Shown piece after piece: positions 1 to 64,000 of a stretch of DNA of 64,000 bases (position 1 is the stretch's first letter; each line of letters starts with the position of its first letter). The stretch is from Shimia isoporae (lineage in GTDB: Bacteria > Pseudomonadota > Alphaproteobacteria > Rhodobacterales > Rhodobacteraceae), in NCBI RefSeq assembly GCF_004346865.1, contig NZ_SMGR01000001.1, positions 1,364,001-1,428,000 on the forward strand. The letters run 5' to 3'. Position numbers and translations under genes: made by a program. Under the pieces are notes generated by a model. It ran no database searches and was not told the origin of the DNA. It saw nothing but the letters and a program-made list of their open reading frames with translations.

Positions 1-375
1 AAGAACGCGGGTGAAGCCATTGAAACTCTTCAAGAAAAGAAACCGGAGTTAGAGGTTTCCCCCGAGATCCGGATTGGTTTTCATCTAGAGGACGGGCAAG
101 CCGTCGTCACAATTGCGGACAATGGTATCGGGCTGCCGGTCGATCGAGCGCGGCTGTTTGAGCCCTATGTGACGACCCGAGACAAGGGAACCGGTCTTGG
201 TTTGCCGATTGTGAAAAAGATCATCGAAGAGCATGGCGGCCAGTTGGAACTGCTGGACGCGCCAAAGTTTGAAGGAAATTCGCACGTGGGCGCAATGGCG
301 AAGGTCATGCTGCCGGTCCAGAAGGCAGGACCAAGCACGGGTGAGGGCAATGAGAAAGGTGAGTTGGCAGTATGA
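1..375 (+). CDS. ntrY: Nitrogen-regulation sensor histidine kinase NtrY, C-terminal fragment
   Basis: The gene runs in from before the window; only about 124 C-terminal residues are present, reading in frame from base 1. They form the end of a HATPase_c domain: the N-box KNAGEAIE, the G1 box ADNGIGLP, the F-box LFEPYVTT and the G2 box GTGLGLPIVKK, followed by a short tail. NtrY is the membrane-bound kinase that phosphorylates NtrX in alphaproteobacteria and is linked to nitrogen and redox or respiratory control. The stop overlaps the ATG of ntrX (ATGA), so the two are translationally coupled. Family assignment is secure from the kinase boxes plus the ntrX neighbour; the sensory and membrane part cannot be seen. 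Confidence 0.9.
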   Translation, partial: KNAGEAIETLQEKKPELEVSPEIRIGFHLEDGQAVVTIADNGIGLPVDRARLFEPYVTTRDKGTGLGLPIVKKIIEEHGGQLELLDAPKFEGNSHVGAMAKVMLPVQKAGPSTGEGNEKGELAV

Positions 376-1799
376 GTGACATTCTGATCGTAGATGACGA
401 GCGCGACATTCGGGAATTGATATCCGATATTCTTGAAGACGAAGGTTTTGCTACGCGCAAGGCAGGCAATTCTGACGATGCCATGAAGGCCGTCACGGAA
501 AAGCAGCCAGCGCTGATGATCCTCGATATCTGGCTCAAAGACAGCAACATGGATGGCATCGACATTCTGAAGGCCGTGAAGCGGGATTATCCAGAAGTGC
601 CGGTCGTAATTATTTCCGGCCACGGGAATATCGAGATCGCCGTCGCAGCGATCAAACAGGGCGCGTATGACTTCATTGAGAAGCCATTCAATATCGACCA
701 ACTGATGGTAGTGATCCGCCGCGCAATGGAAACCAGCCGCTTGCGCCGCGAGAACACCGAATTGAAGCGACAGGACGGCGCGCCTTCGGAACTGATCGGC
801 GAAAGCGCTTCGTTCCGTACGTTGGTGAGCCAACTGGAGAAGGTGACTCGATCCAATGGGCGCGTGATGCTGACAGGCCCAGCCGGTGTCGGCAAAGACG
901 TGGCTGCGCGATTCATTCACGCGAACTCCAATCGGGCTTCGGGTCCCTTTGTGACGGTAAATTGTGCGGGCATGGATCCGGATCGCGTCGAGGAGATGTT
1001 GTTCGGCCGTGAAAGCGCTGAGCGGGGTGTTGAATCCGGGATGCTTGAGCAGGCACACGGTGGTATCATCTATTTCGACGAAGTCGCCGACATGCCGCTT
1101 GCCGCGCAATCGAAAATCCTGCGTGTGCTTGTGGACCAGCAATTCACCCGGGTTGGTGGCGCGGATAAGGTCAAGGTGGACCTGCGCGTAATTTCCTCGA
1201 CAAACAAAGACCTTATGGCGGAGATTGATGCCGGCACATTCCGTGAAGAGTTGTTCCATCGCCTGAACGTTGTGCCAATCGCCGTGCCGTCGCTTGAAGA
1301 GCGTCGCGAGGACATTCCCGCGCTTGCAGAGCACTTTATCGCGGGGTTCAACGAACAGCAGGGGCTGCCACTTAGAGTGCTGAGCGAAGATGCAATCGCG
1401 CTTATGCAGACGATGGTTTGGCCGGGCAATGTGCGGCAACTCAAGAACCTGATCGAGCGTGTGCTGATCCTTGGCGAAGGCAGCGGAGAAATCGAGGCGG
1501 CCGAGTTGCCAGAAGAAGGCGGATCAGGCGGTGGAGATGACGGGCGCGTGGTGTTGTCCGGAGCCTTGGCTACTTTGCCCTTGCGTGAGGCACGTGAAGC
1601 GTTTGAAAGGGAATATTTGCTGACCCAGATCAACAGGTTTGGTGGCAACATCAGTCGGACCGCGAATTTTGTCGGCATGGAGCGCAGCGCTCTTCACCGA
1701 AAGCTAAAGTCGCTTGGTGTGGTTACGTCCAACAAATCAGGCGCTCGTGTCGCCCGAGTATCCGAGGAAGATGACGACGAAGCGCGCAAGGCCGGATGA
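372..1799 (+). CDS. ntrX: NtrC-family response regulator NtrX (GAFTGA-less)
   Basis: A 475-residue response regulator. The receiver domain (residues 1-120) has the acidic pair D9/D10, phospho-acceptor D52, S82 and K104. The AAA+ domain has Walker A GPAGVGKD (169-176), Walker B GGIIYFDEVAD (230-240) and the arginine-finger region around FREELFHRLN. A Fis-type helix-turn-helix closes the protein (about 428-452, NISRTANFVGMERSALHRKL). The sigma54-contact motif GAFTGA, expected near residues 212-220, is replaced by GRESAERG, and Walker A departs from the usual GESGTGKE. The protein therefore probably works without sigma54, as is known for NtrC of Rhodobacter capsulatus. It is coupled to ntrY upstream and convergent with the lipoprotein genes downstream. 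Confidence 0.95.
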   Translation: MSDILIVDDERDIRELISDILEDEGFATRKAGNSDDAMKAVTEKQPALMILDIWLKDSNMDGIDILKAVKRDYPEVPVVIISGHGNIEIAVAAIKQGAYDFIEKPFNIDQLMVVIRRAMETSRLRRENTELKRQDGAPSELIGESASFRTLVSQLEKVTRSNGRVMLTGPAGVGKDVAARFIHANSNRASGPFVTVNCAGMDPDRVEEMLFGRESAERGVESGMLEQAHGGIIYFDEVADMPLAAQSKILRVLVDQQFTRVGGADKVKVDLRVISSTNKDLMAEIDAGTFREELFHRLNVVPIAVPSLEERREDIPALAEHFIAGFNEQQGLPLRVLSEDAIALMQTMVWPGNVRQLKNLIERVLILGEGSGEIEAAELPEEGGSGGGDDGRVVLSGALATLPLREAREAFEREYLLTQINRFGGNISRTANFVGMERSALHRKLKSLGVVTSNKSGARVARVSEEDDDEARKAG

Positions 1800-1817
1800 C
1801 GTCGGCCTTCGCTTTGC

Positions 1818-2249
1818 TTACAGCGGCTTGCTGAGATCAATCAGCACACGACCTCTGTCGGTGCGCATTCCGCATATATTCGGTGTCAAAGCAGGAAGTT
1901 TTGTCACTGGTGCAAAGCTGCGACCTGCGATTTGCTCATCTTTGCAGAACGGAATGGTCGCCCATTCATAGCCGCGGGCGATCATGCAACTGCGTGCGCC
2001 TTCGCGGCGTCTGGCTTCGTTGATGTCGTATTGTTCAATGCGGTGGCTGATAACGCGCCCCTGCGCGTCAAAAATCGGCACCCAGTCAGTCACAATTCGA
2101 GGTGGATAGCGGCTGGCGGCTTCCGAATTGCACGCACCTTGATCGATGTTGAGTTCAGTGCGGGTCACACCGGGTTTGTACATTTGACGAAAGTCCGTGC
2201 AACCGGCGATCAATGCAGCGACTGTGCAGATCAGGAGTGTTTTTTTCAT
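1818..2249 (-). CDS. Small putative lipoprotein, paralogue A
   Basis: A 143-residue protein starting MKKTLLICTVAALIAGC: a short lipoprotein signal peptide with lipobox LIAGC and lipidated Cys17. An upstream in-frame ATG at 2267 exists, but the internal start gives the proper signal peptide. The mature part has four further cysteines and ends in the motif NICGMRTDRGRVLIDLSKPL. The gene just upstream (2264-2731) ends with nearly the same motif, so the two are tandem paralogues, 14 bases apart and probably one transcript. I do not recognise a named family. The pattern of conserved cysteines and an R/K-G-Y motif suggests a small envelope protein. Function unknown. Confidence 0.8.
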   Translation of the reverse strand: MKKTLLICTVAALIAGCTDFRQMYKPGVTRTELNIDQGACNSEAASRYPPRIVTDWVPIFDAQGRVISHRIEQYDINEARRREGARSCMIARGYEWATIPFCKDEQIAGRSFAPVTKLPALTPNICGMRTDRGRVLIDLSKPL

Positions 2250-2263
2250 ATCCGCGCGTCCCT

Positions 2264-2731
2264 TCAAATCGGTTTGCTAAGGTCGATCAATGTGGAGCCG
2301 CCACCCTGGGTGCGCGCCGCACATATGTTCGGGCTTGCGCCGGAAGGCGGGCGGGAGACAGCTTGATATTGGCGTCCTGCCAATTGTTCTCTGGTACAAA
2401 TTGGGTGAATGACTTGTCTGTAGCCTTTGAGCGTCATGCAATCACTCAGGTGTTGTGCACGAAGCGGTTCATTGGCGTCTCGGGCTTGTATGTAGCTGCC
2501 GCCCCAACCGGGATAACCGCCATAGAAAGCCCCGTATCCGCCGTAGCCCGGCACGGATTGAGTGAAGACCGCAGCCGGAAATAGCGCGTTGGCTTCTTGG
2601 CGGCATTCAACGAAATTGCGGTTGGCGGTGTCACTCGAAACATTGGGTTTTGTATAGCTTACAAGGGAGGTAGGCCCGCAGGCAGATACAACGATTCCCA
2701 GAATCGCGAGCGTTGCCGACAATCGAAGCAT
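2264..2731 (-). CDS. Small putative lipoprotein, paralogue B
   Basis: A 155-residue protein starting MLRLSATLAILGIVVSAC, a lipoprotein signal with lipobox VSAC and Cys18. A longer frame begins at 2776, but the start at 2731 gives the signal peptide directly and has a purine-rich stretch upstream. The centre is Gly/Tyr/Pro-rich (GYGGYGAFYGGYPGWGG), absent from paralogue A. The C-terminus NICAARTQGGGSTLIDLSKP matches A. Both contain a Cys-Met-x3-G-Y element (CMTLKGY here, CMIARGY in A). It is the first gene of the pair and is divergent from trkA. Envelope location is inferred from the lipobox; function unknown. Confidence 0.8.
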   Translation of the reverse strand: MLRLSATLAILGIVVSACGPTSLVSYTKPNVSSDTANRNFVECRQEANALFPAAVFTQSVPGYGGYGAFYGGYPGWGGSYIQARDANEPLRAQHLSDCMTLKGYRQVIHPICTREQLAGRQYQAVSRPPSGASPNICAARTQGGGSTLIDLSKPI

Positions 2732-2853
2732 ACTGGAACCCCCTGATAACACTTCAAAAGAAAGCCCGATTGGCATTCAAAGGTCAATGGTAGTGTTTGA
2801 CGCGGAGAGAGGCTTCTGTCATTTCTTGGGCCGGAATCCGACGGGGAAAGCAC

Positions 2854-4230
2854 ATGAAGGTCATTATCTGCGGGGCCGGTCAGGTCGGGTGGCAAATTGC
2901 GCGCCATCTGTCAGGTGAGAACAACGATGTGACGGTCGTGGACAGCAATCCGGATCTTGTGCGTCGTGCAACCGATACGCTTGACGTTCAGGGCATCGCG
3001 GGGTTTGCGAGCTATCCCGAAATTCTGGATCGGGCGGGGGCCCGAGATGCGGACATGGTGATCGCGGCGACCTATTCCGATGAAGTCAACATGGTCACAT
3101 GTCAGGTGGCCCATTCCGTTTTTTCGGTTCCCAGAAAAATCGCCCGCCTCCGCAGCCGCTCCTATTTGAACGTTGTTTACTCGGACCTTTACCGCCGTGA
3201 GCATATGCCCATCGACGTGGTGATTTCGCCGGAACTTGAAGTCGCCGAAGCAGCGCTCAAACGCTTCAGTGCGCCTCGGGCGTTCGACACCGAGATGTTC
3301 TTTGGTGGCAAAGTGCAGATGCTGGGCATTCATCTGGATGAAGACTGTCCGGTCGTGAACACGCCTTTGCGCCAGTTGACCGATCTGTTTTCAACGTTGC
3401 GTGCCGTTGTGGTTGGTGTACGCCGGCGCGGCAGTCTTTTTGCGCCGGAACCTGGTGACCAACTTTTTGTCGGGGACGAGATCTATGTCTTTACGTTCGC
3501 CGAGGATGTGGCTCGGACAATGGAAGTTTTCGGTAAAACTCAGCGCCATCAGGAACGGGCAATCATCATCGGCGGCGGCAACGTCGGCTTGATGGTTGCG
3601 CAGCGTCTGGAAACTCAGGCGCGACGTGTCAGAACCAAGGTGATCGAACGAGATCGCGCTACGGCGGAGAAGGCGGCAGAAGCTCTGGAGCGAACAATTG
3701 TGCTCAACGGCGACGGGTTGGACAGTGCGCTTTTGTCGGAGGCCGGTGTCGAACGCGCGGACGCGGTTCTTGCCGTTACAGACGATGACAAGACCAACAT
3801 GCTGGCTTCCGTGCGCGCAAAAAGTGCGGGTTGTCCGTTGGCGATTGCGCTTATCAACGATCCGACATTGGCTCCTCTGATGCAGCCGTTGGACATTGAT
3901 GCGTTCATCAATCCGCGGGCCACGACCGTTAGCTCGATCCTTCGTCACATCCGCCATGGGCGTGTAAAAGCAGTGTATTCCGTGGGAGATGCCGAGGCTG
4001 AAATCATCGAAGCTGAAGTCTTGTCTACATCGCCGATTGCGGGGCAGCTTCTTCGCGACATCGACTTTCCAGAGGGAGTGTTGATTGGTGCCATTCTCAA
4101 GGGGCAAGAGGTCCACAAGCCGCGCGGCGGCATTCGGATTGAAGAAGGTGACGTGATTGCGCTGTTCAGTCTGGCGGCTGACGTGCCCGAGGTAGAACGT
4201 TTGCTTCAAGTCTCGATCGACTTCTTCTGA
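2854..4230 (+). CDS. trkA: Trk potassium uptake system, NAD-binding subunit TrkA
   Basis: A 458-residue peripheral subunit gating the TrkH potassium channel. Two RCK modules in tandem are visible: an N-terminal Rossmann fold starting MKVIICGAGQVGWQIA (GxGxxG) with an acidic residue after strand 2 (VVDSN), and a second one starting around residue 230 (AIIIGGGNVGLMVAQ), each followed by a TrkA_C domain. The length equals the usual TrkA. The frame is open back to 2797, but ATG at 2854 gives the family N-terminus. trkH follows 4 bases after the stop, giving a trkAH operon, usual in alphaproteobacteria close to ntrYX. Confidence 0.96.
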   Translation: MKVIICGAGQVGWQIARHLSGENNDVTVVDSNPDLVRRATDTLDVQGIAGFASYPEILDRAGARDADMVIAATYSDEVNMVTCQVAHSVFSVPRKIARLRSRSYLNVVYSDLYRREHMPIDVVISPELEVAEAALKRFSAPRAFDTEMFFGGKVQMLGIHLDEDCPVVNTPLRQLTDLFSTLRAVVVGVRRRGSLFAPEPGDQLFVGDEIYVFTFAEDVARTMEVFGKTQRHQERAIIIGGGNVGLMVAQRLETQARRVRTKVIERDRATAEKAAEALERTIVLNGDGLDSALLSEAGVERADAVLAVTDDDKTNMLASVRAKSAGCPLAIALINDPTLAPLMQPLDIDAFINPRATTVSSILRHIRHGRVKAVYSVGDAEAEIIEAEVLSTSPIAGQLLRDIDFPEGVLIGAILKGQEVHKPRGGIRIEEGDVIALFSLAADVPEVERLLQVSIDFF

Positions 4231-4234
4231 CGCC

Positions 4235-5755
4235 ATGACTTCGCGCGATCTGAAACTGCCTCTGTTTCTCTATCTGGTCGCGGTGTCCGGAGTTGCGATG
4301 TACGCACCGGCGATTGTGGCATCTGTTCAGCGGTTTCATTTCATTGCCCGCATGTTTTTCTACAGCGGAACTTTGGTGCTGTTTGTTTGTGCACTGATTG
4401 CGCTCGCCTTGGCTGGAACGCAACGGTTTACGCGCACCGTCGACAATCTGCGCGCGCTATTTTTCGGCTTCACGATTTTGCCGGCGATCCTTGCGATCCC
4501 TTACTATGAGGCAATGGGATCCATCACCTTTGTCGAAGCTTATTTCGAGATGGTCAGTAGCCTGACCACGACCGGCGCCAGCGTGATCAAATACCCGGCC
4601 GCTGTGCCGGATGCGATCCATCTTTGGCGCGGGCTTGTCGGGTGGCTCGGCGGGCTCCTGATGTGGGTTGCGGCCTCGGCCATTTTTGCACCCCTTGCTC
4701 TTGGTGGATACGAAGTTACCGCGCTCGGGGAACCGGGTCAGGCAACGACTGGCAGAGGGCAGATGCAACGCGCCGATCCGATGAAGCGCTGGGTACGCAG
4801 TCTCCAGATACTGCTGCCGATCTACATTGGGTTGACGTTTGCGCTTGGTCTGATGCTTGTGGTCCTTGGCGAGCGGCCCCTTTCGGCGGTGATGAACGCA
4901 ATGGCGACGATGTCGACAAGCGGTATCACAACGGCATTTGGCGTGTCCGAAGGGTTAGCGGGGATCGGCGGTGAAGTGGTCATTTTCCTGTTTCTGTTGT
5001 TTGCACTGTCCCGTGCGACGTTCTCGGCGGACACAGGAAATGTGCGCCGCGCCAACCTTTGGCACGATCCTGAACTACGGCTCGGGTTCCTGATTGTCGT
5101 GATTGTTCCTTCGTTCCTGTTTTTGCGACATTGGGGAACCGCCCTTAACGATGGTTCCATGAACGACGTTGTCAGCGCCGCGAAGGCGGCTTGGGGCGGT
5201 TTGTTTACAGTCTTGAGTTTCCTGACGACCACCGGGTTTGAAAGCGCGCAGTGGTCTGTGGCGCAGGAATGGTCGGGCTTGGGGACGCCGGGGTTCATCC
5301 TGATGTCGCTTGCGCTTGTCGGAGGCGGCGTCGCGACAACGGCCGGCGGTGTGAAGCTTTTGAGAGTATATGCACTTTACCTTCAAGGCCTTGGCGAGAT
5401 GGAAAGGCTGGTGCATCCCTCCGTGGTTATTGGTAACCGCAAGGTCGGCCGTCGCCGCATTCGGCGTCGGGGCGCGGTCATTGCATGGGTGTTCTTCATG
5501 CTGTTTGCCATGTCTTTGGCGGCTATTACGATGACACTGGCCGCACTTGGGAGCAGCTTTGAAGACGCGCTGGTGCTTGCAATTTCGGCATTGACCACAA
5601 CCGGACCGCTGACACAGGTTGCTGCCGATACCCCAATTGATCTTTTTGAACTAAATGCAGCGCACAAGATGGTTCTTTGTGTAGCGATGGTTCTGGGGCG
5701 TCTGGAAACACTCGCGATTATTGCTTTGTTGTCGCCGGATCTGTGGCAGAAATGA
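4235..5755 (+). CDS. trkH: Trk potassium uptake system, membrane subunit TrkH
   Basis: A 506-residue polytopic membrane protein carrying K+ inward together with TrkA. The four pore-loop repeats of the SKT superfamily are visible, each around a filter sequence: SSLTTTGASV, ATMSTSGITTAFG, SFLTTTGFESA and SALTTTGPL, spread through the protein between hydrophobic helices. Length and topology are normal for the family. It begins 4 bases after trkA and so shares its transcript. Downstream is a 126-base gap to hfq that may hold the hfq promoter. Confidence 0.96.
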   Translation: MTSRDLKLPLFLYLVAVSGVAMYAPAIVASVQRFHFIARMFFYSGTLVLFVCALIALALAGTQRFTRTVDNLRALFFGFTILPAILAIPYYEAMGSITFVEAYFEMVSSLTTTGASVIKYPAAVPDAIHLWRGLVGWLGGLLMWVAASAIFAPLALGGYEVTALGEPGQATTGRGQMQRADPMKRWVRSLQILLPIYIGLTFALGLMLVVLGERPLSAVMNAMATMSTSGITTAFGVSEGLAGIGGEVVIFLFLLFALSRATFSADTGNVRRANLWHDPELRLGFLIVVIVPSFLFLRHWGTALNDGSMNDVVSAAKAAWGGLFTVLSFLTTTGFESAQWSVAQEWSGLGTPGFILMSLALVGGGVATTAGGVKLLRVYALYLQGLGEMERLVHPSVVIGNRKVGRRRIRRRGAVIAWVFFMLFAMSLAAITMTLAALGSSFEDALVLAISALTTTGPLTQVAADTPIDLFELNAAHKMVLCVAMVLGRLETLAIIALLSPDLWQK

Positions 5756-5881
5756 TGCGCTTGGTGCCAAGTGCTTGCATGAAATTAACATTTTGGGGTG
5801 GAAAGTCTGAAAATGCCGCTCCATACTCGCCACGCACGACTTACCGCACCCGATGCACACACAAGAACAAAGGCAAGTACA

Positions 5882-6121
5882 ATGGCTTCGGATCGTCAAA
5901 ATCTCCAAGACGCATTTTTAAATCATGTCCGGAAAACCAAGGTTCCGGTCACAATCTTTCTGATCAACGGTGTTAAGCTTCAGGGTGTTATTACCTGGTT
6001 TGACAATTTTTGTGTGTTGCTACGCCGAGATGGGCAGAGCCAGTTGGTCTACAAGCACGCGATCTCGACGATCATGCCTGCTCAGCCGATCTCGCTTTAT
6101 GAAGGTGAAGACGCCTCTTGA
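5882..6121 (+). CDS. hfq: RNA chaperone Hfq
   Basis: A 79-residue Sm-like protein. It starts [18 protein letters not shown]; the Sm1 motif covers [20 protein letters not shown] and the Sm2 motif is [10 protein letters not shown]. The frame is open upstream to 5798 but the conserved Hfq N-terminus fixes the start at 5882. The C-terminal tail after the Sm core is short and acidic, as in other alphaproteobacteria. Hfq forms a hexameric ring that pairs small RNAs with mRNAs. Its stop TGA overlaps the ATG of hflX by one base (TGATG), the standard hfq-hflX coupling. A candidate Hfq-type small RNA occurs at about 47.3 kb of this window. Confidence 0.98.
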
Positions 6122-7392
6122 TGGAGCATGAAACGCAGGTCACCCGAGCATGGGTCCTGCATCCCGATATCACTGGCGCCGGCGACCGGCGTGAGGCCTC
6201 TTCCGCTTTGGAGGAGGCCGTTGCACTTGCCGCGGCATTGCCCGACCTGGAAGTGGTCGGATCCAACGTTGTGCGTCTTGCCAAAGCCCAACCGGGGACC
6301 TTGTTCGGTACCGGCAAGATCGAGGAGCTGCGCGGCTTATTGAAAGCCAACGAGATTGAACTCGTGCTGATTGATGGGCCGGTCAGCCCCGTCCAGCAAC
6401 GCAACCTCGAAAAGGAATGGAAAGTCAAAATCCTCGACCGCACGGGTTTGATCCTCGAGATTTTCTCGGACCGGGCCCGCACGCGTGAAGGCGTTTTGCA
6501 GGTAGAGATGGCGGCGTTGAGTTATCAGCGCACGCGGCTCGTCCGGGCTTGGACCCACCTTGAGCGTCAGCGAGGCGGATTGGGATTTGTCGGTGGCCCT
6601 GGCGAAACGCAAATCGAGGCTGACCGTCGGGCGATTGATGATCAACTGGTGCGTTTGCGTCGGCAGTTGGCCAAGGTGGTCAAAACCCGGGAGCTGCATC
6701 GCAAAGCGCGCGCCAAAGTACCGTTCCCGATTGTCGCATTGGTTGGCTACACGAACGCTGGAAAATCTACGCTTTTCAACCATGTGACGGGTGCTGAGGT
6801 GATGGCGAAAGATATGCTCTTCGCGACGCTGGACCCGACAATGCGTTCGGTGGAGCTTCCAGACGGCCCAGAGGTGATCCTGTCAGACACGGTGGGTTTC
6901 ATTTCCGATCTTCCAACCCAGTTGGTCGCCGCTTTTCGAGCGACTCTCGAAGAAGTTCTGGCTGCGGATTTGATCCTTCACGTCCGCGACATCGCACACG
7001 AAGAGACAGAACATCAGGCCGAGGACGTGAGATCTATTCTCGAAAGTCTTGGAGTGGACGACAACACACGCCAACTCGAGGTTTGGAACAAGATCGATCT
7101 GCTGGATGAAGATCATCGAGCGGCCGTGCTGGCGCGGGCCGACCGGGAGGAAGACATCTTGGCAGTTTCGGCTGTGACAGGAGAGGGCCTTCAGGCCTTG
7201 TTCAAGGCGATCGCGACCGCTCTTGAATCGGAGAAAAGTCGGGAAACCCTGTCGTTGAGCTTTGCTCAAGGTAAGGAACGCGCATGGTTGTTCAAGGAAG
7301 GTGTGGTCGAACAGGAAGAGCAAACCGAAGAAGGGTTTGCGCTGAGTGTTTACTGGACGCAAAAGCAGGCTCGGAAATTCGCCAGCCTTTGA
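6121..7392 (+). CDS. hflX: Ribosome-associated GTPase HflX
   Basis: A 423-residue GTPase that binds and splits stalled 70S ribosomes. The N-terminal HflX domain contains the glycine-rich loop VGGPGETQIE; the G domain has G1 GYTNAGKST, G3 DTVGF and G4 NKIDLLD. A TTG three bases earlier is also in frame, but ATG at 6121 is the likely start, overlapping the hfq stop. Length matches the family. The gene ends two bases before the converging penicillin-acylase gene, with no room for an intergenic terminator. Confidence 0.96.
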   Translation: MEHETQVTRAWVLHPDITGAGDRREASSALEEAVALAAALPDLEVVGSNVVRLAKAQPGTLFGTGKIEELRGLLKANEIELVLIDGPVSPVQQRNLEKEWKVKILDRTGLILEIFSDRARTREGVLQVEMAALSYQRTRLVRAWTHLERQRGGLGFVGGPGETQIEADRRAIDDQLVRLRRQLAKVVKTRELHRKARAKVPFPIVALVGYTNAGKSTLFNHVTGAEVMAKDMLFATLDPTMRSVELPDGPEVILSDTVGFISDLPTQLVAAFRATLEEVLAADLILHVRDIAHEETEHQAEDVRSILESLGVDDNTRQLEVWNKIDLLDEDHRAAVLARADREEDILAVSAVTGEGLQALFKAIATALESEKSRETLSLSFAQGKERAWLFKEGVVEQEEQTEEGFALSVYWTQKQARKFASL

Positions 7393-7393
7393 A

Positions 7394-9862
7394 CTACTGC
7401 GCCGGCGGCTGAATACGGGTGATCCCGACGGCTGCCGCGCGCGCCAAATCCGCATCAAGCGACATCGGGATATACTCACCGCGTCGCCAGAGTTGGGCCA
7501 AATCGTCGTAAAAACGAGACAGGAAATGGCCGGACTGGCCGGTTGATATGATGAAAACCGAGCTATCCGGGTCCGCGAAATCGTACACGCCACGATACCC
7601 TGCCGCGTGTACGTTTTCGAACGGTCGGTCTCCTGTTCCGCGCGTCAATCCTCTTTGCAGGGTGTTGTCGCCGCCGGATGTTGATTGCCGGATATTCACG
7701 AAAAATCGCAAGACCGGGACACTGCCGAGAACCTGATGGTTGTGGACGGCTTGGTGTGCGTCTCCCCAGCGCAGGCTTTCTATTTGCGTGCCATACCGCT
7801 CCTCGATTGACACGAGCGCATCATCAAGCGCCAATCTCGCCATGTCTGCACAAGTTTCGACCGGAGCGCTTTGGCGCACGTCGCACCATGCGCTGGCGCC
7901 ATCGACGTCGCGGAAAACGCGCTCGATGAACACAGGATCAACGTGCGTAAACGTGTCGGCAAGAGGTCCGATCTGGTCGCGGATCAATCGGTCTTGCAGT
8001 GCACGCATCCAAGCTGCGAACAACAAGGGTTCCGGAAGATGCTCGTTCATCTCGCCGTTCCACTCGGACAAAAGCGAGAGTGCACGTTGCCGTTGGCGTT
8101 CGCGTGTGCCGTCTGGCGCAGCTTCTCCGGTAAACCAGAGATCGGCCCCGACCAACGGTAAAAGAGCTCGAGCCGTATAGGAAACTGTGTCGAGTTGGGC
8201 TTCTACAAAGCTGTCACGGGTGTGAACCTGTCGGGCCTGCATCAGGCGTTTCCAGCGTTCGATGCGCTGGCTATCGCCCCATACGTAAGACATGTGAAGT
8301 GGGAAAGGGCGGTCAATGACCTTGTTGTTGGTGTTTCCGACGATGCCTCCGACAGGCGCGACAAATCCCGGATTCGTGGTAAATGGAAAACTTCCTTGCC
8401 AGCGGTTTTCCTCGCGCCAACCCAGGCTTGGCATTCGGCCTTTGGATTGATGGTTTTCAGAGCGACGAGGCATATGCCCAATTACCTTGAGGGCAATGTT
8501 TTCGTTATCAGCCAGAGTGAGGTTCATTGCTGGAGCGACATGCGCCTTTGAAGCCATAACAGCCTGGCCGATGTCGCGGGCTCGCATTAGTCCCATGATT
8601 GCCGATACCGAGGTGTCTTTGTCGCTGAGCGCAGTCCATCCCAATGCCGCAACGTGGCCCGGTGGTGTGACGGACGCTATGTTGTAGAGACTGCCTGGAA
8701 GGACTGGACCGTTTTCCGTCCAGCGCAGGGTGACGGTTACAGGCGAAGCGTCCTTTATGTTGATGATGGACTTGCGGGTTCTGAAGGGCTTGAAGCCTTG
8801 TGGAGTGCGGTATTCCTGTGCGTTTTCGGGGTTGAGCTCCTCGATGAACAGATCCTGATCGTCGGCATGGGCCGCAGTAAGTCCCCAGCCCAGATTGTCG
8901 CTACGTCCCGTTATGACCGCTGGGAGTCCGGGTATGGTGCCGCCAATGACGCCGCCGGCTTCGAGTTCTAGTCGGGCCAGATACCAAATCGCAGGCGCAG
9001 ACAGACCGAGGTGAGGATCGCTGGCAAGAAGCGTGCCACCGGAGGCGCTTCGCGTTGTGGCCGCTGCCCAAGCGTTTGAGGCGCCGGCCATCCCGTATTT
9101 CGGGAAAGGTGAAAGTGCCGCATGGCGGGATGGGGTGTATGCCGTTTCAGGCGCGAGGCCAGGCATAAGTGATGCGTATTCGGGCAAGGCCGCTACGCCG
9201 GTCCCCGGTGCAACCGGCAGAATGTCATCCAGCCGCTTGGGATCGTCCAATGCCAGAGAAACGCGGGCGCGCAGGACTTCATGTTCCAGATGTCCTGTCA
9301 TTTGCAGAGCCATCAGCTTTTGAATGCCGATGGAGTCAGCGGGAACCCAAGGTGCGATGGCTTGTGGAAACAGAAAGAGTTCCGGCGCACCGCGCCCCAA
9401 GGCGTTTAGGTTGATTTCATCGATCCGGGTATTCACGCCGTTCGCATAAGCGCGAAGCGCGATCAGTGTTGCGTCATCCTGAGACGAGACAGAGGCTCGG
9501 GCATGACTGGCCAGATCAAGGCGCCGCATTAAAGTGTCTGTTTCCAGAGTTTGGGTGCCGAGGACTTCTGAGAGCCGCCCCTGAACTGTTCGGCGCAGCA
9601 TGATCATTTGCCACAGCCGGTCTTGTGCGTGCGCATACCCCAGCGCAAAAAACACATCCTGATCATTGTCGCCAAAAATATGCGGCACGTTTGCGTTGTC
9701 TCGTACGATCTCCAAAGGTGCGACGACGGCGGTGGTCTGAAGCGTCTTGTCGTAATTCGGGAGGGAGCGGGAAGCGAGATAATAGACAAACAGAACGGCC
9801 AAAACGCTCAGAATCACAAGTGCGCTCGCGATACGCATAAGCCATTGAATCAAGAGCGACAT
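7394..9862 (-). CDS. Penicillin acylase family (Ntn hydrolase) protein
   Basis: An 822-residue Ntn-hydrolase precursor that would be cleaved autocatalytically into alpha and beta chains. Residues 7-30 form a hydrophobic signal or anchor, so the enzyme is exported. The nucleophile is Ser262 in GASNAWA, the new beta-chain N-terminus after cleavage; the following SGGTLLASDPHL is the usual conserved stretch. Members of the family hydrolyse amide bonds of penicillins, cephalosporins, N-acyl-homoserine lactones or other acyl amides; the substrate cannot be read from sequence. Given a Roseobacter host, acyl-homoserine-lactone or cyclic lipopeptide turnover is possible but only inference. It is divergent from the dehydrogenase gene at 9945. 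Confidence 0.9.
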   Translation of the reverse strand: MSLLIQWLMRIASALVILSVLAVLFVYYLASRSLPNYDKTLQTTAVVAPLEIVRDNANVPHIFGDNDQDVFFALGYAHAQDRLWQMIMLRRTVQGRLSEVLGTQTLETDTLMRRLDLASHARASVSSQDDATLIALRAYANGVNTRIDEINLNALGRGAPELFLFPQAIAPWVPADSIGIQKLMALQMTGHLEHEVLRARVSLALDDPKRLDDILPVAPGTGVAALPEYASLMPGLAPETAYTPSRHAALSPFPKYGMAGASNAWAAATTRSASGGTLLASDPHLGLSAPAIWYLARLELEAGGVIGGTIPGLPAVITGRSDNLGWGLTAAHADDQDLFIEELNPENAQEYRTPQGFKPFRTRKSIINIKDASPVTVTLRWTENGPVLPGSLYNIASVTPPGHVAALGWTALSDKDTSVSAIMGLMRARDIGQAVMASKAHVAPAMNLTLADNENIALKVIGHMPRRSENHQSKGRMPSLGWREENRWQGSFPFTTNPGFVAPVGGIVGNTNNKVIDRPFPLHMSYVWGDSQRIERWKRLMQARQVHTRDSFVEAQLDTVSYTARALLPLVGADLWFTGEAAPDGTRERQRQRALSLLSEWNGEMNEHLPEPLLFAAWMRALQDRLIRDQIGPLADTFTHVDPVFIERVFRDVDGASAWCDVRQSAPVETCADMARLALDDALVSIEERYGTQIESLRWGDAHQAVHNHQVLGSVPVLRFFVNIRQSTSGGDNTLQRGLTRGTGDRPFENVHAAGYRGVYDFADPDSSVFIISTGQSGHFLSRFYDDLAQLWRRGEYIPMSLDADLARAAAVGITRIQPPAQ

Positions 9863-9944
9863 AGGGTGGTTCCGGTTATCTTCTTGCTATTTGCCCGATC
9901 AGACGGGACAAGTATTACGCCGAATGAGATTGAGGGGAAAGTAG

Positions 9945-10817
9945 ATGGCAAAAGTTGCATTTCTAGGGCTTGGCGTCATGGGGTATCCAATGGCCGGACA
10001 CCTGGTGAAAGCAGGTCATGACGTATGTGTTTTCAACCGCACAACCGCAAAGGCCGAGGCCTGGGCCGATGAACATGGCGGTAGGTTCGCCAAAACCCCG
10101 AAGGAGGCCGCAGCCGAAGCCGATTTCGTGATGTGCTGTGTCGGCAATGACGACGATTTGCGTCAGGTCTGCGTCGGCGAGAATGGTGCTTTCGATGGGA
10201 TGAAGAAGGGGGCAATTTTTGTTGACCACACTACGGTCTCCGCAAAAGTGACCGCCGAACTTTATGACGCGGGACGGGAGCAAGGCATTGCCTTTGTCGA
10301 TGGTCCTGTGTCCGGTGGTCAGGCAGGCGCTGAAAATGGTGTTCTTTCGATTATGTGTGGTGGAGACGAGGCGAGTTATGAGGCAGCGGAGCCGGTGATG
10401 ACGGCCTATGGCCGTTCAATCAAGCGGCTTGGCGCGAGCGGCGCCGGTCAGCTTACAAAAATGGTCAACCAGATCTGTATTGCCGGTCTGGTTCAAGGAT
10501 TGAGTGAAGGACTTCACTTCGCGGAGAAAGCTGGTCTTGATGGACGGGCTGTGGTTGATGTAATCGCCGGCGGCGCTGCAGGAAGTTGGCAGATGCAGAA
10601 CCGCTACGAGACCATGATTGATGACGAATTCGATCACGGCTTTGCGGTGGACTGGATGCGCAAAGATCTCGGCATTTGTCTGGATACCGCAGACGAGGTC
10701 GGTGCGTCGCTGCCGATTACCGCGCTGGTCGACCAGTTTTACAAAGATGTTCAGAAACTTGGTGGCGGACGTTGGGATACTTCGAGCCTTATCAAGCGCC
10801 TGCGCGCGATGGGCTGA
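9945..10817 (+). CDS. NAD(P)-dependent beta-hydroxyacid dehydrogenase (3-hydroxyisobutyrate dehydrogenase family)
   Basis: A 290-residue enzyme. The N-terminal Rossmann fold starts with VAFLGLGVMGYPMA (GLGxMG), and VFNRT after strand 2 indicates a preference for NADP(H). The substrate-binding signature is DGPVSGGQAGAENG (119-132) and the catalytic lysine is K172 in TKMVNQ. Homologues act on 3-hydroxyisobutyrate, tartronate semialdehyde or succinic semialdehyde; this one resembles the GLYR/NDMA-type group and no valine-pathway gene is adjacent, so the substrate is open. The 3' end overlaps that of the converging hydrolase by 26 bases. Confidence 0.88.
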   Translation: MAKVAFLGLGVMGYPMAGHLVKAGHDVCVFNRTTAKAEAWADEHGGRFAKTPKEAAAEADFVMCCVGNDDDLRQVCVGENGAFDGMKKGAIFVDHTTVSAKVTAELYDAGREQGIAFVDGPVSGGQAGAENGVLSIMCGGDEASYEAAEPVMTAYGRSIKRLGASGAGQLTKMVNQICIAGLVQGLSEGLHFAEKAGLDGRAVVDVIAGGAAGSWQMQNRYETMIDDEFDHGFAVDWMRKDLGICLDTADEVGASLPITALVDQFYKDVQKLGGGRWDTSSLIKRLRAMG

Positions 10818-11595
10818 GAAGACCTGCTTCCCGGAACATTTCCATCATGATTGCCCAATATGGCGTCCCATCAGGGGCGCCATCGTCCAACAGTGCCTGG
10901 GCAGGGGCGTTATGTCCTTTGCGCGCACAGGTCAGTACCCGAACAGGCGCATGTGCTCTTTCCGCCGCTTCTTTGGCGAGTTTGGCGTTGGTTGGGTTTA
11001 TCACGCGATCGTAGTGGCTGTGAATCATCAGGCAAGGAGGCCCTTCAGGATCTAGCGCCCAAGGATGCAAGAGTGCTGAACCGAGCGCAATAACAGCGTT
11101 TGGACGTGTGCAGGTCGGAAGGTTGGCGGCAGGATGTGCCAACGCCAGCCCCGCTATTCCACCCGCGGAAATTCCAAGAATAGCCAGCTTATGCGATGTG
11201 ATTTCGTGCGTTGCACGGCAATTGTTCAGGAAGATCATTGCCTGAGAAATGTCTTGGCGCGCGGCTTCGAAGGCCGCGCCCATCAATCGGTTTGCTGTGG
11301 AAAGTCCGGCTGTCTGCGACTTGCGCCTGTTTTGCTTTACGGCTCTGCGGGTACTGGCCTCCAAAACGTGCATTGGCGTCCCGAGCCGGTAAGACACCGC
11401 AGCCATGGCCAAACCTTCGCCGGTCAGTTGGCGGGCAAACCGTGTTGTGCGCTCGCTTTTGCGCCCGCCTTTGAAAAACCCACCTCCGTGGGCATGCAAA
11501 ACCACAGCGCTTGCCGGGCCGTTTGGCAAGAAAAGGTCGAGCGCCAATGGGGTACCATGGCGCTCGTCGTAGATAATATCCGCAATTGTCCGCAT
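10792..11595 (-). CDS. Alpha/beta hydrolase (carboxylesterase type)
   Basis: A 267-residue esterase-like hydrolase. The oxyanion-hole motif HGGGF lies at 36-40, the nucleophile is S143 in GISAGG, and likely acid and base are D196 (HSHYDRV) and H228 (KGHNAP), giving a complete triad in normal order. No signal peptide, so it is cytoplasmic. The arrangement is that of hormone-sensitive-lipase/kynurenine-formamidase-like esterases; the substrate is unknown. It lies 7 bases downstream of a SYLF lipoprotein gene's stop region on the opposite end and overlaps the dehydrogenase gene tail-to-tail. Confidence 0.85.
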   Translation of the reverse strand: MRTIADIIYDERHGTPLALDLFLPNGPASAVVLHAHGGGFFKGGRKSERTTRFARQLTGEGLAMAAVSYRLGTPMHVLEASTRRAVKQNRRKSQTAGLSTANRLMGAAFEAARQDISQAMIFLNNCRATHEITSHKLAILGISAGGIAGLALAHPAANLPTCTRPNAVIALGSALLHPWALDPEGPPCLMIHSHYDRVINPTNAKLAKEAAERAHAPVRVLTCARKGHNAPAQALLDDGAPDGTPYWAIMMEMFREAGLLSPSRAGA

Positions 11596-11602
11596 GCGCG
11601 GA

Positions 11603-12163
11603 TCAGGGAATGATACGAGTGTATTTTATGCCTTCCAGCGTCGCGCCAACCTTTAGTCCGGCTTGGGCGAAGATCACTGCGATCACAGGATCCAGAAGGT
11701 TTGTCGTGTCGGCGCTGATGTTGCCGCCCTCATTTGCAACTACGTACTGTACACCTGCGCCTGCAGCCCAGCCGCTCGCGCTGCGGAAGTCGGAAAGTGC
11801 GGCGTCTGTCATGAAGAACAGCACGTGAGCGTGTTGTTGAGCGCCGATCTGAAACCCGACGCTGCCTTTGGCGGCAGAATAATAGTCGACCGTCGCATTG
11901 TTGATGCGCAGAGCCCCACGGCCGTAGCCGCCTCCAAAGCCAAATCCGGCTTCAGTGACCACAGGCATCACAAGAACACCGGCTGCCTTGTCCCGTAAAT
12001 CGGTGGTGTTTGGGTAGTTGGTGTAGAGATAATTCAGTGTTGAGTCGACGCGGGCATCGATTTCTCGACCACCGCTTGAACCTACTCCGTTGCCACAAGC
12101 AGCGGTCATACCCGCTGCAGCGATGCCGCTCAACGCAAAGCCGCGTCTGGTCATGTTTTTCAT
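11603..12163 (-). CDS. SYLF/YSC84-domain lipoprotein with twin-arginine-like signal
   Basis: A 186-residue protein. The N-terminus MKNMTRRGFALSGIAAAG combines a twin-arginine-like motif with a lipobox TAAC (Cys at about 23), suggesting an exported lipoprotein. The rest is a SYLF (YSC84/Bsu) lipid-binding domain, recognisable by the stretches PVVTEAGFGFGGGYGRGAL and SVGFQIGAQQHAHVLFFMT. Bacterial SYLF proteins bind lipids at the envelope; the exact role is not established. A second SYLF gene is at 61702. It is followed on the same strand, 7 bases on, by the esterase gene, so the two may be co-transcribed. Confidence 0.88.
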   Translation of the reverse strand: MKNMTRRGFALSGIAAAGMTAACGNGVGSSGGREIDARVDSTLNYLYTNYPNTTDLRDKAAGVLVMPVVTEAGFGFGGGYGRGALRINNATVDYYSAAKGSVGFQIGAQQHAHVLFFMTDAALSDFRSASGWAAGAGVQYVVANEGGNISADTTNLLDPVIAVIFAQAGLKVGATLEGIKYTRIIP

Positions 12164-12278
12164 GTTATTTGCCCGTATTGATGTGTCTTGTTTTTATGCT
12201 CGTACCGCCGGTTTTTCCGGGTTGCCGTCACTATACGTCTTTGTGGCCGCTCTGTCACCTGTGCGGCCTGAGGTAGCT

Positions 12279-13331
<1,053 letters not shown>

Positions 13332-13397
13332 TCAAGGGCTAGGAATTGGCGCATTGGCAGGGTATGTCGGTTAGAAATCTTTACAGGCAGACGAACC

Positions 13398-13922
13398 TTG
13401 GACCTGAGCCAGACCGTTTTCGAACTTATTGATATGCGCAGCTTTTCCAATCTTTGGTATTGGATTGCCTTGGCTGTGGCATGGTCCAGCGCAAGCCATT
13501 GGGTGCTGGGGGTTCCTTGGGACACGGTTTTACGTGCGCGTAGGGTTGGTGGACAGGCCGAAGATGACCTGACCGATCTGGTTCGTATCAACATCAACCG
13601 GATTCTCTACATTGCAGATGTGTCTGGTACATGGCTGATATTGCTAGGGTTTTTCGTGCACACCTTGCTCATCGGTCTCGGGTTTTTCTATGGTGTGGAA
13701 TTTGCTCAGGCTGTGTTTTTGTTGATGGGGCCAATGTCGCTGGTCGGTGCAATGAGCGTTGTGACCGCGCGCAAAATCCGGGCGGAGTCCTGCGTTGGGG
13801 AACCCTTGCGCAGGCGATTGGGGCGCCACAGATTTTGGGTGCAACTCTTGGGCATGTTCTCCATCTTTGTGTCTTCGCTATGGGGCATGTATCAGAACTT
13901 TCTCGTTTCTCCGCTGGGCTGA
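13398..13922 (+). CDS. Small membrane protein annotated in Roseobacters as component of SufBCD complex (TTG start)
   Basis: A 174-residue membrane protein. I place the start at TTG 13398, giving MDLSQTVFELIDMRSFSNLW; this N-terminus matches what I recall from Roseobacter homologues labelled 'component of SufBCD complex', whereas the first ATG at 13434 would remove twelve conserved residues. Four hydrophobic segments are visible (about 17-32, 70-92, 97-113, 150-165) with a basic loop RKIRAES-RRRLGRHR. The SufBCD label is an inherited annotation and I see no Fe-S or Suf gene nearby; the role is not known. It is divergent from hemB and 30 bases upstream of mfd. Confidence 0.75.
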   Translation: MDLSQTVFELIDMRSFSNLWYWIALAVAWSSASHWVLGVPWDTVLRARRVGGQAEDDLTDLVRININRILYIADVSGTWLILLGFFVHTLLIGLGFFYGVEFAQAVFLLMGPMSLVGAMSVVTARKIRAESCVGEPLRRRLGRHRFWVQLLGMFSIFVSSLWGMYQNFLVSPLG

Positions 13923-13952
13923 TCCGGCGAACCATGACTGGACTTACGGACA

Positions 13953-16900
13953 ATGCGTGATGCGCAACACATTCTGGTGGGCGGTGCGCCCGAAGGGTAT
14001 GACGCCAAGCTGATTTTGGACGAGGTCGCCAAATCAGGCGGGCCGGTTCTTCACATTTCGCGCGATGATAAGCGACTGGCTGCAATGAAGGCGGCACTGG
14101 CGTTTTTTCAGCCGGATATGCCAGTGATCACCTTTCCCGGTTGGGACTGCTTGCCATATGACCGCGTTTCGCCGAACGCGGACATTTCGGCAACCCGAAT
14201 GGCGACATTGGCCGCGCTGGTTCACGATATGCCGTCGCGGTTTGTTCTGTTGACAACACTGAATGCAGCTACTCAGCGCGTGCCGGCACGGGAGTTGCTG
14301 AAGGAAGCCGCGTTTAAGGCCGAAGTTGATGGGCGCATCGACGAAGATGCGCTGCGCAAGTTCCTTGTTCGTATGGGTTTTGTGCAATCCCCCACAGTAA
14401 TGGAGCCGGGCGACTATGCCATTCGAGGCGGTATCATCGATATCTTTCCGCCGGGCGACAGTGGCCCCGTGCGACTTGATCTGTTCGGGGATGTTCTCGA
14501 TGGGGCGCGGAGGTTTGATCCGGCGACGCAACGCACGACAGAGAAACTGGACCGGATCGAGCTGGCACCTGTGAGCGAGATTGTTCTGGACGAAGCCGCA
14601 ATCACCCGGTTCCGTCAGAACTACAGGATCGAGTTTGGGGCTGCGGGGACAGACGATCCGCTCTACGAAGCGGTGAGTGCGGGTCGCAAACATCAGGGTG
14701 TCGAGCACTGGCTCCCTTTCTTCCACGAGCGTCTGGAAACTCTGTTTGACTATTTGCCTCATGCGGTCATTTCGCTGGATGACCAAACCGATGCTGTGCG
14801 TCTATCGCGATGGGATTCGGTCAAAGATCAGTTCGAAACGCGCAAACATGCGATGAGCCAGAAGAGCCGGATCGATACGGTCTACAAGCCCGTCCCTCCA
14901 GAATTATTGTATCTTGATGAGGGCGCTTGGGACGCGGCGGTCAAAGGGCGGCGGTTGCTCAATTTTAAGCCTTTGCCTCAGGCATCCGGACCCGGAGCCA
15001 TCGATGCTGGAGGGCGTATCGGGCGGAACTTTTCGCCAGAGCGTCAGTTGGAAAATGTCAGTCTTTTTGGTGTGTTGGCGGATCATGTTCGCGCAAGACT
15101 CGCCGTTGGGCCGGTTGTTGTTGCCAGCTATTCGGACGGTGCGCGTGAACGATTGAGCGGTCTGATCGAAGATGAGGGGTTGGCGGAGACGGTTCATGTT
15201 TCGGATGCCAGTCGCATCGGAAAAGCCGGGTTGTTTCTGGCGGTCTGGTCCTTGGAACATGGTTTTGAAACCGACAAGCTGACGGTTATCTCAGAACAGG
15301 ATGTATTAGGGGATCGCCTGATCCGCGCACCAAAGAAACGGCGGCGTGCGGAGAACTTCTTGACGGAAACGCAATCACTGAGTCCCGGTGATCTGGTGGT
15401 GCATGTCGACCACGGGATCGGTCGCTTCAGTGGGCTTGAGGTGGTGACGGCCGCGGGAGCGGCGCACGAGTGCATTCTTCTTGAATATGCAGAAAAATCA
15501 AAGCTTTATTTGCCTGTCGAAAACATAGAGCTGCTTTCGAAGTACGGCCATGATGAAGGCTTGCTCGACCGGTTGGGTGGTGGTGCCTGGCAGGCGAAGA
15601 AGGCGAAGCTGAAAGAGCGCATCCGCGAGATGGCGGACCGCTTGATCCGCGTGGCAGCCGAGAGGGAACTGAGGTCGGCGCCTGTGCTTGAGGCACAGCA
15701 CCACGCTTGGGAAGAGTTTTCGGCACGGTTCCCATATCAGGAAACGGATGATCAGCTTCGAGCCATTGAGGATGTCATTGGTGATCTTGCGGCTGGTCGG
15801 CCTATGGACCGGTTGGTGTGCGGGGATGTCGGATTTGGAAAAACCGAAGTGGCCATGCGGGCGGCTTTTGTCGCCGCGATGTCGGGCCAGCAAGTGGCTG
15901 TCATAGCCCCTACGACCTTGTTGGCGCGTCAACATGCCAAAAGTTTCGCCGAGCGATTTAGAGGATTTCCTCTGGAAGTTAGGTCTTTGTCCCGTTTTGT
16001 CGGGGCAAAGGAAGCCGACAAGACCCGCGATGGTCTGAGCCGTGGGACGGTCGACATCGTTGTGGGCACACATGCGCTGCTTGCGAAGGGCATCCGGTTC
16101 AAGAATCTGGGTCTCCTGATCATTGACGAGGAACAGCATTTTGGCGTGTCGCACAAAGAACGCCTAAAGCAGATGCGCAGCGACGTGCATGTTTTGACCC
16201 TGACGGCAACACCGATCCCCAGAACTCTGCAACTGAGCCTGTCCGGTGTGCGCGACTTGTCGATTATCGGCACACCGCCCGTCGATCGTTTGTCGATCCG
16301 GACCTACGTCAGCGAATTCGATGCGGTCACGATAAGAGAGGCTTTGTTAAGAGAGCACTACAGAGGCGGGCAGTCGTTCTATGTTGTTCCGAGAGTAAGT
16401 GATCTGCCTGATATTGAAGAGTTTTTGCGCGAACAGGTTCCAGAGGTCAGCTTTGTCACAGCGCATGGCCAGATGGCCGCGGGTGAACTCGATGACCGTA
16501 TGAACGCGTTCTACGACGGGAAGTATGATGTCCTGTTGGCGACGACGATTGTGGAAAGCGGGTTGGACATTCCTACGGCGAACACAATGGTGGTTCACCG
16601 TGCAGATATGTTCGGTTTGGCGCAGCTTTATCAAATCCGTGGGCGTGTCGGGCGGTCCAAAACGCGTGCGTATGCCTATTTGACGACGAAGCCGCGGGTG
16701 AAGCTGACAGCGCCCGCAGAAAAGCGGCTTCGGGTGCTGGGCTCCCTGGATACGCTGGGAGCCGGATTTACCTTGGCTTCTCAAGACCTTGATATTCGCG
16801 GCGCAGGCAATCTGTTAGGCGAAGAACAGTCCGGTCAGATGCGCGATGTTGGCTATGAGCTCTATCAATCGATGCTTGAGGAGGCGATAGCCAAGATCAA

Positions 16901-17426
16901 GGCGGGCGAACTTGAAGGCCTGAATGATGGCGACGATCAATGGGCGCCCCAGATAAACCTGGGCGTGCCTGTGCTGATACCTGAGAAATATGTTCCGGAC
17001 CTGGATGTTCGTCTCGGTCTGTATCGCCGTCTGAGTGGATTGCAGGGCAAGGTCGAGCTTGAGGGTTTCGCCGCCGAATTGATCGACCGCTTTGGTAAAT
17101 TGCCTAAGGAAGTCAACACGTTGTTGTTGATCGTGCGTATCAAGGAGATGTGCAAGAAGGCGGGCATTGCCAAGTTGGACGGCGGGCCGAAGGGCGCGAC
17201 GATCCAGTTCCACAACGACAAGTTTGCGTCACCTTCAGGTTTGGTGGAATTTATTCAGGACCAGAAAGGTTTGGCGAAGGTCAAAGACAACAAGATTGTT
17301 GTGCGCCGCGATTGGAAAAAAGACAGCGACAAGATCAAGGGCGCATTTGCGATTGCGCGGGATCTCGCGGCCAAAGTTGTGGCTGAAAAGAAGCGCAAAA
17401 AGGCGGCGAAAGGCACATCTGCATAA
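13953..17426 (+). CDS. mfd: Transcription-repair coupling factor Mfd
   Basis: A 1157-residue ATP-dependent translocase that removes stalled RNA polymerase from lesions and recruits UvrA. Order of domains: UvrB-homology region (about 1-330), the CarD-like RNA-polymerase-interacting domain starting at SPGDLVVHVDHGIGRFSG, helicase motifs I (GDVGFGKTEVAMRAA), II (DEEQHFG) and III (TLTATPIPRT), motif VI region QIRGRVGRSKTRAY, and the C-terminal UvrA-binding (TRCF) domain. Size is normal. The ATG at 13953 gives MRDAQHILVGGAPEG. It ends in a lysine/alanine-rich tail just before a short CGTCGG repeat. Confidence 0.97.
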   Translation: MRDAQHILVGGAPEGYDAKLILDEVAKSGGPVLHISRDDKRLAAMKAALAFFQPDMPVITFPGWDCLPYDRVSPNADISATRMATLAALVHDMPSRFVLLTTLNAATQRVPARELLKEAAFKAEVDGRIDEDALRKFLVRMGFVQSPTVMEPGDYAIRGGIIDIFPPGDSGPVRLDLFGDVLDGARRFDPATQRTTEKLDRIELAPVSEIVLDEAAITRFRQNYRIEFGAAGTDDPLYEAVSAGRKHQGVEHWLPFFHERLETLFDYLPHAVISLDDQTDAVRLSRWDSVKDQFETRKHAMSQKSRIDTVYKPVPPELLYLDEGAWDAAVKGRRLLNFKPLPQASGPGAIDAGGRIGRNFSPERQLENVSLFGVLADHVRARLAVGPVVVASYSDGARERLSGLIEDEGLAETVHVSDASRIGKAGLFLAVWSLEHGFETDKLTVISEQDVLGDRLIRAPKKRRRAENFLTETQSLSPGDLVVHVDHGIGRFSGLEVVTAAGAAHECILLEYAEKSKLYLPVENIELLSKYGHDEGLLDRLGGGAWQAKKAKLKERIREMADRLIRVAAERELRSAPVLEAQHHAWEEFSARFPYQETDDQLRAIEDVIGDLAAGRPMDRLVCGDVGFGKTEVAMRAAFVAAMSGQQVAVIAPTTLLARQHAKSFAERFRGFPLEVRSLSRFVGAKEADKTRDGLSRGTVDIVVGTHALLAKGIRFKNLGLLIIDEEQHFGVSHKERLKQMRSDVHVLTLTATPIPRTLQLSLSGVRDLSIIGTPPVDRLSIRTYVSEFDAVTIREALLREHYRGGQSFYVVPRVSDLPDIEEFLREQVPEVSFVTAHGQMAAGELDDRMNAFYDGKYDVLLATTIVESGLDIPTANTMVVHRADMFGLAQLYQIRGRVGRSKTRAYAYLTTKPRVKLTAPAEKRLRVLGSLDTLGAGFTLASQDLDIRGAGNLLGEEQSGQMRDVGYELYQSMLEEAIAKIKAGELEGLNDGDDQWAPQINLGVPVLIPEKYVPDLDVRLGLYRRLSGLQGKVELEGFAAELIDRFGKLPKEVNTLLLIVRIKEMCKKAGIAKLDGGPKGATIQFHNDKFASPSGLVEFIQDQKGLAKVKDNKIVVRRDWKKDSDKIKGAFAIARDLAAKVVAEKKRKKAAKGTSA

Positions 17427-17459
17427 CGTCGGCAAAACGTCAGTATTGCGTCGGTGCCT
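17425..17459 (+). repeat. CGTCGG-type short repeat after mfd
   Basis: Starting in the mfd stop codon the sequence carries three spaced copies of ACGTCGG-like units: AACGTCGG, AACGTCAGT and GCGTCGGTG. The second half, ACGTCAGTATTGCGTCGGTG, matches the sequence just after the P450 gene (45413-45434) in 17 of 20 positions. Both copies sit between convergent genes. Function unknown; it has no clear hairpin plus T-tract. Confidence 0.5.
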
Positions 17460-17471
17460 TGCCAGTTAGCT

Positions 17472-18683
17472 TCATGCGAGGGCCTGTTCCTGTCTGCGCA
17501 TCTGAAGCATCAGGCCGAAGGCAATCGTGAACAGCAGGGTCATCGAGAGAGCCAAGGGCAGGGCGGTTCCATCAAACATCAGTGCGATGGGCGTGGCAAT
17601 TATACCGCCGGCGATAGTGGAGACCGCGCCCATCACGGACGCCGCAGTTCCAGCCATGTGTCCGAGGGGTTCCATCGCAAGCGCGTTCAGGTTGCCAATG
17701 GTCATGCCGACAAAGAAGAAACCCGACAACTGCCAGAACGCGAAGGCGTAGAACTGAGTGTCAGTGTCGCTGATCATCGTGCAGGCCACCATAGCAATGC
17801 CGATGAAGACCTGCGCACAGAGTGCCGTTGTCACAAGGTAGCGCATACCCAGCCGCATCACGAGACGCGCGTTCAGAAAACTTGCCGAGCCCGAGATCAA
17901 GGCGATGCCTGCAAACCAATAGGGGAATTCTTCGGCGCGCCCGTAAGTCTGGTCATAGATCGGTTGCACCGAACTGATGAGGCCGAACAACCCCGCAAAA
18001 ATCAAGGATTGCACCATCATTGAGGTGCGAACGGCGGGAATGCCCCACATCTCTCGCATGCCGTCCCACAGCTTTCTGAACTTGAAAGGTCGACGGTTTT
18101 CCACTGCGAGAGGTTCCGGCAGGCGGATGCCAATCCAGAGCACGGAAATCATGGAGAACACCATGAAGGCCACAAAAATTCCACGCCAACTGCTGAAGTC
18201 GATGATGAATTGGCCGATCAGCGGCGCTACGGCCGGGACCAGTGTAAAGATCATCATTGAAAATGACATGATACGTGCCATTTCACGGCCCTCGAACAGG
18301 TCGCGTACGATGGCAAGTGTCACAATGCGTGGTCCGGCCGCCCCGATGCCCATTACAAGGCGGGCGCCGAGCACCCACTCGAGAGTTTCAGAGTACCATC
18401 CAATGAAGGCGCAGAGTGAATAGATCATCGCGCCGGAAATCAGCACAACCTTGCGCCCGAACCGATCCGACAGGGGACCGGTAAAAAGGGTTCCGATACC
18501 CATTCCCATGACGAAGGACGTGATGATCAAAGTGGCCTGGTTGAGGTTGCCGGGACTGAGCTCAGCTGCAATGGACGGCAAAGCCGGCAACATCGCGTCA
18601 ATGGAGAACGCGATCGTGGCGAACATCATGGCGCAAAGCGCGATGAATTCGACCTGCGACATTGGCAGGTTATCTTTGGTCAT
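17472..18683 (-). CDS. MFS transporter, Bcr/CflA-type drug exporter
   Basis: A 403-residue protein with twelve hydrophobic segments, the MFS motif A in GPLSDRFGRKVVLISG after helix 2, and motif C-like glycine/proline pattern near VPAVAPLIGQFI, which marks drug:H+ antiporters of the Bcr/CflA group. It would export small hydrophobic compounds such as bicyclomycin or chloramphenicol across the inner membrane; the substrate cannot be told. It converges with mfd. The 188 bases upstream of the start, shared with the end of the DsbA-like gene, have no other gene. Confidence 0.9.
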   Translation of the reverse strand: MTKDNLPMSQVEFIALCAMMFATIAFSIDAMLPALPSIAAELSPGNLNQATLIITSFVMGMGIGTLFTGPLSDRFGRKVVLISGAMIYSLCAFIGWYSETLEWVLGARLVMGIGAAGPRIVTLAIVRDLFEGREMARIMSFSMMIFTLVPAVAPLIGQFIIDFSSWRGIFVAFMVFSMISVLWIGIRLPEPLAVENRRPFKFRKLWDGMREMWGIPAVRTSMMVQSLIFAGLFGLISSVQPIYDQTYGRAEEFPYWFAGIALISGSASFLNARLVMRLGMRYLVTTALCAQVFIGIAMVACTMISDTDTQFYAFAFWQLSGFFFVGMTIGNLNALAMEPLGHMAGTAASVMGAVSTIAGGIIATPIALMFDGTALPLALSMTLLFTIAFGLMLQMRRQEQALA

Positions 18684-18871
18684 GCTCGGCTCCCTGGATC
18701 ATCCGGGCGCAGACGGGACGCTCGACGCGGGGCGTCCGAGGCGGCGGGCCTTTGGCTTGAATGAACGTGCTAAATAGTCTCCGGCGGTCAAAATCGGTCG
18801 CGGGATAGTCGAAGCTTAGCGTGGGGGCGGGCAGGTCACAAGTGGGAAAATGAATGACCGTTCAGCGGCGG

Positions 18872-19510
18872 TCAACTGTCCTGTTGTGCCTTTAGTTCAC
18901 CCATGACCTGACGCCAGAGTTCCACGGGTTGGGCACCGGGGACAGCGTGCTGGTTGGCCACGATGAAGGTTGGCACCGAGTTTACGCCCATTTGCCGGGA
19001 GTGTTCATCGCGTTGCTGGATATTCTCGATGTCAGCATCAGAGGCGAGAAGTTTGGCGACAACGGCGGCATCCATACCGGCACTGTCTGCGAGGTCAGCG
19101 AGGACTTCGGCGTTACCGATGTCCCGGCCTTCCTTGAAGTATGCTTTGAACAGCGCATTTACGATGGCGTTCTGTTTGCCTTCGATACCTGACCAATGGA
19201 TCAAACGATGCGCGTCAACCGTGTTCGGCGTGCGTTGGATCGCGCCAAAGTCGATATCGAGACCTTCTTCCTCAGCATGACGTGCAATTTCCGAATAGAC
19301 ACGCACTGCGTTTTCTTTGCCGCCAAATTTGGTTTCCAGATACTCGCGCCGGTCCATGCCTTCTTTGGGCATATCTGGATTGAGTTGAAAGGGGTGCCAT
19401 TCAATCAAAAAGGGATGGTCGCCTTCAGCTTCCATTGCCTTTTCAAGGCGGGTTTTCCCAATCAGGCACCAAGGGCAGATGGGGTCGGACAGGATATCGA
19501 GTTTGATCAT
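18872..19510 (-). CDS. DsbA-family FrnE-like thiol oxidoreductase
   Basis: A 212-residue thioredoxin-fold protein with the redox motif CPWC at residues 12-15 (SDPICPWCLIGKTRLEKA) and the cis-proline region GVNSVPTFIVAN. It has no signal peptide, so it is cytoplasmic, as in FrnE/2-hydroxychromene-2-carboxylate isomerase relatives. The ATG overlaps the stop of the upstream acyl-CoA synthetase (4 bases), implying translational coupling. The pairing suggests a role near the CoA ligase, but this is inference. A weak inverted repeat (TGACCG...CGGTCA, 18855-18874) overlaps the stop codon. Confidence 0.9.
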   Translation of the reverse strand: MIKLDILSDPICPWCLIGKTRLEKAMEAEGDHPFLIEWHPFQLNPDMPKEGMDRREYLETKFGGKENAVRVYSEIARHAEEEGLDIDFGAIQRTPNTVDAHRLIHWSGIEGKQNAIVNALFKAYFKEGRDIGNAEVLADLADSAGMDAAVVAKLLASDADIENIQQRDEHSRQMGVNSVPTFIVANQHAVPGAQPVELWRQVMGELKAQQDS

Positions 19511-21027
19511 TTGTCGGCCTTGAATTGGTCGCGCAGGGCGCGGCGGCTGAGTTTGCCGTTTGGATTGGTCGGCAGGGCATCCAGCCGTTTGAACAGTCGA
19601 GGTTGCTTGTAACGTGCGAGATTGTCTTCGGCAAAGGCTTTGAGTGCTGCTTCGTCGAGATCGTGATCGGATGTGTAAAACGCAGCGATAAGGCGGACGT
19701 CGGTTTTGACTTCAACGTCTGTGGCCGCGACGCCGGTTACGCCGGGAAAACGGGCGATAGCGGTTTCGACCTCGATGGGGGAAACACGAAAGCCGCCTGC
19801 ATTCATCATGTCGTCGGCGCGCCCCGCATAGGTAATGTAACTTTCTTCGTCCATGGTGCCGCGGTCGCCGGTTAGAAACCAGTCGCCAGAATATTTTTCG
19901 GCCGTGTCTTCCGGGGCTTTGAAATAGCCCAGCATCAATCCGGGGTCCGTCTTGTGGACTGCGATTGTGCCCTCTTTGCCAAGGGGCACGGCGTTTCCTT
20001 CAGGATCCAAAAGGGCGATCTTGCGTCCGGATTGCGGACGTCCAAGGGTGCCAGCGTGCGCCGGCGCCGAGGGGCTGGAAGAAATGAAGGTTGAGCATTC
20101 AGACATGCCGTAGGCCTCAAACAACGCAGTGTCGGTTGCGGTGGCCCAGTCGTTGCGAATGGCTTCGGACAATTTTTCTCCTGCGGTCAGACCGTGGCGC
20201 AAGTCCGGGAGGTGAATGTCCGGAGCATCAGAGAGCATCTTGCGATAGACGCCGGGGGCCGCGGCGAAGATAGTCGCTTTGTGTCGCGCAAGCAGTTTGG
20301 GTAGTTCCGCGGCAGGCGTGCCGTTTTCAGGGATCAATGCTGTGGCGCCGATTGACCAGGGGTCCATCAGGCCTGTTCCAAGGGTGTAAGTCCAATTGAA
20401 TGCGCCAGCATGAAGCAGCCGATCAGACGCTCGCAACCCGTACCAGCCCTCGTGCATCATTTGGCGCGCCCAGATTGCGCGGTGGGCGTGCATAACGGCC
20501 CGCGGTTTTCCTGAGGTTCCGGACGTGTAGATGATATAGGCAAGCCGGTCCGGATCTCCCATCTCGTAGTCTGCTGCCGGCAGATCACGCATGGCGTGCA
20601 AAACATCTGTTCCAAATACCCTGCAACCCGGTTCTTGAGGGCAGGGCACGCCCGGGTCGAGCAGGATTGCAGCAGGCGCCAATTCTGCCACCATTTTGGC
20701 GACGTCCTCTTCGGTGAGCTGCGAAGAAGTTGGCACAGGGATCAAACCAACGGCGATGCAGGCAAGGTAAGCGATTGGGAATTCGACTGTATTTCCCAAC
20801 CGCATGAGAACATGATCCCCAGAGCGAAGTCCTTCCTTTAGCAAACCTGATGCGGTTCCCAGAACGGCAGATTTCAGATCGGCGTAAGACCAGTTTTCGA
20901 CCGAAGCGCCTAAAACCGATAGAGCGGTTTTGTCAGGCAGGTCGTCCGCATGGGCGAGCACATGCGCGGCCATGTTGAAAGGCGCGGGACAGGGGCGGAA
21001 TGGGCCTTGGTCGAAAACGGACAGCAT
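19507..21027 (-). CDS. Acyl-CoA synthetase (AMP-forming, benzoate-CoA-ligase-like)
   Basis: A 506-residue ANL-superfamily adenylating enzyme that would activate a carboxylic acid with ATP and join it to CoA. Visible core motifs: A3 YTSGTSGKPRAVMHAH, A5 YGMSEC, A7 DWFLTGDRG and the C-terminal lysine A10 PNGKLSRRALR. The overall look is that of benzoate/aryl-CoA or medium-chain ligases rather than acetyl-CoA synthetase; the exact acid is unknown. It overlaps the start of the DsbA-like gene and is divergent from the XRE-cupin regulator, which is a candidate regulator. Confidence 0.9.
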   Translation of the reverse strand: MLSVFDQGPFRPCPAPFNMAAHVLAHADDLPDKTALSVLGASVENWSYADLKSAVLGTASGLLKEGLRSGDHVLMRLGNTVEFPIAYLACIAVGLIPVPTSSQLTEEDVAKMVAELAPAAILLDPGVPCPQEPGCRVFGTDVLHAMRDLPAADYEMGDPDRLAYIIYTSGTSGKPRAVMHAHRAIWARQMMHEGWYGLRASDRLLHAGAFNWTYTLGTGLMDPWSIGATALIPENGTPAAELPKLLARHKATIFAAAPGVYRKMLSDAPDIHLPDLRHGLTAGEKLSEAIRNDWATATDTALFEAYGMSECSTFISSSPSAPAHAGTLGRPQSGRKIALLDPEGNAVPLGKEGTIAVHKTDPGLMLGYFKAPEDTAEKYSGDWFLTGDRGTMDEESYITYAGRADDMMNAGGFRVSPIEVETAIARFPGVTGVAATDVEVKTDVRLIAAFYTSDHDLDEAALKAFAEDNLARYKQPRLFKRLDALPTNPNGKLSRRALRDQFKADK

Positions 21028-21098
21028 GTGATGTGCCTAAGCCCCTACCGCGCGGGTTGCAAGGCCAACGGTTGCACGCATCGGCAAGGTCGCGCTAA

Positions 21099-21731
21099 AT
21101 GCGCTTCATGACTGGAAAAGACCCAAAATCGTTGATCCGTATTGCCCGTGAGGGTGGCGCGCAGGACCATGTGGAACCGCTCGACCTTGGTGAGCGCGTT
21201 CGAGAGCTTCGCAAGGCGCGCAACTGGACGCTGGAGCAGGCGGCTACGCAGGCCGGTTTGGCGCGCTCCACGCTTTCAAAGATCGAGAACGGACAGATGT
21301 CCCCGACCTATGATGCTGTGAAAAAGTTGGCCGTGGGGTTGGAGATTTCTGTACCGCAGTTATTCACCGCGCCTCAACGCGAACAGGTTAACGGCCGCAT
21401 GTCTGTCGTGAAGTCGGGCGAGGGCACGCATCAGGTCACGACGACCTATGAGCATGAGCTGCTGGCAGAGGGGCTGCGCAAAAAGGCGATGCTTCCATAC
21501 CGCGCGCGTGTACGGGCGCGGTCGATGGATGAATTCGATGGCTGGGTGCGGCACGACGGCGAAGAGTTTCTTTATGTGCTCACGGGCGTCATTACGCTTT
21601 ACACCGAGTTTTATGAACCGGTGGAAATGCGTCGCGGTGACAGCGCGTACTATGACGGGACCATGGGACACAATGTGGTGTCGGTAAGTGATGAGGACGC
21701 GACAATACTTTGGGTGACGTCGCTGGCGTGA
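21099..21731 (+). CDS. XRE-family transcriptional regulator with C-terminal cupin
   Basis: A 210-residue regulator. The N-terminal third carries an XRE helix-turn-helix (VRELRKARNWTLEQAATQAG, then LARSTLSKIENGQMSPTYDA); the C-terminal half is a cupin barrel with HDGEEFLYVLTGVITLYT and the closing H in GTMGHNVVSV. Such proteins sense a small ligand with the cupin and commonly control catabolic or transport genes next to them. The adjacent divergent gene encodes an acyl-CoA synthetase; the intergenic region is only 71 bases, so shared control is plausible. The TPR-sulfotransferase gene follows 27 bases downstream. Confidence 0.9.
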   Translation: MRFMTGKDPKSLIRIAREGGAQDHVEPLDLGERVRELRKARNWTLEQAATQAGLARSTLSKIENGQMSPTYDAVKKLAVGLEISVPQLFTAPQREQVNGRMSVVKSGEGTHQVTTTYEHELLAEGLRKKAMLPYRARVRARSMDEFDGWVRHDGEEFLYVLTGVITLYTEFYEPVEMRRGDSAYYDGTMGHNVVSVSDEDATILWVTSLA

Positions 21732-21758
21732 TTCCTCGGTGACAAGCGAAGGCAGGAC

Positions 21759-23528
21759 ATGGCGGAGAAACCACTAAAGGCTGCGGAAGCCTTGAAGAAA
21801 GCAAGCTCTGCAGAGAAACGTGGTGATCGGGAAGCCGCGCTTGCACTGTATCAGGCTGTTTTGGTGCGATTTCCGGGGAACCCAAGCGCGAAGCGTGGCG
21901 TCAGGCGGCTGGATCAAAACGTCTTAACCGGCCCAAGCGAAAGCGAGCTTTCTTTCAATCGGGAAGGGCGCGTAGGCCAGTCTTCCGCAATGAACTTGTC
22001 AGGGCTTGCAAATCCATTGGCAGTGCCGGCGTCGCGTGCGCACCAGACAGCGGATGCGACGATCGGATCCAGAGCAGCGACTTCTGACCCGGACACATTG
22101 GTCGCTCAGGGAAGACGCGCTTTTGAAGATGGTCGTTTTGAATTGGCGGCGCAATTGCTTGAAGGCGCGGTCAAGGCAGGTAGGGAAACCGCAGAGATAC
22201 TGAACGATCTGGCGCTGTCGTTGCAGCACACAGGTCGGTTCGACGACGCCGCCAAAGTGTTCGAGCGTGCAATCGAAGTTGCGCCGGCAGAAGTTATGCT
22301 GCGGAGCAATCTGGGTCGTATGCTGAATCAGGCGGACAGGGTTTCTGAAGCAATTGAAGTGTATGAAAGCGCCCTGAGGGTTATGCCGGAAGAGGCGACG
22401 CTTTGGAGCGGAAAGGGGACAGCTGTCGGTAACCTCGGCAGCCGTGATGACGCTCTTTCCTGTTTCTCGAAGGCGATCTCGTTGCAGCCATCTTATGGCG
22501 TAGCTTACATGCACTTTATGGCCCTTCGGCGGATCGTGGGAGAGGAGCCGGAGCTTCAAACACTCAGAGATGGCATCGCCAAACAGGCTTTTTCGGAACG
22601 AGACGAAATCTATGCACGATTTGCCTTGGGAAAAGCAGAGGAAGATCTGGGGAATATTCGTGCGGCCTTTGAGAACTACGCGCGGGCGAATTCGCTGGCA
22701 GGGCGGCATGTGCATTTTGATCTGGAGGCTGAAAAGGCGAAGTTTGCTCGCTTGAAACAGATCTACGACCCCAAAACCTGCGCCAGACTTCATCTTCCAG
22801 AGGTCATGGACAGCAGCTTGTGTCCGGTGTTTGTGATTGGTTTGCCACGCTGCGGCAGCACGTTGATTGAGCAAGTTCTGGACAGCCATTCTCAAGTGCA
22901 GGGGATCGGGGAGCTCAGTGTTTTGACCTCGATGTCAGATCATGTGTTGCAGCAATTTGAGGTTTCCAACCAATCTTTGGACAAGGAAACCATAAAAGGA
23001 TTGCGTCAAACCTATTTGAACGAATTACGCAAGCTTGCCGGTTCGGCACAGGTCGTGGTCGACAAGAACCTGCTGAACTTCAAGAACGTTGGCTTGATCG
23101 CAGCGGCCTTTCCAGAAGCAAAGATATTGCACATATGCAGAGACCCGATGGCGGTGTGCTGGTCAATGTACAAACGGTCGTTTGCAGGGGCTGACCTTGC
23201 TTTTGCGTACGACCTTGGCGATCTGGCAGACTATTATCACCTTTATCGCGATATGATGCGTCATTGGGAGGACGTCCTGCCCGGTCGAGTGAAAATGATA
23301 AACTACGAGGCTTTCACGGGTAATCCGGAAGAAGAGACGAAAGCTCTGCTCGATGCCTGCGGGCTTCGGTTCGAAGAACAGACATTGTCGTTTCACAAAA
23401 ACAAACGGGCCGTAAAGACGGCGAGCATGATGCAGGTTCGCAAGGAAATCTATCAGGGAAGTTCTGAAGCTTGGCGTGATTTTGAGGAACACTTGGCAGT
23501 GCTTCAGAACAAACTCGAAGCTCAGTAG
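21759..23528 (+). CDS. TPR-repeat sulfotransferase family protein
   Basis: A 589-residue two-part protein. Residues 1-330 hold about six to seven tetratricopeptide repeats, starting with AEALKKASSAEKRGDREAAL and with well-formed ones such as ILNDLALSLQHTGRFDDAAK. The C-terminal half is a sulfotransferase (Sulfotransfer_3) fold: the PAPS 5'-phosphosulfate loop VIGLPRCGSTLIEQVLDSHS and the 3'-phosphate-binding region ICRDPMAVCWSMYKRSF. The target is unknown; family members are common in Rhodobacteraceae and may sulfate lipids, glycans or peptides. No signal peptide is seen, so the protein is cytoplasmic. No PAPS-synthesis gene lies in the window. Confidence 0.9.
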   Translation: MAEKPLKAAEALKKASSAEKRGDREAALALYQAVLVRFPGNPSAKRGVRRLDQNVLTGPSESELSFNREGRVGQSSAMNLSGLANPLAVPASRAHQTADATIGSRAATSDPDTLVAQGRRAFEDGRFELAAQLLEGAVKAGRETAEILNDLALSLQHTGRFDDAAKVFERAIEVAPAEVMLRSNLGRMLNQADRVSEAIEVYESALRVMPEEATLWSGKGTAVGNLGSRDDALSCFSKAISLQPSYGVAYMHFMALRRIVGEEPELQTLRDGIAKQAFSERDEIYARFALGKAEEDLGNIRAAFENYARANSLAGRHVHFDLEAEKAKFARLKQIYDPKTCARLHLPEVMDSSLCPVFVIGLPRCGSTLIEQVLDSHSQVQGIGELSVLTSMSDHVLQQFEVSNQSLDKETIKGLRQTYLNELRKLAGSAQVVVDKNLLNFKNVGLIAAAFPEAKILHICRDPMAVCWSMYKRSFAGADLAFAYDLGDLADYYHLYRDMMRHWEDVLPGRVKMINYEAFTGNPEEETKALLDACGLRFEEQTLSFHKNKRAVKTASMMQVRKEIYQGSSEAWRDFEEHLAVLQNKLEAQ

Positions 23529-23613
23529 TTTTCAAACTGTCCGGGTGGAGAGTGATCTGGGCGCGACGAGTCTTTGAATGACGATCCTGGCCCAGGTCCC
23601 AAAGGGCAGACGT

Positions 23614-23892
23614 TTATCCGCAACATCCGCTGGTGCAGGTGCTTTTCTGAGCAGGTTGCAGATCGTCGTCGATCAGGGGCAGTTCTCCGGTCAAGGCAGG
23701 TGTCGGGATTTGCAAAGCTGCCGAGAGCTTGGCGACCGTCGGTTCCGGCAGAGGGGTGAAACCGCTTGAGCTTTCCAGTTTTGCAAGTTGGCGCTCGGTA
23801 AGGCCTGAGAGTTTGGCCAGCTTCGGACGTCCGATTTTGCGCGCCTTGCGGAGAGTTTTCAGGCGTGATGCGTCGATGGAAAGCGCGGTCAT
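23614..23892 (-). CDS. Small XRE helix-turn-helix protein with C-terminal CxxGCCG tail
   Basis: A 92-residue protein. The start at 23892 (MTALSIDASRLKTLRKARKI) is preferred over ATG 23910. An XRE-type helix-turn-helix covers RLKTLRKARKIGRPKLAKLS and the recognition helix LTERQLAKLESS. The last residues are CTSGCCG, a compact thiol cluster that could bind a metal or serve redox sensing; this is inference. It is short for a regulator and has no clear target gene; the nearest neighbours are the TPR-sulfotransferase (convergent) and the fatty-acid desaturase (divergent). Confidence 0.75.
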   Translation of the reverse strand: MTALSIDASRLKTLRKARKIGRPKLAKLSGLTERQLAKLESSSGFTPLPEPTVAKLSAALQIPTPALTGELPLIDDDLQPAQKSTCTSGCCG

Positions 23893-24077
23893 TTTGTTAT
23901 CCTGTATCATTCTTTGAGTGCGTCTTACGGCGGGCTAAAGGATTTGCCAAGACTGGCTTTGACCGCGACACATGCGCCGAACTTGGCCTGAATTGCCTTA
24001 AGTCGGGGATCAGGGCTTGCACCTTTGACCAGACGCTTTAGGCATGACAGCGGGGAAATTTACCGAATTGGCGGGAC

Positions 24078-25106
24078 ATGAAAGATTCTATCGAGGTCGA
24101 TCGCGCTCAGAACGCGCGAAATTGGGTGCGGACGTTGGCAAAATACCGTGAGCCAAATTCGTTGCGCAGCAGCTATGAACTGGCCGTGAGCTTCGTGCCT
24201 TTTGTTGCGCTTTGGGTTTTGGCCTGCTGGGTCGCGCACTACAGCTACCTTGGTGCCTTCGTCATTTCGGCGCTCAATGGCATGTTCCTTCTGCGCCTGT
24301 TCTGCATCCAGCATGACTGCGGGCACGGGTCTTTCTTTGCTAACCGAGACGTCAGTGACTGGATTGGCCGCGGGATTGGTATTGTGACTTTGACGCCTTA
24401 TGACGTTTGGCGTCATTCTCACTCGATCCACCACAGCCATGCCGGAGATCTTGGTCATCGCGGGATAGGCGATATCATGACCCTGACAACTGAGGAATAT
24501 CACCAGCGATCCGCGTTTGGCCGCTGGCTTTATCGCCTATACCGGCATCCTTTGGTGCTCTTTGGACTTGGGCCGACGTATATCTTTATCCTTCAGAACC
24601 GCCTACCGGTGGGCTTCATGGATCAGGGAAGCCGCTTTTGGGTTTCAGCCATGGGCACAAACGTCGGTATCGCGATTTTGCTGACAGCTATTGCGTATTT
24701 TGGTGGCTGGCAGGCCCTTTTCCTCGTGTTCCTTCCAACGATCCTGATCGCGGCGTCGATTGGCATGTGGCTGTTTTATATCCAGCATCAGTTTGAGGAG
24801 ACCCATTGGGAGGCCTCTGAAGACTGGTCGCTGCACGAAGCAGCGTTGCACGGGTCGTCGCATTACGATTTGCCGCCAATTCTGCGCTGGTTCTCTGCCA
24901 ATATCGGTATCCATCATGTCCACCACCTTTACGCTCGCATCCCGTTTTACCGGTTGCCGGAAGTTCTGCGGGACCATGAGGAGCTGAAGGATATGGGGCG
25001 CATGACGCTTCTTGAAAGCTTGCAGTGCGCCAAACTCGACTTGTGGGATGCGGGAACTCGCCGGTTGGTGAGCTTCAAGGAAGCCCGCAAGATGGCACGC
25101 AGTTAA
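24078..25106 (+). CDS. Fatty acid desaturase family protein
   Basis: A 342-residue integral membrane di-iron protein. The three histidine boxes are present and in order: HDCGH (residues about 79-83), HSIHH (about 116-120) and HHVHH (about 279-283), with hydrophobic segments at about 38-55, 59-74 and two pairs in the middle. The family introduces double bonds in acyl chains of lipids with O2 and electrons from ferredoxin or a reductase; other members hydroxylate carotenoids or alkanes. The position of the double bond cannot be inferred. It is a single-gene unit, divergent from the small XRE gene. Confidence 0.93.
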   Translation: MKDSIEVDRAQNARNWVRTLAKYREPNSLRSSYELAVSFVPFVALWVLACWVAHYSYLGAFVISALNGMFLLRLFCIQHDCGHGSFFANRDVSDWIGRGIGIVTLTPYDVWRHSHSIHHSHAGDLGHRGIGDIMTLTTEEYHQRSAFGRWLYRLYRHPLVLFGLGPTYIFILQNRLPVGFMDQGSRFWVSAMGTNVGIAILLTAIAYFGGWQALFLVFLPTILIAASIGMWLFYIQHQFEETHWEASEDWSLHEAALHGSSHYDLPPILRWFSANIGIHHVHHLYARIPFYRLPEVLRDHEELKDMGRMTLLESLQCAKLDLWDAGTRRLVSFKEARKMARS

Positions 25107-25159
25107 AACGCACTGAGGGCATTGCGAGTGTCTGTTCCAAGACACACTTCGTAAAACAC

Positions 25160-25798
25160 TCAAACGGCGTCCAGCGCTGTTGCCAAATCTCCGTAGCCCG
25201 TGAACCGGCGTTCGAATGCCAAACCCAGGCGTTCGGCGCATTCTTTTGCTTTTGCGGAGAGCGCAGCGTCTTCGGTTTGTGCTTGATAAACAAGCTTTGT
25301 GTAGTTTCCGAAATACATGTCACGCAGTTCCGGGTGGCGATCCAGCCCCATGGGTTTCCACACGAAGGCATCGAATTGGCGCACAAGGAAGTCTGTGAGG
25401 TAGAAGGCGGTAAACTCGTCTTCGGCGATTTCCGCGAACCGCGCGTTTCCTTCAAAGAAGCTGTAGCAATGCGGGCCTGCGATCATCTCGACACCGAGAT
25501 CCTGACAGGTCTGCTCCAGCACGCCGCCCGTGCCGCAATCAGCGTAAACGACGAATATCTCTTCGTATTTGCTACGGTGTTTTGTGACGGCTTCGCGCAC
25601 TGCAGGGGCTATTTTTTCGGGATGTATGTGAAAAATTGCGGGCAGGCATGTGAGGTCCATATGGGACCAATTGTTGAGTTCAATCAGATCAAGGATTTCA
25701 CGCGCAAGTGCACCGCATGCCAAAAGCAGCACGCGATTTGTATTTTGGTCGTGTTTCATACCCTGTTCGGTCAGTGTCTTGTCGTCGGGCAGTTGCAT
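25160..25798 (-). CDS. DUF1638 family protein (linked to corrinoid methyltransferase)
   Basis: A 212-residue protein that I recognise as DUF1638 by VLLLACGALAREILDLI near the N-terminus and by IFVVYADCGTGGVLEQ and MIAGPHCYSFF; the conserved cysteines in ACG, DCG and HCY look like a metal or cobalamin-related site. An internal ATG at 25759 is possible. It follows the corrinoid-protein gene by 87 bases, separated by a terminator hairpin. DUF1638 genes are often found beside corrinoid methyltransferase genes; a role in assembling or repairing that system is inferred, not shown. Confidence 0.85.
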   Translation of the reverse strand: MQLPDDKTLTEQGMKHDQNTNRVLLLACGALAREILDLIELNNWSHMDLTCLPAIFHIHPEKIAPAVREAVTKHRSKYEEIFVVYADCGTGGVLEQTCQDLGVEMIAGPHCYSFFEGNARFAEIAEDEFTAFYLTDFLVRQFDAFVWKPMGLDRHPELRDMYFGNYTKLVYQAQTEDAALSAKAKECAERLGLAFERRFTGYGDLATALDAV

Positions 25799-25811
25799 GG
25801 GACCACCTTAA

Positions 25812-25842
25812 AGAAAAATGGCCCGCCGGGGAGGGCAGGCCA
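25812..25842 (-). terminator. Intrinsic terminator after the corrinoid-protein gene
   Basis: On the reverse strand the sequence forms GGCCTGCC (25834-25841) pairing with GGCGGGCC (25820-25827) around a six-base loop, followed by ATTTTTCTTT. It lies between the corrinoid-protein gene and the DUF1638 gene, so read-through would be needed for co-transcription. Confidence 0.7.
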
Positions 25843-25885
25843 GGCCCGGAGTGCCGGGGGGAGTGATTTATGCAGAGAGCGCTGG

Positions 25886-26587
25886 TTAGGCGCTCATCTG
25901 GTTGTGTTTGCGGGCCACAAATTCTTTGGCGGTTTCTACGGCCACAGCTGCGTCGCGGCAGTAGGCGTCGGCGCCAATGGCCTTGCCGAATTCTTCGTTC
26001 AGCGGCGCGCCGCCGACCAGAACGATGTAGTCGTCCCGAAGACCTTGTTCGACCATCGTGTCGATAACAACTTTCATGTACGGCATGGTGGTCGTGAGCA
26101 GCGCGGACATTCCGAGGATGTCGGGTTTGTGCTCTTCCAACGCTTCAAGGTAATTTTCAACCGGGTTGTTGATGCCCAGATCTACAACTTCGAAACCGGC
26201 GCCTTCCATCATCATCGAAACGAGGTTTTTGCCGATGTCGTGGATGTCGCCTTTGACGGTGCCGATGACCATCGAACCCATGCGAGGCGCGCCGGTTTCA
26301 GCCAGCAGCGGCTTGAGGATGGCCATGCCGCCCTTCATAGCGTTCGCCGCCAGAAGAACCTCAGGCACAAACAGAATCCCATCGCGGAAGTCGTTGCCAA
26401 CGATGGTCATGCCGCCCACGAGGGCTTCGGTCAGAACGCGGTAAGGGGCCCAGTCGCGTTCCAACAGGATGTTTACGCCTTCTTCGATCTCTTCCTTGAG
26501 ACCGTCGTAGAGGTCGTCAAACATCTGTTGAACAAGTTCTTCGTCGTCGAGTTCGGACAGGATGATGTCGTCTTCTTCTTCAGACAT
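25886..26587 (-). CDS. Corrinoid-binding methyltransferase protein (MetH-like B12 domain)
   Basis: A 233-residue protein starting MSEEEDDIILSELDDEEL. An acidic N-terminal stretch leads to the four-helix cap (residues about 20-100) and a Rossmann-like B12 domain with the cobalamin motif DIHDIG (D-x-H-x-x-G, within GTVKGDIHDIGKN), SALLTTTMPYM and LVGGAPLN. This matches MtbC/MttC or the B12-binding part of MetH. Nothing here carries the folate- or homocysteine-binding part. The frame extends to 26614 but the M at 26587 has an AGGGA site about 9-14 bases upstream. The likely partner is the homocysteine methyltransferase at 27947, as in the three-part methionine synthase reported for Phaeobacter. 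Confidence 0.9.
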   Translation of the reverse strand: MSEEEDDIILSELDDEELVQQMFDDLYDGLKEEIEEGVNILLERDWAPYRVLTEALVGGMTIVGNDFRDGILFVPEVLLAANAMKGGMAILKPLLAETGAPRMGSMVIGTVKGDIHDIGKNLVSMMMEGAGFEVVDLGINNPVENYLEALEEHKPDILGMSALLTTTMPYMKVVIDTMVEQGLRDDYIVLVGGAPLNEEFGKAIGADAYCRDAAVAVETAKEFVARKHNQMSA

Positions 26588-26719
26588 GGCGTAATCCCTG
26601 AAAGGAGCGGGCATATTTCGTGCGCGCTTTGGTGGTCGTTATGGTTCCAGCTTTCGTTAATTTCCGAGAGTTGGACTGTCTGAATAGCGACATAGCCCGT
26701 GTCGGGTGCGACCTGTAGT

Positions 26720-26776
26720 TTAGAAATCGTCTAACAGGCTGAAAAATTTTCATGCAAATCATGGGGTCGTTGCATG
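26720..26776. promoter_or_regulatory. Two inverted repeats in the divergent region upstream of corrinoid-protein and radical SAM genes
   Basis: The 217 bases between the corrinoid-protein start (26587) and the radical SAM start (26805) hold two perfect inverted repeats: TTAGA-N5-TCTAA at 26720-26734 and CATGCAA-N12-TTGCATG at 26751-26776. Both sit where promoters for either gene could be. They may be operators for a shared regulator or an RNA hairpin; no regulator is recognised. Confidence 0.4.
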
Positions 26777-26804
26777 TGTTCCCTGTTTGTTCTAGTCTGG
26801 ACAC

Positions 26805-27890
26805 ATGTCAGGTGATGTTTCCTTGAAAATTGATGCGGGTCGGCGGCGGGGGCGCGGCGCCGTTAGCAACACCACAAGCCGCTACGAGCCGTCACGAGAA
26901 GAGATTCAGGATGGTTGGGAGATAGACGAAGAAAGGGCGGCATTCCGGACCTTTGTGGAAGAAGAACGACCGCGAAGTGTAATCACGCGCAACACATCGC
27001 CGGATCTTCCGTTCGACCGTTCGATCAATCCTTACCGCGGGTGCGAGCATGGGTGCATTTATTGCTTTGCGCGGCCAACACATGCCTATCTGGGGTATTC
27101 ACCCGGATTGGATTTTGAAACACGGATTGTGGCACGACCCTTGGCGGCGCAGGTGCTGGACAGGGAATTGCGCAAGCGCGGCTATGCGCCCGCAGTTATG
27201 GCGATGGGAACCAATACCGACCCATATCAGCCTGTTGAGCGCCAATACCGCATTATGCGCAAAGTACTGGAGGTGCTTAGGGACTTTCGGCATCCGGTCG
27301 CCATTGTCACAAAGGGCACATTGATTGAGCGCGACATCGACATTCTGGGAGAAATGGCAGCGGATGGCCTTGTGCATGTTGGTCTGTCGGTGACCACGCT
27401 GGACGACGAAACCTCTCGGCGAATGGAACCACGTGTTCCTCGGCCAGTTCGTCGGCTCAAGACCATGGAACGGCTGGCGTCGGCGGGCATTCCAGTGCGG
27501 GTTATGATGGCACCGGTGGTTCCATCGATCACGGATCACGAGATTGAGCACATTCTGGAGGCGTCACGCGACTCGGGTGCTACAGCGGCGAGTTGGATCA
27601 TGTTGCGCCTGCCGCGTGAAGTGTCGCCGCTGTTTCGCGAATGGCTTGAAGAGCATTACCCGGATCGTGCAGCGCGGGTTATGGCGCGGGTGCAGGAGAT
27701 GCATGGCGGTCAGGATTATGACGCGCAATGGGGTAAGAGGATGCGGGGTGAAGGGTTTTACGCCGAGATCATCGCGCAGCGGTTCGAGGTGGCGCGCAAG
27801 CGGTTTGGCATGGCGGAGAGCTTGCCGAAACTGAGAACAGACTTGTTTGAGGTGCCCTTGGCAAAAGGGGACCAATTGGCGCTTTTCTAA
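26805..27890 (+). CDS. PA0069-family radical SAM protein
   Basis: A 361-residue protein with a Cys triad CEHGCIYC (YRGCEHGCIYCFARP), the CxxxCxxC radical SAM 4Fe-4S signature. It resembles the PA0069/SplB-like family; NPYRGCEHGC is the usual family motif. The N-terminal 30 residues are basic (AGRRRGRGAVSN). Downstream strands include IVTKGTLIERD and VGLSVTTLDDE. The substrate is not known; the resemblance to spore photoproduct lyase suggests nucleic-acid chemistry but is not proof. It is divergent from the corrinoid-protein gene and ends 22 bases before a strong two-way terminator. Confidence 0.93.
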   Translation: MSGDVSLKIDAGRRRGRGAVSNTTSRYEPSREEIQDGWEIDEERAAFRTFVEEERPRSVITRNTSPDLPFDRSINPYRGCEHGCIYCFARPTHAYLGYSPGLDFETRIVARPLAAQVLDRELRKRGYAPAVMAMGTNTDPYQPVERQYRIMRKVLEVLRDFRHPVAIVTKGTLIERDIDILGEMAADGLVHVGLSVTTLDDETSRRMEPRVPRPVRRLKTMERLASAGIPVRVMMAPVVPSITDHEIEHILEASRDSGATAASWIMLRLPREVSPLFREWLEEHYPDRAARVMARVQEMHGGQDYDAQWGKRMRGEGFYAEIIAQRFEVARKRFGMAESLPKLRTDLFEVPLAKGDQLALF

Positions 27891-27910
27891 CGTCGGCGGT
27901 CAATTGAAAG

Positions 27911-27940
27911 AAAAAGGCCGCCCGGTTGGGCGGCCTTTGA
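27911..27940. terminator. Strong bidirectional intrinsic terminator
   Basis: A perfect 11-base stem, AAAGGCCGCCC (27913-27923) with GGGCGGCCTTT (27928-27938) around the loop GGTT, with A- and T-rich flanks. It lies between the convergent radical SAM and homocysteine methyltransferase genes and can serve both. Confidence 0.9.
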
Positions 27941-27946
27941 GGTGGC

Positions 27947-28966
27947 TTAGCTTGCCCGCCGACGACCGCGGCGCTCGCGTTTGGGAGCTGCTGCATCGTC
28001 GCCGGTGCCGTCTGTGGCAGATGAAAATCCGCCAAGGCGTTCAACGATCTGTTCCAGTGTGGGACGCTCGCCGCGCGGGCGGGTTTCCAGTGCGCGGCGC
28101 ATCGCGTTCAGGTGTTCTGGCATGGTGCCGCAGCAACCGCCGATAATGGTTGCGCCGCAGTCACGTGCCATGACGGCGTAGTCTGCCATCAATTCCGGCG
28201 TGCCATCGTAGTGGATGTGGCCGTCGTGATATTTCGGAATGCCGGCGTTGCCCTTTGCCACGATCGCTTTTTCCGTGCCCTGTGCGGCGAAGCCCAAAAC
28301 GGTGCGCAGTAGATCGGAAGAACCAGTGCCGCAATTGGCACCGAAACCGATCGGTGCATTCGGGATATCGTCAACCATCTTCACCATGTCAGACGAGGTC
28401 ACACCCATCATCGTGCGACCGGCCGTGTCAAAGGACATGGTGCCAACCCAAGGCATGTCAGCCAGAGCAAAAGCTTCGGCCGCGGCCTTGTATTCTTCGG
28501 GGGCCGAAATCGTTTCCAACCAAAGAACGTCCGCGCCGCCTTCTTTGAGGCCTTCAGCCTGTTCGTGGAAGATTTCAACGGCGTCTGCATGGCTGAGCGC
28601 ACCAACGGGTTCCATGATGTCGCCGGTCGGTCCAACGGAGCCGGCAACGATCACAGGGCGACCGGCCGCATCCGCGACTTCGCGGCCTAGTTCAGCAGCC
28701 ATCCGAGAAAGTTCGCGGGCGCGATGGCCGGCATCGTGCAGCTTGAGACGCGAGGCGTTGCCGCCAAACGAGTTGGTCAGAAAGATATCGGAGCCGTTGT
28801 CGACCGCCAAGCTGTAGAGCTTCTTGATGCGGTCTGGATGCTCTTCGTTCCAAAGCTCGGGTGCGTCGCCAGAGCTCAGCCCCATGTTGAAAAGGTTGGT
28901 GCCCGTGGCGCCATCCGCCATCAGCCAGTCGCGGGTTTCCAGAAGTTTGGAAAGGGCGTTTGTCAT
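27947..28966 (-). CDS. Homocysteine S-methyltransferase (MetH-like homocysteine-binding component)
   Basis: A 339-residue (beta/alpha)8 barrel of the homocysteine-binding family. Start MTNALSKLLETRDWLMADGA at 28966 with GGAG upstream. The Zn-binding cysteines appear as GANCGTG and GGCCGTM, and the substrate-binding stretch is TNSFGGNASRLKL. It has no folate, B12 or reactivation domain, so it is not whole MetH; it is the part that in Roseobacters is often called betaine-homocysteine methyltransferase and that forms a methionine synthase with separate corrinoid and pterin proteins. The corrinoid protein is 1.4 kb downstream in the same direction. It ends in a basic tail (KRERRGRRRAS). A terminator hairpin lies just upstream of the start. 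Confidence 0.9.
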   Translation of the reverse strand: MTNALSKLLETRDWLMADGATGTNLFNMGLSSGDAPELWNEEHPDRIKKLYSLAVDNGSDIFLTNSFGGNASRLKLHDAGHRARELSRMAAELGREVADAAGRPVIVAGSVGPTGDIMEPVGALSHADAVEIFHEQAEGLKEGGADVLWLETISAPEEYKAAAEAFALADMPWVGTMSFDTAGRTMMGVTSSDMVKMVDDIPNAPIGFGANCGTGSSDLLRTVLGFAAQGTEKAIVAKGNAGIPKYHDGHIHYDGTPELMADYAVMARDCGATIIGGCCGTMPEHLNAMRRALETRPRGERPTLEQIVERLGGFSSATDGTGDDAAAPKRERRGRRRAS

Positions 28967-28987
28967 CGGGGTCTCCGTCAGAAAGTC

Positions 28988-29009
28988 AAAAAGGGGCGCG
29001 CTGGCCCCT
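28988..29009 (-). terminator. Hairpin with T-tract just upstream of the homocysteine methyltransferase start
   Basis: Reading the reverse strand: AGGGGC (29009-29004), loop CAGCGC, GCCCCT (28997-28992), then TTTTT to 28988. It stands 22 bases before the ATG of the methyltransferase gene and 66 bases after the stop of the MprF-like gene. It may be the MprF terminator or part of an attenuator in the methyltransferase leader. Confidence 0.6.
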
Positions 29010-29074
29010 GTGTGTTGTTGCGCCTCATTTGCCACGCGCGCGGGCGCGAAACAAATGCATAATCTGCATGACGA

Positions 29075-30961
29075 TTATGAGGCGAGCGAAAGGTCGCCAG
29101 CTTCACTTCCGGCGATTGGAGTTGCAGGCGCGCTGCGCAGATTGACGGATCGGATCACATCCATTGTGGCGAGTGTCAGCTGCGGCACAGATGGCGCCGC
29201 GATGAACAGGGGCTGCCAGTCAGGCGCAAAACAGGCTTTGAACTGGCGTAAACCAGGGCCGCCGCCATGTTTGTAAAACTGCTGTCGAAGGAAACGCTCC
29301 AGGCGAGACTCGCCGTGAGGTAGTGCTGGTGCAGCGGCAAGGGAAACCCGAGCGACACCTGCCTTTGCGGCAGCTTCGATAGCGGTTTGCACGAGCAAGT
29401 GCATAGTGCCGTCAGGTGCGTCAGGCAGGACGCGCATCAAATCAAGGCACCATTCTTTGGACGTGGCATGAAAGCTGACAAAACCGAGCAGTCGCTCGTT
29501 TTCATAGGCAAGCAGAACGCGCTGTCTGTGGATGTAGCCTTCTTCAAATCGGCCCATAGTCACGCCGCGAGGCACTCCGTGCCGGTCTTCCCATTTTGCC
29601 GATACCAAAGCCATTTCGGCGAGCGGGAGCGCACCTTTGGGTGTATTGACCGTGACGTTAGCCTTTTGGGCCTGTCGCAGTTTGCGGCGCAATTGGCGGT
29701 AAGCCGGACCGTCGGTGCTATTGTCGGCGGTCCAGACGATCGCCTCGTCAGAGATATGTGCAACAGCCCAGCCTGCGTTTCGGGCGAGTACGGCCTGGCG
29801 GGCGCTGATTTTGTACTTGCAGGCAATACGGTTCTGTTCCCGGGCCGCTTTGCGGAGCGGTTTTTGCATCGCTCCGGGGTCGCCTTCCACAGGATCGAAC
29901 AATGCCAGAAGCGTTTGTCCGATACGGACCGTGCCGCAAGAACCGGACGTGCAAGTCAGGATCGCGCCTCCGTTTTGGCGGATGACGCCAAGTTCGGCGC
30001 GTGATGTCTCCAGCGAGACCGCCTCATAGGGTACAAAGTCGTTTCCGGAGCGCGCCGGCTTGCTTGGCGCGGGGCGCCAGATGCGCCGCAGGAAATAGGT
30101 GCCGGCCAATGTTGCGGGCAGCGCGTAATAGACTGCGCGGAATGCAAGCACTGTGCCAAGCAGCGCGGGTTCGGGATGATGCGGAAGCAGCGCAATCAAG
30201 GTGAGTTCAAAGGGGCCGACGCCTCCGGGTGTGCCGGAGAAAATCGCGGCACCAAGGGCAATCAGAAAGACAGGCACAAGGGTTGCGAACGTCAGCGAGA
30301 TGTCCGGAAGAAGCAGGACCCAGAATGCGAAGGCCGCGAAACCCGTATCCAGAATGCAGAGCGCGAGCAAAGTGCCCATCGCAGAGAGAGTCGGAAGGCT
30401 CAGAGCACGGCCATTGCGGCTGAGTACTGGAAAGAAGAACGCCAAAACAGCAATGAAGCCAGCGGAAACCAGAATGACGGGTGGCAAGAATGCCGGGACG
30501 TGCGGTGTGGGCAGTGCGATTGCTGCAAGCGCAATTGTGACGGCCAGTGCAGCGAGGAATGTCACCGTCACAAAGGCCGTGATGCGCGCGGCGTCCTTGA
30601 GAGACATGTGGGGTTGAATACGCCACCGGACGAAAGCGCCGACAATGGCGCCGGCGCCAGTTGTTTGTCCAATTCCTATGGCGGTGGCTCCAGCGATCAT
30701 CGCGTCGGACTGAGGGCGCCGAAGTTGGAAGTGCCGATGGGCGATCACGTCATAACGGGACACCGCCAGAAAGCTCAGGGCGCTTGCAGCAATCGCAACA
30801 AGCCAGTTGCCTGGCGCAACGGACATCACGGCTTGCCAAAGTTCGGCAAGATCAAAGCTGTCGATGCGGTCGATCAGCAACCACATGCAGCCGGCGCCGA
30901 TCAGCACAGGAAAGACATGACGCGCAATTGCGCGTAGCATTTTCAACGGTTTGGATGTCAT
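29075..30961 (-). CDS. MprF-like phosphatidylglycerol aminoacyltransferase family protein
   Basis: A 628-residue membrane protein. The N-terminal 320 residues hold about eight to nine hydrophobic segments of the lysylphosphatidylglycerol synthase/flippase type (IGQTTGAGAIVGAFVRWR and FSGTPGGVGPFELTLIALLP are typical); the C-terminal part (about 340-610) is a DUF2156/MprF aminoacyl transferase-like fold with EDRHGVPRGVTMGRFEEGYI and DLMRVLPDAPDGTMHLL. The enzyme would add an amino acid from aminoacyl-tRNA to phosphatidylglycerol; in marine alphaproteobacteria the product is untested. CTSGSCG, with two cysteines, is unusual at the domain border. Downstream is the homocysteine methyltransferase gene. 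Confidence 0.88.
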   Translation of the reverse strand: MTSKPLKMLRAIARHVFPVLIGAGCMWLLIDRIDSFDLAELWQAVMSVAPGNWLVAIAASALSFLAVSRYDVIAHRHFQLRRPQSDAMIAGATAIGIGQTTGAGAIVGAFVRWRIQPHMSLKDAARITAFVTVTFLAALAVTIALAAIALPTPHVPAFLPPVILVSAGFIAVLAFFFPVLSRNGRALSLPTLSAMGTLLALCILDTGFAAFAFWVLLLPDISLTFATLVPVFLIALGAAIFSGTPGGVGPFELTLIALLPHHPEPALLGTVLAFRAVYYALPATLAGTYFLRRIWRPAPSKPARSGNDFVPYEAVSLETSRAELGVIRQNGGAILTCTSGSCGTVRIGQTLLALFDPVEGDPGAMQKPLRKAAREQNRIACKYKISARQAVLARNAGWAVAHISDEAIVWTADNSTDGPAYRQLRRKLRQAQKANVTVNTPKGALPLAEMALVSAKWEDRHGVPRGVTMGRFEEGYIHRQRVLLAYENERLLGFVSFHATSKEWCLDLMRVLPDAPDGTMHLLVQTAIEAAAKAGVARVSLAAAPALPHGESRLERFLRQQFYKHGGGPGLRQFKACFAPDWQPLFIAAPSVPQLTLATMDVIRSVNLRSAPATPIAGSEAGDLSLAS

Positions 30962-31103
30962 GGCAGCTCTTTGACAGCAGGTGCCCCTTGCACCCGCGTC
31001 GTGGTTAATCCCCCGATGGTTTCGGCGGGATTAATTTTCTTTGGGGAAAAAGAAAAGAGTTTTGTCACATACCTGTTACAGGGCAGTTCAGTGTGGCGAA
31101 AAA

Positions 31104-31133
31104 ACAAAAAGCGCAGGTCGGAACCTGCGCTTT
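31104..31133 (-). terminator. Intrinsic terminator after the zeta-subunit gene
   Basis: AAAGCGCAGGT (31108-31118) pairs with ACCTGCGCTTT (31123-31133) around CGGA. The forward A-run before it becomes a T-run on the reverse strand, so it ends the zeta-subunit transcript, 25 bases after the stop. Confidence 0.85.
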
Positions 31134-31157
31134 GGCACTGTGGTATTGAGGACTTTT

Positions 31158-31472
31158 CTAGTCTTCTTGCACCATCTGGTATTTGGCTTCAGCCATCATC
31201 TCGTCGAGCTTGCGACGAACGACATCTTCGGAAGTCAGATCGCCAAGGTAGCTCATAACCGCTTCAATCACGTCGTCATCTCCGACCTCTTGCAGGTCTT
31301 TCTTGATGAGTTCGCGACCAAAGGCTCGCGCTTGCTCGACGGTTTCGCCCTTCTTGGCCGAAGCCCATACCGCCATGAAGCGATTACGGCGCATTCTGGC
31401 AACGAACATTTTCTGTTCATCGGCGGCAAATTTGGCTTCGAAGGCGGCTTCGCGTTCTTCAAAAGTGCTCAT
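31158..31472 (-). CDS. F1Fo-ATPase zeta subunit (DUF1476 inhibitor protein)
   Basis: A 104-residue cytoplasmic protein: MSTFEEREAAFEAKFAADEQ at its N-terminus, RNRFMAVWASAKKG in the middle and an acidic helical C-terminus. This is DUF1476, the zeta subunit found in alphaproteobacteria, where in Paracoccus denitrificans the N-terminal helix blocks ATP hydrolysis by F1. A second ATG at 31490 is in frame, but the conserved N-terminus fits 31472. It is a single-gene unit with its own terminator, divergent from purC. Confidence 0.93.
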   Translation of the reverse strand: MSTFEEREAAFEAKFAADEQKMFVARMRRNRFMAVWASAKKGETVEQARAFGRELIKKDLQEVGDDDVIEAVMSYLGDLTSEDVVRRKLDEMMAEAKYQMVQED

Positions 31473-31626
31473 ATTGACTGGTCCCTCCAATAAAAACTCC
31501 TCTTACTCATATATGGGTTTTGCAATGTATTCGCGCAAGCTTTTGGGTGCTGCTTGCGACAATGTTCACCATGCCTTAAGAGGGCGCCTAAATCCGGGAC
31601 TCATCTCGGCGTGAAAGGATAGTGGC

Positions 31627-32382
31627 ATGGCCCGCGGCAAGAAAATCTATGAAGGCAAAGCAAAGATCCTGTTCGAGGGCCCGGAGCCTGGAACGATTGT
31701 GCAGTACTTCAAGGATGATGCCACAGCGTTCAACGCCGAAAAGCAAAGTGTGATCGACGGCAAGGGTGTTCTTAACAACCGGCTGAGTGAGTACTTCATG
31801 GTTGGTTTGAACCAGATCGGTGTGCCAACACATTTCCTGAAGCGTTTGAACATGCGCGAGCAATTGGTACGCAGCTGCGAGATCATTCCGCTTGAGGTGA
31901 TCGTGCGCAACTACGCGGCCGGATCTATGAGCAAGCGTCTCGGGATCGAGGAAGGTACGCAATTGCCGCGCCCTATCGTTGAGTACTGCTACAAGGACGA
32001 CAGCCTTGGCGATCCTCTGGTGTCGGAAGAACACATCGCTGCCTTTGGATGGGCGAGCCAACAGGACATGGATGACATTCTGGGTCTGGCTTTGCGCGTG
32101 AACGATTATCTGAGCGGCGTAATGTACGGCGTTGGTATCAAGTTGATCGATTTCAAAATCGAGATCGGCCGGATCTACGAGGGTGATTTCCAGCGGCTGG
32201 TGGTTGCGGATGAAATCAGCCCGGACAGCTGCCGCCTTTGGGATATCGAAAGCGGACAGAAGCTCGACAAAGATGTTTTCCGCCGCGATTTGGGCAATCT
32301 GACAGATGCCTATGCGGAAGTGGCGCGGCGTTTGGGTGTGTTGCCAAAGGGCACCGGCCCCAAGCCGACGCTGGTGAACTGA
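31627..32382 (+). CDS. purC: SAICAR synthase PurC
   Basis: A 251-residue enzyme of purine synthesis that joins CAIR and aspartate using ATP. Typical motifs are [11 protein letters not shown] near the N-terminus, [20 protein letters not shown], and [14 protein letters not shown]. Length is normal. A strong terminator follows, so purC is separated from purS-purQ, and it is divergent from the zeta-subunit gene. Confidence 0.97.
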
Positions 32383-32391
32383 GCAGGATAT

Positions 32392-32422
32392 TCCGGCGCC
32401 CACGACGGGCGCCGGATTTTTT
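32392..32422 (+). terminator. Intrinsic terminator between purC and purS
   Basis: TCCGGCGCCC (32392-32401) pairs with GGGCGCCGGA (32407-32416) around ACGAC, followed by six T residues. It would end the purC transcript before purS unless read through. Confidence 0.9.
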
Positions 32423-32472
32423 AATTTGGACTAAGCCACGGGGGTCGTGGCAGCCAACCGGAGAGAGATCAT

Positions 32473-32703
32473 ATGAAAGCCCGCGTTTATGTCATGCTGA
32501 AAAACGGTGTTCTGGACCCGCAGGGCGAGGCTGTTCGCCACGCTCTTGGCAGCCTCGGTTTTGAGGGAGTGGACGGCGTGCGTCAGGGCAAGGTGATCGA
32601 GCTGGATCTGGCAGACGGCACCACTGAGGCAACCGTTACGGAAATGTGCGAGAAGCTTCTCGCGAACACCGTGATCGAGAGCTATCGGGTGGAGATGGGT
32701 TGA
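32473..32703 (+). CDS. purS: Phosphoribosylformylglycinamidine synthase subunit PurS
   Basis: A 76-residue protein, [21 protein letters not shown], matching the small PurS component that bridges PurL and PurQ in the three-part FGAM synthase. The conserved [11 protein letters not shown] and ELDLADG elements are present. Its stop overlaps the ATG of purQ by one base (TGATG). A GGAGAGAG Shine-Dalgarno precedes the start. PurL is not in the window. Confidence 0.96.
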
Positions 32704-33371
32704 TGAAAGCAGCGGTCATTGTTTTTCCCGGTTCCAACTGTGACCGCGATTTGGCGGTTGCTTTTGAGCAGGCGGGCGCCGACGTCAGCATGGTCTGGCA
32801 TAAGGACACCGAGTTGCCGCAAGGCGTGGATATCGTGGGCGTTCCGGGCGGCTTCAGCTTTGGCGACTACCTGCGCTGTGGCGCGATTGCCGCCAACTCG
32901 CCGATCTGCCAATCGCTGATCGCACACGCCGAGCGTGGCGGTTACGCTCTGGGTGTTTGCAACGGCTTTCAAATTCTGACGGAAACAGGTCTGCTGCCGG
33001 GTGCTTTGCGCCGTAATGCCGGCCTCAAGTATATTTGCCGTACGGTCGGTCTGAAGGTTGAAACATCTTCCACGGCGTTCACCACCGGTTACAATGCGGG
33101 CGATGTGATCAACGTGCCGATTGCGCACCATGACGGAAACTACTTTGTGACCGACGAAAAGTTGGCCCAGTTGAAAGACGAAGACCGGATTGCGTTCACC
33201 TATACCGATAACCCGAACGGGTCGGTTGCAGACATCGCAGGTGTTGTGAGCAAGAACCGTCGCGTCCTTGGAATGATGCCGCACCCTGAGCGGGCGGCGG
33301 ATGATGGCCATGGCGGCACCGATGGGGTGGCAATGTTCCGCGCGTTGATGGACCAGTTCGCCACTGCGTGA
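32703..33371 (+). CDS. purQ: Phosphoribosylformylglycinamidine synthase glutaminase subunit PurQ
   Basis: A 222-residue class I glutamine amidotransferase that supplies ammonia for FGAM synthase. Signature elements: FPGSNCDRD at the start, the nucleophile Cys in GVCNGFQIL, and His/Glu in [11 protein letters not shown]. The true start is 32703, not the longer frame from 32646. It is coupled to purS. The following dctB gene begins 36 bases downstream. Confidence 0.97.
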
Positions 33372-33407
33372 CTTGAGCGAACGGCTCTGCAGGCGTAGGC
33401 TGGCCCC

Positions 33408-35171
33408 ATGGCTGTAGACCCGTCTCCGAATACTATCGATGCGCGCCCTGCGATGGCCTCTTGGCTGACGCGGGCAGCTCTTGCGCTGATCCTCGTGATT
33501 GCGGGGGTGACGATGTATGTCACCAACAGCTTTCTCACGGATCGTTTCACGGAAAACACCAGAAATCGTGCCGAGCTGAGGTTGGCCCTGTATTCGGGTA
33601 ACCTTGTCAGCGAGCTTCGGCGGAACGCGATTGTTCCCCAGCTCCTTGCAAAAGATCCTGCGTTGATCGGCGCCTTGAACTCGGGCGACTTTTCGCAATC
33701 ATCTGCGCGGTTGATTTCTTTCGTCGAGGAGATCGGTGCCGCGTCGCTGGTTTTGATGGATGAGACAGGGCGGGTTGTGGCTGCGACCGATCGCACACGA
33801 CTGGGTGAAAACTTTCGCCAATCCGAGTTTTTCGTGAATGCCCAACGTTCGAACGTGACTTTGTTCACCCTGGCCGTGGATCAGGCGAATGTTCACAGGT
33901 TCGTTTACTCGCGGAAAATCGAAAGTCTGGGCGGCACAATCGGTGTGATCGCGGTTGAGGTCGATCTACGCAAGTTTGAAAACACTTGGGCGGGTATTTC
34001 CGACGCGGTGTTTGTCACGGACAGTGAGGGGACTGTCATCCTGTCAACTGAACCGCGCTGGCGCGGTCTCACAGAAGCGGAGGCTCTCGAGCGGCAGCCC
34101 GCGATTGGCGCGATCGAACGCGCGCTTCAGGTTACGAATGATTGGACGCAGGCGCCAGCCGACGCCTATTTCGCTGGTGAAGCGGTGATGCGGATGAGTT
34201 CCCGCATCCCGTTCCGCGGGTGGACCATGACATCCTACACCACTTATTCGAGCGTCCGGGAGAAAGTGAACGCTGTTCTGGCGCTTGAAGTGATGGGATT
34301 CGCCATCCTGATCGCGCTGGTTTTCTACCTTTCGAGCCGGAAAAGTGCGGTCCGGATGGCCCTCGTGCAGCGAGAGTCGGTGGAACTCCGCGCATTGAAC
34401 AATCGCCTTCAGCGGGAAATAGCCGAGCGCGAGCGCATGCAAATGAGCCTTGAAGTGGCCGAACAAAGCCTTGCGCAGAGCTCGAAACTGGCGGCTTTGG
34501 GTGAGATGTCTGCGGCTGTGAGCCACGAGCTGAACCAGCCCTTGGCAGCCATGAGAACCTACCTTGCGGGCGCGCGTTTGCTGGTGTCCAGAAACCGTCC
34601 TGAAGAGGCTCTTTCATCGTTTCAGAGGATTGATGATCTGATTTCGCGTATGGGGTCGATTACCAAGCAGCTAAAGTCCTATGCGAGGAAGGGAGGAGAC
34701 GAGTTTCGCCCTGTAAATATGGGGGATTCCGTATCTTCGGCCCTGTCGATGATGGAGCCGCAATTGCGGCAAAGAAGAGTCAAAATTAGTAAAATTGTAC
34801 CGGATCGACCGGTGCGTGTGATGGGCGATCAGGTGCGCATCGAACAAGTGATGATCAACCTGTTGAGAAACGCTTTGGACGCCACCGAAAGCGTGTCCGA
34901 TCCCGAGATCGAGATACTGCTTGCCGCAGGGGAAACTGCGACGCTCACGGTTCGCGATAACGGGCCGGGTATCAAGGATTTGGACAACCTCTTTGAGCCA
35001 TTTTACACGACCAAGGCGCCTGGTGACGGAGTCGGTTTGGGCTTGGCAATTTCGTCAGGGATCATAAGTGACTTGGGCGGAAGGTTAACGGCCAGAAATG
35101 GTCAGACCGCGGGGGCTGTATTTGAGGTACAGCTGCCGATCTTGAATGAAGACATTGAAGCAGCGGAGTAA
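33408..35171 (+). CDS. dctB: C4-dicarboxylate-type sensor histidine kinase (DctB-like)
   Basis: A 587-residue membrane kinase. TM1 lies at about 18-36; a periplasmic two-Cache (dCache) sensor fills residues 40-285; TM2 is around VMGFAILIALVFYLSS; a short coiled coil and then HisKA with ALGEMSAAVSHELNQPLAAM (phospho-His). The HATPase has NLLRNALDATESV, VRDNGPGI and GLGLAISSGII. The pattern is that of DctB, which senses succinate/malate/fumarate for TRAP or DctA transport. The dctPQM transporter genes are not adjacent, so the ligand is unproven. It is followed by dctD after 6 bases. Confidence 0.9.
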   Translation: MAVDPSPNTIDARPAMASWLTRAALALILVIAGVTMYVTNSFLTDRFTENTRNRAELRLALYSGNLVSELRRNAIVPQLLAKDPALIGALNSGDFSQSSARLISFVEEIGAASLVLMDETGRVVAATDRTRLGENFRQSEFFVNAQRSNVTLFTLAVDQANVHRFVYSRKIESLGGTIGVIAVEVDLRKFENTWAGISDAVFVTDSEGTVILSTEPRWRGLTEAEALERQPAIGAIERALQVTNDWTQAPADAYFAGEAVMRMSSRIPFRGWTMTSYTTYSSVREKVNAVLALEVMGFAILIALVFYLSSRKSAVRMALVQRESVELRALNNRLQREIAERERMQMSLEVAEQSLAQSSKLAALGEMSAAVSHELNQPLAAMRTYLAGARLLVSRNRPEEALSSFQRIDDLISRMGSITKQLKSYARKGGDEFRPVNMGDSVSSALSMMEPQLRQRRVKISKIVPDRPVRVMGDQVRIEQVMINLLRNALDATESVSDPEIEILLAAGETATLTVRDNGPGIKDLDNLFEPFYTTKAPGDGVGLGLAISSGIISDLGGRLTARNGQTAGAVFEVQLPILNEDIEAAE

Positions 35172-35177
35172 TTACTC

Positions 35178-36512
35178 GTGGCACAGGGCATGAAGATCGC
35201 CATCGTCGACGATGAACAGGATATGCGCCAGTCGATCAGCCAGTGGCTGGCACTGTCGGGATATGACACCGAGACATTTGCGAGCGCGGAAGACGCGCTG
35301 AAGAAACTGGGTCCGGATTATCCGGGGATCGTTATTAGCGACATCAAGATGCCGGGCATGGACGGCATGCAGTTTCTTAAGAAGCTGATGGGAAGCGACA
35401 GTGCTCTTCCTGTGATCATGATCACAGGGCATGGCGACGTTCCAATGGCCGTTGAGGCCATGCGGGTAGGCGCCTTTGATTTTCTGGAAAAACCGTTCAA
35501 TCCGGATCAGATGACCCAACTGGCCAAAAAAGCCACGAACGCACGCCGCATGACGATGGATGCGCGCGCTTTGCGGCGGGAATTGTCCGACGGTACTCAG
35601 ATCATGAACAAGCTGATCGGATCCAGCCCTGTCATGGAGCGCCTGAAAGAGGATATCCTTGATCTTGGGCAGGCAGACGGTCACGTTCTGATCGACGGTG
35701 AAACCGGCACAGGCAAGACTTTGGTTGCGCATGCGATGCACGCCGTTGGAAGCCGCGCCGGACGCAAATTTGTGCTGGTCAGCTGTGGCGCCTTCGAAGA
35801 AGACGCGCTCGCCAAACGCCTTTTCGGTCCGATGAACCCCGAAGACAGTCAGCTCCCTGCGATCGAGGAAGCGCGTGGTGGTACGCTGGTTCTGGAAGAT
35901 ATCGAAAGTCTGAGCGAGACCACGCAGGCCAAACTTTTGAATGTCATCAATGAGCAGGGCACGCCGGCGGAAACTCGCATCATCGCGATTTCTAACATGC
36001 AAGAGCAGGATCGCACGTGTGAAGATGCTCTGCGTCCCGACCTTTTTTACCGTCTCGCTGCGCTTCGCGTCACTGTTCCGCCGTTGCGCCAACGTGGTGA
36101 AGATATTCTGTCGCTGTTCACTCGCCTGTCCGAGCAGTTTTCCGATGAATATGGTTGTGATGCGCCCAAAGTCAGCGCTCAGGAGGCCGCACAGTTGTTG
36201 CAAGCCCCTTGGCCTGGCAACGTACGTCAGTTGATCAATCTGGCGGAGCGCGCGGTTCTGCAATCGCGTCGTGACGGTGGATCGATTGCCTCGCTTCTCA
36301 TGAGTGATCACGAGGAAATGCAGCCGGTGATGACGACGGAAGGCAAGCCGCTCAAGGAATATGTTGAAGCGTTTGAACGTATGTTGATCGACAACACGAT
36401 GCGCCGTCACCGTGGATCTATTGCGGCCGTTATGGACGAATTGCGCCTGCCGCGTCGGACCTTGAATGAAAAAATGGCGAAATACGGCCTCGCGCGTGCC
36501 GACTATCTCTGA
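35178..36512 (+). CDS. dctD: NtrC-family response regulator DctD-like (GAFTGA-less)
   Basis: A 444-residue regulator with GTG start at 35178 (or ATG 35190, giving MKIAIVDDEQDMRQ). Receiver: acidic DDE, D in VISDIKMPG, T in MITGHG, K in FLEKPF. The AAA+ part has Walker A GETGTGKT. GAFTGA is missing: where it should follow the LFG of RLFGPMNPEDSQ nothing matches, and the Walker B reads GGTLVLEDIES rather than the usual GGTLFLDEI. A Fis-type HTH is at the C-terminus (SIAAVMDELRLPRRTLNEKM). It probably does not drive sigma54 promoters. It is the partner of the kinase 6 bases upstream. Confidence 0.9.
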   Translation: MAQGMKIAIVDDEQDMRQSISQWLALSGYDTETFASAEDALKKLGPDYPGIVISDIKMPGMDGMQFLKKLMGSDSALPVIMITGHGDVPMAVEAMRVGAFDFLEKPFNPDQMTQLAKKATNARRMTMDARALRRELSDGTQIMNKLIGSSPVMERLKEDILDLGQADGHVLIDGETGTGKTLVAHAMHAVGSRAGRKFVLVSCGAFEEDALAKRLFGPMNPEDSQLPAIEEARGGTLVLEDIESLSETTQAKLLNVINEQGTPAETRIIAISNMQEQDRTCEDALRPDLFYRLAALRVTVPPLRQRGEDILSLFTRLSEQFSDEYGCDAPKVSAQEAAQLLQAPWPGNVRQLINLAERAVLQSRRDGGSIASLLMSDHEEMQPVMTTEGKPLKEYVEAFERMLIDNTMRRHRGSIAAVMDELRLPRRTLNEKMAKYGLARADYL

Positions 36513-36538
36513 CGTCGGCACCGAACTAGCCAACGCTG

Positions 36539-36571
36539 CGCCGCATTTCCTTTAAGGGAATGCGGCGTTTT
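36539..36571 (+). terminator. Intrinsic terminator after dctD
   Basis: CGCCGCATTTCC (36539-36550) pairs with GGGAATGCGGCG (36556-36567; one G-T wobble) around TTTAA, followed by TTTT. Ends the dctBD transcript. Confidence 0.85.
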
Positions 36572-36630
36572 CATTGAATCCCCCCAAAAACAAGGCCATG
36601 TTTGCAGGCATTCAGTTTTGAGGTGCATTG

Positions 36631-37320
36631 ATGAGGACAATTCTCGCGGGCTTAGTTTTTGTTTTGGTTGCGGGATGCTTCGTCAGTGGCGCTGCAGCCG
36701 AAGAACGCGAAAAACTGGCGGATGATCCGACCAAAATCATCACGGTATTCGGTCTGAGTTACTCGGACAAAGTAACGGTGTCCGGTTCGCTCGCTGTTGG
36801 TCCTGTGTCCAAGTTGAACGTCCGGATTTCGGACACCGGAGAGTGGTCATTTGGGGGGTCCTATTTGTTCTCTTTCGGGATCGTCAACGTGGCTGCTTCC
36901 CGTCGAAATTTGAACTCGGGCATAACACAGACGCAGTATTCTCTAGGCAGCTTTGCCCCGATCTATCGCGCAAAGGAGAACCAGATGGGCTGGCAGGTGT
37001 TTGCAGCATTCGGTTTCAACTACACGGAAGGAAGCGCCACGAATACGGAACTAGACCTTGGTGAACTGGAAGGGCTGACCGTATCAAGCCGTGGTGGATA
37101 TTTGGGCGCGATGGCGTTGAAACCTGTATCAGAGGCGGTGACCTTTAAGGGAATGACGATGGTGTCGCGCGGAAGCGGCGATTACGAAGGCTATGGGATC
37201 GGTGGCGGATTCACATTCAACCTGTCGCAGCGGGACACCGTGAATGTCATGGCGTTCTATTCGGACAACAGCTTTGGCCAGAACGACACGTTCAGCGTTG
37301 GGTATCGAAGAGAGTTCTGA
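36631..37320 (+). CDS. Putative outer-membrane beta-barrel protein
   Basis: A 229-residue exported protein. The signal peptide MRTILAGLVFVLVAGCFVSG is followed by AAAEEREKL, with probable cleavage after AAA; a Cys at position 16 leaves lipidation possible. The rest alternates polar and hydrophobic residues with many aromatics, rich in Gly/Ser/Thr, and ends in GYRREF with a C-terminal Phe, a usual mark of outer-membrane barrels. A TTG three bases before the ATG is also in frame. I do not recognise a named family. It is alone between the dctD terminator and a HAD gene; function unknown. Confidence 0.75.
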   Translation: MRTILAGLVFVLVAGCFVSGAAAEEREKLADDPTKIITVFGLSYSDKVTVSGSLAVGPVSKLNVRISDTGEWSFGGSYLFSFGIVNVAASRRNLNSGITQTQYSLGSFAPIYRAKENQMGWQVFAAFGFNYTEGSATNTELDLGELEGLTVSSRGGYLGAMALKPVSEAVTFKGMTMVSRGSGDYEGYGIGGGFTFNLSQRDTVNVMAFYSDNSFGQNDTFSVGYRREF

Positions 37321-37481
37321 GGCTTTCCAAGTAACGGGTGGCGCATTCAAAAGCGTCGGAGCCAGCCGAGAAGAACGTTCGACGTTTCCGTTCGTTAGAA
37401 ATCGTGAGAATGAAGCTGGGAAATGCCCTTGCGGAGTAGAGGATTTGCATTCACCTCTTTGGTGCATTCTCAGGAGGAACG

Positions 37482-38165
37482 ATGGCACTGAATTTCCCAA
37501 TCAAGGGCGCTTTGTTCGACATGGACGGTCTGCTTTTGGACAGTGAACGGCTTTTCATGGAGACGCTCGTACAGTCAACGGAACCCATCGGTATTTCGAA
37601 AGAAGACACAGAGGCGTTTTTTGTCACTTTGGTTGGAACCTCGAACAAAGAAACGTCCAAACACCTGAGTTCGTTTCTTCCCAATCATGTTGAAGTCACC
37701 ATCTTTGAAGCCGAATGGCGCAATCTATATCGCGCTCGGGTGGAAGAGGGTGTGCCAGTGAAGCCGCATGTGAGGCCACTTTTGATCGGATTGCAGGGGG
37801 CTGGTATTCCCATGTGTGTGGTGACCTCTACGGTGTCCCGTGTTGCACAGAAAAAGCTGAGCAAGGCAGGGTTGGACGAGTTTTTCCGCGGTGTCGTTGC
37901 CGGAGACGAGGTTATTGCCAACAAGCCCGATCCAGAACCCTACCTGCGAGGAGCTGCTGTGCTTGGTTTGGAAGCGAGTGAGTGCGCTGCGTTTGAAGAC
38001 AGCGACGTTGGCACGACGGCGGCACGCAGGGCAGGGTGCCTTACCTATCAAGTGCCGGATTTGCGTCCTGCCGGTGTGGCGTTGCCAAACCTAGATCAGT
38101 ATGTGGTCAAAGACTTGCGCGAGGCCGGGTGCCATCTGGGAGTTCTGTCCAAGGCGTTAACCTGA
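37482..38165 (+). CDS. HAD-superfamily phosphatase (beta-phosphoglucomutase-like)
   Basis: A 227-residue HAD hydrolase. Motif I is DMDGLLLDSE (nucleophile and acid Asp), motif II is VVTSTV, the lysine motif III is VIANKPDPEPY and motif IV is FEDSDVGTTAA. A GGAGGA ribosome site precedes ATG 37482. Such enzymes dephosphorylate sugar phosphates or nucleotides, or act as phosphomutases; the specific substrate is not readable. It is not obviously linked to rne 410 bases downstream. Confidence 0.9.
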   Translation: MALNFPIKGALFDMDGLLLDSERLFMETLVQSTEPIGISKEDTEAFFVTLVGTSNKETSKHLSSFLPNHVEVTIFEAEWRNLYRARVEEGVPVKPHVRPLLIGLQGAGIPMCVVTSTVSRVAQKKLSKAGLDEFFRGVVAGDEVIANKPDPEPYLRGAAVLGLEASECAAFEDSDVGTTAARRAGCLTYQVPDLRPAGVALPNLDQYVVKDLREAGCHLGVLSKALT

Positions 38166-38575
38166 TTGGGGCAGTTGTCGATAGATTCCCCATTGTGTTT
38201 TCCACAGGTGTCGTCTTATGTAGGACGGACGGATTGCGCAAATTACGCGCGCCGTATGAGTTTCGCTGAAACCTGCCAGTCGATAGGCGCGAATGCCCGA
38301 TGCAAGTTTCAGACCGATTGGGTCCGGAATACCGGATCAGAGAGACGCCCGAACCGCTGTGCGGCGGGCTTGTAACAGGCACCAGCGTGGCGAAAACGTC
38401 CGCGGTGTCGGAGAAGAAACGCGATGAAGCGCGCGAACACAGTGATAGACCGAGCAGAGGCCGCCAGCGGCCCCCTCGGCCGCGCGCATCCCCTCGCTCA
38501 GACAAGACATCCCCGACAATCCCTTAACCTCGGTCCTCCGGGACGCGGGCGATTGCGGCGGTGCGAACGGATAAC
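38166..38575 (+). promoter_or_regulatory. 410-base non-coding leader region of rne
   Basis: No convincing gene lies here. The last 150 bases are very GC-rich and purine-rich with possible stems such as GGCCGCCAGCGGCC. The gene downstream is RNase E, whose own mRNA leader controls its level in enterobacteria by autoregulation; whether that applies here is inference. Short frames in both strands look like shadows. Confidence 0.4.
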
Positions 38576-41500
38576 ATGCCAAAGAAAATGCTCATCGATG
38601 CCACCCACGCGGAAGAGACCCGCGTTGTGGTGGTCGACGGAAACAAGGTTGAAGAATTTGACTTTGAATCCGAAAACAAACGCCAGCTTGCCGGCAACAT
38701 CTATCTTGCAAAAGTAACACGGGTCGAGCCGTCGCTTCAGGCGGCTTTTGTTGACTATGGCGGAAACCGTCATGGCTTCCTCGCGTTCTCGGAGATCCAT
38801 CCGGACTACTATCAGATTCCTGTAGCAGACCGTGAAGCGCTGCTTGAGGAAGAGCGTGCCTATGCCGAAGCAATGAAGGCGCGCGACGAGGAAGAAGAAA
38901 AGCCTAAAAAATCGCGCTCGCGCAGCCGGTCGCGGTCTCGCAAGAAAACTGACGAGGCAGCTGTAACAGAAACCGCTGTTGACGGCGTGACCGAAGCGAC
39001 CGAAGCAGAGGAAACGCTCACCGAAGCCGAAGAGGCTCCAGCCGAAATTTCCGGCATGGAAACCATCGATCTTGGGGAAGACAACGGTGACACCGAAGTT
39101 GTTGCCGAAGTCGAGGTGATCGACACGCCAGAAGCCGTTGAGGAAAACCCGTCCGAGGCAACTGAAGGCGACGAGGCGTCTGAAGAAGCAGCTGACGAAC
39201 AGGTTGCCGAAGCCGAGGTCGTTGCCGCCGACGAAGACACCCCAGAAGGTGAAGACGAGGGCAAAGGCGAAAACGAAGACCCAAAGACCATTGCCGCCAA
39301 CACCGAAGGCGAAGACGCCAAGATCAGCAAGGATCCGGAGACCGGAGAGGAAAGCGAAACCGAAGCTGACATTCCAACAGAGTCAGACGACGCTGAGCCT
39401 GCCGAAGTAGAAAGCAGCGAAGACGTCGAGGCGGCTCCTGATGAGGCCACTGCCTCGGAAGCAGATCTTGTTGAAGAAACGTCTTCGGATGCAGTCGATA
39501 CGCCGGAAGAGGGCGCTGCCGAGAACGTTGAAGACAGCGCGACCGATGTGGCCGAGGCAGAAGTAGAAGAAACGTCGGAAGGCAGCGATGAAGACGCTGA
39601 CGAAGAGTCTGACACCGAAGAAGAGTCTGACGAAGACGATGATGGCTCCAAAAAGTCGAGCCGTAGTCGCAGCCGCCGGTCCCGCAGCCGCTCCAAGCGC
39701 TCCAATGCTGCCGAAAAAGACGAGACCATCGAGTCTGTTGCCGATGATGACGACAGCGAGGACATTCGTCCGGCACGCAAACCGCGTCCGCGTCGCTACA
39801 AGATCCAGGAAGTGATCAAGGTACGCCAGATCATGCTGGTGCAGGTGGTCAAGGAAGAACGCGGCAACAAAGGTGCGGCGCTGACAACTTATCTTTCGCT
39901 TGCAGGACGGTATTGCGTTCTGATGCCAAACACCGCGCGCGGTGGGGGCATCTCACGTAAGATCACCAACGCGGCGGACCGCAAAAAGCTCAAGGAAATT
40001 GCCAACGAGATTGATGTACCGACCGGTGCGGGGCTGATTGTACGGACTGCTGGCGCAAAGCGGACCAAATCAGAGATCAAGCGAGACTACGAATACCTGC
40101 AACGCATGTGGGAGCAGATCCGTGAATTGACGCTGAAGTCGATTGCGCCTGCAAAAATCTATGAAGAGGGCGACCTGATCAAACGATCGATCCGCGACTT
40201 GTATTCTCGCGAGATCGACGAAGTGCTGGTTGAAGGCGACCGCGGCTACCGCATTGCCAAGGACTTCATGAAGATGATCATGCCGTCCCATGCCAAGAAT
40301 GTGAAACAGTATCAGGATGCTCTGCCACTGTTTGCCCGCTATCAGGTGGAAAGCTACCTTGGTGGCATGTTCAACCCGACGGTGCAGCTGAAGTCTGGTG
40401 GCTACATTGTGATTGGCGTGACCGAAGCTCTTGTGGCGATTGACGTAAACTCGGGTCGTGCGACCAAAGAGGGTTCGATCGAGGAAACAGCGCTCAAGAC
40501 CAACCTTGAGGCTGCCGAGGAAGTGGCCCGTCAATTGCGGTTGCGTGACCTTGCCGGCCTCATCGTGATCGACTTCATCGACATGGACGAACGCAAGAAC
40601 AACGCGGCCGTCGAGAAGCGGATGAAGGACCGTCTGAAAACCGATCGTGCGCGTATTCAGGTAGGCCGCATCTCCGGATTTGGCCTGATGGAAATGAGCC
40701 GTCAGCGGTTGCGCCCAGGTATGATCGAGGCGACCACTCAGCCGTGTCCGCATTGTCATGGCACCGGTCTGATCCGGTCCGAAGACAACCTTGCGCTGTC
40801 GATTCTGCGGCAGATCGAGGAAGAAGGTACCCGCCGTCGGTCCCGTGAGGTTCTGGTGAAGGCACCGGTCTCGATTGCCAACTACATCATGAACGCCAAG
40901 CGGGAACATGTGGCGCAAATTGAAGCCCGCTATGGCCTTGCTGTGCGCGTTGAAGGAGATCCGCATCTGATTTCTCCGGACTTCTCGATTGAGAAGTTCA
41001 AAACCGCCACCCGTGTGGTCGCCGACACCACTCCGGTGGTTTCTGTGGACAGCTCGATCATGGATGATATCGACGCGGCGGATGACGTTGTCGAAGCTGA
41101 AGCCGTTGAAGTAAGCGCGGAAAGCGAAGAAGAAACCAAGCCCAAGAAGCGCCGCCGCCGCCGTCGTCGCCGGAAGTCTTCGAGTTCTTCCGAGAATGGC
41201 GACGCAGTAGAAAATGGGGATGCGTCTTCTGAGGGTGTTTCCGAAGAGACCGAAGACACAGTCTCGGTTGATGCCGAGGCAACTGAGGAAGCGGCAGAGG
41301 TGACTGAGGCCGCCGAGACCGAAGAGAAACCGAAATCCTCGCGCTCGCGCAGCCGTTCCCGTAGCCGCTCTCGTTCCAAGAAGTCTGAGGAAACAGAGGT
41401 TCCGGCGTCGGAAGAGGCCACTGTGGCGAGTTCGGAGCCCGCAGAGGAACAAGAAGCCTCGGTAGTGGAAGAGGCCCCGGTCAAGGACGTGCAGGGTGAA

Positions 41501-41653
41501 GACGTTGTCGAAACGGCAGAAGTCGTAGAGCCACCAGTCGAAGAACCTGCCGAGCCAGCAATGGCGGAAGCGGTGGCTGACCCTGAACCGGTGGCGGAAC
41601 CAGTACCAGCAGCGCCGAAGAAGCCAAAGCGGCGCGGTTGGTGGTCTCGCTGA
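38576..41653 (+). CDS. rne: Ribonuclease E with an acidic insert inside the S1 domain
   Basis: A 1025-residue endoribonuclease, starting MPKKMLIDATHAEETRV. The S1 domain begins at about residue 37, is broken at about residue 100 by a roughly 300-residue low-complexity insert (100-405) rich in Glu, Asp, Ala, Ser and Thr, and resumes at RRYKIQEVIKVRQIMLVQV. The insert is flanked by Arg/Ser repeats (SRSRSRSR at 113-122, SRSRRSRSRSKRS at 363-376). The catalytic region has AIDVNSGRATKEGSIEET and DFIDMDERKN, and the Zn-link is PCPHCHGTG. The C-terminal scaffold has a basic RRRRRRRR block, another Arg/Ser block and the end RRGWWSR. It carries out RNA decay and rRNA/tRNA processing at the membrane-associated degradosome. 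Confidence 0.96.
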   Translation: MPKKMLIDATHAEETRVVVVDGNKVEEFDFESENKRQLAGNIYLAKVTRVEPSLQAAFVDYGGNRHGFLAFSEIHPDYYQIPVADREALLEEERAYAEAMKARDEEEEKPKKSRSRSRSRSRKKTDEAAVTETAVDGVTEATEAEETLTEAEEAPAEISGMETIDLGEDNGDTEVVAEVEVIDTPEAVEENPSEATEGDEASEEAADEQVAEAEVVAADEDTPEGEDEGKGENEDPKTIAANTEGEDAKISKDPETGEESETEADIPTESDDAEPAEVESSEDVEAAPDEATASEADLVEETSSDAVDTPEEGAAENVEDSATDVAEAEVEETSEGSDEDADEESDTEEESDEDDDGSKKSSRSRSRRSRSRSKRSNAAEKDETIESVADDDDSEDIRPARKPRPRRYKIQEVIKVRQIMLVQVVKEERGNKGAALTTYLSLAGRYCVLMPNTARGGGISRKITNAADRKKLKEIANEIDVPTGAGLIVRTAGAKRTKSEIKRDYEYLQRMWEQIRELTLKSIAPAKIYEEGDLIKRSIRDLYSREIDEVLVEGDRGYRIAKDFMKMIMPSHAKNVKQYQDALPLFARYQVESYLGGMFNPTVQLKSGGYIVIGVTEALVAIDVNSGRATKEGSIEETALKTNLEAAEEVARQLRLRDLAGLIVIDFIDMDERKNNAAVEKRMKDRLKTDRARIQVGRISGFGLMEMSRQRLRPGMIEATTQPCPHCHGTGLIRSEDNLALSILRQIEEEGTRRRSREVLVKAPVSIANYIMNAKREHVAQIEARYGLAVRVEGDPHLISPDFSIEKFKTATRVVADTTPVVSVDSSIMDDIDAADDVVEAEAVEVSAESEEETKPKKRRRRRRRRKSSSSSENGDAVENGDASSEGVSEETEDTVSVDAEATEEAAEVTEAAETEEKPKSSRSRSRSRSRSRSKKSEETEVPASEEATVASSEPAEEQEASVVEEAPVKDVQGEDVVETAEVVEPPVEEPAEPAMAEAVADPEPVAEPVPAAPKKPKRRGWWSR

Positions 41654-41664
41654 TCAAAAGATAG

Positions 41665-41692
41665 AAACGCCAGGTCTTGTGCCTGGCGTTTT
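41665..41692 (+). terminator. Intrinsic terminator after rne
   Basis: AAACGCCAGG (41665-41674) pairs with CCTGGCGTTT (41682-41691) around TCTTGTG, then T-rich sequence. It separates rne from the converging tusA-like gene. Confidence 0.85.
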
Positions 41693-41700
41693 CATTTTGG

Positions 41701-41922
41701 TCAGCCTTTTTGGATTATGAACTCGAGCGCGCCGTTTGCCTCCGATGAGGCAAGGATTTCATGTCCTGCTTCGTGGCAGAAGTGCGGAACGTCAACTATG
41801 GCTGCTGGATCGTCAGCAATCAGCCTGACTTTTGCGCCGCTTTCCAGAGGCATCATTCGTTTGCGCAGTCGCAAAACGGGCAGGGGGCACAAAAGGCCAA
41901 GAGCGTCGATTTCAAGATCCAT
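41701..41922 (-). CDS. TusA-family sulfur carrier protein
   Basis: A 73-residue protein, MDLEIDALGLLCPLPVLRLR, with the family Cys-Pro-x-Pro motif (CPLP) near the N-terminus that carries persulfide sulfur. An in-frame ATG at 41943 would add MPSIRED, but 41922 matches the family start. TusA-like proteins take part in sulfur relay to tRNA thiolation, molybdenum cofactor or sulfur oxidation. The next gene on the other strand encodes CcdA, another thiol-disulfide protein. Confidence 0.93.
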   Translation of the reverse strand: MDLEIDALGLLCPLPVLRLRKRMMPLESGAKVRLIADDPAAIVDVPHFCHEAGHEILASSEANGALEFIIQKG

Positions 41923-42016
41923 GTCCTCTCGAATACTGGGCATGTTTCAACCTGTCCACAGGGATGTGACCGTGCGCCCCCGTGACGCGGCACGGGATGT
42001 GGGCTAAGCCAAAGAT

Positions 42017-42769
42017 ATGTTTGGAATCGACATCATCGATGCAGGTCTTCTCCCTGCCATGCTGGTCGCGCTTTTTGCGGGTGTGATCTCATTTCTCAGC
42101 CCGTGCGTTTTGCCGATTGTGCCACCTTATCTCGCCTACATGAGCGGCGTCAGCATGACGGATTTGCAGGAAGGGCGCGCTGCCTCTCGCAAAGCCACAA
42201 TGACGGCAGTGTTCTTTGTGCTGGGGCTGTCGACGGTGTTTCTATTCCTCGGGTTCACGGCGTCGGCGTTCGGGGCGTTTTTTCTTCAGAATCAGGAGAA
42301 ATTCAACACTGTTGCCGGATTGCTGGTTATGCTTTTTGGCGCGCACTTTGTGGGCGCGATCCGCATCCCTTTCCTGATGCAGGAAGCCCGCATCGACGCC
42401 GGTGATCAAGGTGGAAGCGCGTTCGGGGCTTACCTACTCGGTCTTGCTTTTGCATTTGGTTGGACGCCTTGTATTGGTCCGATTCTGGGTGCTGTGCTGT
42501 CGATGGCGGCGAGCGAAGGTAATTTGACGCGTGGCACGGTCTTATTGGGCGTCTATGCACTCGGGCTTGGCGTACCCTTTCTTCTGGTCGCAGCCTTTAT
42601 GAGCCGCTTGGGTGGCTTCATGGGCTGGATGAAACGGCACATGGAGCAAGTAGAACGCGTGATGGGCCTGTTGCTGTGGACGATCGGCCTATTGATGCTC
42701 ACAGGCGGCTTTTCCAATTTCTCTTATTGGTTGCTCGAAACCTTTCCGGCTCTGGCAACCATCGGATAG
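42017..42769 (+). CDS. ccdA: Cytochrome c biogenesis protein CcdA
   Basis: A 250-residue membrane protein with six hydrophobic segments. The two redox cysteines lie in FLSPCVLPIVPPY (TM1) and GWTPCIGPILGA (TM4), as in CcdA/DsbD core. It moves reducing equivalents from cytoplasmic thioredoxin to the periplasm for haem attachment to c-type cytochromes or protein reduction. Divergent from the TusA-like gene. Confidence 0.94.
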   Translation: MFGIDIIDAGLLPAMLVALFAGVISFLSPCVLPIVPPYLAYMSGVSMTDLQEGRAASRKATMTAVFFVLGLSTVFLFLGFTASAFGAFFLQNQEKFNTVAGLLVMLFGAHFVGAIRIPFLMQEARIDAGDQGGSAFGAYLLGLAFAFGWTPCIGPILGAVLSMAASEGNLTRGTVLLGVYALGLGVPFLLVAAFMSRLGGFMGWMKRHMEQVERVMGLLLWTIGLLMLTGGFSNFSYWLLETFPALATIG

Positions 42770-42824
42770 GGCTTAATTTTTTACCATTTGAAGTCTAGGG
42801 TCTGCTCAAGGAGACTCAAAGGCC

Positions 42825-44042
42825 ATGGGCAAGAGCAGCCACAAACCTGTTCGCAAACGGCGGGTGTTTTATATCCCGGGGTATGACCCCATTCACCCGC
42901 GTCGGTATCGTGAACTGTATCGCAAAGAAGGCGCCGCGCAGGCGGAGATTTCGGGATACAGTCTGGAGCTTTCTGCCAAAGCTGCGGGTGGCGGGCCATA
43001 TGGTTGGCACGTGGTCAGCGAGATGGACGGCGAAACGGCGAAGGCGGACTTTGAGGTTTTGGTTTGGTCTGACATCGTGCGCGACAGCATGGAAAAGGGC
43101 ATTGTTGGCACTTATCTTCAACTCCTTCGCACAGCCGCCACTTATATCGGCTCAGGTGCCCTTTGGCGATTGATGCAATTGCGGAAAGGTCCTGTGATTG
43201 CAGCGCTTTATCCGGTGTTGTTCCTGCTGCTCCAGTTGGTCTTGGCCCTTTTGGCCGCGTGGGCGCTAGGCAAATTGTTGGTGGTTTGGTTGCCGGACTG
43301 GACCGGACTGCTGGGGCTGGTCGTCGTTCCTCCGATCCTCAGTTGGTTCAAGAAGAAGGACAACAAGTTCTTCGCTTACTACCTTATGCATGACTATGCG
43401 TATTCAGCGCAATCCAAGGGGGAAGACCCGCCTGAACTTGAGGCACGAATGGCGGAGTTTGCCGACCGAATTGCGCAGGCGATGCAGGACGATGTGGAAG
43501 AAGTTTTGGTGGTCGGTCATTCCAGCGGAGCGCATCTGGCGGTGTCCATTCTCGCGGATCTGATCAGGGATGGACGTGTGCCGAGTACCGGGCCTGTATT
43601 GGCGTTTCTGTCCTTGGGACAAGTGGTGCCAATGGTTTCGTTCTTGCCCAATGCCTTTCGATTGAGGCGCGACTTGGCGTTTCTGTCTCAGCGCAGTGAA
43701 ATCACCTGGGTGGATGTTACCGCACCTGGTGATGGCTGCGCCTTCGCTTTGTGTGATCCCGTAGCTGTCAGTGGCGTTTCACCGGAGAATGGAAAAAAGT
43801 GGCCACTGGTTGTCTCTGCAGCGTTTACCCAGACGTTGAGCGAGGCGCGGTGGGCCGAGTTGCGCTGGCGCTTTTTCCGACTACATTTTCAGTATCTTTG
43901 TGCGTTCGACCGGCCCGGCGATTATGATTACTTCAGGATAACTGCAGGGGCCGCCACGTTGGCAGAGCGCTATGAAGGCCGAGTAGCCAGCAAATCCCGA
44001 ATTGAGAAACCCGTGAACAAGTTTGTGGGCGTTGAACCATGA
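42825..44042 (+). CDS. Membrane-associated alpha/beta-hydrolase-like protein of unknown function
   Basis: A 405-residue protein. Unusual for a hydrolase, it has two hydrophobic segments in the middle (about 128-149 and 158-178: VLFLLLQLVLALLAAWALGK and LLGLVVVPPILSWF), between an N-terminal domain starting VFYIPGYDPIHPRRY and a C-terminal domain with the nucleophile elbow VGHSSGAHLAVSILADL. The motif G-x-S-x-G fits a serine hydrolase; the remaining triad residues are not certain. Its stop overlaps the start of a cytochrome P450 gene by 4 bases (ATGA), so the two proteins are made together. The natural substrate is unknown, likely a lipid or hydrophobic compound. Confidence 0.85.
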   Translation: MGKSSHKPVRKRRVFYIPGYDPIHPRRYRELYRKEGAAQAEISGYSLELSAKAAGGGPYGWHVVSEMDGETAKADFEVLVWSDIVRDSMEKGIVGTYLQLLRTAATYIGSGALWRLMQLRKGPVIAALYPVLFLLLQLVLALLAAWALGKLLVVWLPDWTGLLGLVVVPPILSWFKKKDNKFFAYYLMHDYAYSAQSKGEDPPELEARMAEFADRIAQAMQDDVEEVLVVGHSSGAHLAVSILADLIRDGRVPSTGPVLAFLSLGQVVPMVSFLPNAFRLRRDLAFLSQRSEITWVDVTAPGDGCAFALCDPVAVSGVSPENGKKWPLVVSAAFTQTLSEARWAELRWRFFRLHFQYLCAFDRPGDYDYFRITAGAATLAERYEGRVASKSRIEKPVNKFVGVEP

Positions 44043-45406
44043 CAGATGCCCGTCAGAAGCTTCCGCCCAAACCCCAGGCGAGACCGGACAAAGTGTCTTT
44101 ACGCCAGTATGTTAGCCTGTTTCGCAAAGACATACTGAGTGCACAGCCGCAGCGGTTGTATCGGGCTTGGATGGCTGAATTCAAAACTCCTTTCTTCAGG
44201 TCGTTCATGATCAACCAACCTGAATTGGTGAAAACCGTTTTGAAAGATCGGCCAGACGATTTTCCCAAGTCGGCACGCGTGACCGAAGGGTTGCGGCCAT
44301 TGCTGGGCAATTCGGTTTTTGTGAGCAACGGTGAAGTCTGGAAGCGGCAGCGAAGGATCATTGACCCTGCGTTTGAAGGCGGTCGACTGAGAGACACCTA
44401 TCCGGCGATTTTAGAGGCTGCAGAAGCAGCAGTGGCGCGCCTTGAAATTCATGTTGGCGAGGTTGTCGAAATTGAGGAGCAGACGTCTCATGCAGCGGCG
44501 GATGTGATTTTCCGAACGTTGTTTTCGATACCAATCGAACATGAGGTGGCCAGTCAGGTCTTTGACGAGTTCCGCACCTATCAGCGCAGCCAACCCATTG
44601 TGAACATTGCCGCTTTCATTCCCATTCCGAAGTGGTTCCCGCGCGGCTTCAAGCGCGAAACAAAGAATGCGGCCAAAACGATAAACAAGTTGATCCGACA
44701 GCTTACAGAAGGCCGAATGGCGGAGATCGAGGCAGGGACAGCGCCCGACGATCTAGCGACCAAGATCATGACAACGCAAGATCCGTTGACCGGCGAAACA
44801 TTCGATACGGACGAGATGATCGATCAGGTCGCGATCTTCTTTTTGGCGGGTCATGAAACCAGTGCAAGCGCGCTGGCGTGGGCGCTGTATCTCATGGCGA
44901 TCTATCCGGAATGGCAGGAGAAGATCGCCGAAGAAGCAACTGATTTTGATGGGGAATTTTCGTCGGTCAGCAAGTTGCGTGTGAGCCGTGATGTATTTCG
45001 GGAGACCCTGAGGCTTTACCCGCCTGTGCCAATGATGGTGCGCGAAGCGGCCTGTCCGCAGGAGTTTCGTGAAAGAAGCGTGCCGACAGGGTCACAGGTT
45101 GTCGTTTCCCCATGGCATTTGCATCGACACGAGCGGATTTGGGACAATCCCGATGGCTTCGATCCCACCAGATGGGGCACGGAGAATGGAAAAGCCTGTG
45201 CGCGAGAAGCCTATATACCATTCTCCGCAGGTTCACGCGTTTGCACAGGTGCAGGGTTCGCGATGGTAGAGGGGCCTCTAATTTTGTCTATGATCCTCAA
45301 GCACTTCCGAGTGACCGCTGAGGGACCTGAACCCGTTCCGGTGGCGCATTTAACTGTGCGGTCAAAGGATGGTATCCGGCTGCGGATTGAGCGGCGTCAG
45401 GTATAG
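44039..45406 (+). CDS. Cytochrome P450
   Basis: A 455-residue haem monooxygenase. Motifs: I-helix AGHETSASALAW, K-helix ETLRLYPPVPMMVREA (ExxR), and haem-binding FSAGSRVCTGAGFA with the proximal Cys. There is no membrane anchor, so it is soluble as usual for bacteria. It needs ferredoxin or other redox partners, absent from the window. The overlap with the membrane hydrolase upstream means the two probably act on one substrate. Substrate unknown; the N-terminus resembles CYP types acting on fatty acids or terpenoids, only inference. Confidence 0.95.
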   Translation: MTDARQKLPPKPQARPDKVSLRQYVSLFRKDILSAQPQRLYRAWMAEFKTPFFRSFMINQPELVKTVLKDRPDDFPKSARVTEGLRPLLGNSVFVSNGEVWKRQRRIIDPAFEGGRLRDTYPAILEAAEAAVARLEIHVGEVVEIEEQTSHAAADVIFRTLFSIPIEHEVASQVFDEFRTYQRSQPIVNIAAFIPIPKWFPRGFKRETKNAAKTINKLIRQLTEGRMAEIEAGTAPDDLATKIMTTQDPLTGETFDTDEMIDQVAIFFLAGHETSASALAWALYLMAIYPEWQEKIAEEATDFDGEFSSVSKLRVSRDVFRETLRLYPPVPMMVREAACPQEFRERSVPTGSQVVVSPWHLHRHERIWDNPDGFDPTRWGTENGKACAREAYIPFSAGSRVCTGAGFAMVEGPLILSMILKHFRVTAEGPEPVPVAHLTVRSKDGIRLRIERRQV

Positions 45407-45411
45407 TCTGT

Positions 45412-45434
45412 AACACGTCGGTATAGCGTCGGTG
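45412..45434 (+). repeat. CGTCGG-type short repeat after the P450 gene
   Basis: AACACGTCGGTATAGCGTCGGTG, 5 bases after the P450 stop, matches the second half of the post-mfd sequence (17438-17456). It lies in the 28-base gap between convergent genes. The function is not known. Confidence 0.5.
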
Positions 45435-47249
45435 TCAGTCCTCCCACCACCAGAGCTGAGGCATCCAATCCGCGCCATCGCCATAAATCGGCAACTCGTC
45501 TGGATATTTCATCTCTTTTCGGTGGGCGATGCGTCCAACGGAATAGGTCCAGATCGGGATGATGTAGCGTCCTGTTGTCAAAACGCGGTCCAACGCACGC
45601 GTTGCGGCCACGAAATCATCCTGGGTCTCGGCTGTCAGCATTTCCGTGATCATGGCGTCTGCTGCGGCCGACGCGATTCCTGCTAGGTTGCGTGACCCGG
45701 GCTGTGCAACCGCGCCCGACCCCCAATAGAGGCGCTGTTCGTTGCCGGGACTAAGGGACAGAGCGCGACGTTCCTTGGTGATGTCAAAGTCGAAATTGCC
45801 GGTGCGTTGGGCATATTGGGCGTTGTCGACAAGAGTCACCGATACATCGATGCCAAGTTGTTCGAGCGACTTTCGCCATATGTCGACAACGGCTTTGTTC
45901 TGATTGTCATTCTGAGGGAGAAGAATGTCCAGCGAGAGCGTTTCTCCGGACGCGTTCCGCATCTTGCCATCGACGATGTCCCAACCGGCTTCGTTCAGCA
46001 GTTTTACGGCGGTCCGCAGGTTGCGACGGTTGCGGGCAGAGCCGTCCGAGGCAGGTAAGTCGTAGCCTGACAGGGCTTCTTCTGGCAATTCGTCGGCAAA
46101 GGGCGTGAGCAACTGCTGTACTCTGCCTGTGGCCGGACCCGGTTGCATGGACAATAGCGAGCCTGAGAAAAACGACGTGATCCGCGGTTGGCGACCGCCT
46201 GTCATCGTGTCGTTGATATATTCGAAATTGAAGCTGTGCATCAGCGCGTCGCGCACCCGGATGTCATCAAGCGGCGCGCGGCGCGTGTTCATAACGAAAC
46301 CGGTGATGCCGGACGGCTTCTGATGTTCAATCTCGGATTTGACAATGTCTCCTGACTGCACAGCGGGAAAAGAATACTGGCTGGCCCATTTTTCAGCGTT
46401 GAACTCGCGGGCATAGGAAATGTCGCCTGCCTTGAAGCTTTCAAACAGGACTTCGCCATCACCGTAGAAGTCTATCCGTATCTCGTCGAAGTTGTTTGTG
46501 CCCTGCCGGAACGGAACATCCTTTCCCCAGTAGTTGGGGTCGCGTTTCAGCGTGACCTGCCGTCCGGCTTCGAAATCGGCGACGACATAGGGCGCCGAAC
46601 CGATCGGGAAGTTCTCCAGGGTTGCATCGGTCAAGGCGCTGTTTTCGTATTGGGCCTTTTTCAGGATCGGTCGTAGGCCTGCGATCAATGCCAGTTCGCG
46701 ATTGTCTGTATTGAAAGTCAGGCGGACCGACCGCGGACCGGTAGCCTCAATAATGGCGACCTGATTCCAGAACGTGTGGTAGCGGGGGTGGCCTTCGGTG
46801 CCGAGAGTTTCATATGACCAGATCACATCCTCAATTGTGACCGGTGACCCATCAGAAAAGCGGGCCTCTTCTCGCAGAGTGAACTCGACCCAGCTTCGAT
46901 CCGGGGCGGTTTCGATGGTTTCCGCCAAAAGACCATAGAGCGCAAATGGCTCGGCGCGGTTGCGACCCATCATCGACTCATAAGCGAAGAATCGGAGCTG
47001 CCACGGGCTGTTTCCCTTCAGCACAAACGGGTTAAGCGAATCGAATGCGCCGGTGTTTCCGGTTACGATCCTGCCACCCTTGGGGGCGTTGGGGTTGGCG
47101 TAAGGCAAGGCGGAAAAATCAGCAGGCAGCGCAGGTTCGCCGTACATGGCGATACCGTGAGACGGCTCAGCGATTCCCTGTCCAGCCAAGAAAACAAAGG
47201 CTACGGCGGCCCTTGCTGCTATTTTTGGGAAGAAACATACTGGTTTCAT
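45435..47249 (-). CDS. Extracellular solute-binding protein, family 5 (peptide ABC transporter)
   Basis: A 604-residue periplasmic protein with signal peptide KIAARAAVAFVFLAGQGIAEP. Family 5 features include PALPADFSALPYANPNAPKG near the N-terminus and SLNPFVLKGNSP, then a long two-domain body. The pattern is that of YejA-type oligopeptide-binding proteins (ABC importer). No permease or ATPase gene is adjacent within the window, so it may be an orphan receptor. On the opposite strand upstream lies the putative sRNA and bdhA. Confidence 0.92.
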   Translation of the reverse strand: MKPVCFFPKIAARAAVAFVFLAGQGIAEPSHGIAMYGEPALPADFSALPYANPNAPKGGRIVTGNTGAFDSLNPFVLKGNSPWQLRFFAYESMMGRNRAEPFALYGLLAETIETAPDRSWVEFTLREEARFSDGSPVTIEDVIWSYETLGTEGHPRYHTFWNQVAIIEATGPRSVRLTFNTDNRELALIAGLRPILKKAQYENSALTDATLENFPIGSAPYVVADFEAGRQVTLKRDPNYWGKDVPFRQGTNNFDEIRIDFYGDGEVLFESFKAGDISYAREFNAEKWASQYSFPAVQSGDIVKSEIEHQKPSGITGFVMNTRRAPLDDIRVRDALMHSFNFEYINDTMTGGRQPRITSFFSGSLLSMQPGPATGRVQQLLTPFADELPEEALSGYDLPASDGSARNRRNLRTAVKLLNEAGWDIVDGKMRNASGETLSLDILLPQNDNQNKAVVDIWRKSLEQLGIDVSVTLVDNAQYAQRTGNFDFDITKERRALSLSPGNEQRLYWGSGAVAQPGSRNLAGIASAAADAMITEMLTAETQDDFVAATRALDRVLTTGRYIIPIWTYSVGRIAHRKEMKYPDELPIYGDGADWMPQLWWWED

Positions 47250-47324
47250 TGCCTCAACAATCCTGTCTTGCCTTTGTTTTGTTAGGCTTAGGAGTAGCGG
47301 GGGTTTTTAAGCATATCAAACTTT

Positions 47325-47440
47325 TAGCTTGGAGAGCGGCAGTGAAATGCCTATAAAGGAGTCACTGCTCGATAGGTTTCTTGCCTGTATGAAACCTGCC
47401 TCAATAACTTTACGCCCGCTTCGCGCGGGCGTTTTTTTTG
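47325..47440 (+). ncRNA. Candidate Hfq-type small RNA with three hairpins
   Basis: Hairpin 1 GCAGTGA (47339-47345) with TCACTGC (47362-47368); hairpin 2 AGGTTTC (47374-47380) with GAAACCT (47391-47397); a single-stranded U/A-rich stretch CTCAATAACTTTA; hairpin 3 CGCCCGC (47413-47419) with GCGGGCG (47425-47431) followed by eight T's, a Rho-independent terminator. No forward-strand gene lies within about 2 kb upstream to need this terminator, and no protein frame covers the region. The loop of hairpin 1 holds AAAGGAG. The start is uncertain; no good promoter was identified. Family not recognised. Confidence 0.6.
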
Positions 47441-47504
47441 CCCAAAGGCACTTGGTTTAGCGGCCTTACGTAAGACTACGCACGCGCGCTGATTTCCCTT
47501 ATTT

Positions 47505-47517
47505 TGCTGGTGCAGCA
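47505..47517. promoter_or_regulatory. PhaR-like inverted repeat at bdhA
   Basis: TGCTG-GTG-CAGCA is a perfect 5-3-5 inverted repeat, 41 bases before the bdhA ATG, immediately upstream of TATGAT (47521-47526). PhaR, the regulator of polyhydroxybutyrate genes in Paracoccus and Rhodobacter, binds CTGC-N3-4-GCAG-type sites, so this is a plausible operator. No experimental support. Confidence 0.4.
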
Positions 47518-47558
47518 TGGTATGATGCGCGTGCAAAATCTGGATGAGAGGAATCGGC

Positions 47559-48332
47559 ATGAGCCTGACTGGAAAAACCGCGATTATTACCGGCTCAAAC
47601 TCGGGAATCGGTCTTGGTGTAGCTCGGGAAATGGCGCGGGCTGGCGCGAGGGTGATTCTGAATTCTTTTACGGATCGGGACGAGGATCATGCACTTGCTG
47701 CGGAGATTGCCGCGGAATTCGGCGTATTGGCGCGATACATAAAGGCCGACATGTCCAAAGGAGATGAATGCCGCGCGTTAATCGAAGAGGCCGGAGGCTG
47801 CGACGTGTTGGTCAACAATGCGGGCATCCAGCATGTGGCTCCGATCGACGAGTTTCCGACAGATAAATGGGACGCAATTATCGCGATCAACATGAATTCT
47901 GCGTTTCATACCACAGCAGCAGCGCTGCCGTATATGCGCGAGCGTGGCTGGGGGCGTGTGATTAACATTGCCAGCGCGCATGGTCTGACGGCGAGCCCGT
48001 TCAAAGCCGCATATGTCGCGGCGAAACACGGGGTGGTTGGCATGACCAAGACAGTGGCGCTTGAGACTGCCGAAGAACCGATCACCTGCAACGCGATCTG
48101 TCCGGGCTATGTTCTGACTCCTTTGGTCGAAGCACAGATTCCCGACACCATGGAAAAATACAACATGGGCCGTGAAGAGGTGATCAAGAAAGTCATGCTG
48201 GAACGCCAACCGAGCCGCGAATTCGCGACAGTCGAACAGTTGGGGGGCACGGTGTGTTTTCTTGCGTCTGATGCGGCGGCCCAGATTACCGGAACAACGA
48301 TCAGCGTTGACGGTGGCTGGACGGCGCTGTGA
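47559..48332 (+). CDS. bdhA: D-3-hydroxybutyrate dehydrogenase (BdhA)
   Basis: A 257-residue short-chain dehydrogenase: TGSNSGIGLGVA (NAD-binding glycine motif), NNAG, catalytic Ser in INIASAHGL and the AAYVAAKHG Tyr/Lys pair. The long middle stretch TPLVEAQIPDTMEKY with conserved IPD matches 3-hydroxybutyrate dehydrogenases. It oxidises D-3-hydroxybutyrate to acetoacetate, used when PHB is broken down. ATG 47559 has the ribosome site GAGAGGAA; a longer frame from 47544 is not needed. The patatin gene follows by 24 bases. Confidence 0.93.
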   Translation: MSLTGKTAIITGSNSGIGLGVAREMARAGARVILNSFTDRDEDHALAAEIAAEFGVLARYIKADMSKGDECRALIEEAGGCDVLVNNAGIQHVAPIDEFPTDKWDAIIAINMNSAFHTTAAALPYMRERGWGRVINIASAHGLTASPFKAAYVAAKHGVVGMTKTVALETAEEPITCNAICPGYVLTPLVEAQIPDTMEKYNMGREEVIKKVMLERQPSREFATVEQLGGTVCFLASDAAAQITGTTISVDGGWTAL

Positions 48333-48356
48333 CGTGAAACTGCGGAGGGCAGGGCG

Positions 48357-49382
48357 ATGAAACGGATCAACCTTGCCCTTCAGGGCGGCGGTGCGCATGG
48401 CGCGTTCACCTGGGGCGTTCTTGATGTGTTGTTACAGGATGAGGACATCGAGATTGCCGGTGTGACCGGAACATCTGCGGGTGCGCTCAATGCAGCTGCG
48501 TTGAAGGCCGGATTGCTTGAGGGCGGTCGCGACGGCGCACGATCCAATCTGGATTGGCTTTGGCAGCAGATGGGCGCTCAGGACGTGCCGGGTCTATCGG
48601 CTTGGCTGGCGGCGGTGCCACCAGACATGGTGAGCCAGACATTGGAATACAGCTGGCCCTTCATGGCGGCGGATTATTGGCTGCGTATGACATCGCCTTA
48701 TGCGATGGGGCCGTTTTATGCGCACCCGCTTCGCGATCTGGTGGATCAGTTCAGTTTCGATCAGGTCTGCGCAGACGACGGTCCGAAGCTGTTTATCTGT
48801 GCGACGAATGTGCGATCGGGCAAGGCGCGGGTGTTTTCAGGCGCGGAGATTTCCACTGACGTTTTGTTGGCATCAGCCTGTTTGCCAACGCTCTTTCAGG
48901 CCGTGGAGATTGACGACCCGAAAACCGGTGAGCGGGAGGCGTATTGGGACGGTGGCTATACCGGCAATCCGTCGCTTTGGCCGCTCTTTGACCGAAAACT
49001 GCCGGATGACGTTGTCATTGTGAACATCAACCCGCTGCGGCGGGAAGATATCCCGAAGACACCGCAACAGATCACCAACCGGATCAACGAGATCAGTTTC
49101 AATGCTGCGCTGCTGAGCGAATTGCGGGCTGTGGCTTTTGTTCAGCGCCTGATCGCTCAGGGAGCACTCAAGCGGGAAGAAAAGCGCGAGGTGAAGGTCC
49201 ATATGATCGCCGACGACGCGTTTATGACGCGATTGTCTGTGGCAACAAAATCCTGGCCGGTGCCGTCGGTTCTTGGACAACTCAAGGAAGCCGGGCAGAA
49301 CGCGGCCAAGGATTTTCTCGTGGCGCACAAGGACGATCTAAACGTGACCGGTACGGTTGATCTTGCTGCGATGTACAGCTGA
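48357..49382 (+). CDS. Patatin-like phospholipase
   Basis: A 341-residue lipid acyl hydrolase: the oxyanion motif GGGAHGAFTWGVLD, the nucleophile GTSAGALNAA (Ser in G-x-S-x-G), and the catalytic Asp in YWDGGYTGNPSL. These are the Ser/Asp dyad elements of patatins. There is no signal peptide. Its location immediately after bdhA, as often seen in Roseobacters, suggests a role with PHB granules or membrane-lipid turnover; this is inference. Confidence 0.92.
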   Translation: MKRINLALQGGGAHGAFTWGVLDVLLQDEDIEIAGVTGTSAGALNAAALKAGLLEGGRDGARSNLDWLWQQMGAQDVPGLSAWLAAVPPDMVSQTLEYSWPFMAADYWLRMTSPYAMGPFYAHPLRDLVDQFSFDQVCADDGPKLFICATNVRSGKARVFSGAEISTDVLLASACLPTLFQAVEIDDPKTGEREAYWDGGYTGNPSLWPLFDRKLPDDVVIVNINPLRREDIPKTPQQITNRINEISFNAALLSELRAVAFVQRLIAQGALKREEKREVKVHMIADDAFMTRLSVATKSWPVPSVLGQLKEAGQNAAKDFLVAHKDDLNVTGTVDLAAMYS

Positions 49383-49419
49383 CAAAACACAGAAGAGCGC
49401 TCGACGGGCGCGCCGGCTT

Positions 49420-49440
49420 TGTCACTGTGATGGTGTGACA
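49420..49440. other. Inverted repeat TGTCAC-N9-GTGACA between patatin and DUF502 genes
   Basis: A perfect 6-9-6 inverted repeat in the gap between convergent genes. There is no good T-run, so it is a weak terminator candidate or binding site. Confidence 0.3.
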
Positions 49441-49472
49441 GTATCAGGGTATTTTTGACCAGAAAGAAGCGT

Positions 49473-50159
49473 CTATCCGTCGTTATCTTCAGGCGGCATC
49501 GTCGGGTCTTTGGGGTTTGGGTAGACCAGGCCTGCGGAGATCACCAGCTTGGCGGCGTCTTCGACTGACATATCGAGTTCGATAATGTCATCCTTCGGGA
49601 AAAACAGCAGGAACCCGGAGGTCGGGTTGGGCGTGGTGGGCACAAAGACACTCATCAGAGCGCTTGTGGTCGCAGCCGTTTCCGCGACTTCGCCCTTGGC
49701 GTTGGTCGAGATGAAGCCGATGGCCCAGATGCCGCGGCGCGGATATTCGATCAGGCAGGCCTTTTCGAAGCTGCGTTCAGTCTGTGCAAAGACGGTTTCG
49801 GCGATTTGCTTGGCGCCCGAATAGATCGATCGCACCACTGGCATCCGTGCGACGACGCCTTCGCCCCATTTGATCAGGGACCGTCCAATGAGACCTTTGG
49901 CAATCCAGCCGACAAAAACTGTGAAAATCAGGAAAATGATCAGGCCAACACCGCGCAGGTTGATGCCTATGTAATTCTCGGGCTGGATGTTGTCGGGGAT
50001 CAGGGGCAGCACAAAGCCGTCGACCCAGCCAACAAGGGTCCAGATCAGCCAGATCGTCAGGCCAATGGGCAGGATCACCACAATGCCGGTCAGGAAGCTT
50101 GAGCGCAGGCGACCAAAGAATCCGGCTTTATGTTTTTCTTCGTCAAAGGGAGTCGTCAT
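49473..50159 (-). CDS. DUF502 membrane protein
   Basis: A 228-residue protein. Two hydrophobic helices are clear: FLTGIVVILPIGLTIWLIWT and LRGVGLIIFLIFTVFVGWIA, followed by an extra-membrane domain with IRCIYSGAKQIAETV-like region (VVRSIYSGAKQIAE) and VFVPTTPNPTSGFLLFFPKD, the hallmark of DUF502. The family is widespread in bacteria and plants (COV) but its biochemical function is unknown. It is the only gene on its transcript, with psuG further downstream on the same strand. Confidence 0.93.
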   Translation of the reverse strand: MTTPFDEEKHKAGFFGRLRSSFLTGIVVILPIGLTIWLIWTLVGWVDGFVLPLIPDNIQPENYIGINLRGVGLIIFLIFTVFVGWIAKGLIGRSLIKWGEGVVARMPVVRSIYSGAKQIAETVFAQTERSFEKACLIEYPRRGIWAIGFISTNAKGEVAETAATTSALMSVFVPTTPNPTSGFLLFFPKDDIIELDMSVEDAAKLVISAGLVYPNPKDPTMPPEDNDG

Positions 50160-50254
50160 TGCCTGTCCTGCGCTGGTGTTGCCGTTTAGTTAGGCATTTT
50201 GGAAGGGCCACGCAATGGCTTTACCTTAGGTCGGGCGGATGTGACGCGCGCGGA

Positions 50255-51175
50255 TTACGCTTTGGCGCGCAAGCTGCTCATTTCCGTGGCAATTTCAGCC
50301 GCCAGTCGCGCGTTGTTGCGCACCAGAGCGATATTGGCCGTCAGGGATTTTCCGTCGGTCAATTCGAAAATGCGTTGAAGCAGGAACGGTGTCACGCCTT
50401 TGCCGGTAACCCCTTGCTCCTCGGCTTCCTGTGTGGCTTGAGCGATCACAGGTGCCAACTCGCTGGCCGGAATTTCGGCGTCCGCAGGGATCGGGTTGGC
50501 GATGAGTTGACCACCAGGAAGGCGCATGGCCTGACGCATCAGGGCAGAGCGGGCCATCTCGGCGGCGCTGTCCATGCGAAGGGGGGCTGTGAGGTCGGAG
50601 GTTGCAGACCAGAAAGCCGGGAAGCTGTCCTGACCGAATGCGATGACTGGCACCCCGTGGGTTTCGAGGACCTCGAGTGTTTTTGGAATATCAAGGATCG
50701 CTTTGGCGCCCGCGGCAACGACCGTCACAGGTGTCGCGGCAAGTTCCAGAAGATCGGCGGAAATGTCAAAGCTCAGCTCGGCTCCTTTGTGAACGCCGCC
50801 AATGCCTCCGGTCGCAAAAACGTCAATGTTTGCGAGATGTGCGGCAATCATCGTGGCAGCCACGGTTGTCGCGCCCATACCGCCCTTTGCCATGATAACT
50901 GGCATGTCAGCTCGGGACACCTTTGCGACGTCCTTTGCCTGGGCGAGGTCTTCGAGTTGCTGATCGGTCAAGCCAGCATGCAAAGTGCCATGGATCACCG
51001 CAATTGTCGCCGGCGTCGCACCAGCAGCACGAATGTCTGCTTCGACCTGACGGGCGACCTCCAGATTCTGTGGATACGGCATGCCGTGGGTGATGATCGT
51101 GCTTTCCAAAGCGACAACCGGCGTGCCGTTTTTCTGGGCTTCGATCACTTCGGGGGAGCGGACGAGAGTCATCAT
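50255..51175 (-). CDS. psuG: Pseudouridine-5'-phosphate glycosidase PsuG
   Basis: A 306-residue enzyme that splits pseudouridine-5'-phosphate to uracil and ribose-5-phosphate. Family motifs include ALESTIITHGMPYPQNLE near the start, ATGGIGGVHKGAE and GAKAILDIPKTLE. The ATG overlaps the stop of the kinase gene by 4 bases. Together they salvage pseudouridine from RNA turnover. Confidence 0.96.
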   Translation of the reverse strand: MMTLVRSPEVIEAQKNGTPVVALESTIITHGMPYPQNLEVARQVEADIRAAGATPATIAVIHGTLHAGLTDQQLEDLAQAKDVAKVSRADMPVIMAKGGMGATTVAATMIAAHLANIDVFATGGIGGVHKGAELSFDISADLLELAATPVTVVAAGAKAILDIPKTLEVLETHGVPVIAFGQDSFPAFWSATSDLTAPLRMDSAAEMARSALMRQAMRLPGGQLIANPIPADAEIPASELAPVIAQATQEAEEQGVTGKGVTPFLLQRIFELTDGKSLTANIALVRNNARLAAEIATEMSSLRAKA

Positions 51176-52065
51176 GTGGCGTGTTCTCCGGAAACGTATT
51201 TGGCGGCAGCTGTAAGGGCACGAGACAGTGCCTCTTCGCGGCTGGCGTTCTGGGATTCGGCCACAATGTGCGCGGCCATGAAAGTGTCGCCGGCTCCGGT
51301 GACGCGGGTCACAAGCACGGAAGGCGGTTGTTGTGTGATGATGCCGTCTTGGGTGCCGTCTGATGCATCGTTGCCGCCGTCGGTAACCAGTGCGCGGGCC
51401 GCCCCGCGATCTAGCAAACCCTGTGCGGCGTCTTTTGACGTTTCAAATTCCCGCTGGCACAGGTATCCGGCTTCCTCGAGATTGACGTAGAGAACGGCAC
51501 GGGAGTGCATCAGGAACGGCATAAGCCGTTCGGCTTTGCCCGGTGAGGCAGGAGCGACGCGCAGGTCGGCTGCTTCGAAGTATGGGCTGCGGGCGATCTG
51601 GTCCAGAAGGCGTTGTGTCAGGTTGCCATCCAGCGCGATCAAGCCGGAATACGGCGCGGTTTCCGACCCCAGTGTTCCGTCTTCGAGCGGTGCAAGAATT
51701 TTGTCTCCGGCCGCTTCCAAGCTGTGGGCGTCTGCAATGGCTGCAATCAAGCCGTTTTTGCCCTCGACCGCCATATAGGTGTCTGTGGGGAGATCGGCTG
51801 ACCGGTAGACGAAGTCCATGATCGCGCCCATCTCGGTGCAAGCGGTCATGAGTTCGTCGCCCTCGGCGTCCTGACCGATTGCTGTGAGTGTCGCCGGTCG
51901 CAAACCAAATCGCGCAAGCGTCATGGCGATGTTCCAGGCAACGCCCCCGGGGAGCCGGGTGATGCGCCCCGGAACATCGGAGCCCTGACGCATGTGGCTT
52001 GGCGCGCGTCCTATGATGTCCCAGAGGACCGAGCCGATGCAGAGAATGTCTGGCGACTGGGACAT
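51172..52065 (-). CDS. psuK: PfkB-family kinase, probable pseudouridine kinase
   Basis: A 297-residue ribokinase-family kinase. PfkB motif 2 is VTGAGDTFMAAHI, with the catalytic Asp, and motif 1 appears around RLPGGVAWNIAMTLARFG. Coupling by a 4-base overlap to psuG strongly supports pseudouridine as the substrate. It starts 8 bases after the stop of the ThiE-like gene, so thiE-like, psuK and psuG are one operon. Confidence 0.92.
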   Translation of the reverse strand: MSQSPDILCIGSVLWDIIGRAPSHMRQGSDVPGRITRLPGGVAWNIAMTLARFGLRPATLTAIGQDAEGDELMTACTEMGAIMDFVYRSADLPTDTYMAVEGKNGLIAAIADAHSLEAAGDKILAPLEDGTLGSETAPYSGLIALDGNLTQRLLDQIARSPYFEAADLRVAPASPGKAERLMPFLMHSRAVLYVNLEEAGYLCQREFETSKDAAQGLLDRGAARALVTDGGNDASDGTQDGIITQQPPSVLVTRVTGAGDTFMAAHIVAESQNASREEALSRALTAAAKYVSGEHAT

Positions 52066-52073
52066 GGAGTACC

Positions 52074-52697
52074 TCAGGCGGTGAAAGCGGCGCGGAAACC
52101 GGCCAGTGTGGCGACCGGATCATCGGTCTTCCAGATTTCCTCGCCAATTCCGAAAAAGTCTGTAAAGGGAGAGAGTTGCGCGATGATATTCGAGTCAAGC
52201 GCACCCTCGGCCACTACAGGCACCTCAATCATCTCGGACCACCATTGAAAGAGATCTTTTTCCGCCAATGTGCCGTCGCCCAAAGGGGTCGCGCCCACGG
52301 GACCGAAGCTGACGTAGTCAGCGCCATTTTCACCGGCAGTCATGCCGTCATGACTGCTGGCACCGCAAAAGGCGCCTACGATGGCGTCATCTCCGAGATC
52401 TTTGCGCACTTTGCGCACAGAGCGGGAGGCGTCCGTCAAGTGCACTCCATCCAAACCGAGACGTTCTGCCATGAGAACATGCTCGGAGATCACAAGCGCC
52501 ACATCGCGGGCGTAGGTGACCTCTCGCAGGGCGTCTGCCGCGCGGGAGATGCGGTCCTCGTCCTTGGTGGCAAGAGAGAGGCGCACGCACGCTACATCTG
52601 CGCTGTCCAGCACGGCTGCAAGCTGATCCGGGAAACGGGAGAGTTCGATGTCCGGGGGCGTAATCAGATAGATCTGGGGCAGCTCTGCGTCGGCCAT
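52074..52697 (-). CDS. ThiE-like (thiamine phosphate synthase family) protein
   Basis: A 207-residue TIM-barrel protein related to thiamine phosphate synthase: LPQIYLITPPDIEL at the start and GADYVSFGPVGATPLGDG in the phosphate region. The usual VAIGGI near the C-terminus is replaced by VVAEGAL, and the fold ends TDFFGIGEEIWK, so catalytic competence for thiamine is uncertain. It is first in the operon with psuK and psuG, which hints at a separate, maybe pyrimidine-related, role. Calling it TenI/ThiE is by fold only. Confidence 0.8.
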   Translation of the reverse strand: MADAELPQIYLITPPDIELSRFPDQLAAVLDSADVACVRLSLATKDEDRISRAADALREVTYARDVALVISEHVLMAERLGLDGVHLTDASRSVRKVRKDLGDDAIVGAFCGASSHDGMTAGENGADYVSFGPVGATPLGDGTLAEKDLFQWWSEMIEVPVVAEGALDSNIIAQLSPFTDFFGIGEEIWKTDDPVATLAGFRAAFTA

Positions 52698-52775
52698 TTT
52701 GGCTCTCCTGTAGTACCTGTAGTGAATGTTGCGCCGCTATAACGCGGAAATTCCGGATTGGCTACGTGTGAATGG

Positions 52776-53105
52776 CTATTTTGGCGGCAGGCCGCGTGCA
52801 TTGGTCAAAGCAAGCGCAATTACATGCCCGCGCCTGTCGTCATCCGCCAGAAGGTCTTCGGAGATGTCGACCATTCCGCCCATCTTGCGCCCCGTGAAGG
52901 ACAGTGGATCAACGCCGTCGATCTGAAGCGCCTCGGCTTCGCGATCCTTGCCGACACGCGCCATCCCGCCGCCTTTGTGAACTCCGCACACCATATTTCC
53001 ATGCAGCAGGAAACAGAGGCCGCCGAACATCTTTTTCTCTGTGATGCCTTCAATTTCCTGCAGTTCTTCGCGCATCAACATGGCGTGCCCTTCATCATAG
53101 GCCAT
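52776..53105 (-). CDS. TfoX N-terminal domain protein
   Basis: A 109-residue protein, MAYDEGHAMLMREELQEIEG, with KKMFGGLCFLLHGNMVCGV, the signature of the TfoX N-terminal domain. The ATG at 53105 has a GGGAGGA ribosome site; the frame stays open to 53255 by chance. In gammaproteobacteria TfoX controls competence but short alphaproteobacterial copies are of unknown function. Divergent from trmJ. Confidence 0.9.
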   Translation of the reverse strand: MAYDEGHAMLMREELQEIEGITEKKMFGGLCFLLHGNMVCGVHKGGGMARVGKDREAEALQIDGVDPLSFTGRKMGGMVDISEDLLADDDRRGHVIALALTNARGLPPK

Positions 53106-53234
53106 TTTCAGTCCTCCCTTGGGTTCGGAGAGTCTATGCCCGCGTTGCGCGTAATTGTAGCCAAAAGACGCATGTGTGGCTTGTTTCATGGTGCTTGGAG
53201 GGGTATCAGCGGGCGGATTTTCAAGGAGTTCCCC

Positions 53235-53978
53235 ATGTCGAGCGATCAGCCCCAACCCGCCTTTGTTCTTGTGCGGCCCCAGATGGGCGAAAACATTGGT
53301 GGTGCGGCGCGGGCCATGCTGAACTTCGGTCTGGACAAGATGCGGGTCGTTGCCCCGCGCGACGGATGGCCAAACGAACGGGCTGTGGCGATGGCATCAG
53401 GTGCCGGACGGGTTCTGGACGGTGCGTTTCTTTGCGACAGCACCGAAGCGGCCCTTGAGGATTGCCATTATGTCTTTGCCACAACGGCGCGGGCGCGGGG
53501 ACTGACGAAGCCGGTGGTGACACCGGAGACCGCAATGAAGCAGGCCGCCGAGATGATTGCCAAAGGCGAGAAGGTCGCGGTTCTCTTTGGGCCAGAGCGG
53601 GCGGGACTAGAGAACGAGGACATCGCGCGGGCCAATGCGATCATCAACGTACCAGTCAATCCCGAATATGCGTCGTTGAACCTTGCGCAGTGTGTGTTGC
53701 TGACCGCTTATGAGTGGCGCCGACAAAGTGCAGAGATCGTGCATGAACGTGTGGATATGGCCAAAACGGAATGGGCCAACCATGCGGAGATGGAGGCGCT
53801 GGAACGCCATTATGAAGAGCGGCTGGAAGAGGCAGGATTTTTCTATCCGGAAGAGAAAGCCGAGGGCATGAAAATCAATCTGCGCAATATGTGGAGCCGC
53901 ATGCGTTTGACGCGGGCGGATGTGCAGATGTTGCATGGTGTCATGCGGCAAATGGTGCGTTGGAAAGAGCGGGAATAG
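53235..53978 (+). CDS. trmJ: tRNA (cytidine/uridine-2'-O-)-methyltransferase TrmJ
   Basis: A 247-residue SPOUT methyltransferase: motif 1 VRPQMGENIGGAARAMLNFG, motif 2 VLFGPERAGLENEDI and motif 3 IINVPVNPEYASLNLAQCVL. It methylates the ribose 2'-O at tRNA position 32. The start at 53235 (MSSDQPQPAFVLV) follows AAGGAG; the frame is open upstream to 52758. The C-terminal extension carries helical dimer-type segments. Confidence 0.95.
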   Translation: MSSDQPQPAFVLVRPQMGENIGGAARAMLNFGLDKMRVVAPRDGWPNERAVAMASGAGRVLDGAFLCDSTEAALEDCHYVFATTARARGLTKPVVTPETAMKQAAEMIAKGEKVAVLFGPERAGLENEDIARANAIINVPVNPEYASLNLAQCVLLTAYEWRRQSAEIVHERVDMAKTEWANHAEMEALERHYEERLEEAGFFYPEEKAEGMKINLRNMWSRMRLTRADVQMLHGVMRQMVRWKERE

Positions 53979-54232
53979 CCGTCGTCAAATGCATGAAGAC
54001 TTTGTGCGCCGGTATTGCAAAATACTGTTCGGGTTTGCGCGCCAAGGAGCCGAATTGGCAAGCTACTTTCAATTGATATCCGATCCGAAGTTGGTGAACT
54101 GGCGATCGATCGCCATGACGTGTTCCGAGCGCAATAGGTTCCTGCGCCGAAATGACCTTGAACCGACGTTCATCCGCGCTTGAAGCCCGACCGTAACAGC
54201 CATAAATTCGCAGCCAAATCAGGAGCGCAGCG

Positions 54233-55384
54233 ATGAGCCAGAAACGCAGCATTTTCGAAGATGTGTCGGACGAAACGCCGAAGGAGGCGCCAAAGGCGGT
54301 CGGTGTGATCGATGGTGGCGCAAAAGGCGCGCGGCGCGGTATCCGCGTTTGGTTGATGGTGCTTTTTGCGCTGGTGGTCGCGATGATCGTTGTCGGAGGG
54401 CTGACACGCCTGACCGACAGCGGATTGTCGATCACAGAATGGCGCCCCGTGACGGGAGCGATCCCTCCGATGAGCGAAGCGGACTGGCAATCCGAGTTCG
54501 ACAAATACAAACAGATCGACCAGTGGGAAATAGAAAACCAGTGGATGACGCTGGCGGACTTCAAGTTCATCTATTGGTGGGAATGGGGGCACCGTCAACT
54601 CGGCCGTGTGGTTGGTCTTGTCTGGGCACTGGGTTTCTTTGGCTTCCTTGTGACGCGGCAAATCCCGACAGGCTGGACGGGGCGGCTGGTTCTGATCGGT
54701 GCGCTTGGTGGCCTGCAGGGCGCAGTCGGCTGGTGGATGGTTGCCAGCGGCGTTACCTCTGGCGAAGGCGTTACGACAGTGGCGAGTTACAGGCTGGCCA
54801 CCCACCTTGGTCTGGCGTTTATCATCCTCGGTTTCATCGCCTGGTACATTCTCATGCTGGGTCGAACGGAGCGCGACCTGATGCAGGCAAGGCGCGGCAA
54901 AGAGGCCAAGCTGTTTGGTTTGTCGACCGGTCTTCTGCATATGAGTTTTGTGCAAATTCTGCTTGGCGCGTTGGTAGCCGGCATCGATGCCGGCCGCAGT
55001 TACACGGATTGGCCGTTGATGGGCGGGCAGGTGATCCCGCCAGATCCCATGATGCTTGAGCCAGCTTGGCGGAATTTCTTTGAAAACCCCGGTTTGGTGC
55101 AATTCGTGCACCGGATCTGGGGCTATCTGCTCGTGATATTTGCGGTTGTGATCTGGCGCAAAGCGCAGGGGTCTGCGCATGGCGCAACGAGGTTTGCGTT
55201 CAACGCGGCTGTGGCCGCTATTGCAGTGCAGATTGCCGTGGGTATCGCAACAGTGCTCTATGCTGCACCAGTTCATATTGCGATCGTGCATCAGGGCGTC
55301 GCAATTGTTGTTTGGGCCCTCATCCTGAGAGCGCGCTTCCTGAGCCATTACCCAATTGCGACATCGGTTCGCGACACAGCCTAA
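54233..55384 (+). CDS. ctaA: Haem A synthase CtaA
   Basis: A 383-residue, eight-TM protein of the COX15/CtaA family that oxidises haem O to haem A for cytochrome aa3 oxidase. Family motifs include VGGLTRLTDSGLSITEWRPV, WWEWGHRQLGRVVG with a haem-ligand His, ATHLGLAFIILGF and VQFVHRIWGYLLVIF. Length matches alphaproteobacterial type 2. The next gene begins 16 bases downstream, so they may be co-transcribed. Confidence 0.95.
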   Translation: MSQKRSIFEDVSDETPKEAPKAVGVIDGGAKGARRGIRVWLMVLFALVVAMIVVGGLTRLTDSGLSITEWRPVTGAIPPMSEADWQSEFDKYKQIDQWEIENQWMTLADFKFIYWWEWGHRQLGRVVGLVWALGFFGFLVTRQIPTGWTGRLVLIGALGGLQGAVGWWMVASGVTSGEGVTTVASYRLATHLGLAFIILGFIAWYILMLGRTERDLMQARRGKEAKLFGLSTGLLHMSFVQILLGALVAGIDAGRSYTDWPLMGGQVIPPDPMMLEPAWRNFFENPGLVQFVHRIWGYLLVIFAVVIWRKAQGSAHGATRFAFNAAVAAIAVQIAVGIATVLYAAPVHIAIVHQGVAIVVWALILRARFLSHYPIATSVRDTA

Positions 55385-55400
55385 AAAGAAGGAAAACAAG

Positions 55401-56873
55401 ATGTCTGCATTTGAGCAGTTGATGGCGTTTGAGCACACGACGCAGGCGCTCGGTCAGGTGGCCGGTCGCTTGGGTTGGGATCAGGAGGCGATCATGCCCG
55501 CCGGAGCAGCACCCCAACGCGCCGAGGAGATGGCGGCAATGGAAAGCGTGTTACATGCGCGCCGGATAGATCCTCAGGTGGGTGCATGGCTTTCCGAGAT
55601 TGACGAAGCGCAGCTCGATGAAGTGCAGAAGGCACATGTGCGTCACATTCGCAAAACCTTTGAGCGTACGTCCAAGGTGCCAGCAGATCTGGCGGCGGAA
55701 ATCGCCAAGGTGACGAGTCGGGCGCAGGGTATTTGGGCGCAGGCACGGGCCGATGAGGATGTGGCGGCGTTTTTGCCAACGTTGAAAGAAGTGGTTTCAC
55801 TGAAGCAGTTGGAAGGTCAGGCGCTGGCGGCAGGTGGCAATGTCTATGACGCCATGATTGACGATTACGAGCCGGATATGACCGCCGCGGAACTTGGTGC
55901 AATGTTTGACGCGATGCGTCCGCGTCTTGTCGCGCTCCGTGAAGCGGTGCTTGCCGCAAAGGCGCCGCCTCAGTTGACCGGCGCGTTTCCTTCGGCCAAG
56001 CAAATGGAATTGACCGCGAAACTGGCTGCATCATTCGGGTATGATTTCGATCACGGGCGCATCGACAAAGTAACGCACCCGTTCTGCTCAGGCAGCGGTC
56101 TGGATGTCCGGATCACAACGCGGACGTCTGATGAGCCGTTCAACTGTTTTTATTCCACCATTCATGAAGTTGGTCACGCCGCCTATGAACAGGGCATCGA
56201 TCGCAACTATCTGCTGACACCATTGGGTCGCGGCGTGTCGATGGGTGTGCATGAAAGCCAGAGCCGGATCTACGAAAACCAGTTGGGGCGCAGCCGCGCC
56301 TACACAGGCTGGTTGTTTGAGCAGATGAAGGCGACTTTCGGGGATTTCGGCGTTGAAAATGCTGAGGATTTCTATGGCACGGTGAACCGGGTGAACGACG
56401 GCTATATCCGCACCGAGGCGGATGAGGTGCAGTATAATCTGCACATCATGCTGCGCTTTGATCTGGAACGCGCTTTGATGATGGGCGACCTGTCAGTTGA
56501 TGATCTTGAGGCGGCGTGGAACGATCGTTTTGCCGCAGATTTCGGCTATGCGGTCGACAAGCCGTCCAACGGCGTATTGCAGGATGTACATTGGTCGGTC
56601 GGTTTGTTCGGGTATTTCCCGACATACTCCCTTGGCAATGTTTACGCAGGGTGCCTGAACCAAGCTCTGCGCAAGGCAGTGCCAAACCTGGATGCGCAAT
56701 TGGCGGAAGGAAACACCACGGCTGCGACTGGCTGGCTGCGGGAAAACCTTCAACAATTTGGCGGGTTGCGTACGCCGGCGGAGACAATTGCGCATGCCAC
56801 CGGTGCTGCGCCAAACGGCGGGCCGCTGTTGGATTATCTCGAAGAAAAGTTCGGCGGTATCTATAAGCTTTGA
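55401..56873 (+). CDS. Metallocarboxypeptidase, M32 (Taq) family
   Basis: A 490-residue zinc peptidase. The zinc motif is HEVGH (HExxH) in STIHEVGHAAYEQGI, with the downstream Glu ligand in GVHESQSRIYENQLG. It removes C-terminal residues from peptides in the cytoplasm. The true start is 55401 (MSAFEQLMAFEH), preceded by AAGGA; the upstream frame is spurious. It is close after ctaA. Confidence 0.95.
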   Translation: MSAFEQLMAFEHTTQALGQVAGRLGWDQEAIMPAGAAPQRAEEMAAMESVLHARRIDPQVGAWLSEIDEAQLDEVQKAHVRHIRKTFERTSKVPADLAAEIAKVTSRAQGIWAQARADEDVAAFLPTLKEVVSLKQLEGQALAAGGNVYDAMIDDYEPDMTAAELGAMFDAMRPRLVALREAVLAAKAPPQLTGAFPSAKQMELTAKLAASFGYDFDHGRIDKVTHPFCSGSGLDVRITTRTSDEPFNCFYSTIHEVGHAAYEQGIDRNYLLTPLGRGVSMGVHESQSRIYENQLGRSRAYTGWLFEQMKATFGDFGVENAEDFYGTVNRVNDGYIRTEADEVQYNLHIMLRFDLERALMMGDLSVDDLEAAWNDRFAADFGYAVDKPSNGVLQDVHWSVGLFGYFPTYSLGNVYAGCLNQALRKAVPNLDAQLAEGNTTAATGWLRENLQQFGGLRTPAETIAHATGAAPNGGPLLDYLEEKFGGIYKL

Positions 56874-56876
56874 GAC

Positions 56877-56917
56877 AAAAAAAAACGGGCGCGTCCATGA
56901 AGGCATGGAACGCGCCC
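56877..56917 (-). terminator. Intrinsic terminator for the membrane-protein gene at 56935
   Basis: CGGGCGCGT-CCATG (56885-56898) pairs with CATGG-A-ACGCGCCCG (56903-56917) around AAGG, with an A-run at 56877-56884 that reads as T's on the reverse strand. It is 17 bases after the stop of the reverse-strand gene. Confidence 0.9.
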
Positions 56918-56934
56918 GGCAGGTTGCGGCAATG

Positions 56935-57396
56935 CTAGAAGTAGGTTGAGACTCCGTCAGACGGCTCCACGCGGGGATGGCGGTTGATGTGCCAACCGGT
57001 TGGTCGGATGCTGAAACTTCCTCCGCCTGACAGGAGGATTGGCGCCGCCGCAGCGAGAAACACAATAAACCGCGCGGCGATGAAGCCCGAAAGGACGGCT
57101 CCGTTCTGCAAGTGGAACGACGTCAAAGACACAACGAGTAAGAGCACCCAGAGCACGATCAGGCGACTGCTCATTCCTAGTGCGAGCATAAAAGCTGCGA
57201 AGACCACCTGGGCGCAAACCAGATATTTGATCCAGCTGGATTCCAGTATGTTGTCCAGAGAGCCGATGATGGACTGCTGGTTCATACCGCTTGAGAAATA
57301 TATGACTTGCTCGATCAGGAGTACGGAAATTGTGACTCTGCACAACGTTAACACGGCGCGTATGACCGGGCGTTGAGCCTGGGGAGAATAATACAT
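56935..57396 (-). CDS. Small multi-pass membrane protein (DoxX-like)
   Basis: A 153-residue protein with four hydrophobic segments (about 12-35, 56-75, 78-95, 105-122). The overall shape resembles DoxX-type membrane proteins, but the sequence match is weak and I do not recognise a family with confidence. The C-terminus is polar (GGGSFSIRPTGWHINRHPRV). It lies in an AT-richer patch next to the LysR gene, in the same direction, and has a GTTTAC-N15-GTAAAC inverted repeat 18 bases upstream of its start. Confidence 0.65.
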   Translation of the reverse strand: MYYSPQAQRPVIRAVLTLCRVTISVLLIEQVIYFSSGMNQQSIIGSLDNILESSWIKYLVCAQVVFAAFMLALGMSSRLIVLWVLLLVVSLTSFHLQNGAVLSGFIAARFIVFLAAAAPILLSGGGSFSIRPTGWHINRHPRVEPSDGVSTYF

Positions 57397-57413
57397 CGGT
57401 GCCTCAATATTTT

Positions 57414-57440
57414 GTTTACGTAGTTTTTTATTAGGTAAAC
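57414..57440. promoter_or_regulatory. Inverted repeat upstream of DoxX-like gene
   Basis: GTTTAC (57414-57419), 15 bases, GTAAAC (57435-57440). It lies 18 bases before the start of the reverse-strand membrane protein, in a gap that also holds GGTTTACCTTAC near 57512. A LysR-type operator is possible. Confidence 0.35.
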
Positions 57441-57521
57441 TTTTCCACCTTGAGGCGATTGCAACAATACTCAGGAGTGCATTTGCGATCTTGCAAAAAT
57501 GCCTGTTGCGTGAGGTTTACC

Positions 57522-58406
57522 TTACTTTGGGTCGGGGAATTTGGCTTTGCAGAGGGCGCCTTCGAGGACGAAAGTTTCACGTATCCAGTCAATAACTGTG
57601 CGAAGGGAACGGTCGTCCCTTCGGCTTTCGTGATAGCAAAGATAGAGCGGTACAGCTTTTGTTCTTGAGGAATCGAGACGTACGAGGTCGTCTTTGAACT
57701 TTCTGGCGACAACTCTTGGAAGGATGCTGGGGCAACCGTTCAACACCATCAGTTGGAGGGCATCAGCAAATGTATCGACGCGGTGCGTGGGCTTTGTGCC
57801 GAAAATCTCCTTGCCGAAGTTCTCCACACAGAAAGGGTCTTCGACTCCGTCGCCTCCAATCCACTGAGTCTCATTTTCAGGCTTCATGTCCGGTGGAGCG
57901 AAGGCCTCAAGTGTGAGTTTGCCAATGGACTGAACCATCAGACGTCCCTGTTCGGGTTGAAGTGCAGTAACAATCAGGTCGTTTTGGCCCAAATGGCTTA
58001 ATTTTGCCGCACGATGTAATGAAAGCCTGATGGAGGGGGAGCGCTCTTTCAACTTTTCGAAATTCGGTAAGAGAACAGTGGTCAAAACAGCCGCCGGCGC
58101 CGCGACCGCAATCTTCTGCGGCAGGGCATTCTGTATTGAATGCATCTCAGTTATCGCAACTTCGAGATCGTGTTCAAACTTGTTGACCAGATCTAGAAAT
58201 TTTTCGATTTCAGGATTTGGCTGCCATCCATCCGCGCGCTTGCTGTAAACAGATACACCCAAAGACTTTGAGAGCCGGTTGATGCGTCTTGAAACTGTTG
58301 CCGGATCGATTTGAAGGCGTTTTGCTGCGCCGTTAAGGCTTTGTTTTTCTATAACTGCTGATAGAACGCGAAGATCATCCCAGTTCAATTTTTCCATTCT
58401 GTCCAT
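57522..58406 (-). CDS. LysR-family transcriptional regulator
   Basis: A 294-residue regulator. The N-terminal LysR helix-turn-helix is NWDDLRVLSAVIEKQSLNGA and LQIDPATVSRRINRL; the effector domain follows (KIAVAAPAAVLTTVLLPNFE and later NGCPSILPRVVARKF). Starts at 58406 (MDRMEK) or 58397 (MEKLNW) are both possible; the longer frame to 58568 gives an unlikely Cys-rich N-terminus. Its base composition is lower in GC than the neighbours, a hint of recent transfer. Likely targets are the membrane-protein gene downstream or itself. Confidence 0.85.
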   Translation of the reverse strand: MDRMEKLNWDDLRVLSAVIEKQSLNGAAKRLQIDPATVSRRINRLSKSLGVSVYSKRADGWQPNPEIEKFLDLVNKFEHDLEVAITEMHSIQNALPQKIAVAAPAAVLTTVLLPNFEKLKERSPSIRLSLHRAAKLSHLGQNDLIVTALQPEQGRLMVQSIGKLTLEAFAPPDMKPENETQWIGGDGVEDPFCVENFGKEIFGTKPTHRVDTFADALQLMVLNGCPSILPRVVARKFKDDLVRLDSSRTKAVPLYLCYHESRRDDRSLRTVIDWIRETFVLEGALCKAKFPDPK

Positions 58407-58707
58407 TGGCGCAAAGTCCACTAAAATGTTCTCGCGAAAGTCTGAAATAAGCCAGGAATCAGGCAGAGAACTGTTAAAAAACAACCGTTTAACGTTAGAC
58501 TTGGAAGCTAGAATGATGCATCGGAGCTTTGCAGGCCACGTGCCGCTACTCTGGCACTTTACACACACAATCCAACAATTGAATATATCATAGTAAGCGC
58601 CAAACGCCGGATCAAGGTACTGTTTTTGTTACGTGGTAACTTGCGCAGCTGCTTTGGACAAAAGAAAGCACGGCCACTTGGTGGAAGCCGTGCCCTGTTT
58701 CTTGTGG
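58407..58707. other. 301-base AT-rich gap with gyrA terminator and an inverted repeat
   Basis: No gene. It holds the gyrA terminator (58661-58693) and a perfect palindrome GTTAC-GTG-GTAAC at 58628-58640; the rest is AT-rich and probably contains the LysR gene promoter. Confidence 0.5.
58661..58693 (-). terminator. Intrinsic terminator after gyrA
   Basis: GCACGGC (58668-58674) pairs with GCCGTGC (58687-58693); on the reverse strand it is followed by TTTCTTTT. It is 15 bases after the gyrA stop. Confidence 0.85.
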
Positions 58708-61479
58708 TCAGCTTTCTGTAGCTTCGCCGTCGTCTTCGTCGTTCTGTTCGGCGATCCAGGCGACGGAAACAACTTCTTCGCCTTTGCCGGTGTTGAAGAC
58801 GCGCACACCGCCGGCAGAGCGAGAGCGGAAGGAAATGCCATCGACCGGAACGCGGATCGATTGACCTTTGGAGGTTGCGAGCATGATTTGATCGCCCATT
58901 TCCACCGGGAAAGACGCCACAAGTGCACCGCCGCGCATCGCCTTGTCCATCGCGGCCACGCCGAGACCGCCTCGACCGCGAACCGGGTAGTCATGCGACG
59001 AGCTGATCTTGCCGGCACCACCGGAGGTGATGGTCAGGATCAGGTTTTCGGCGGCAGACATTTCTGCATAGCGTTCTTGGCTGAGTTCTCCTGCCGGAAC
59101 GTCTTCGTCGTCTTCACCTCCATCGGTCACTCCGGCGACGGCGCGGCGCATTTTGAGATAGGCTGCGCGTTCATCGCTTTCGGCTTTGAAATGGCGGATG
59201 ATCGACATCGATACAACTTCGTCGTCGCCGTTCAGCTTGATGCCCCGCACACCGACGGAGGCACGCGAGTTGAACACGCGAACTTCGGTGGTCGGGAAGC
59301 GGATGGCACGACCGGAGTTGGTCACCAGCATCACGTCGTCATCGTCAGTACAAATGCGTGCATTGATCAGCTTCGTTTCAGCGTGATCATCTTCGAACTT
59401 CATTGCGATCTTGCCGTTCGATTTCACATTTGTGAAGTCTGACAGTCGGTTACGGCGCACAGTTCCCGCAGATGTCGCGAAGACGATCTGTAGATCATTC
59501 CACTCTTCCTCGGGACGGTCGACCGGCATGATTGCCGCGACAGATACGCCGTTCGGGATTGGAAGAATGTTGACGATGGCTTTGCCTTTGGCTGTCCGGC
59601 CGCCTTGTGGAAGGCGCCATGTCTTGAGCTTGTAGGCCATGCCGTCTGTGGTGAAAAACAGAAGCTGGGTATGGGTGTTGGCCACGAAGAGTGTGGTGAC
59701 CACATCCTCCTCTTTGGTCTGCATACCGGACAGGCCCTTGCCACCCCGTTTCTGGGCGCGGAAGTCAGCAAGCGGTGTCCGCTTGATGTAGCCGCCAGAC
59801 GTCACGGTGACGACCATGTCCTCACGCTCGATCAGGTCTTCGTCGTCCATGTCGCCGGACCAATCGACGATTTCTGTACGGCGATCCACGGCAAAGTTTT
59901 CGCGAACCTCGCGCAGTTCGTCGCCAATGATCCCCATGATACGTTCGCGGGAACCAAGAATCTCCAGATATTCCTTGATCTTGGCTGCCAGTTCTTCAAG
60001 TTCGTCGGTGACTTCCTTAACACCAATCTGGGTCAGGCGTTGCAGACGCAATTCGAGGATTGCGCGTGCCTGAGTTTCGGACAGGTTGTAGGTGCCGTCG
60101 TCGTTCATTGTATGCGTCGGATCATCGATCAGACGAATGTAGGCGGCGATATCGGATGCTGGCCAGCGGCGCGTCATCAGTTTTTCGCGTGCTTCGGCTG
60201 CGTCTGCAGAGCTGCGGATGGTCGCCACGACTTCGTCCACATTGGAAACAGCCACGGCCAAACCGCAGAGGATGTGGCTGCGCTCGCGGGCTTTTCGCAG
60301 GTCGTAAGCGGTGCGGCGTGCAACAACTTCTTCACGGAAATCGATAAATGATGTCAGGAACTTGCGCAGCGTCAGTTGTTCCGGACGACCGCCGTTCAAC
60401 GCCAGCATGTTACAGCCGAATGAAGTCTGCATCGGCGTGAACCGGAAGAGTTGGTTTAGGACCACTTCGGCGGTCGCGTCGCGCTTGAGTTCGACGACGA
60501 CTCGGACACCATTCCGGTCCGATTCATCCTGAACATGGGCGATGCCCTCAATCCGCTTGTCCCGCGCGGCCTCCGCGATCTTTTCTATCATGGAGGCTTT
60601 GTTGACCTGATATGGGATTTCGTCGATCACGATCGCCCAACGGTCGCGGCGGATTTCTTCGACACGCGTTTTGGAGCGGATAATGACGCTGCCACGCCCT
60701 TCTAGGTAGGCTTTGCGCGCACCGGAGCGGCCCAAAAGGATACCGCCAGTCGGGAAATCCGGGCCAGGCACATAATCGATGAGCTGTTCGCTGGTTAAGT
60801 CCGGATCATCTATCAGGGCCAGTGTGGCGTCGATAACTTCGCCCAGATTGTGAGGCGGGATATTGGTTGCCATACCCACAGCGATACCGCCAGCGCCGTT
60901 GACCAGCATGTTGGGGAACCGCGCAGGGAGAACCGTCGGTTCCTGATCCTTGCCGTCATAGTTGTCCTGAAAATCGACGGTTTCCTTGTCGATGTCCGCC
61001 AGCAGGCTGGCTGCAGGCTTGTCCATCCGGACTTCGGTGTAGCGCATGGCAGCAGGGTTGTCGCCATCCATGGATCCAAAGTTTCCCTGACCATCAAGAA
61101 GCGGCAAAGACATGGAAAAGTCCTGCGCCATCCGCACCAAAGCGTCATAAATCGCGCTGTCGCCATGCGGGTGGTACTTACCCATGACATCACCCACCGG
61201 ACGGGCTGATTTACGGTACGCTTTGTCGTGGCTGTTACCGGTTTCGTGCATCGCATAGAGGATGCGACGGTGTACCGGTTTGAGGCCGTCACGAAGGTCA
61301 GGAATGGCGCGGCTGACGATTACGCTCATGGCGTAATCGAGGTAGGATGCGCGCATCTCTTCTTCGATGGTGACGGTCGGCCCGTCGTGGATCATCCGCT
61401 CGTGAGTGGATTCTTCTTCGTTTTCAGGGGTTTCCGGCGTGTCGCTCAAGTCCCGATCTCGCTTCTTTGTGGCGTTCAA
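58708..61479 (-). CDS. gyrA: DNA gyrase subunit A
   Basis: A 923-residue topoisomerase subunit. The active-site tyrosine is Y147 in AAMRYTEV. The quinolone-resistance region reads [17 protein letters not shown], with S108 and D112 matching the sensitive E. coli residues S83 and D87. The C-terminal DNA-wrapping domain has the GyrA-box QKRGGKG. An acidic N-terminal tail (about 28 residues) precedes the family start. Works with GyrB (not in window) to supercoil DNA. Confidence 0.97.
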
Positions 61480-61701
61480 TATGTTGTTACAAATGGTATA
61501 TCAGAGGCACGATATAGGGTGCAATGGCTGAGGTGCCGTACAATGGATTGAGGCGCTGATTTGCCGGTAATCGCCTGAATTTGCAGGAGTTTGGCGGCTG
61601 ATTTCCGGCCATTTCTCTGCCTGTCAAATTCCCGTCTGTTCACGCAGCAATTTCTGCGCAAGAGTACAGGTGTCACTTGCCGTCATGCAGAAGGGAAAAA
61701 C

Positions 61702-62442
61702 ATGTCGAGATCTGCTGTTCTTTATGCGCTTGTTTTGATGCTTGGGGCCGGTGGTGCGCAACAGGTCCAGGCGGAGAATGCCTGGCAAAAGATCAAGAGG
61801 GGCGCGGCACAGACCGGCGAAGCAATCGGGCAGGGTGTGCAGAACACCGGTGAAGCTATTGGCGAGGGCGCACAAGCCGTAGGTGGGGCTATCAACAAAG
61901 GCGCGCAGGCTGTTGGGGACAGTCTTGAATCGACGGGTGAGTTGCTGTCGAACGAGGAAACACCAGAGCAGACCCGAGCGCGACTGGATGCGATGTCCGA
62001 TCAAATTCTTGCGCGGCTTCTTGCGGAAAATGCGGATGCCGCTGTGCTTTATGAGGCAAGCGCTGGCTTTGCAGCTTTTGACACGCGGAGGGTCACTGTG
62101 TTTCCGGTGTCCGCCGGCTATGGTCGCGGTGTTGCTGTGGCGCCTAATGGGGATCGGACGTACATGAATATGGGGACTGGCGGCGTTGGGGCCGCGCTTG
62201 GTATCGGCGGATTTGAAACACAATTTGTCATCCTGTTTGAAACGCGGGCGGATTTCGACAGCTTTGTCGTCAATGGCTATGATGCAACGGCCGGCTTGGG
62301 GAGCATGTCTGGCGATAGTCGAGATGACGAAACGGTGCGGTTTGTGAACGGGCGATCGTTCTTTCTTTTGGACAAGCGGGGCTGGCGGGTGAATGCCAAT
62401 GCAGAGGGGACCAAATACTGGCGTTCTCCGGAGTTGAACTAA
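61702..62442 (+). CDS. SYLF-domain exported protein with Gly/Ala repeats
   Basis: A 246-residue protein. The signal peptide is MSRSAVLYALVLMLGAGGAQ with cleavage after QVQA. Residues about 30-75 form imperfect repeats of about ten residues (GEAIGQGVQNT, GEAIGEGAQAV, GGAINKGAQAV), which look like an amphipathic helix. The SYLF core follows: FDTRRVTVFPVSAGYGRGVA, TGGVGAALGIGGFETQFVIL and FVVNGYDATAGLGSMSGD. The start at 61702 has AAGGGAAA upstream. It is the second SYLF protein in the window. Probable role at the envelope, not defined. Confidence 0.88.
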   Translation: MSRSAVLYALVLMLGAGGAQQVQAENAWQKIKRGAAQTGEAIGQGVQNTGEAIGEGAQAVGGAINKGAQAVGDSLESTGELLSNEETPEQTRARLDAMSDQILARLLAENADAAVLYEASAGFAAFDTRRVTVFPVSAGYGRGVAVAPNGDRTYMNMGTGGVGAALGIGGFETQFVILFETRADFDSFVVNGYDATAGLGSMSGDSRDDETVRFVNGRSFFLLDKRGWRVNANAEGTKYWRSPELN

Positions 62443-62534
62443 CAGTGTGACGTGGCGTTGCCTGTGACGGTCACGCCTTGGGTCCGATGACAGCCGCAGC
62501 CTAGTGTTCACTTGGACTTAGAGGGAGGCGTGCC

Positions 62535-63599
62535 GTGCAACGCATTTTGGTCGATCAGGCAAACATTACAAAAACGCAGCTGCAAGAGGTGGCGGATGCG
62601 CCACTGGCGAACGGGCAGGCGCGCCTGAAAATTCGTCGGTTTGCATTGACCGCGAACAACGTGACATATGCCGCAACGGGGTTCGTGATCGGGTATTGGC
62701 ATTTCTTTCCGACCGGCATTGACGGACAGGGCATAGTGCCGGTCTGGGGGTTTGCCGAGGTCGTTGAAACCACATCTGATGTTCTTGAAGTCGGAGAAAG
62801 GCTCTATGGTTTCTGGCCGATGGCGGACACGATGGTGATGACGCCACAAGACATGGGTGGCAAGACAGTGTTGGACGCCAGCGAGCACCGGGCAAAGTTG
62901 CCGGTCGTCTACAACCGCTATACCCGAACAGCGGAAAAAGGCGCAGCCGAAGAGGGGTGCCAGTCGTTGTTGCAGCCTCTTCTGGCAACGTCCTATCTGC
63001 TGAGTGACTGGCTTCAGGACAACAAATTTTTTGATGCAGAACAGGTGATTGTAGGAAGTGCTTCATCCAAAACCGGACTTGGTCTGTGCAAATTTCTGTC
63101 CGAGTTGGAAGGCGCGCCGGTCAAGGTGATTGGGCTGACGTCTTCGGGCAATGCTGACTATGTCGCCGCGCAATCGGGAGCCGACAGCGTTGTGACCTAC
63201 GACGCAATCGAAAACCTGCCCAAAGTGTCGTCTGTTTATGTGGACATGTCTGGAAATGCAGACGTGAAGCAACGCCTTCATACCCATTTGGCAAACGAAC
63301 TGCGCCATTCCAGCGCGGTTGGCACAAGCCATTGGGACCAATTCCGGCCCAAGCAGGAGCTGGCTGGCGTAAAACCTGAATTCTTTTTTGCGCCCAGCCA
63401 AATCGAAAAGCGTCGTGCTGAGTGGGGGCCTGGTGAAATCGAACGTCAAATCACTGCCGGTTGGAAACGGCTGGCGTCAGACGCAAGTTCCTGGCTCGAC
63501 CTGAAGGAACACAATGGCTTGGAAGCCGTCGCGGAAGTTTACAGCGCGCTTGCAACAGGCAAGGCCAACGCCCGCGATGGACACGTCGTGAACCTTTAA
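62535..63599 (+). CDS. DUF2855 family protein
   Basis: A 354-residue protein, GTG start with GAGGGAGG site. I recognise DUF2855 by KIRRFALTANNVTYAATG and YGFWPMADTMVM. The middle has GSASSKTGLGLCKFLSELEG and SGNADYVAAQSGADSVVTYD, a Rossmann-type pattern that resembles medium-chain dehydrogenases lacking zinc sites. No characterised member is known to me. It stands alone, after a SYLF gene. Confidence 0.88.
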   Translation: MQRILVDQANITKTQLQEVADAPLANGQARLKIRRFALTANNVTYAATGFVIGYWHFFPTGIDGQGIVPVWGFAEVVETTSDVLEVGERLYGFWPMADTMVMTPQDMGGKTVLDASEHRAKLPVVYNRYTRTAEKGAAEEGCQSLLQPLLATSYLLSDWLQDNKFFDAEQVIVGSASSKTGLGLCKFLSELEGAPVKVIGLTSSGNADYVAAQSGADSVVTYDAIENLPKVSSVYVDMSGNADVKQRLHTHLANELRHSSAVGTSHWDQFRPKQELAGVKPEFFFAPSQIEKRRAEWGPGEIERQITAGWKRLASDASSWLDLKEHNGLEAVAEVYSALATGKANARDGHVVNL

Positions 63600-64000
63600 G
63601 CGGAACAGCTTGCTCCGCCGAGCACACAAAATTTTGCACAGTGAGGATGGTTGAGCGCGACATCGCGTTCAGCCTCTTCAAGTGTATGTCCAAGATCGAA
63701 TTGTGTGTCGTACGGCAGCAGCGTGCAGGCAATCACCGACGGTTTTCCAGCGCCTTTGTGCCGCACGACCATTCGGGAGCTTGAACACATCACTTCGGAC
63801 GGCGACTTGTTAAGGATCGACCAGCATTCCGTTGTGATTTCCGGCACGTCAACCGTTTCATCCATTTCTGGAAAAAGCACTGTTTCTCCAGGATTTAGAG
63901 CGTCGATATTAAAGTTTTCGATGTCGAAAAGTTCGGCGTAACCGTCTCTGGAATTTTTATCCGATTCACCCCAAACAGTGCGTCCGGCGACGGCCATTTT
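63596..64000 (-). CDS. C-terminal part of a probable radical SAM/SPASM-type protein
   Basis: About 134 residues at the end of a gene that continues beyond the window; the first visible Met (63997) need not be the start. Cysteines cluster in VMCSSSRMVV, SVIACTLLPYD, HPHCAKFCVLGGASCSA, which is typical of Fe-S-binding C-terminal domains of radical SAM proteins (SPASM-like). The family cannot be settled without the N-terminal CxxxCxxC part. Its stop overlaps the DUF2855 stop region by 4 bases. Confidence 0.6.
   Translation of the reverse strand, partial: KMAVAGRTVWGESDKNSRDGYAELFDIENFNIDALNPGETVLFPEMDETVDVPEITTECWSILNKSPSEVMCSSSRMVVRHKGAGKPSVIACTLLPYDTQFDLGHTLEEAERDVALNHPHCAKFCVLGGASCSA

What the first reader, a model, noticed from the sequence alone, without database searches (positions are those of the whole stretch)
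47325..47440. Candidate Hfq-binding small RNA between a peptide-binding protein and bdhA
Three clean hairpins in a row, the last with U8, in a region with no forward gene within 2 kb upstream. The unpaired stretch before the terminator is U/A-rich as in Hfq-dependent RNAs. The loop of hairpin 1 has AAAGGAG, and hairpin 2 shows perfect symmetry. I do not recognise an Rfam family.
Basis: seen in the sequence. Interest (0 to 1): 0.7.

Follow-up and report, generated by a model that had tools for sequence, protein, structure and literature searches.

The report
Conserved stress small RNA, probably StsR
The window holds what looks like a real small RNA gene of about 75 bases, kept almost unchanged across its bacterial family, probably the counterpart of a known stress RNA (StsR) that pairs with the leader of the cell-division genes; one of the three hairpins first described is not part of it.

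Summary
The finding is very probably a real small RNA gene, but its 5' boundary was misjudged. Alignment across the family puts the start near 47363, so the RNA is about 47363-47439 (about 75 nt): a 5' tail, one almost invariant 7-bp hairpin, a short linker and a covarying terminator with U8. "Hairpin 1" (47338-47369) straddles the promoter; its left arm is not conserved and its "AAAGGAG loop" follows the -10 element. CTTG-N18-CYTATAA upstream resembles an alphaproteobacterial heat-shock (RpoH) promoter.

The element was found in 289 of 295 sampled genomes of the family, single-copy in the own genome. Rfam 15 has no gathering match.

RNA nt 20-36 are antisense to the 5' leader of the cell-division (dcw) genes, about 190 nt upstream of mraZ. 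At least 10 contiguous Watson-Crick pairs occur in 27 of 33 genomes examined. Published StsR of Rhodobacter sphaeroides (72 nt, RpoHI/II-controlled, Hfq-associated) binds this leader and its sRNA UpsM. I judge this RNA its ortholog (0.85). The StsR sequence was not obtainable, its reported rpoE pairing was not convincingly reproduced, and expression and Hfq binding are inferred.

The parts
47328..47333 (+). -35 element CTTGGA
   Evidence: Conserved over 90 loci (CTTG at 0.83-0.98 per position); CTTGG-N17-CYTATAA occurs once in the window against 0.14 expected by chance, the pattern having been written after seeing the site
47350..47356 (+). -10 element CCTATAA (CYTATAA in relatives)
   Evidence: TATAA part at 0.79-0.96 per position over 90 loci
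47363..47439 (+). small RNA, about 75 nt; start inferred to within about 2 nt, end in the U tract
   Evidence: Conserved block begins abruptly at 47363/47364; folds at -24.7 kcal/mol, z -3.65; covariance model R1 matches 47363-47440 at 106.3 bits, by construction because this sequence is in the model
47364..47370 (+). 5' tail ACTGCTC, can pair with box GAGCAG in the dcw leader
   Evidence: Box found 15-75 nt downstream of the best leader match in 19 of 33 genomes
47374..47397 (+). hairpin (AGGTTTC / GAAACCT, 10-nt loop TTGCCTGTAT)
   Evidence: 99.8% of cells paired; 6 of 7 pairs never vary over 68 sequences, so no covariation evidence
47383..47398 (+). antisense stretch GCCTGTATGAAACCTG: 16 contiguous Watson-Crick pairs with the own dcw leader
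47398..47411 (+). single-stranded linker before the terminator (GCCTCAATAACTTT)
   Evidence: Unpaired in the fold of the RNA
47412..47439 (+). intrinsic terminator hairpin with T8
   Evidence: all 8 pairs have changes on both sides among relatives, 92.0% of cells paired
   Evidence: 56.1% of cells paired over 68 sequences
45435..47249 (-). neighbour: solute-binding protein, family 5 (PF00496), divergent
47544..48332 (+). neighbour: 3-hydroxybutyrate dehydrogenase (TIGR01963, above cut-off)

Best explanation
A stand-alone, trans-acting small RNA of about 75 nt, probably the ortholog of Rhodobacter sphaeroides StsR. It has its own RpoH-type promoter, so it is probably made under stress and in stationary phase. 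Through nt 20-36, which are part of the hairpin loop plus the 3' arm of its own hairpin, it pairs with a conserved site about 190 nt upstream of mraZ in the 5' leader of the dcw genes; in R. sphaeroides that leader also yields the sRNA UpsM. Because the target covers one arm of the RNA's hairpin, pairing must open that hairpin, and the 5' tail ACTGCTC can pair with a second box (GAGCAG) downstream. By analogy with published StsR work the outcome would be RNase E cleavage of the leader, less dcw mRNA and slower division. Shown here by sequence: conservation, boundaries, promoter-like and terminator motifs, and conserved complementarity. Inferred: transcription, sigma factor, Hfq and RNase E involvement, and effect on division.
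For: Found in 289 of 295 family genomes. A 39-nt core at 0.97-1.0 per position in 90 of 90 loci. Promoter-like pair directly upstream. Terminator with covariation. Best non-self match of the RNA in the own genome is antisense to the dcw leader (E 0.26; mraZ placed). At least 10 contiguous Watson-Crick pairs in 27 of 33 genomes; 25 of 33 are reached by at most 2 of 200 shuffles, and the sense strand outscores the antisense strand in 32 of 33. Net energy with accessibility -17.5 (own) and -16.2 kcal/mol (C. johrii). In C. johrii, whose reaction-centre H protein is 100% identical to the R. sphaeroides one used as query, the RNA lies in the same gene order and pairs inside UpsM as placed by the published geometry (PMC5089854 passages). 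StsR is published as 72 nt, RpoHI/RpoHII-controlled, Hfq-associated, and binding UpsM and the dcw leader (PMC8307010 sections 3 and 9; PMC11354728 and PMC8625941 passages).
Against: No StsR sequence or coordinates could be found, so identity is inferred. Published rpoE pairing (starting 10 nt downstream of the GUG, stated energy -18) is not convincingly reproduced: best net energy -7.3 elsewhere on the mRNA, and a +11 to +22 site gives only -4.4 kcal/mol. Six of 33 genomes have fewer than 10 contiguous pairs; 17 of 33 do not beat all 200 shuffles. Blocking the leader site in silico did not expose the neighbouring stretch I took as a possible cleavage region. No expression data.
Confidence: 0.85

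Rival explanations
1. A family-wide RpoH-type sRNA that pairs with the dcw leader but is not StsR, so that two sRNAs converge on UpsM.
For: The StsR sequence was not seen; its old number RSs0827 could not be tied to this locus; rpoE pairing is weak.
Against: Size, promoter type and target all match StsR. Among the matches to UpsM listed in the C. johrii genome, those outside UpsM nt 142-206 were this RNA and three lying in long open frames.
Confidence: 0.09
2. A three-hairpin sRNA starting at about 47325.
For: Hairpin 1 folds in this sequence.
Against: Hairpin 1 is not kept in relatives (56.1% of cells); it overlaps a conserved -10 element.
Confidence: 0.02
3. A divergent member of the suhB/MmgR family of alphaproteobacterial sRNAs.
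For: Sub-threshold suhB match, 23.4 bits, 24.8 and 24.2 bits in two relatives; similar linker and terminator.
Against: Gathering score is 41; the matched part is mainly the linker and terminator.
Confidence: 0.03
4. A short protein-coding gene, or only a read-through terminator with no separate RNA.
For: An ATG lies in the core (ATGAAACCTGCCTCA, 47389-47403).
Against: The frame is not kept: it stops after five codons in L064, the ATG is lost in L081 and L087, and lengths differ after the core. A conserved promoter-like pair sits directly upstream.
Confidence: 0.01

Closest known systems
StsR (formerly RSs0827) of Rhodobacter sphaeroides
   Same: About the same length (72 nt published), RpoH-type promoter, pairing with UpsM and the dcw leader
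   Different: Published sequence not compared; rpoE pairing not convincingly reproduced
suhB / MmgR (RF00519)
   Same: Hairpin, single-stranded linker with ACUUUA, terminator with U8
   Different: 23.4 bits against a gathering score of 41
SorX (RF02784), another R. sphaeroides stress sRNA
   Same: Short hairpin plus terminator layout; RpoHI/II promoter reported (PMC3320616 table passage)
   Different: No gathering match in the window; 22.1 bits against 46.6 in C. johrii; SorX is co-transcribed with a protein gene

Membership tests
StsR | Pairs with UpsM and the dcw 5' leader | tested here: met
   By complementarity only: 27 of 33 genomes with at least 10 contiguous Watson-Crick pairs; shuffles; energies
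StsR | 72 nt, own promoter, intergenic | tested here: met
   About 75 nt by inferred start and U tract; no transcript data
StsR | Transcribed by RpoHI/RpoHII | tested here: inconclusive
   CTTG-N18-CYTATAA is conserved and contains the TTG and TAT reported for RpoHI/RpoHII promoters (PMC10673084 passages); a motif is not a test of the sigma factor
StsR | Sequence identity with published stsR | not testable with these tools
   Paper not held; probe-like words of the RNA found in no held paper
StsR | Pairs with rpoE mRNA near its start codon | tested here: inconclusive
   Weak site at +11 to +22, net -4.4 kcal/mol; better sites elsewhere
StsR | Associates with Hfq | not testable with these tools
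   Only reported for StsR (PMC8307010 section 9)
suhB / MmgR (RF00519) | Reaches the Rfam gathering score | tested here: not met
   No gathering match; 23.4 against 41 bits
SorX (RF02784) | Reaches the Rfam gathering score | tested here: not met
   No gathering match in the window; 22.1 against 46.6 bits in C. johrii

The most novel reading that the evidence does not exclude
A nearly invariant sRNA aimed at the cell-division leader is a core circuit of the whole family, not a speciality of phototrophic Rhodobacter. The leader site invades the sRNA's own hairpin while the 5' tail grips a second box. The pairing register shifts between lineages (RNA nt 20-36 in most; about nt 27-42 in G265, G163, G069 and G093; possibly the 5' tail in G068), and the near-invariance of 39 nt, more than one target needs, implies further conserved targets not yet named.
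Probability: 0.45. Interest if true: 0.55.

Novelty: new member of a known kind. Interest (0 to 1): 0.42.

Why it matters
It gives boundaries, a promoter and a testable target to an RNA without an Rfam 15 match yet present in nearly every sampled genus of a large bacterial family. If it is StsR, the link from stress to cell division described in one phototroph extends to the family and can be tested in Roseobacter-group laboratory strains with a simple leader reporter. I could not see whether the StsR paper already reports this conservation (not held).

Tried and rejected
Rfam: no gathering match in the window; 13 sub-threshold matches for 47250-47545, best suhB, not accepted. Exposure of a cleavage region: blocking the leader site did not raise the unpaired probability of the neighbouring TTCATC stretch (mean 0.14 to 0.15 over 24 leaders, up in 3, down in 2; of 48 loci tried, 9 lacked the site pattern and 15 had no TTCATC). 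rpoE as target: not convincing. Spread beyond the family: model R1 hit 6 of 289 class genomes, 4 of them in the family; of the other two, L271 overlaps what looks by eye like the 3' end of rpsO and L270 has better SorX-like matches, so neither is counted. A 15-nt match elsewhere in the own genome (L026) lies inside a minus-strand reading frame with the complement on the other strand, so it is no target. Placing StsR by its old number failed: no passage seen gave coordinates. One search aligned only 44 of 89 loci, because loci are not re-oriented; it was redone with both strands (90 of 90). Whether this RNA is among the Ruegeria pomeroyi sRNAs of PMC4809877 (sections 7, 11 and part 1 of 12 read) was not settled: no coordinates were seen. 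A guessed DOI brought an unrelated Agrobacterium paper (abstract seen).

Full report
Observation. The forward strand at 47325-47440 holds three possible hairpins and a T8 tail. The fold of 47300-47460 beats all 200 dinucleotide shuffles, z -2.81; the shorter 47363-47439 does so with z -3.65. Rfam 15 gives no gathering-level match in the window.

Spread. A DNA search found the element in the own genome and in all 23 genus relatives searched, and in none of 16 genomes of other families (24 of 40). In the family, sampled at about one genome per genus, it was found in 289 of 295 genomes, and in 258 of the 260 that are at least 90% complete and at most 5% contaminated. The own genome has one copy. 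A covariance model hit 6 of 289 class genomes, 4 of them in the family; the other two are set aside. In that search the tool used stricter filters that lose weak matches, so absence outside the family is not proven.

Boundaries. I took 90 loci: 24 of the own genus, the 28 next best family matches, 30 genomes with weaker matches chosen for divergence, and 8 named relatives. All 90 contain the core; the pattern used to anchor them fixes part of nt 14-40 in advance. The 39 nt ACTGCTCGATAGGTTTCTTGCCTGTATGAAACCTGCCTC are conserved at 0.97-1.0 per position, and the block begins abruptly at 47363/47364. Upstream lie CTTGG (47328-47332) and CYTATAA (47350-47356), also conserved; the combined pattern, written after seeing it, occurs once in the window against 0.14 expected. 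The RNA therefore most likely runs from about 47363 into the U tract, about 75 nt.

Structure. On 68 distinct aligned sequences (alignment, counts) hairpin 1 pairs in 56.1% of cells, hairpin 2 in 99.8% and the terminator in 92.0%. All 8 terminator pairs show changes on both sides. Hairpin 2 hardly varies, so covariation says nothing for or against it. The whole-structure scores exceed all 500 shuffles, a control that related sequences can exceed without structure. Hairpin 1 straddles the -10 element and is rejected as part of the RNA.

Place. The gene lies between a divergent solute-binding protein gene (PF00496) and a 3-hydroxybutyrate dehydrogenase gene (TIGR01963). A rough motif test sees both neighbours in 66 of 90 loci. 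In Cereibacter johrii, reached through its reaction-centre H protein, the same order holds.

Target. The best non-self match of the RNA in the own genome (E 0.26) is antisense to a stretch about 190 nt upstream of mraZ (mraZ placed). I examined 33 genomes: 18 of the 20 (one had no mraZ match; for one, G094, I had no RNA locus) and 15 new ones, chosen because their RNAs diverge (one more had no mraZ match). At least 10 contiguous Watson-Crick pairs with RNA nt 19-44 occur in 27 of 33 and at least 12 in 22 of 33. A box GAGCAG, complementary to the RNA's 5' tail, lies 15-75 nt downstream in 19 of 33. In 29 further leader loci, found by similarity to the own leader and so not independent, CATACAGGC was seen in 25, all 25 with the box. 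Against 200 dinucleotide shuffles per genome, 16 of 33 beat all and 25 of 33 are reached by at most 2; the sense strand outscores the antisense strand in 32 of 33. Below 10 contiguous pairs are G098, G068, G211, G122, G056 (locus at a contig edge) and G233. In G068 the variant 5' tail ATGCTCGAAA is fully complementary to a leader stretch TTTCGAGCAT, a single suggestive case. Net energies with accessibility are -17.5 (own) and -16.2 kcal/mol (C. johrii, UpsM nt 53-72).

Known counterpart. StsR of R. sphaeroides is a 72-nt sRNA under RpoHI/RpoHII control and associated with Hfq (PMC8307010, sections 3 and 9 read). It binds UpsM and the dcw 5' UTR, leading to RNase E cleavage and less dcw mRNA (PMC11354728 and PMC8625941, passages). 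UpsM is 206 nt and starts 268 nt upstream of mraZ; a long leader with terminator is described as a feature of Rhodobacteraceae (PMC5089854, passages). With this geometry the pairing site in C. johrii falls inside UpsM. Among the 41 matches to UpsM listed for C. johrii (2 are UpsM itself), those outside UpsM nt 142-206 were this RNA and three stretches in long open frames (judged by eye).

Limits. The published rpoE pairing is not convincingly reproduced. My fold with the leader site blocked did not support exposure of a cleavage region. Expression, sigma factor and Hfq binding were not testable.

Verdict. Very probably a real, family-wide small RNA, and probably StsR.

Noticed in passing
L270:1503-1574 and 1244-1314, minus strand (G557, another family of the class): Two SorX-like stretches about 190 bases apart, 43.6 and 36.9 bits against the Rfam gathering score of 46.6: possibly tandem SorX-like sRNAs outside the family.
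   Followed up: no
dcw leaders, e.g. L193 and L196: Arms GATGAG and (C)TTCATC flank the sRNA pairing site in many leaders and can pair with each other in the C. johrii fold, so the site often sits inside a conserved hairpin.
   Followed up: partly
L089 (RNA) and L260 (mraZ region), genome G068: A variant sRNA whose changed 5' tail is fully complementary over 10 nt to a stretch upstream of its mraZ; perhaps co-evolution, one case only.
   Followed up: partly
window 56878-56924, minus strand: Weak match to the covariance model of this RNA, 15.6 bits, E 0.064; probably chance.
   Followed up: no
G333 contigs C155 and C247: The C. johrii draft holds two identical copies of the 206-nt UpsM stretch, each with mraZ; probably an assembly duplication.
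   Followed up: no
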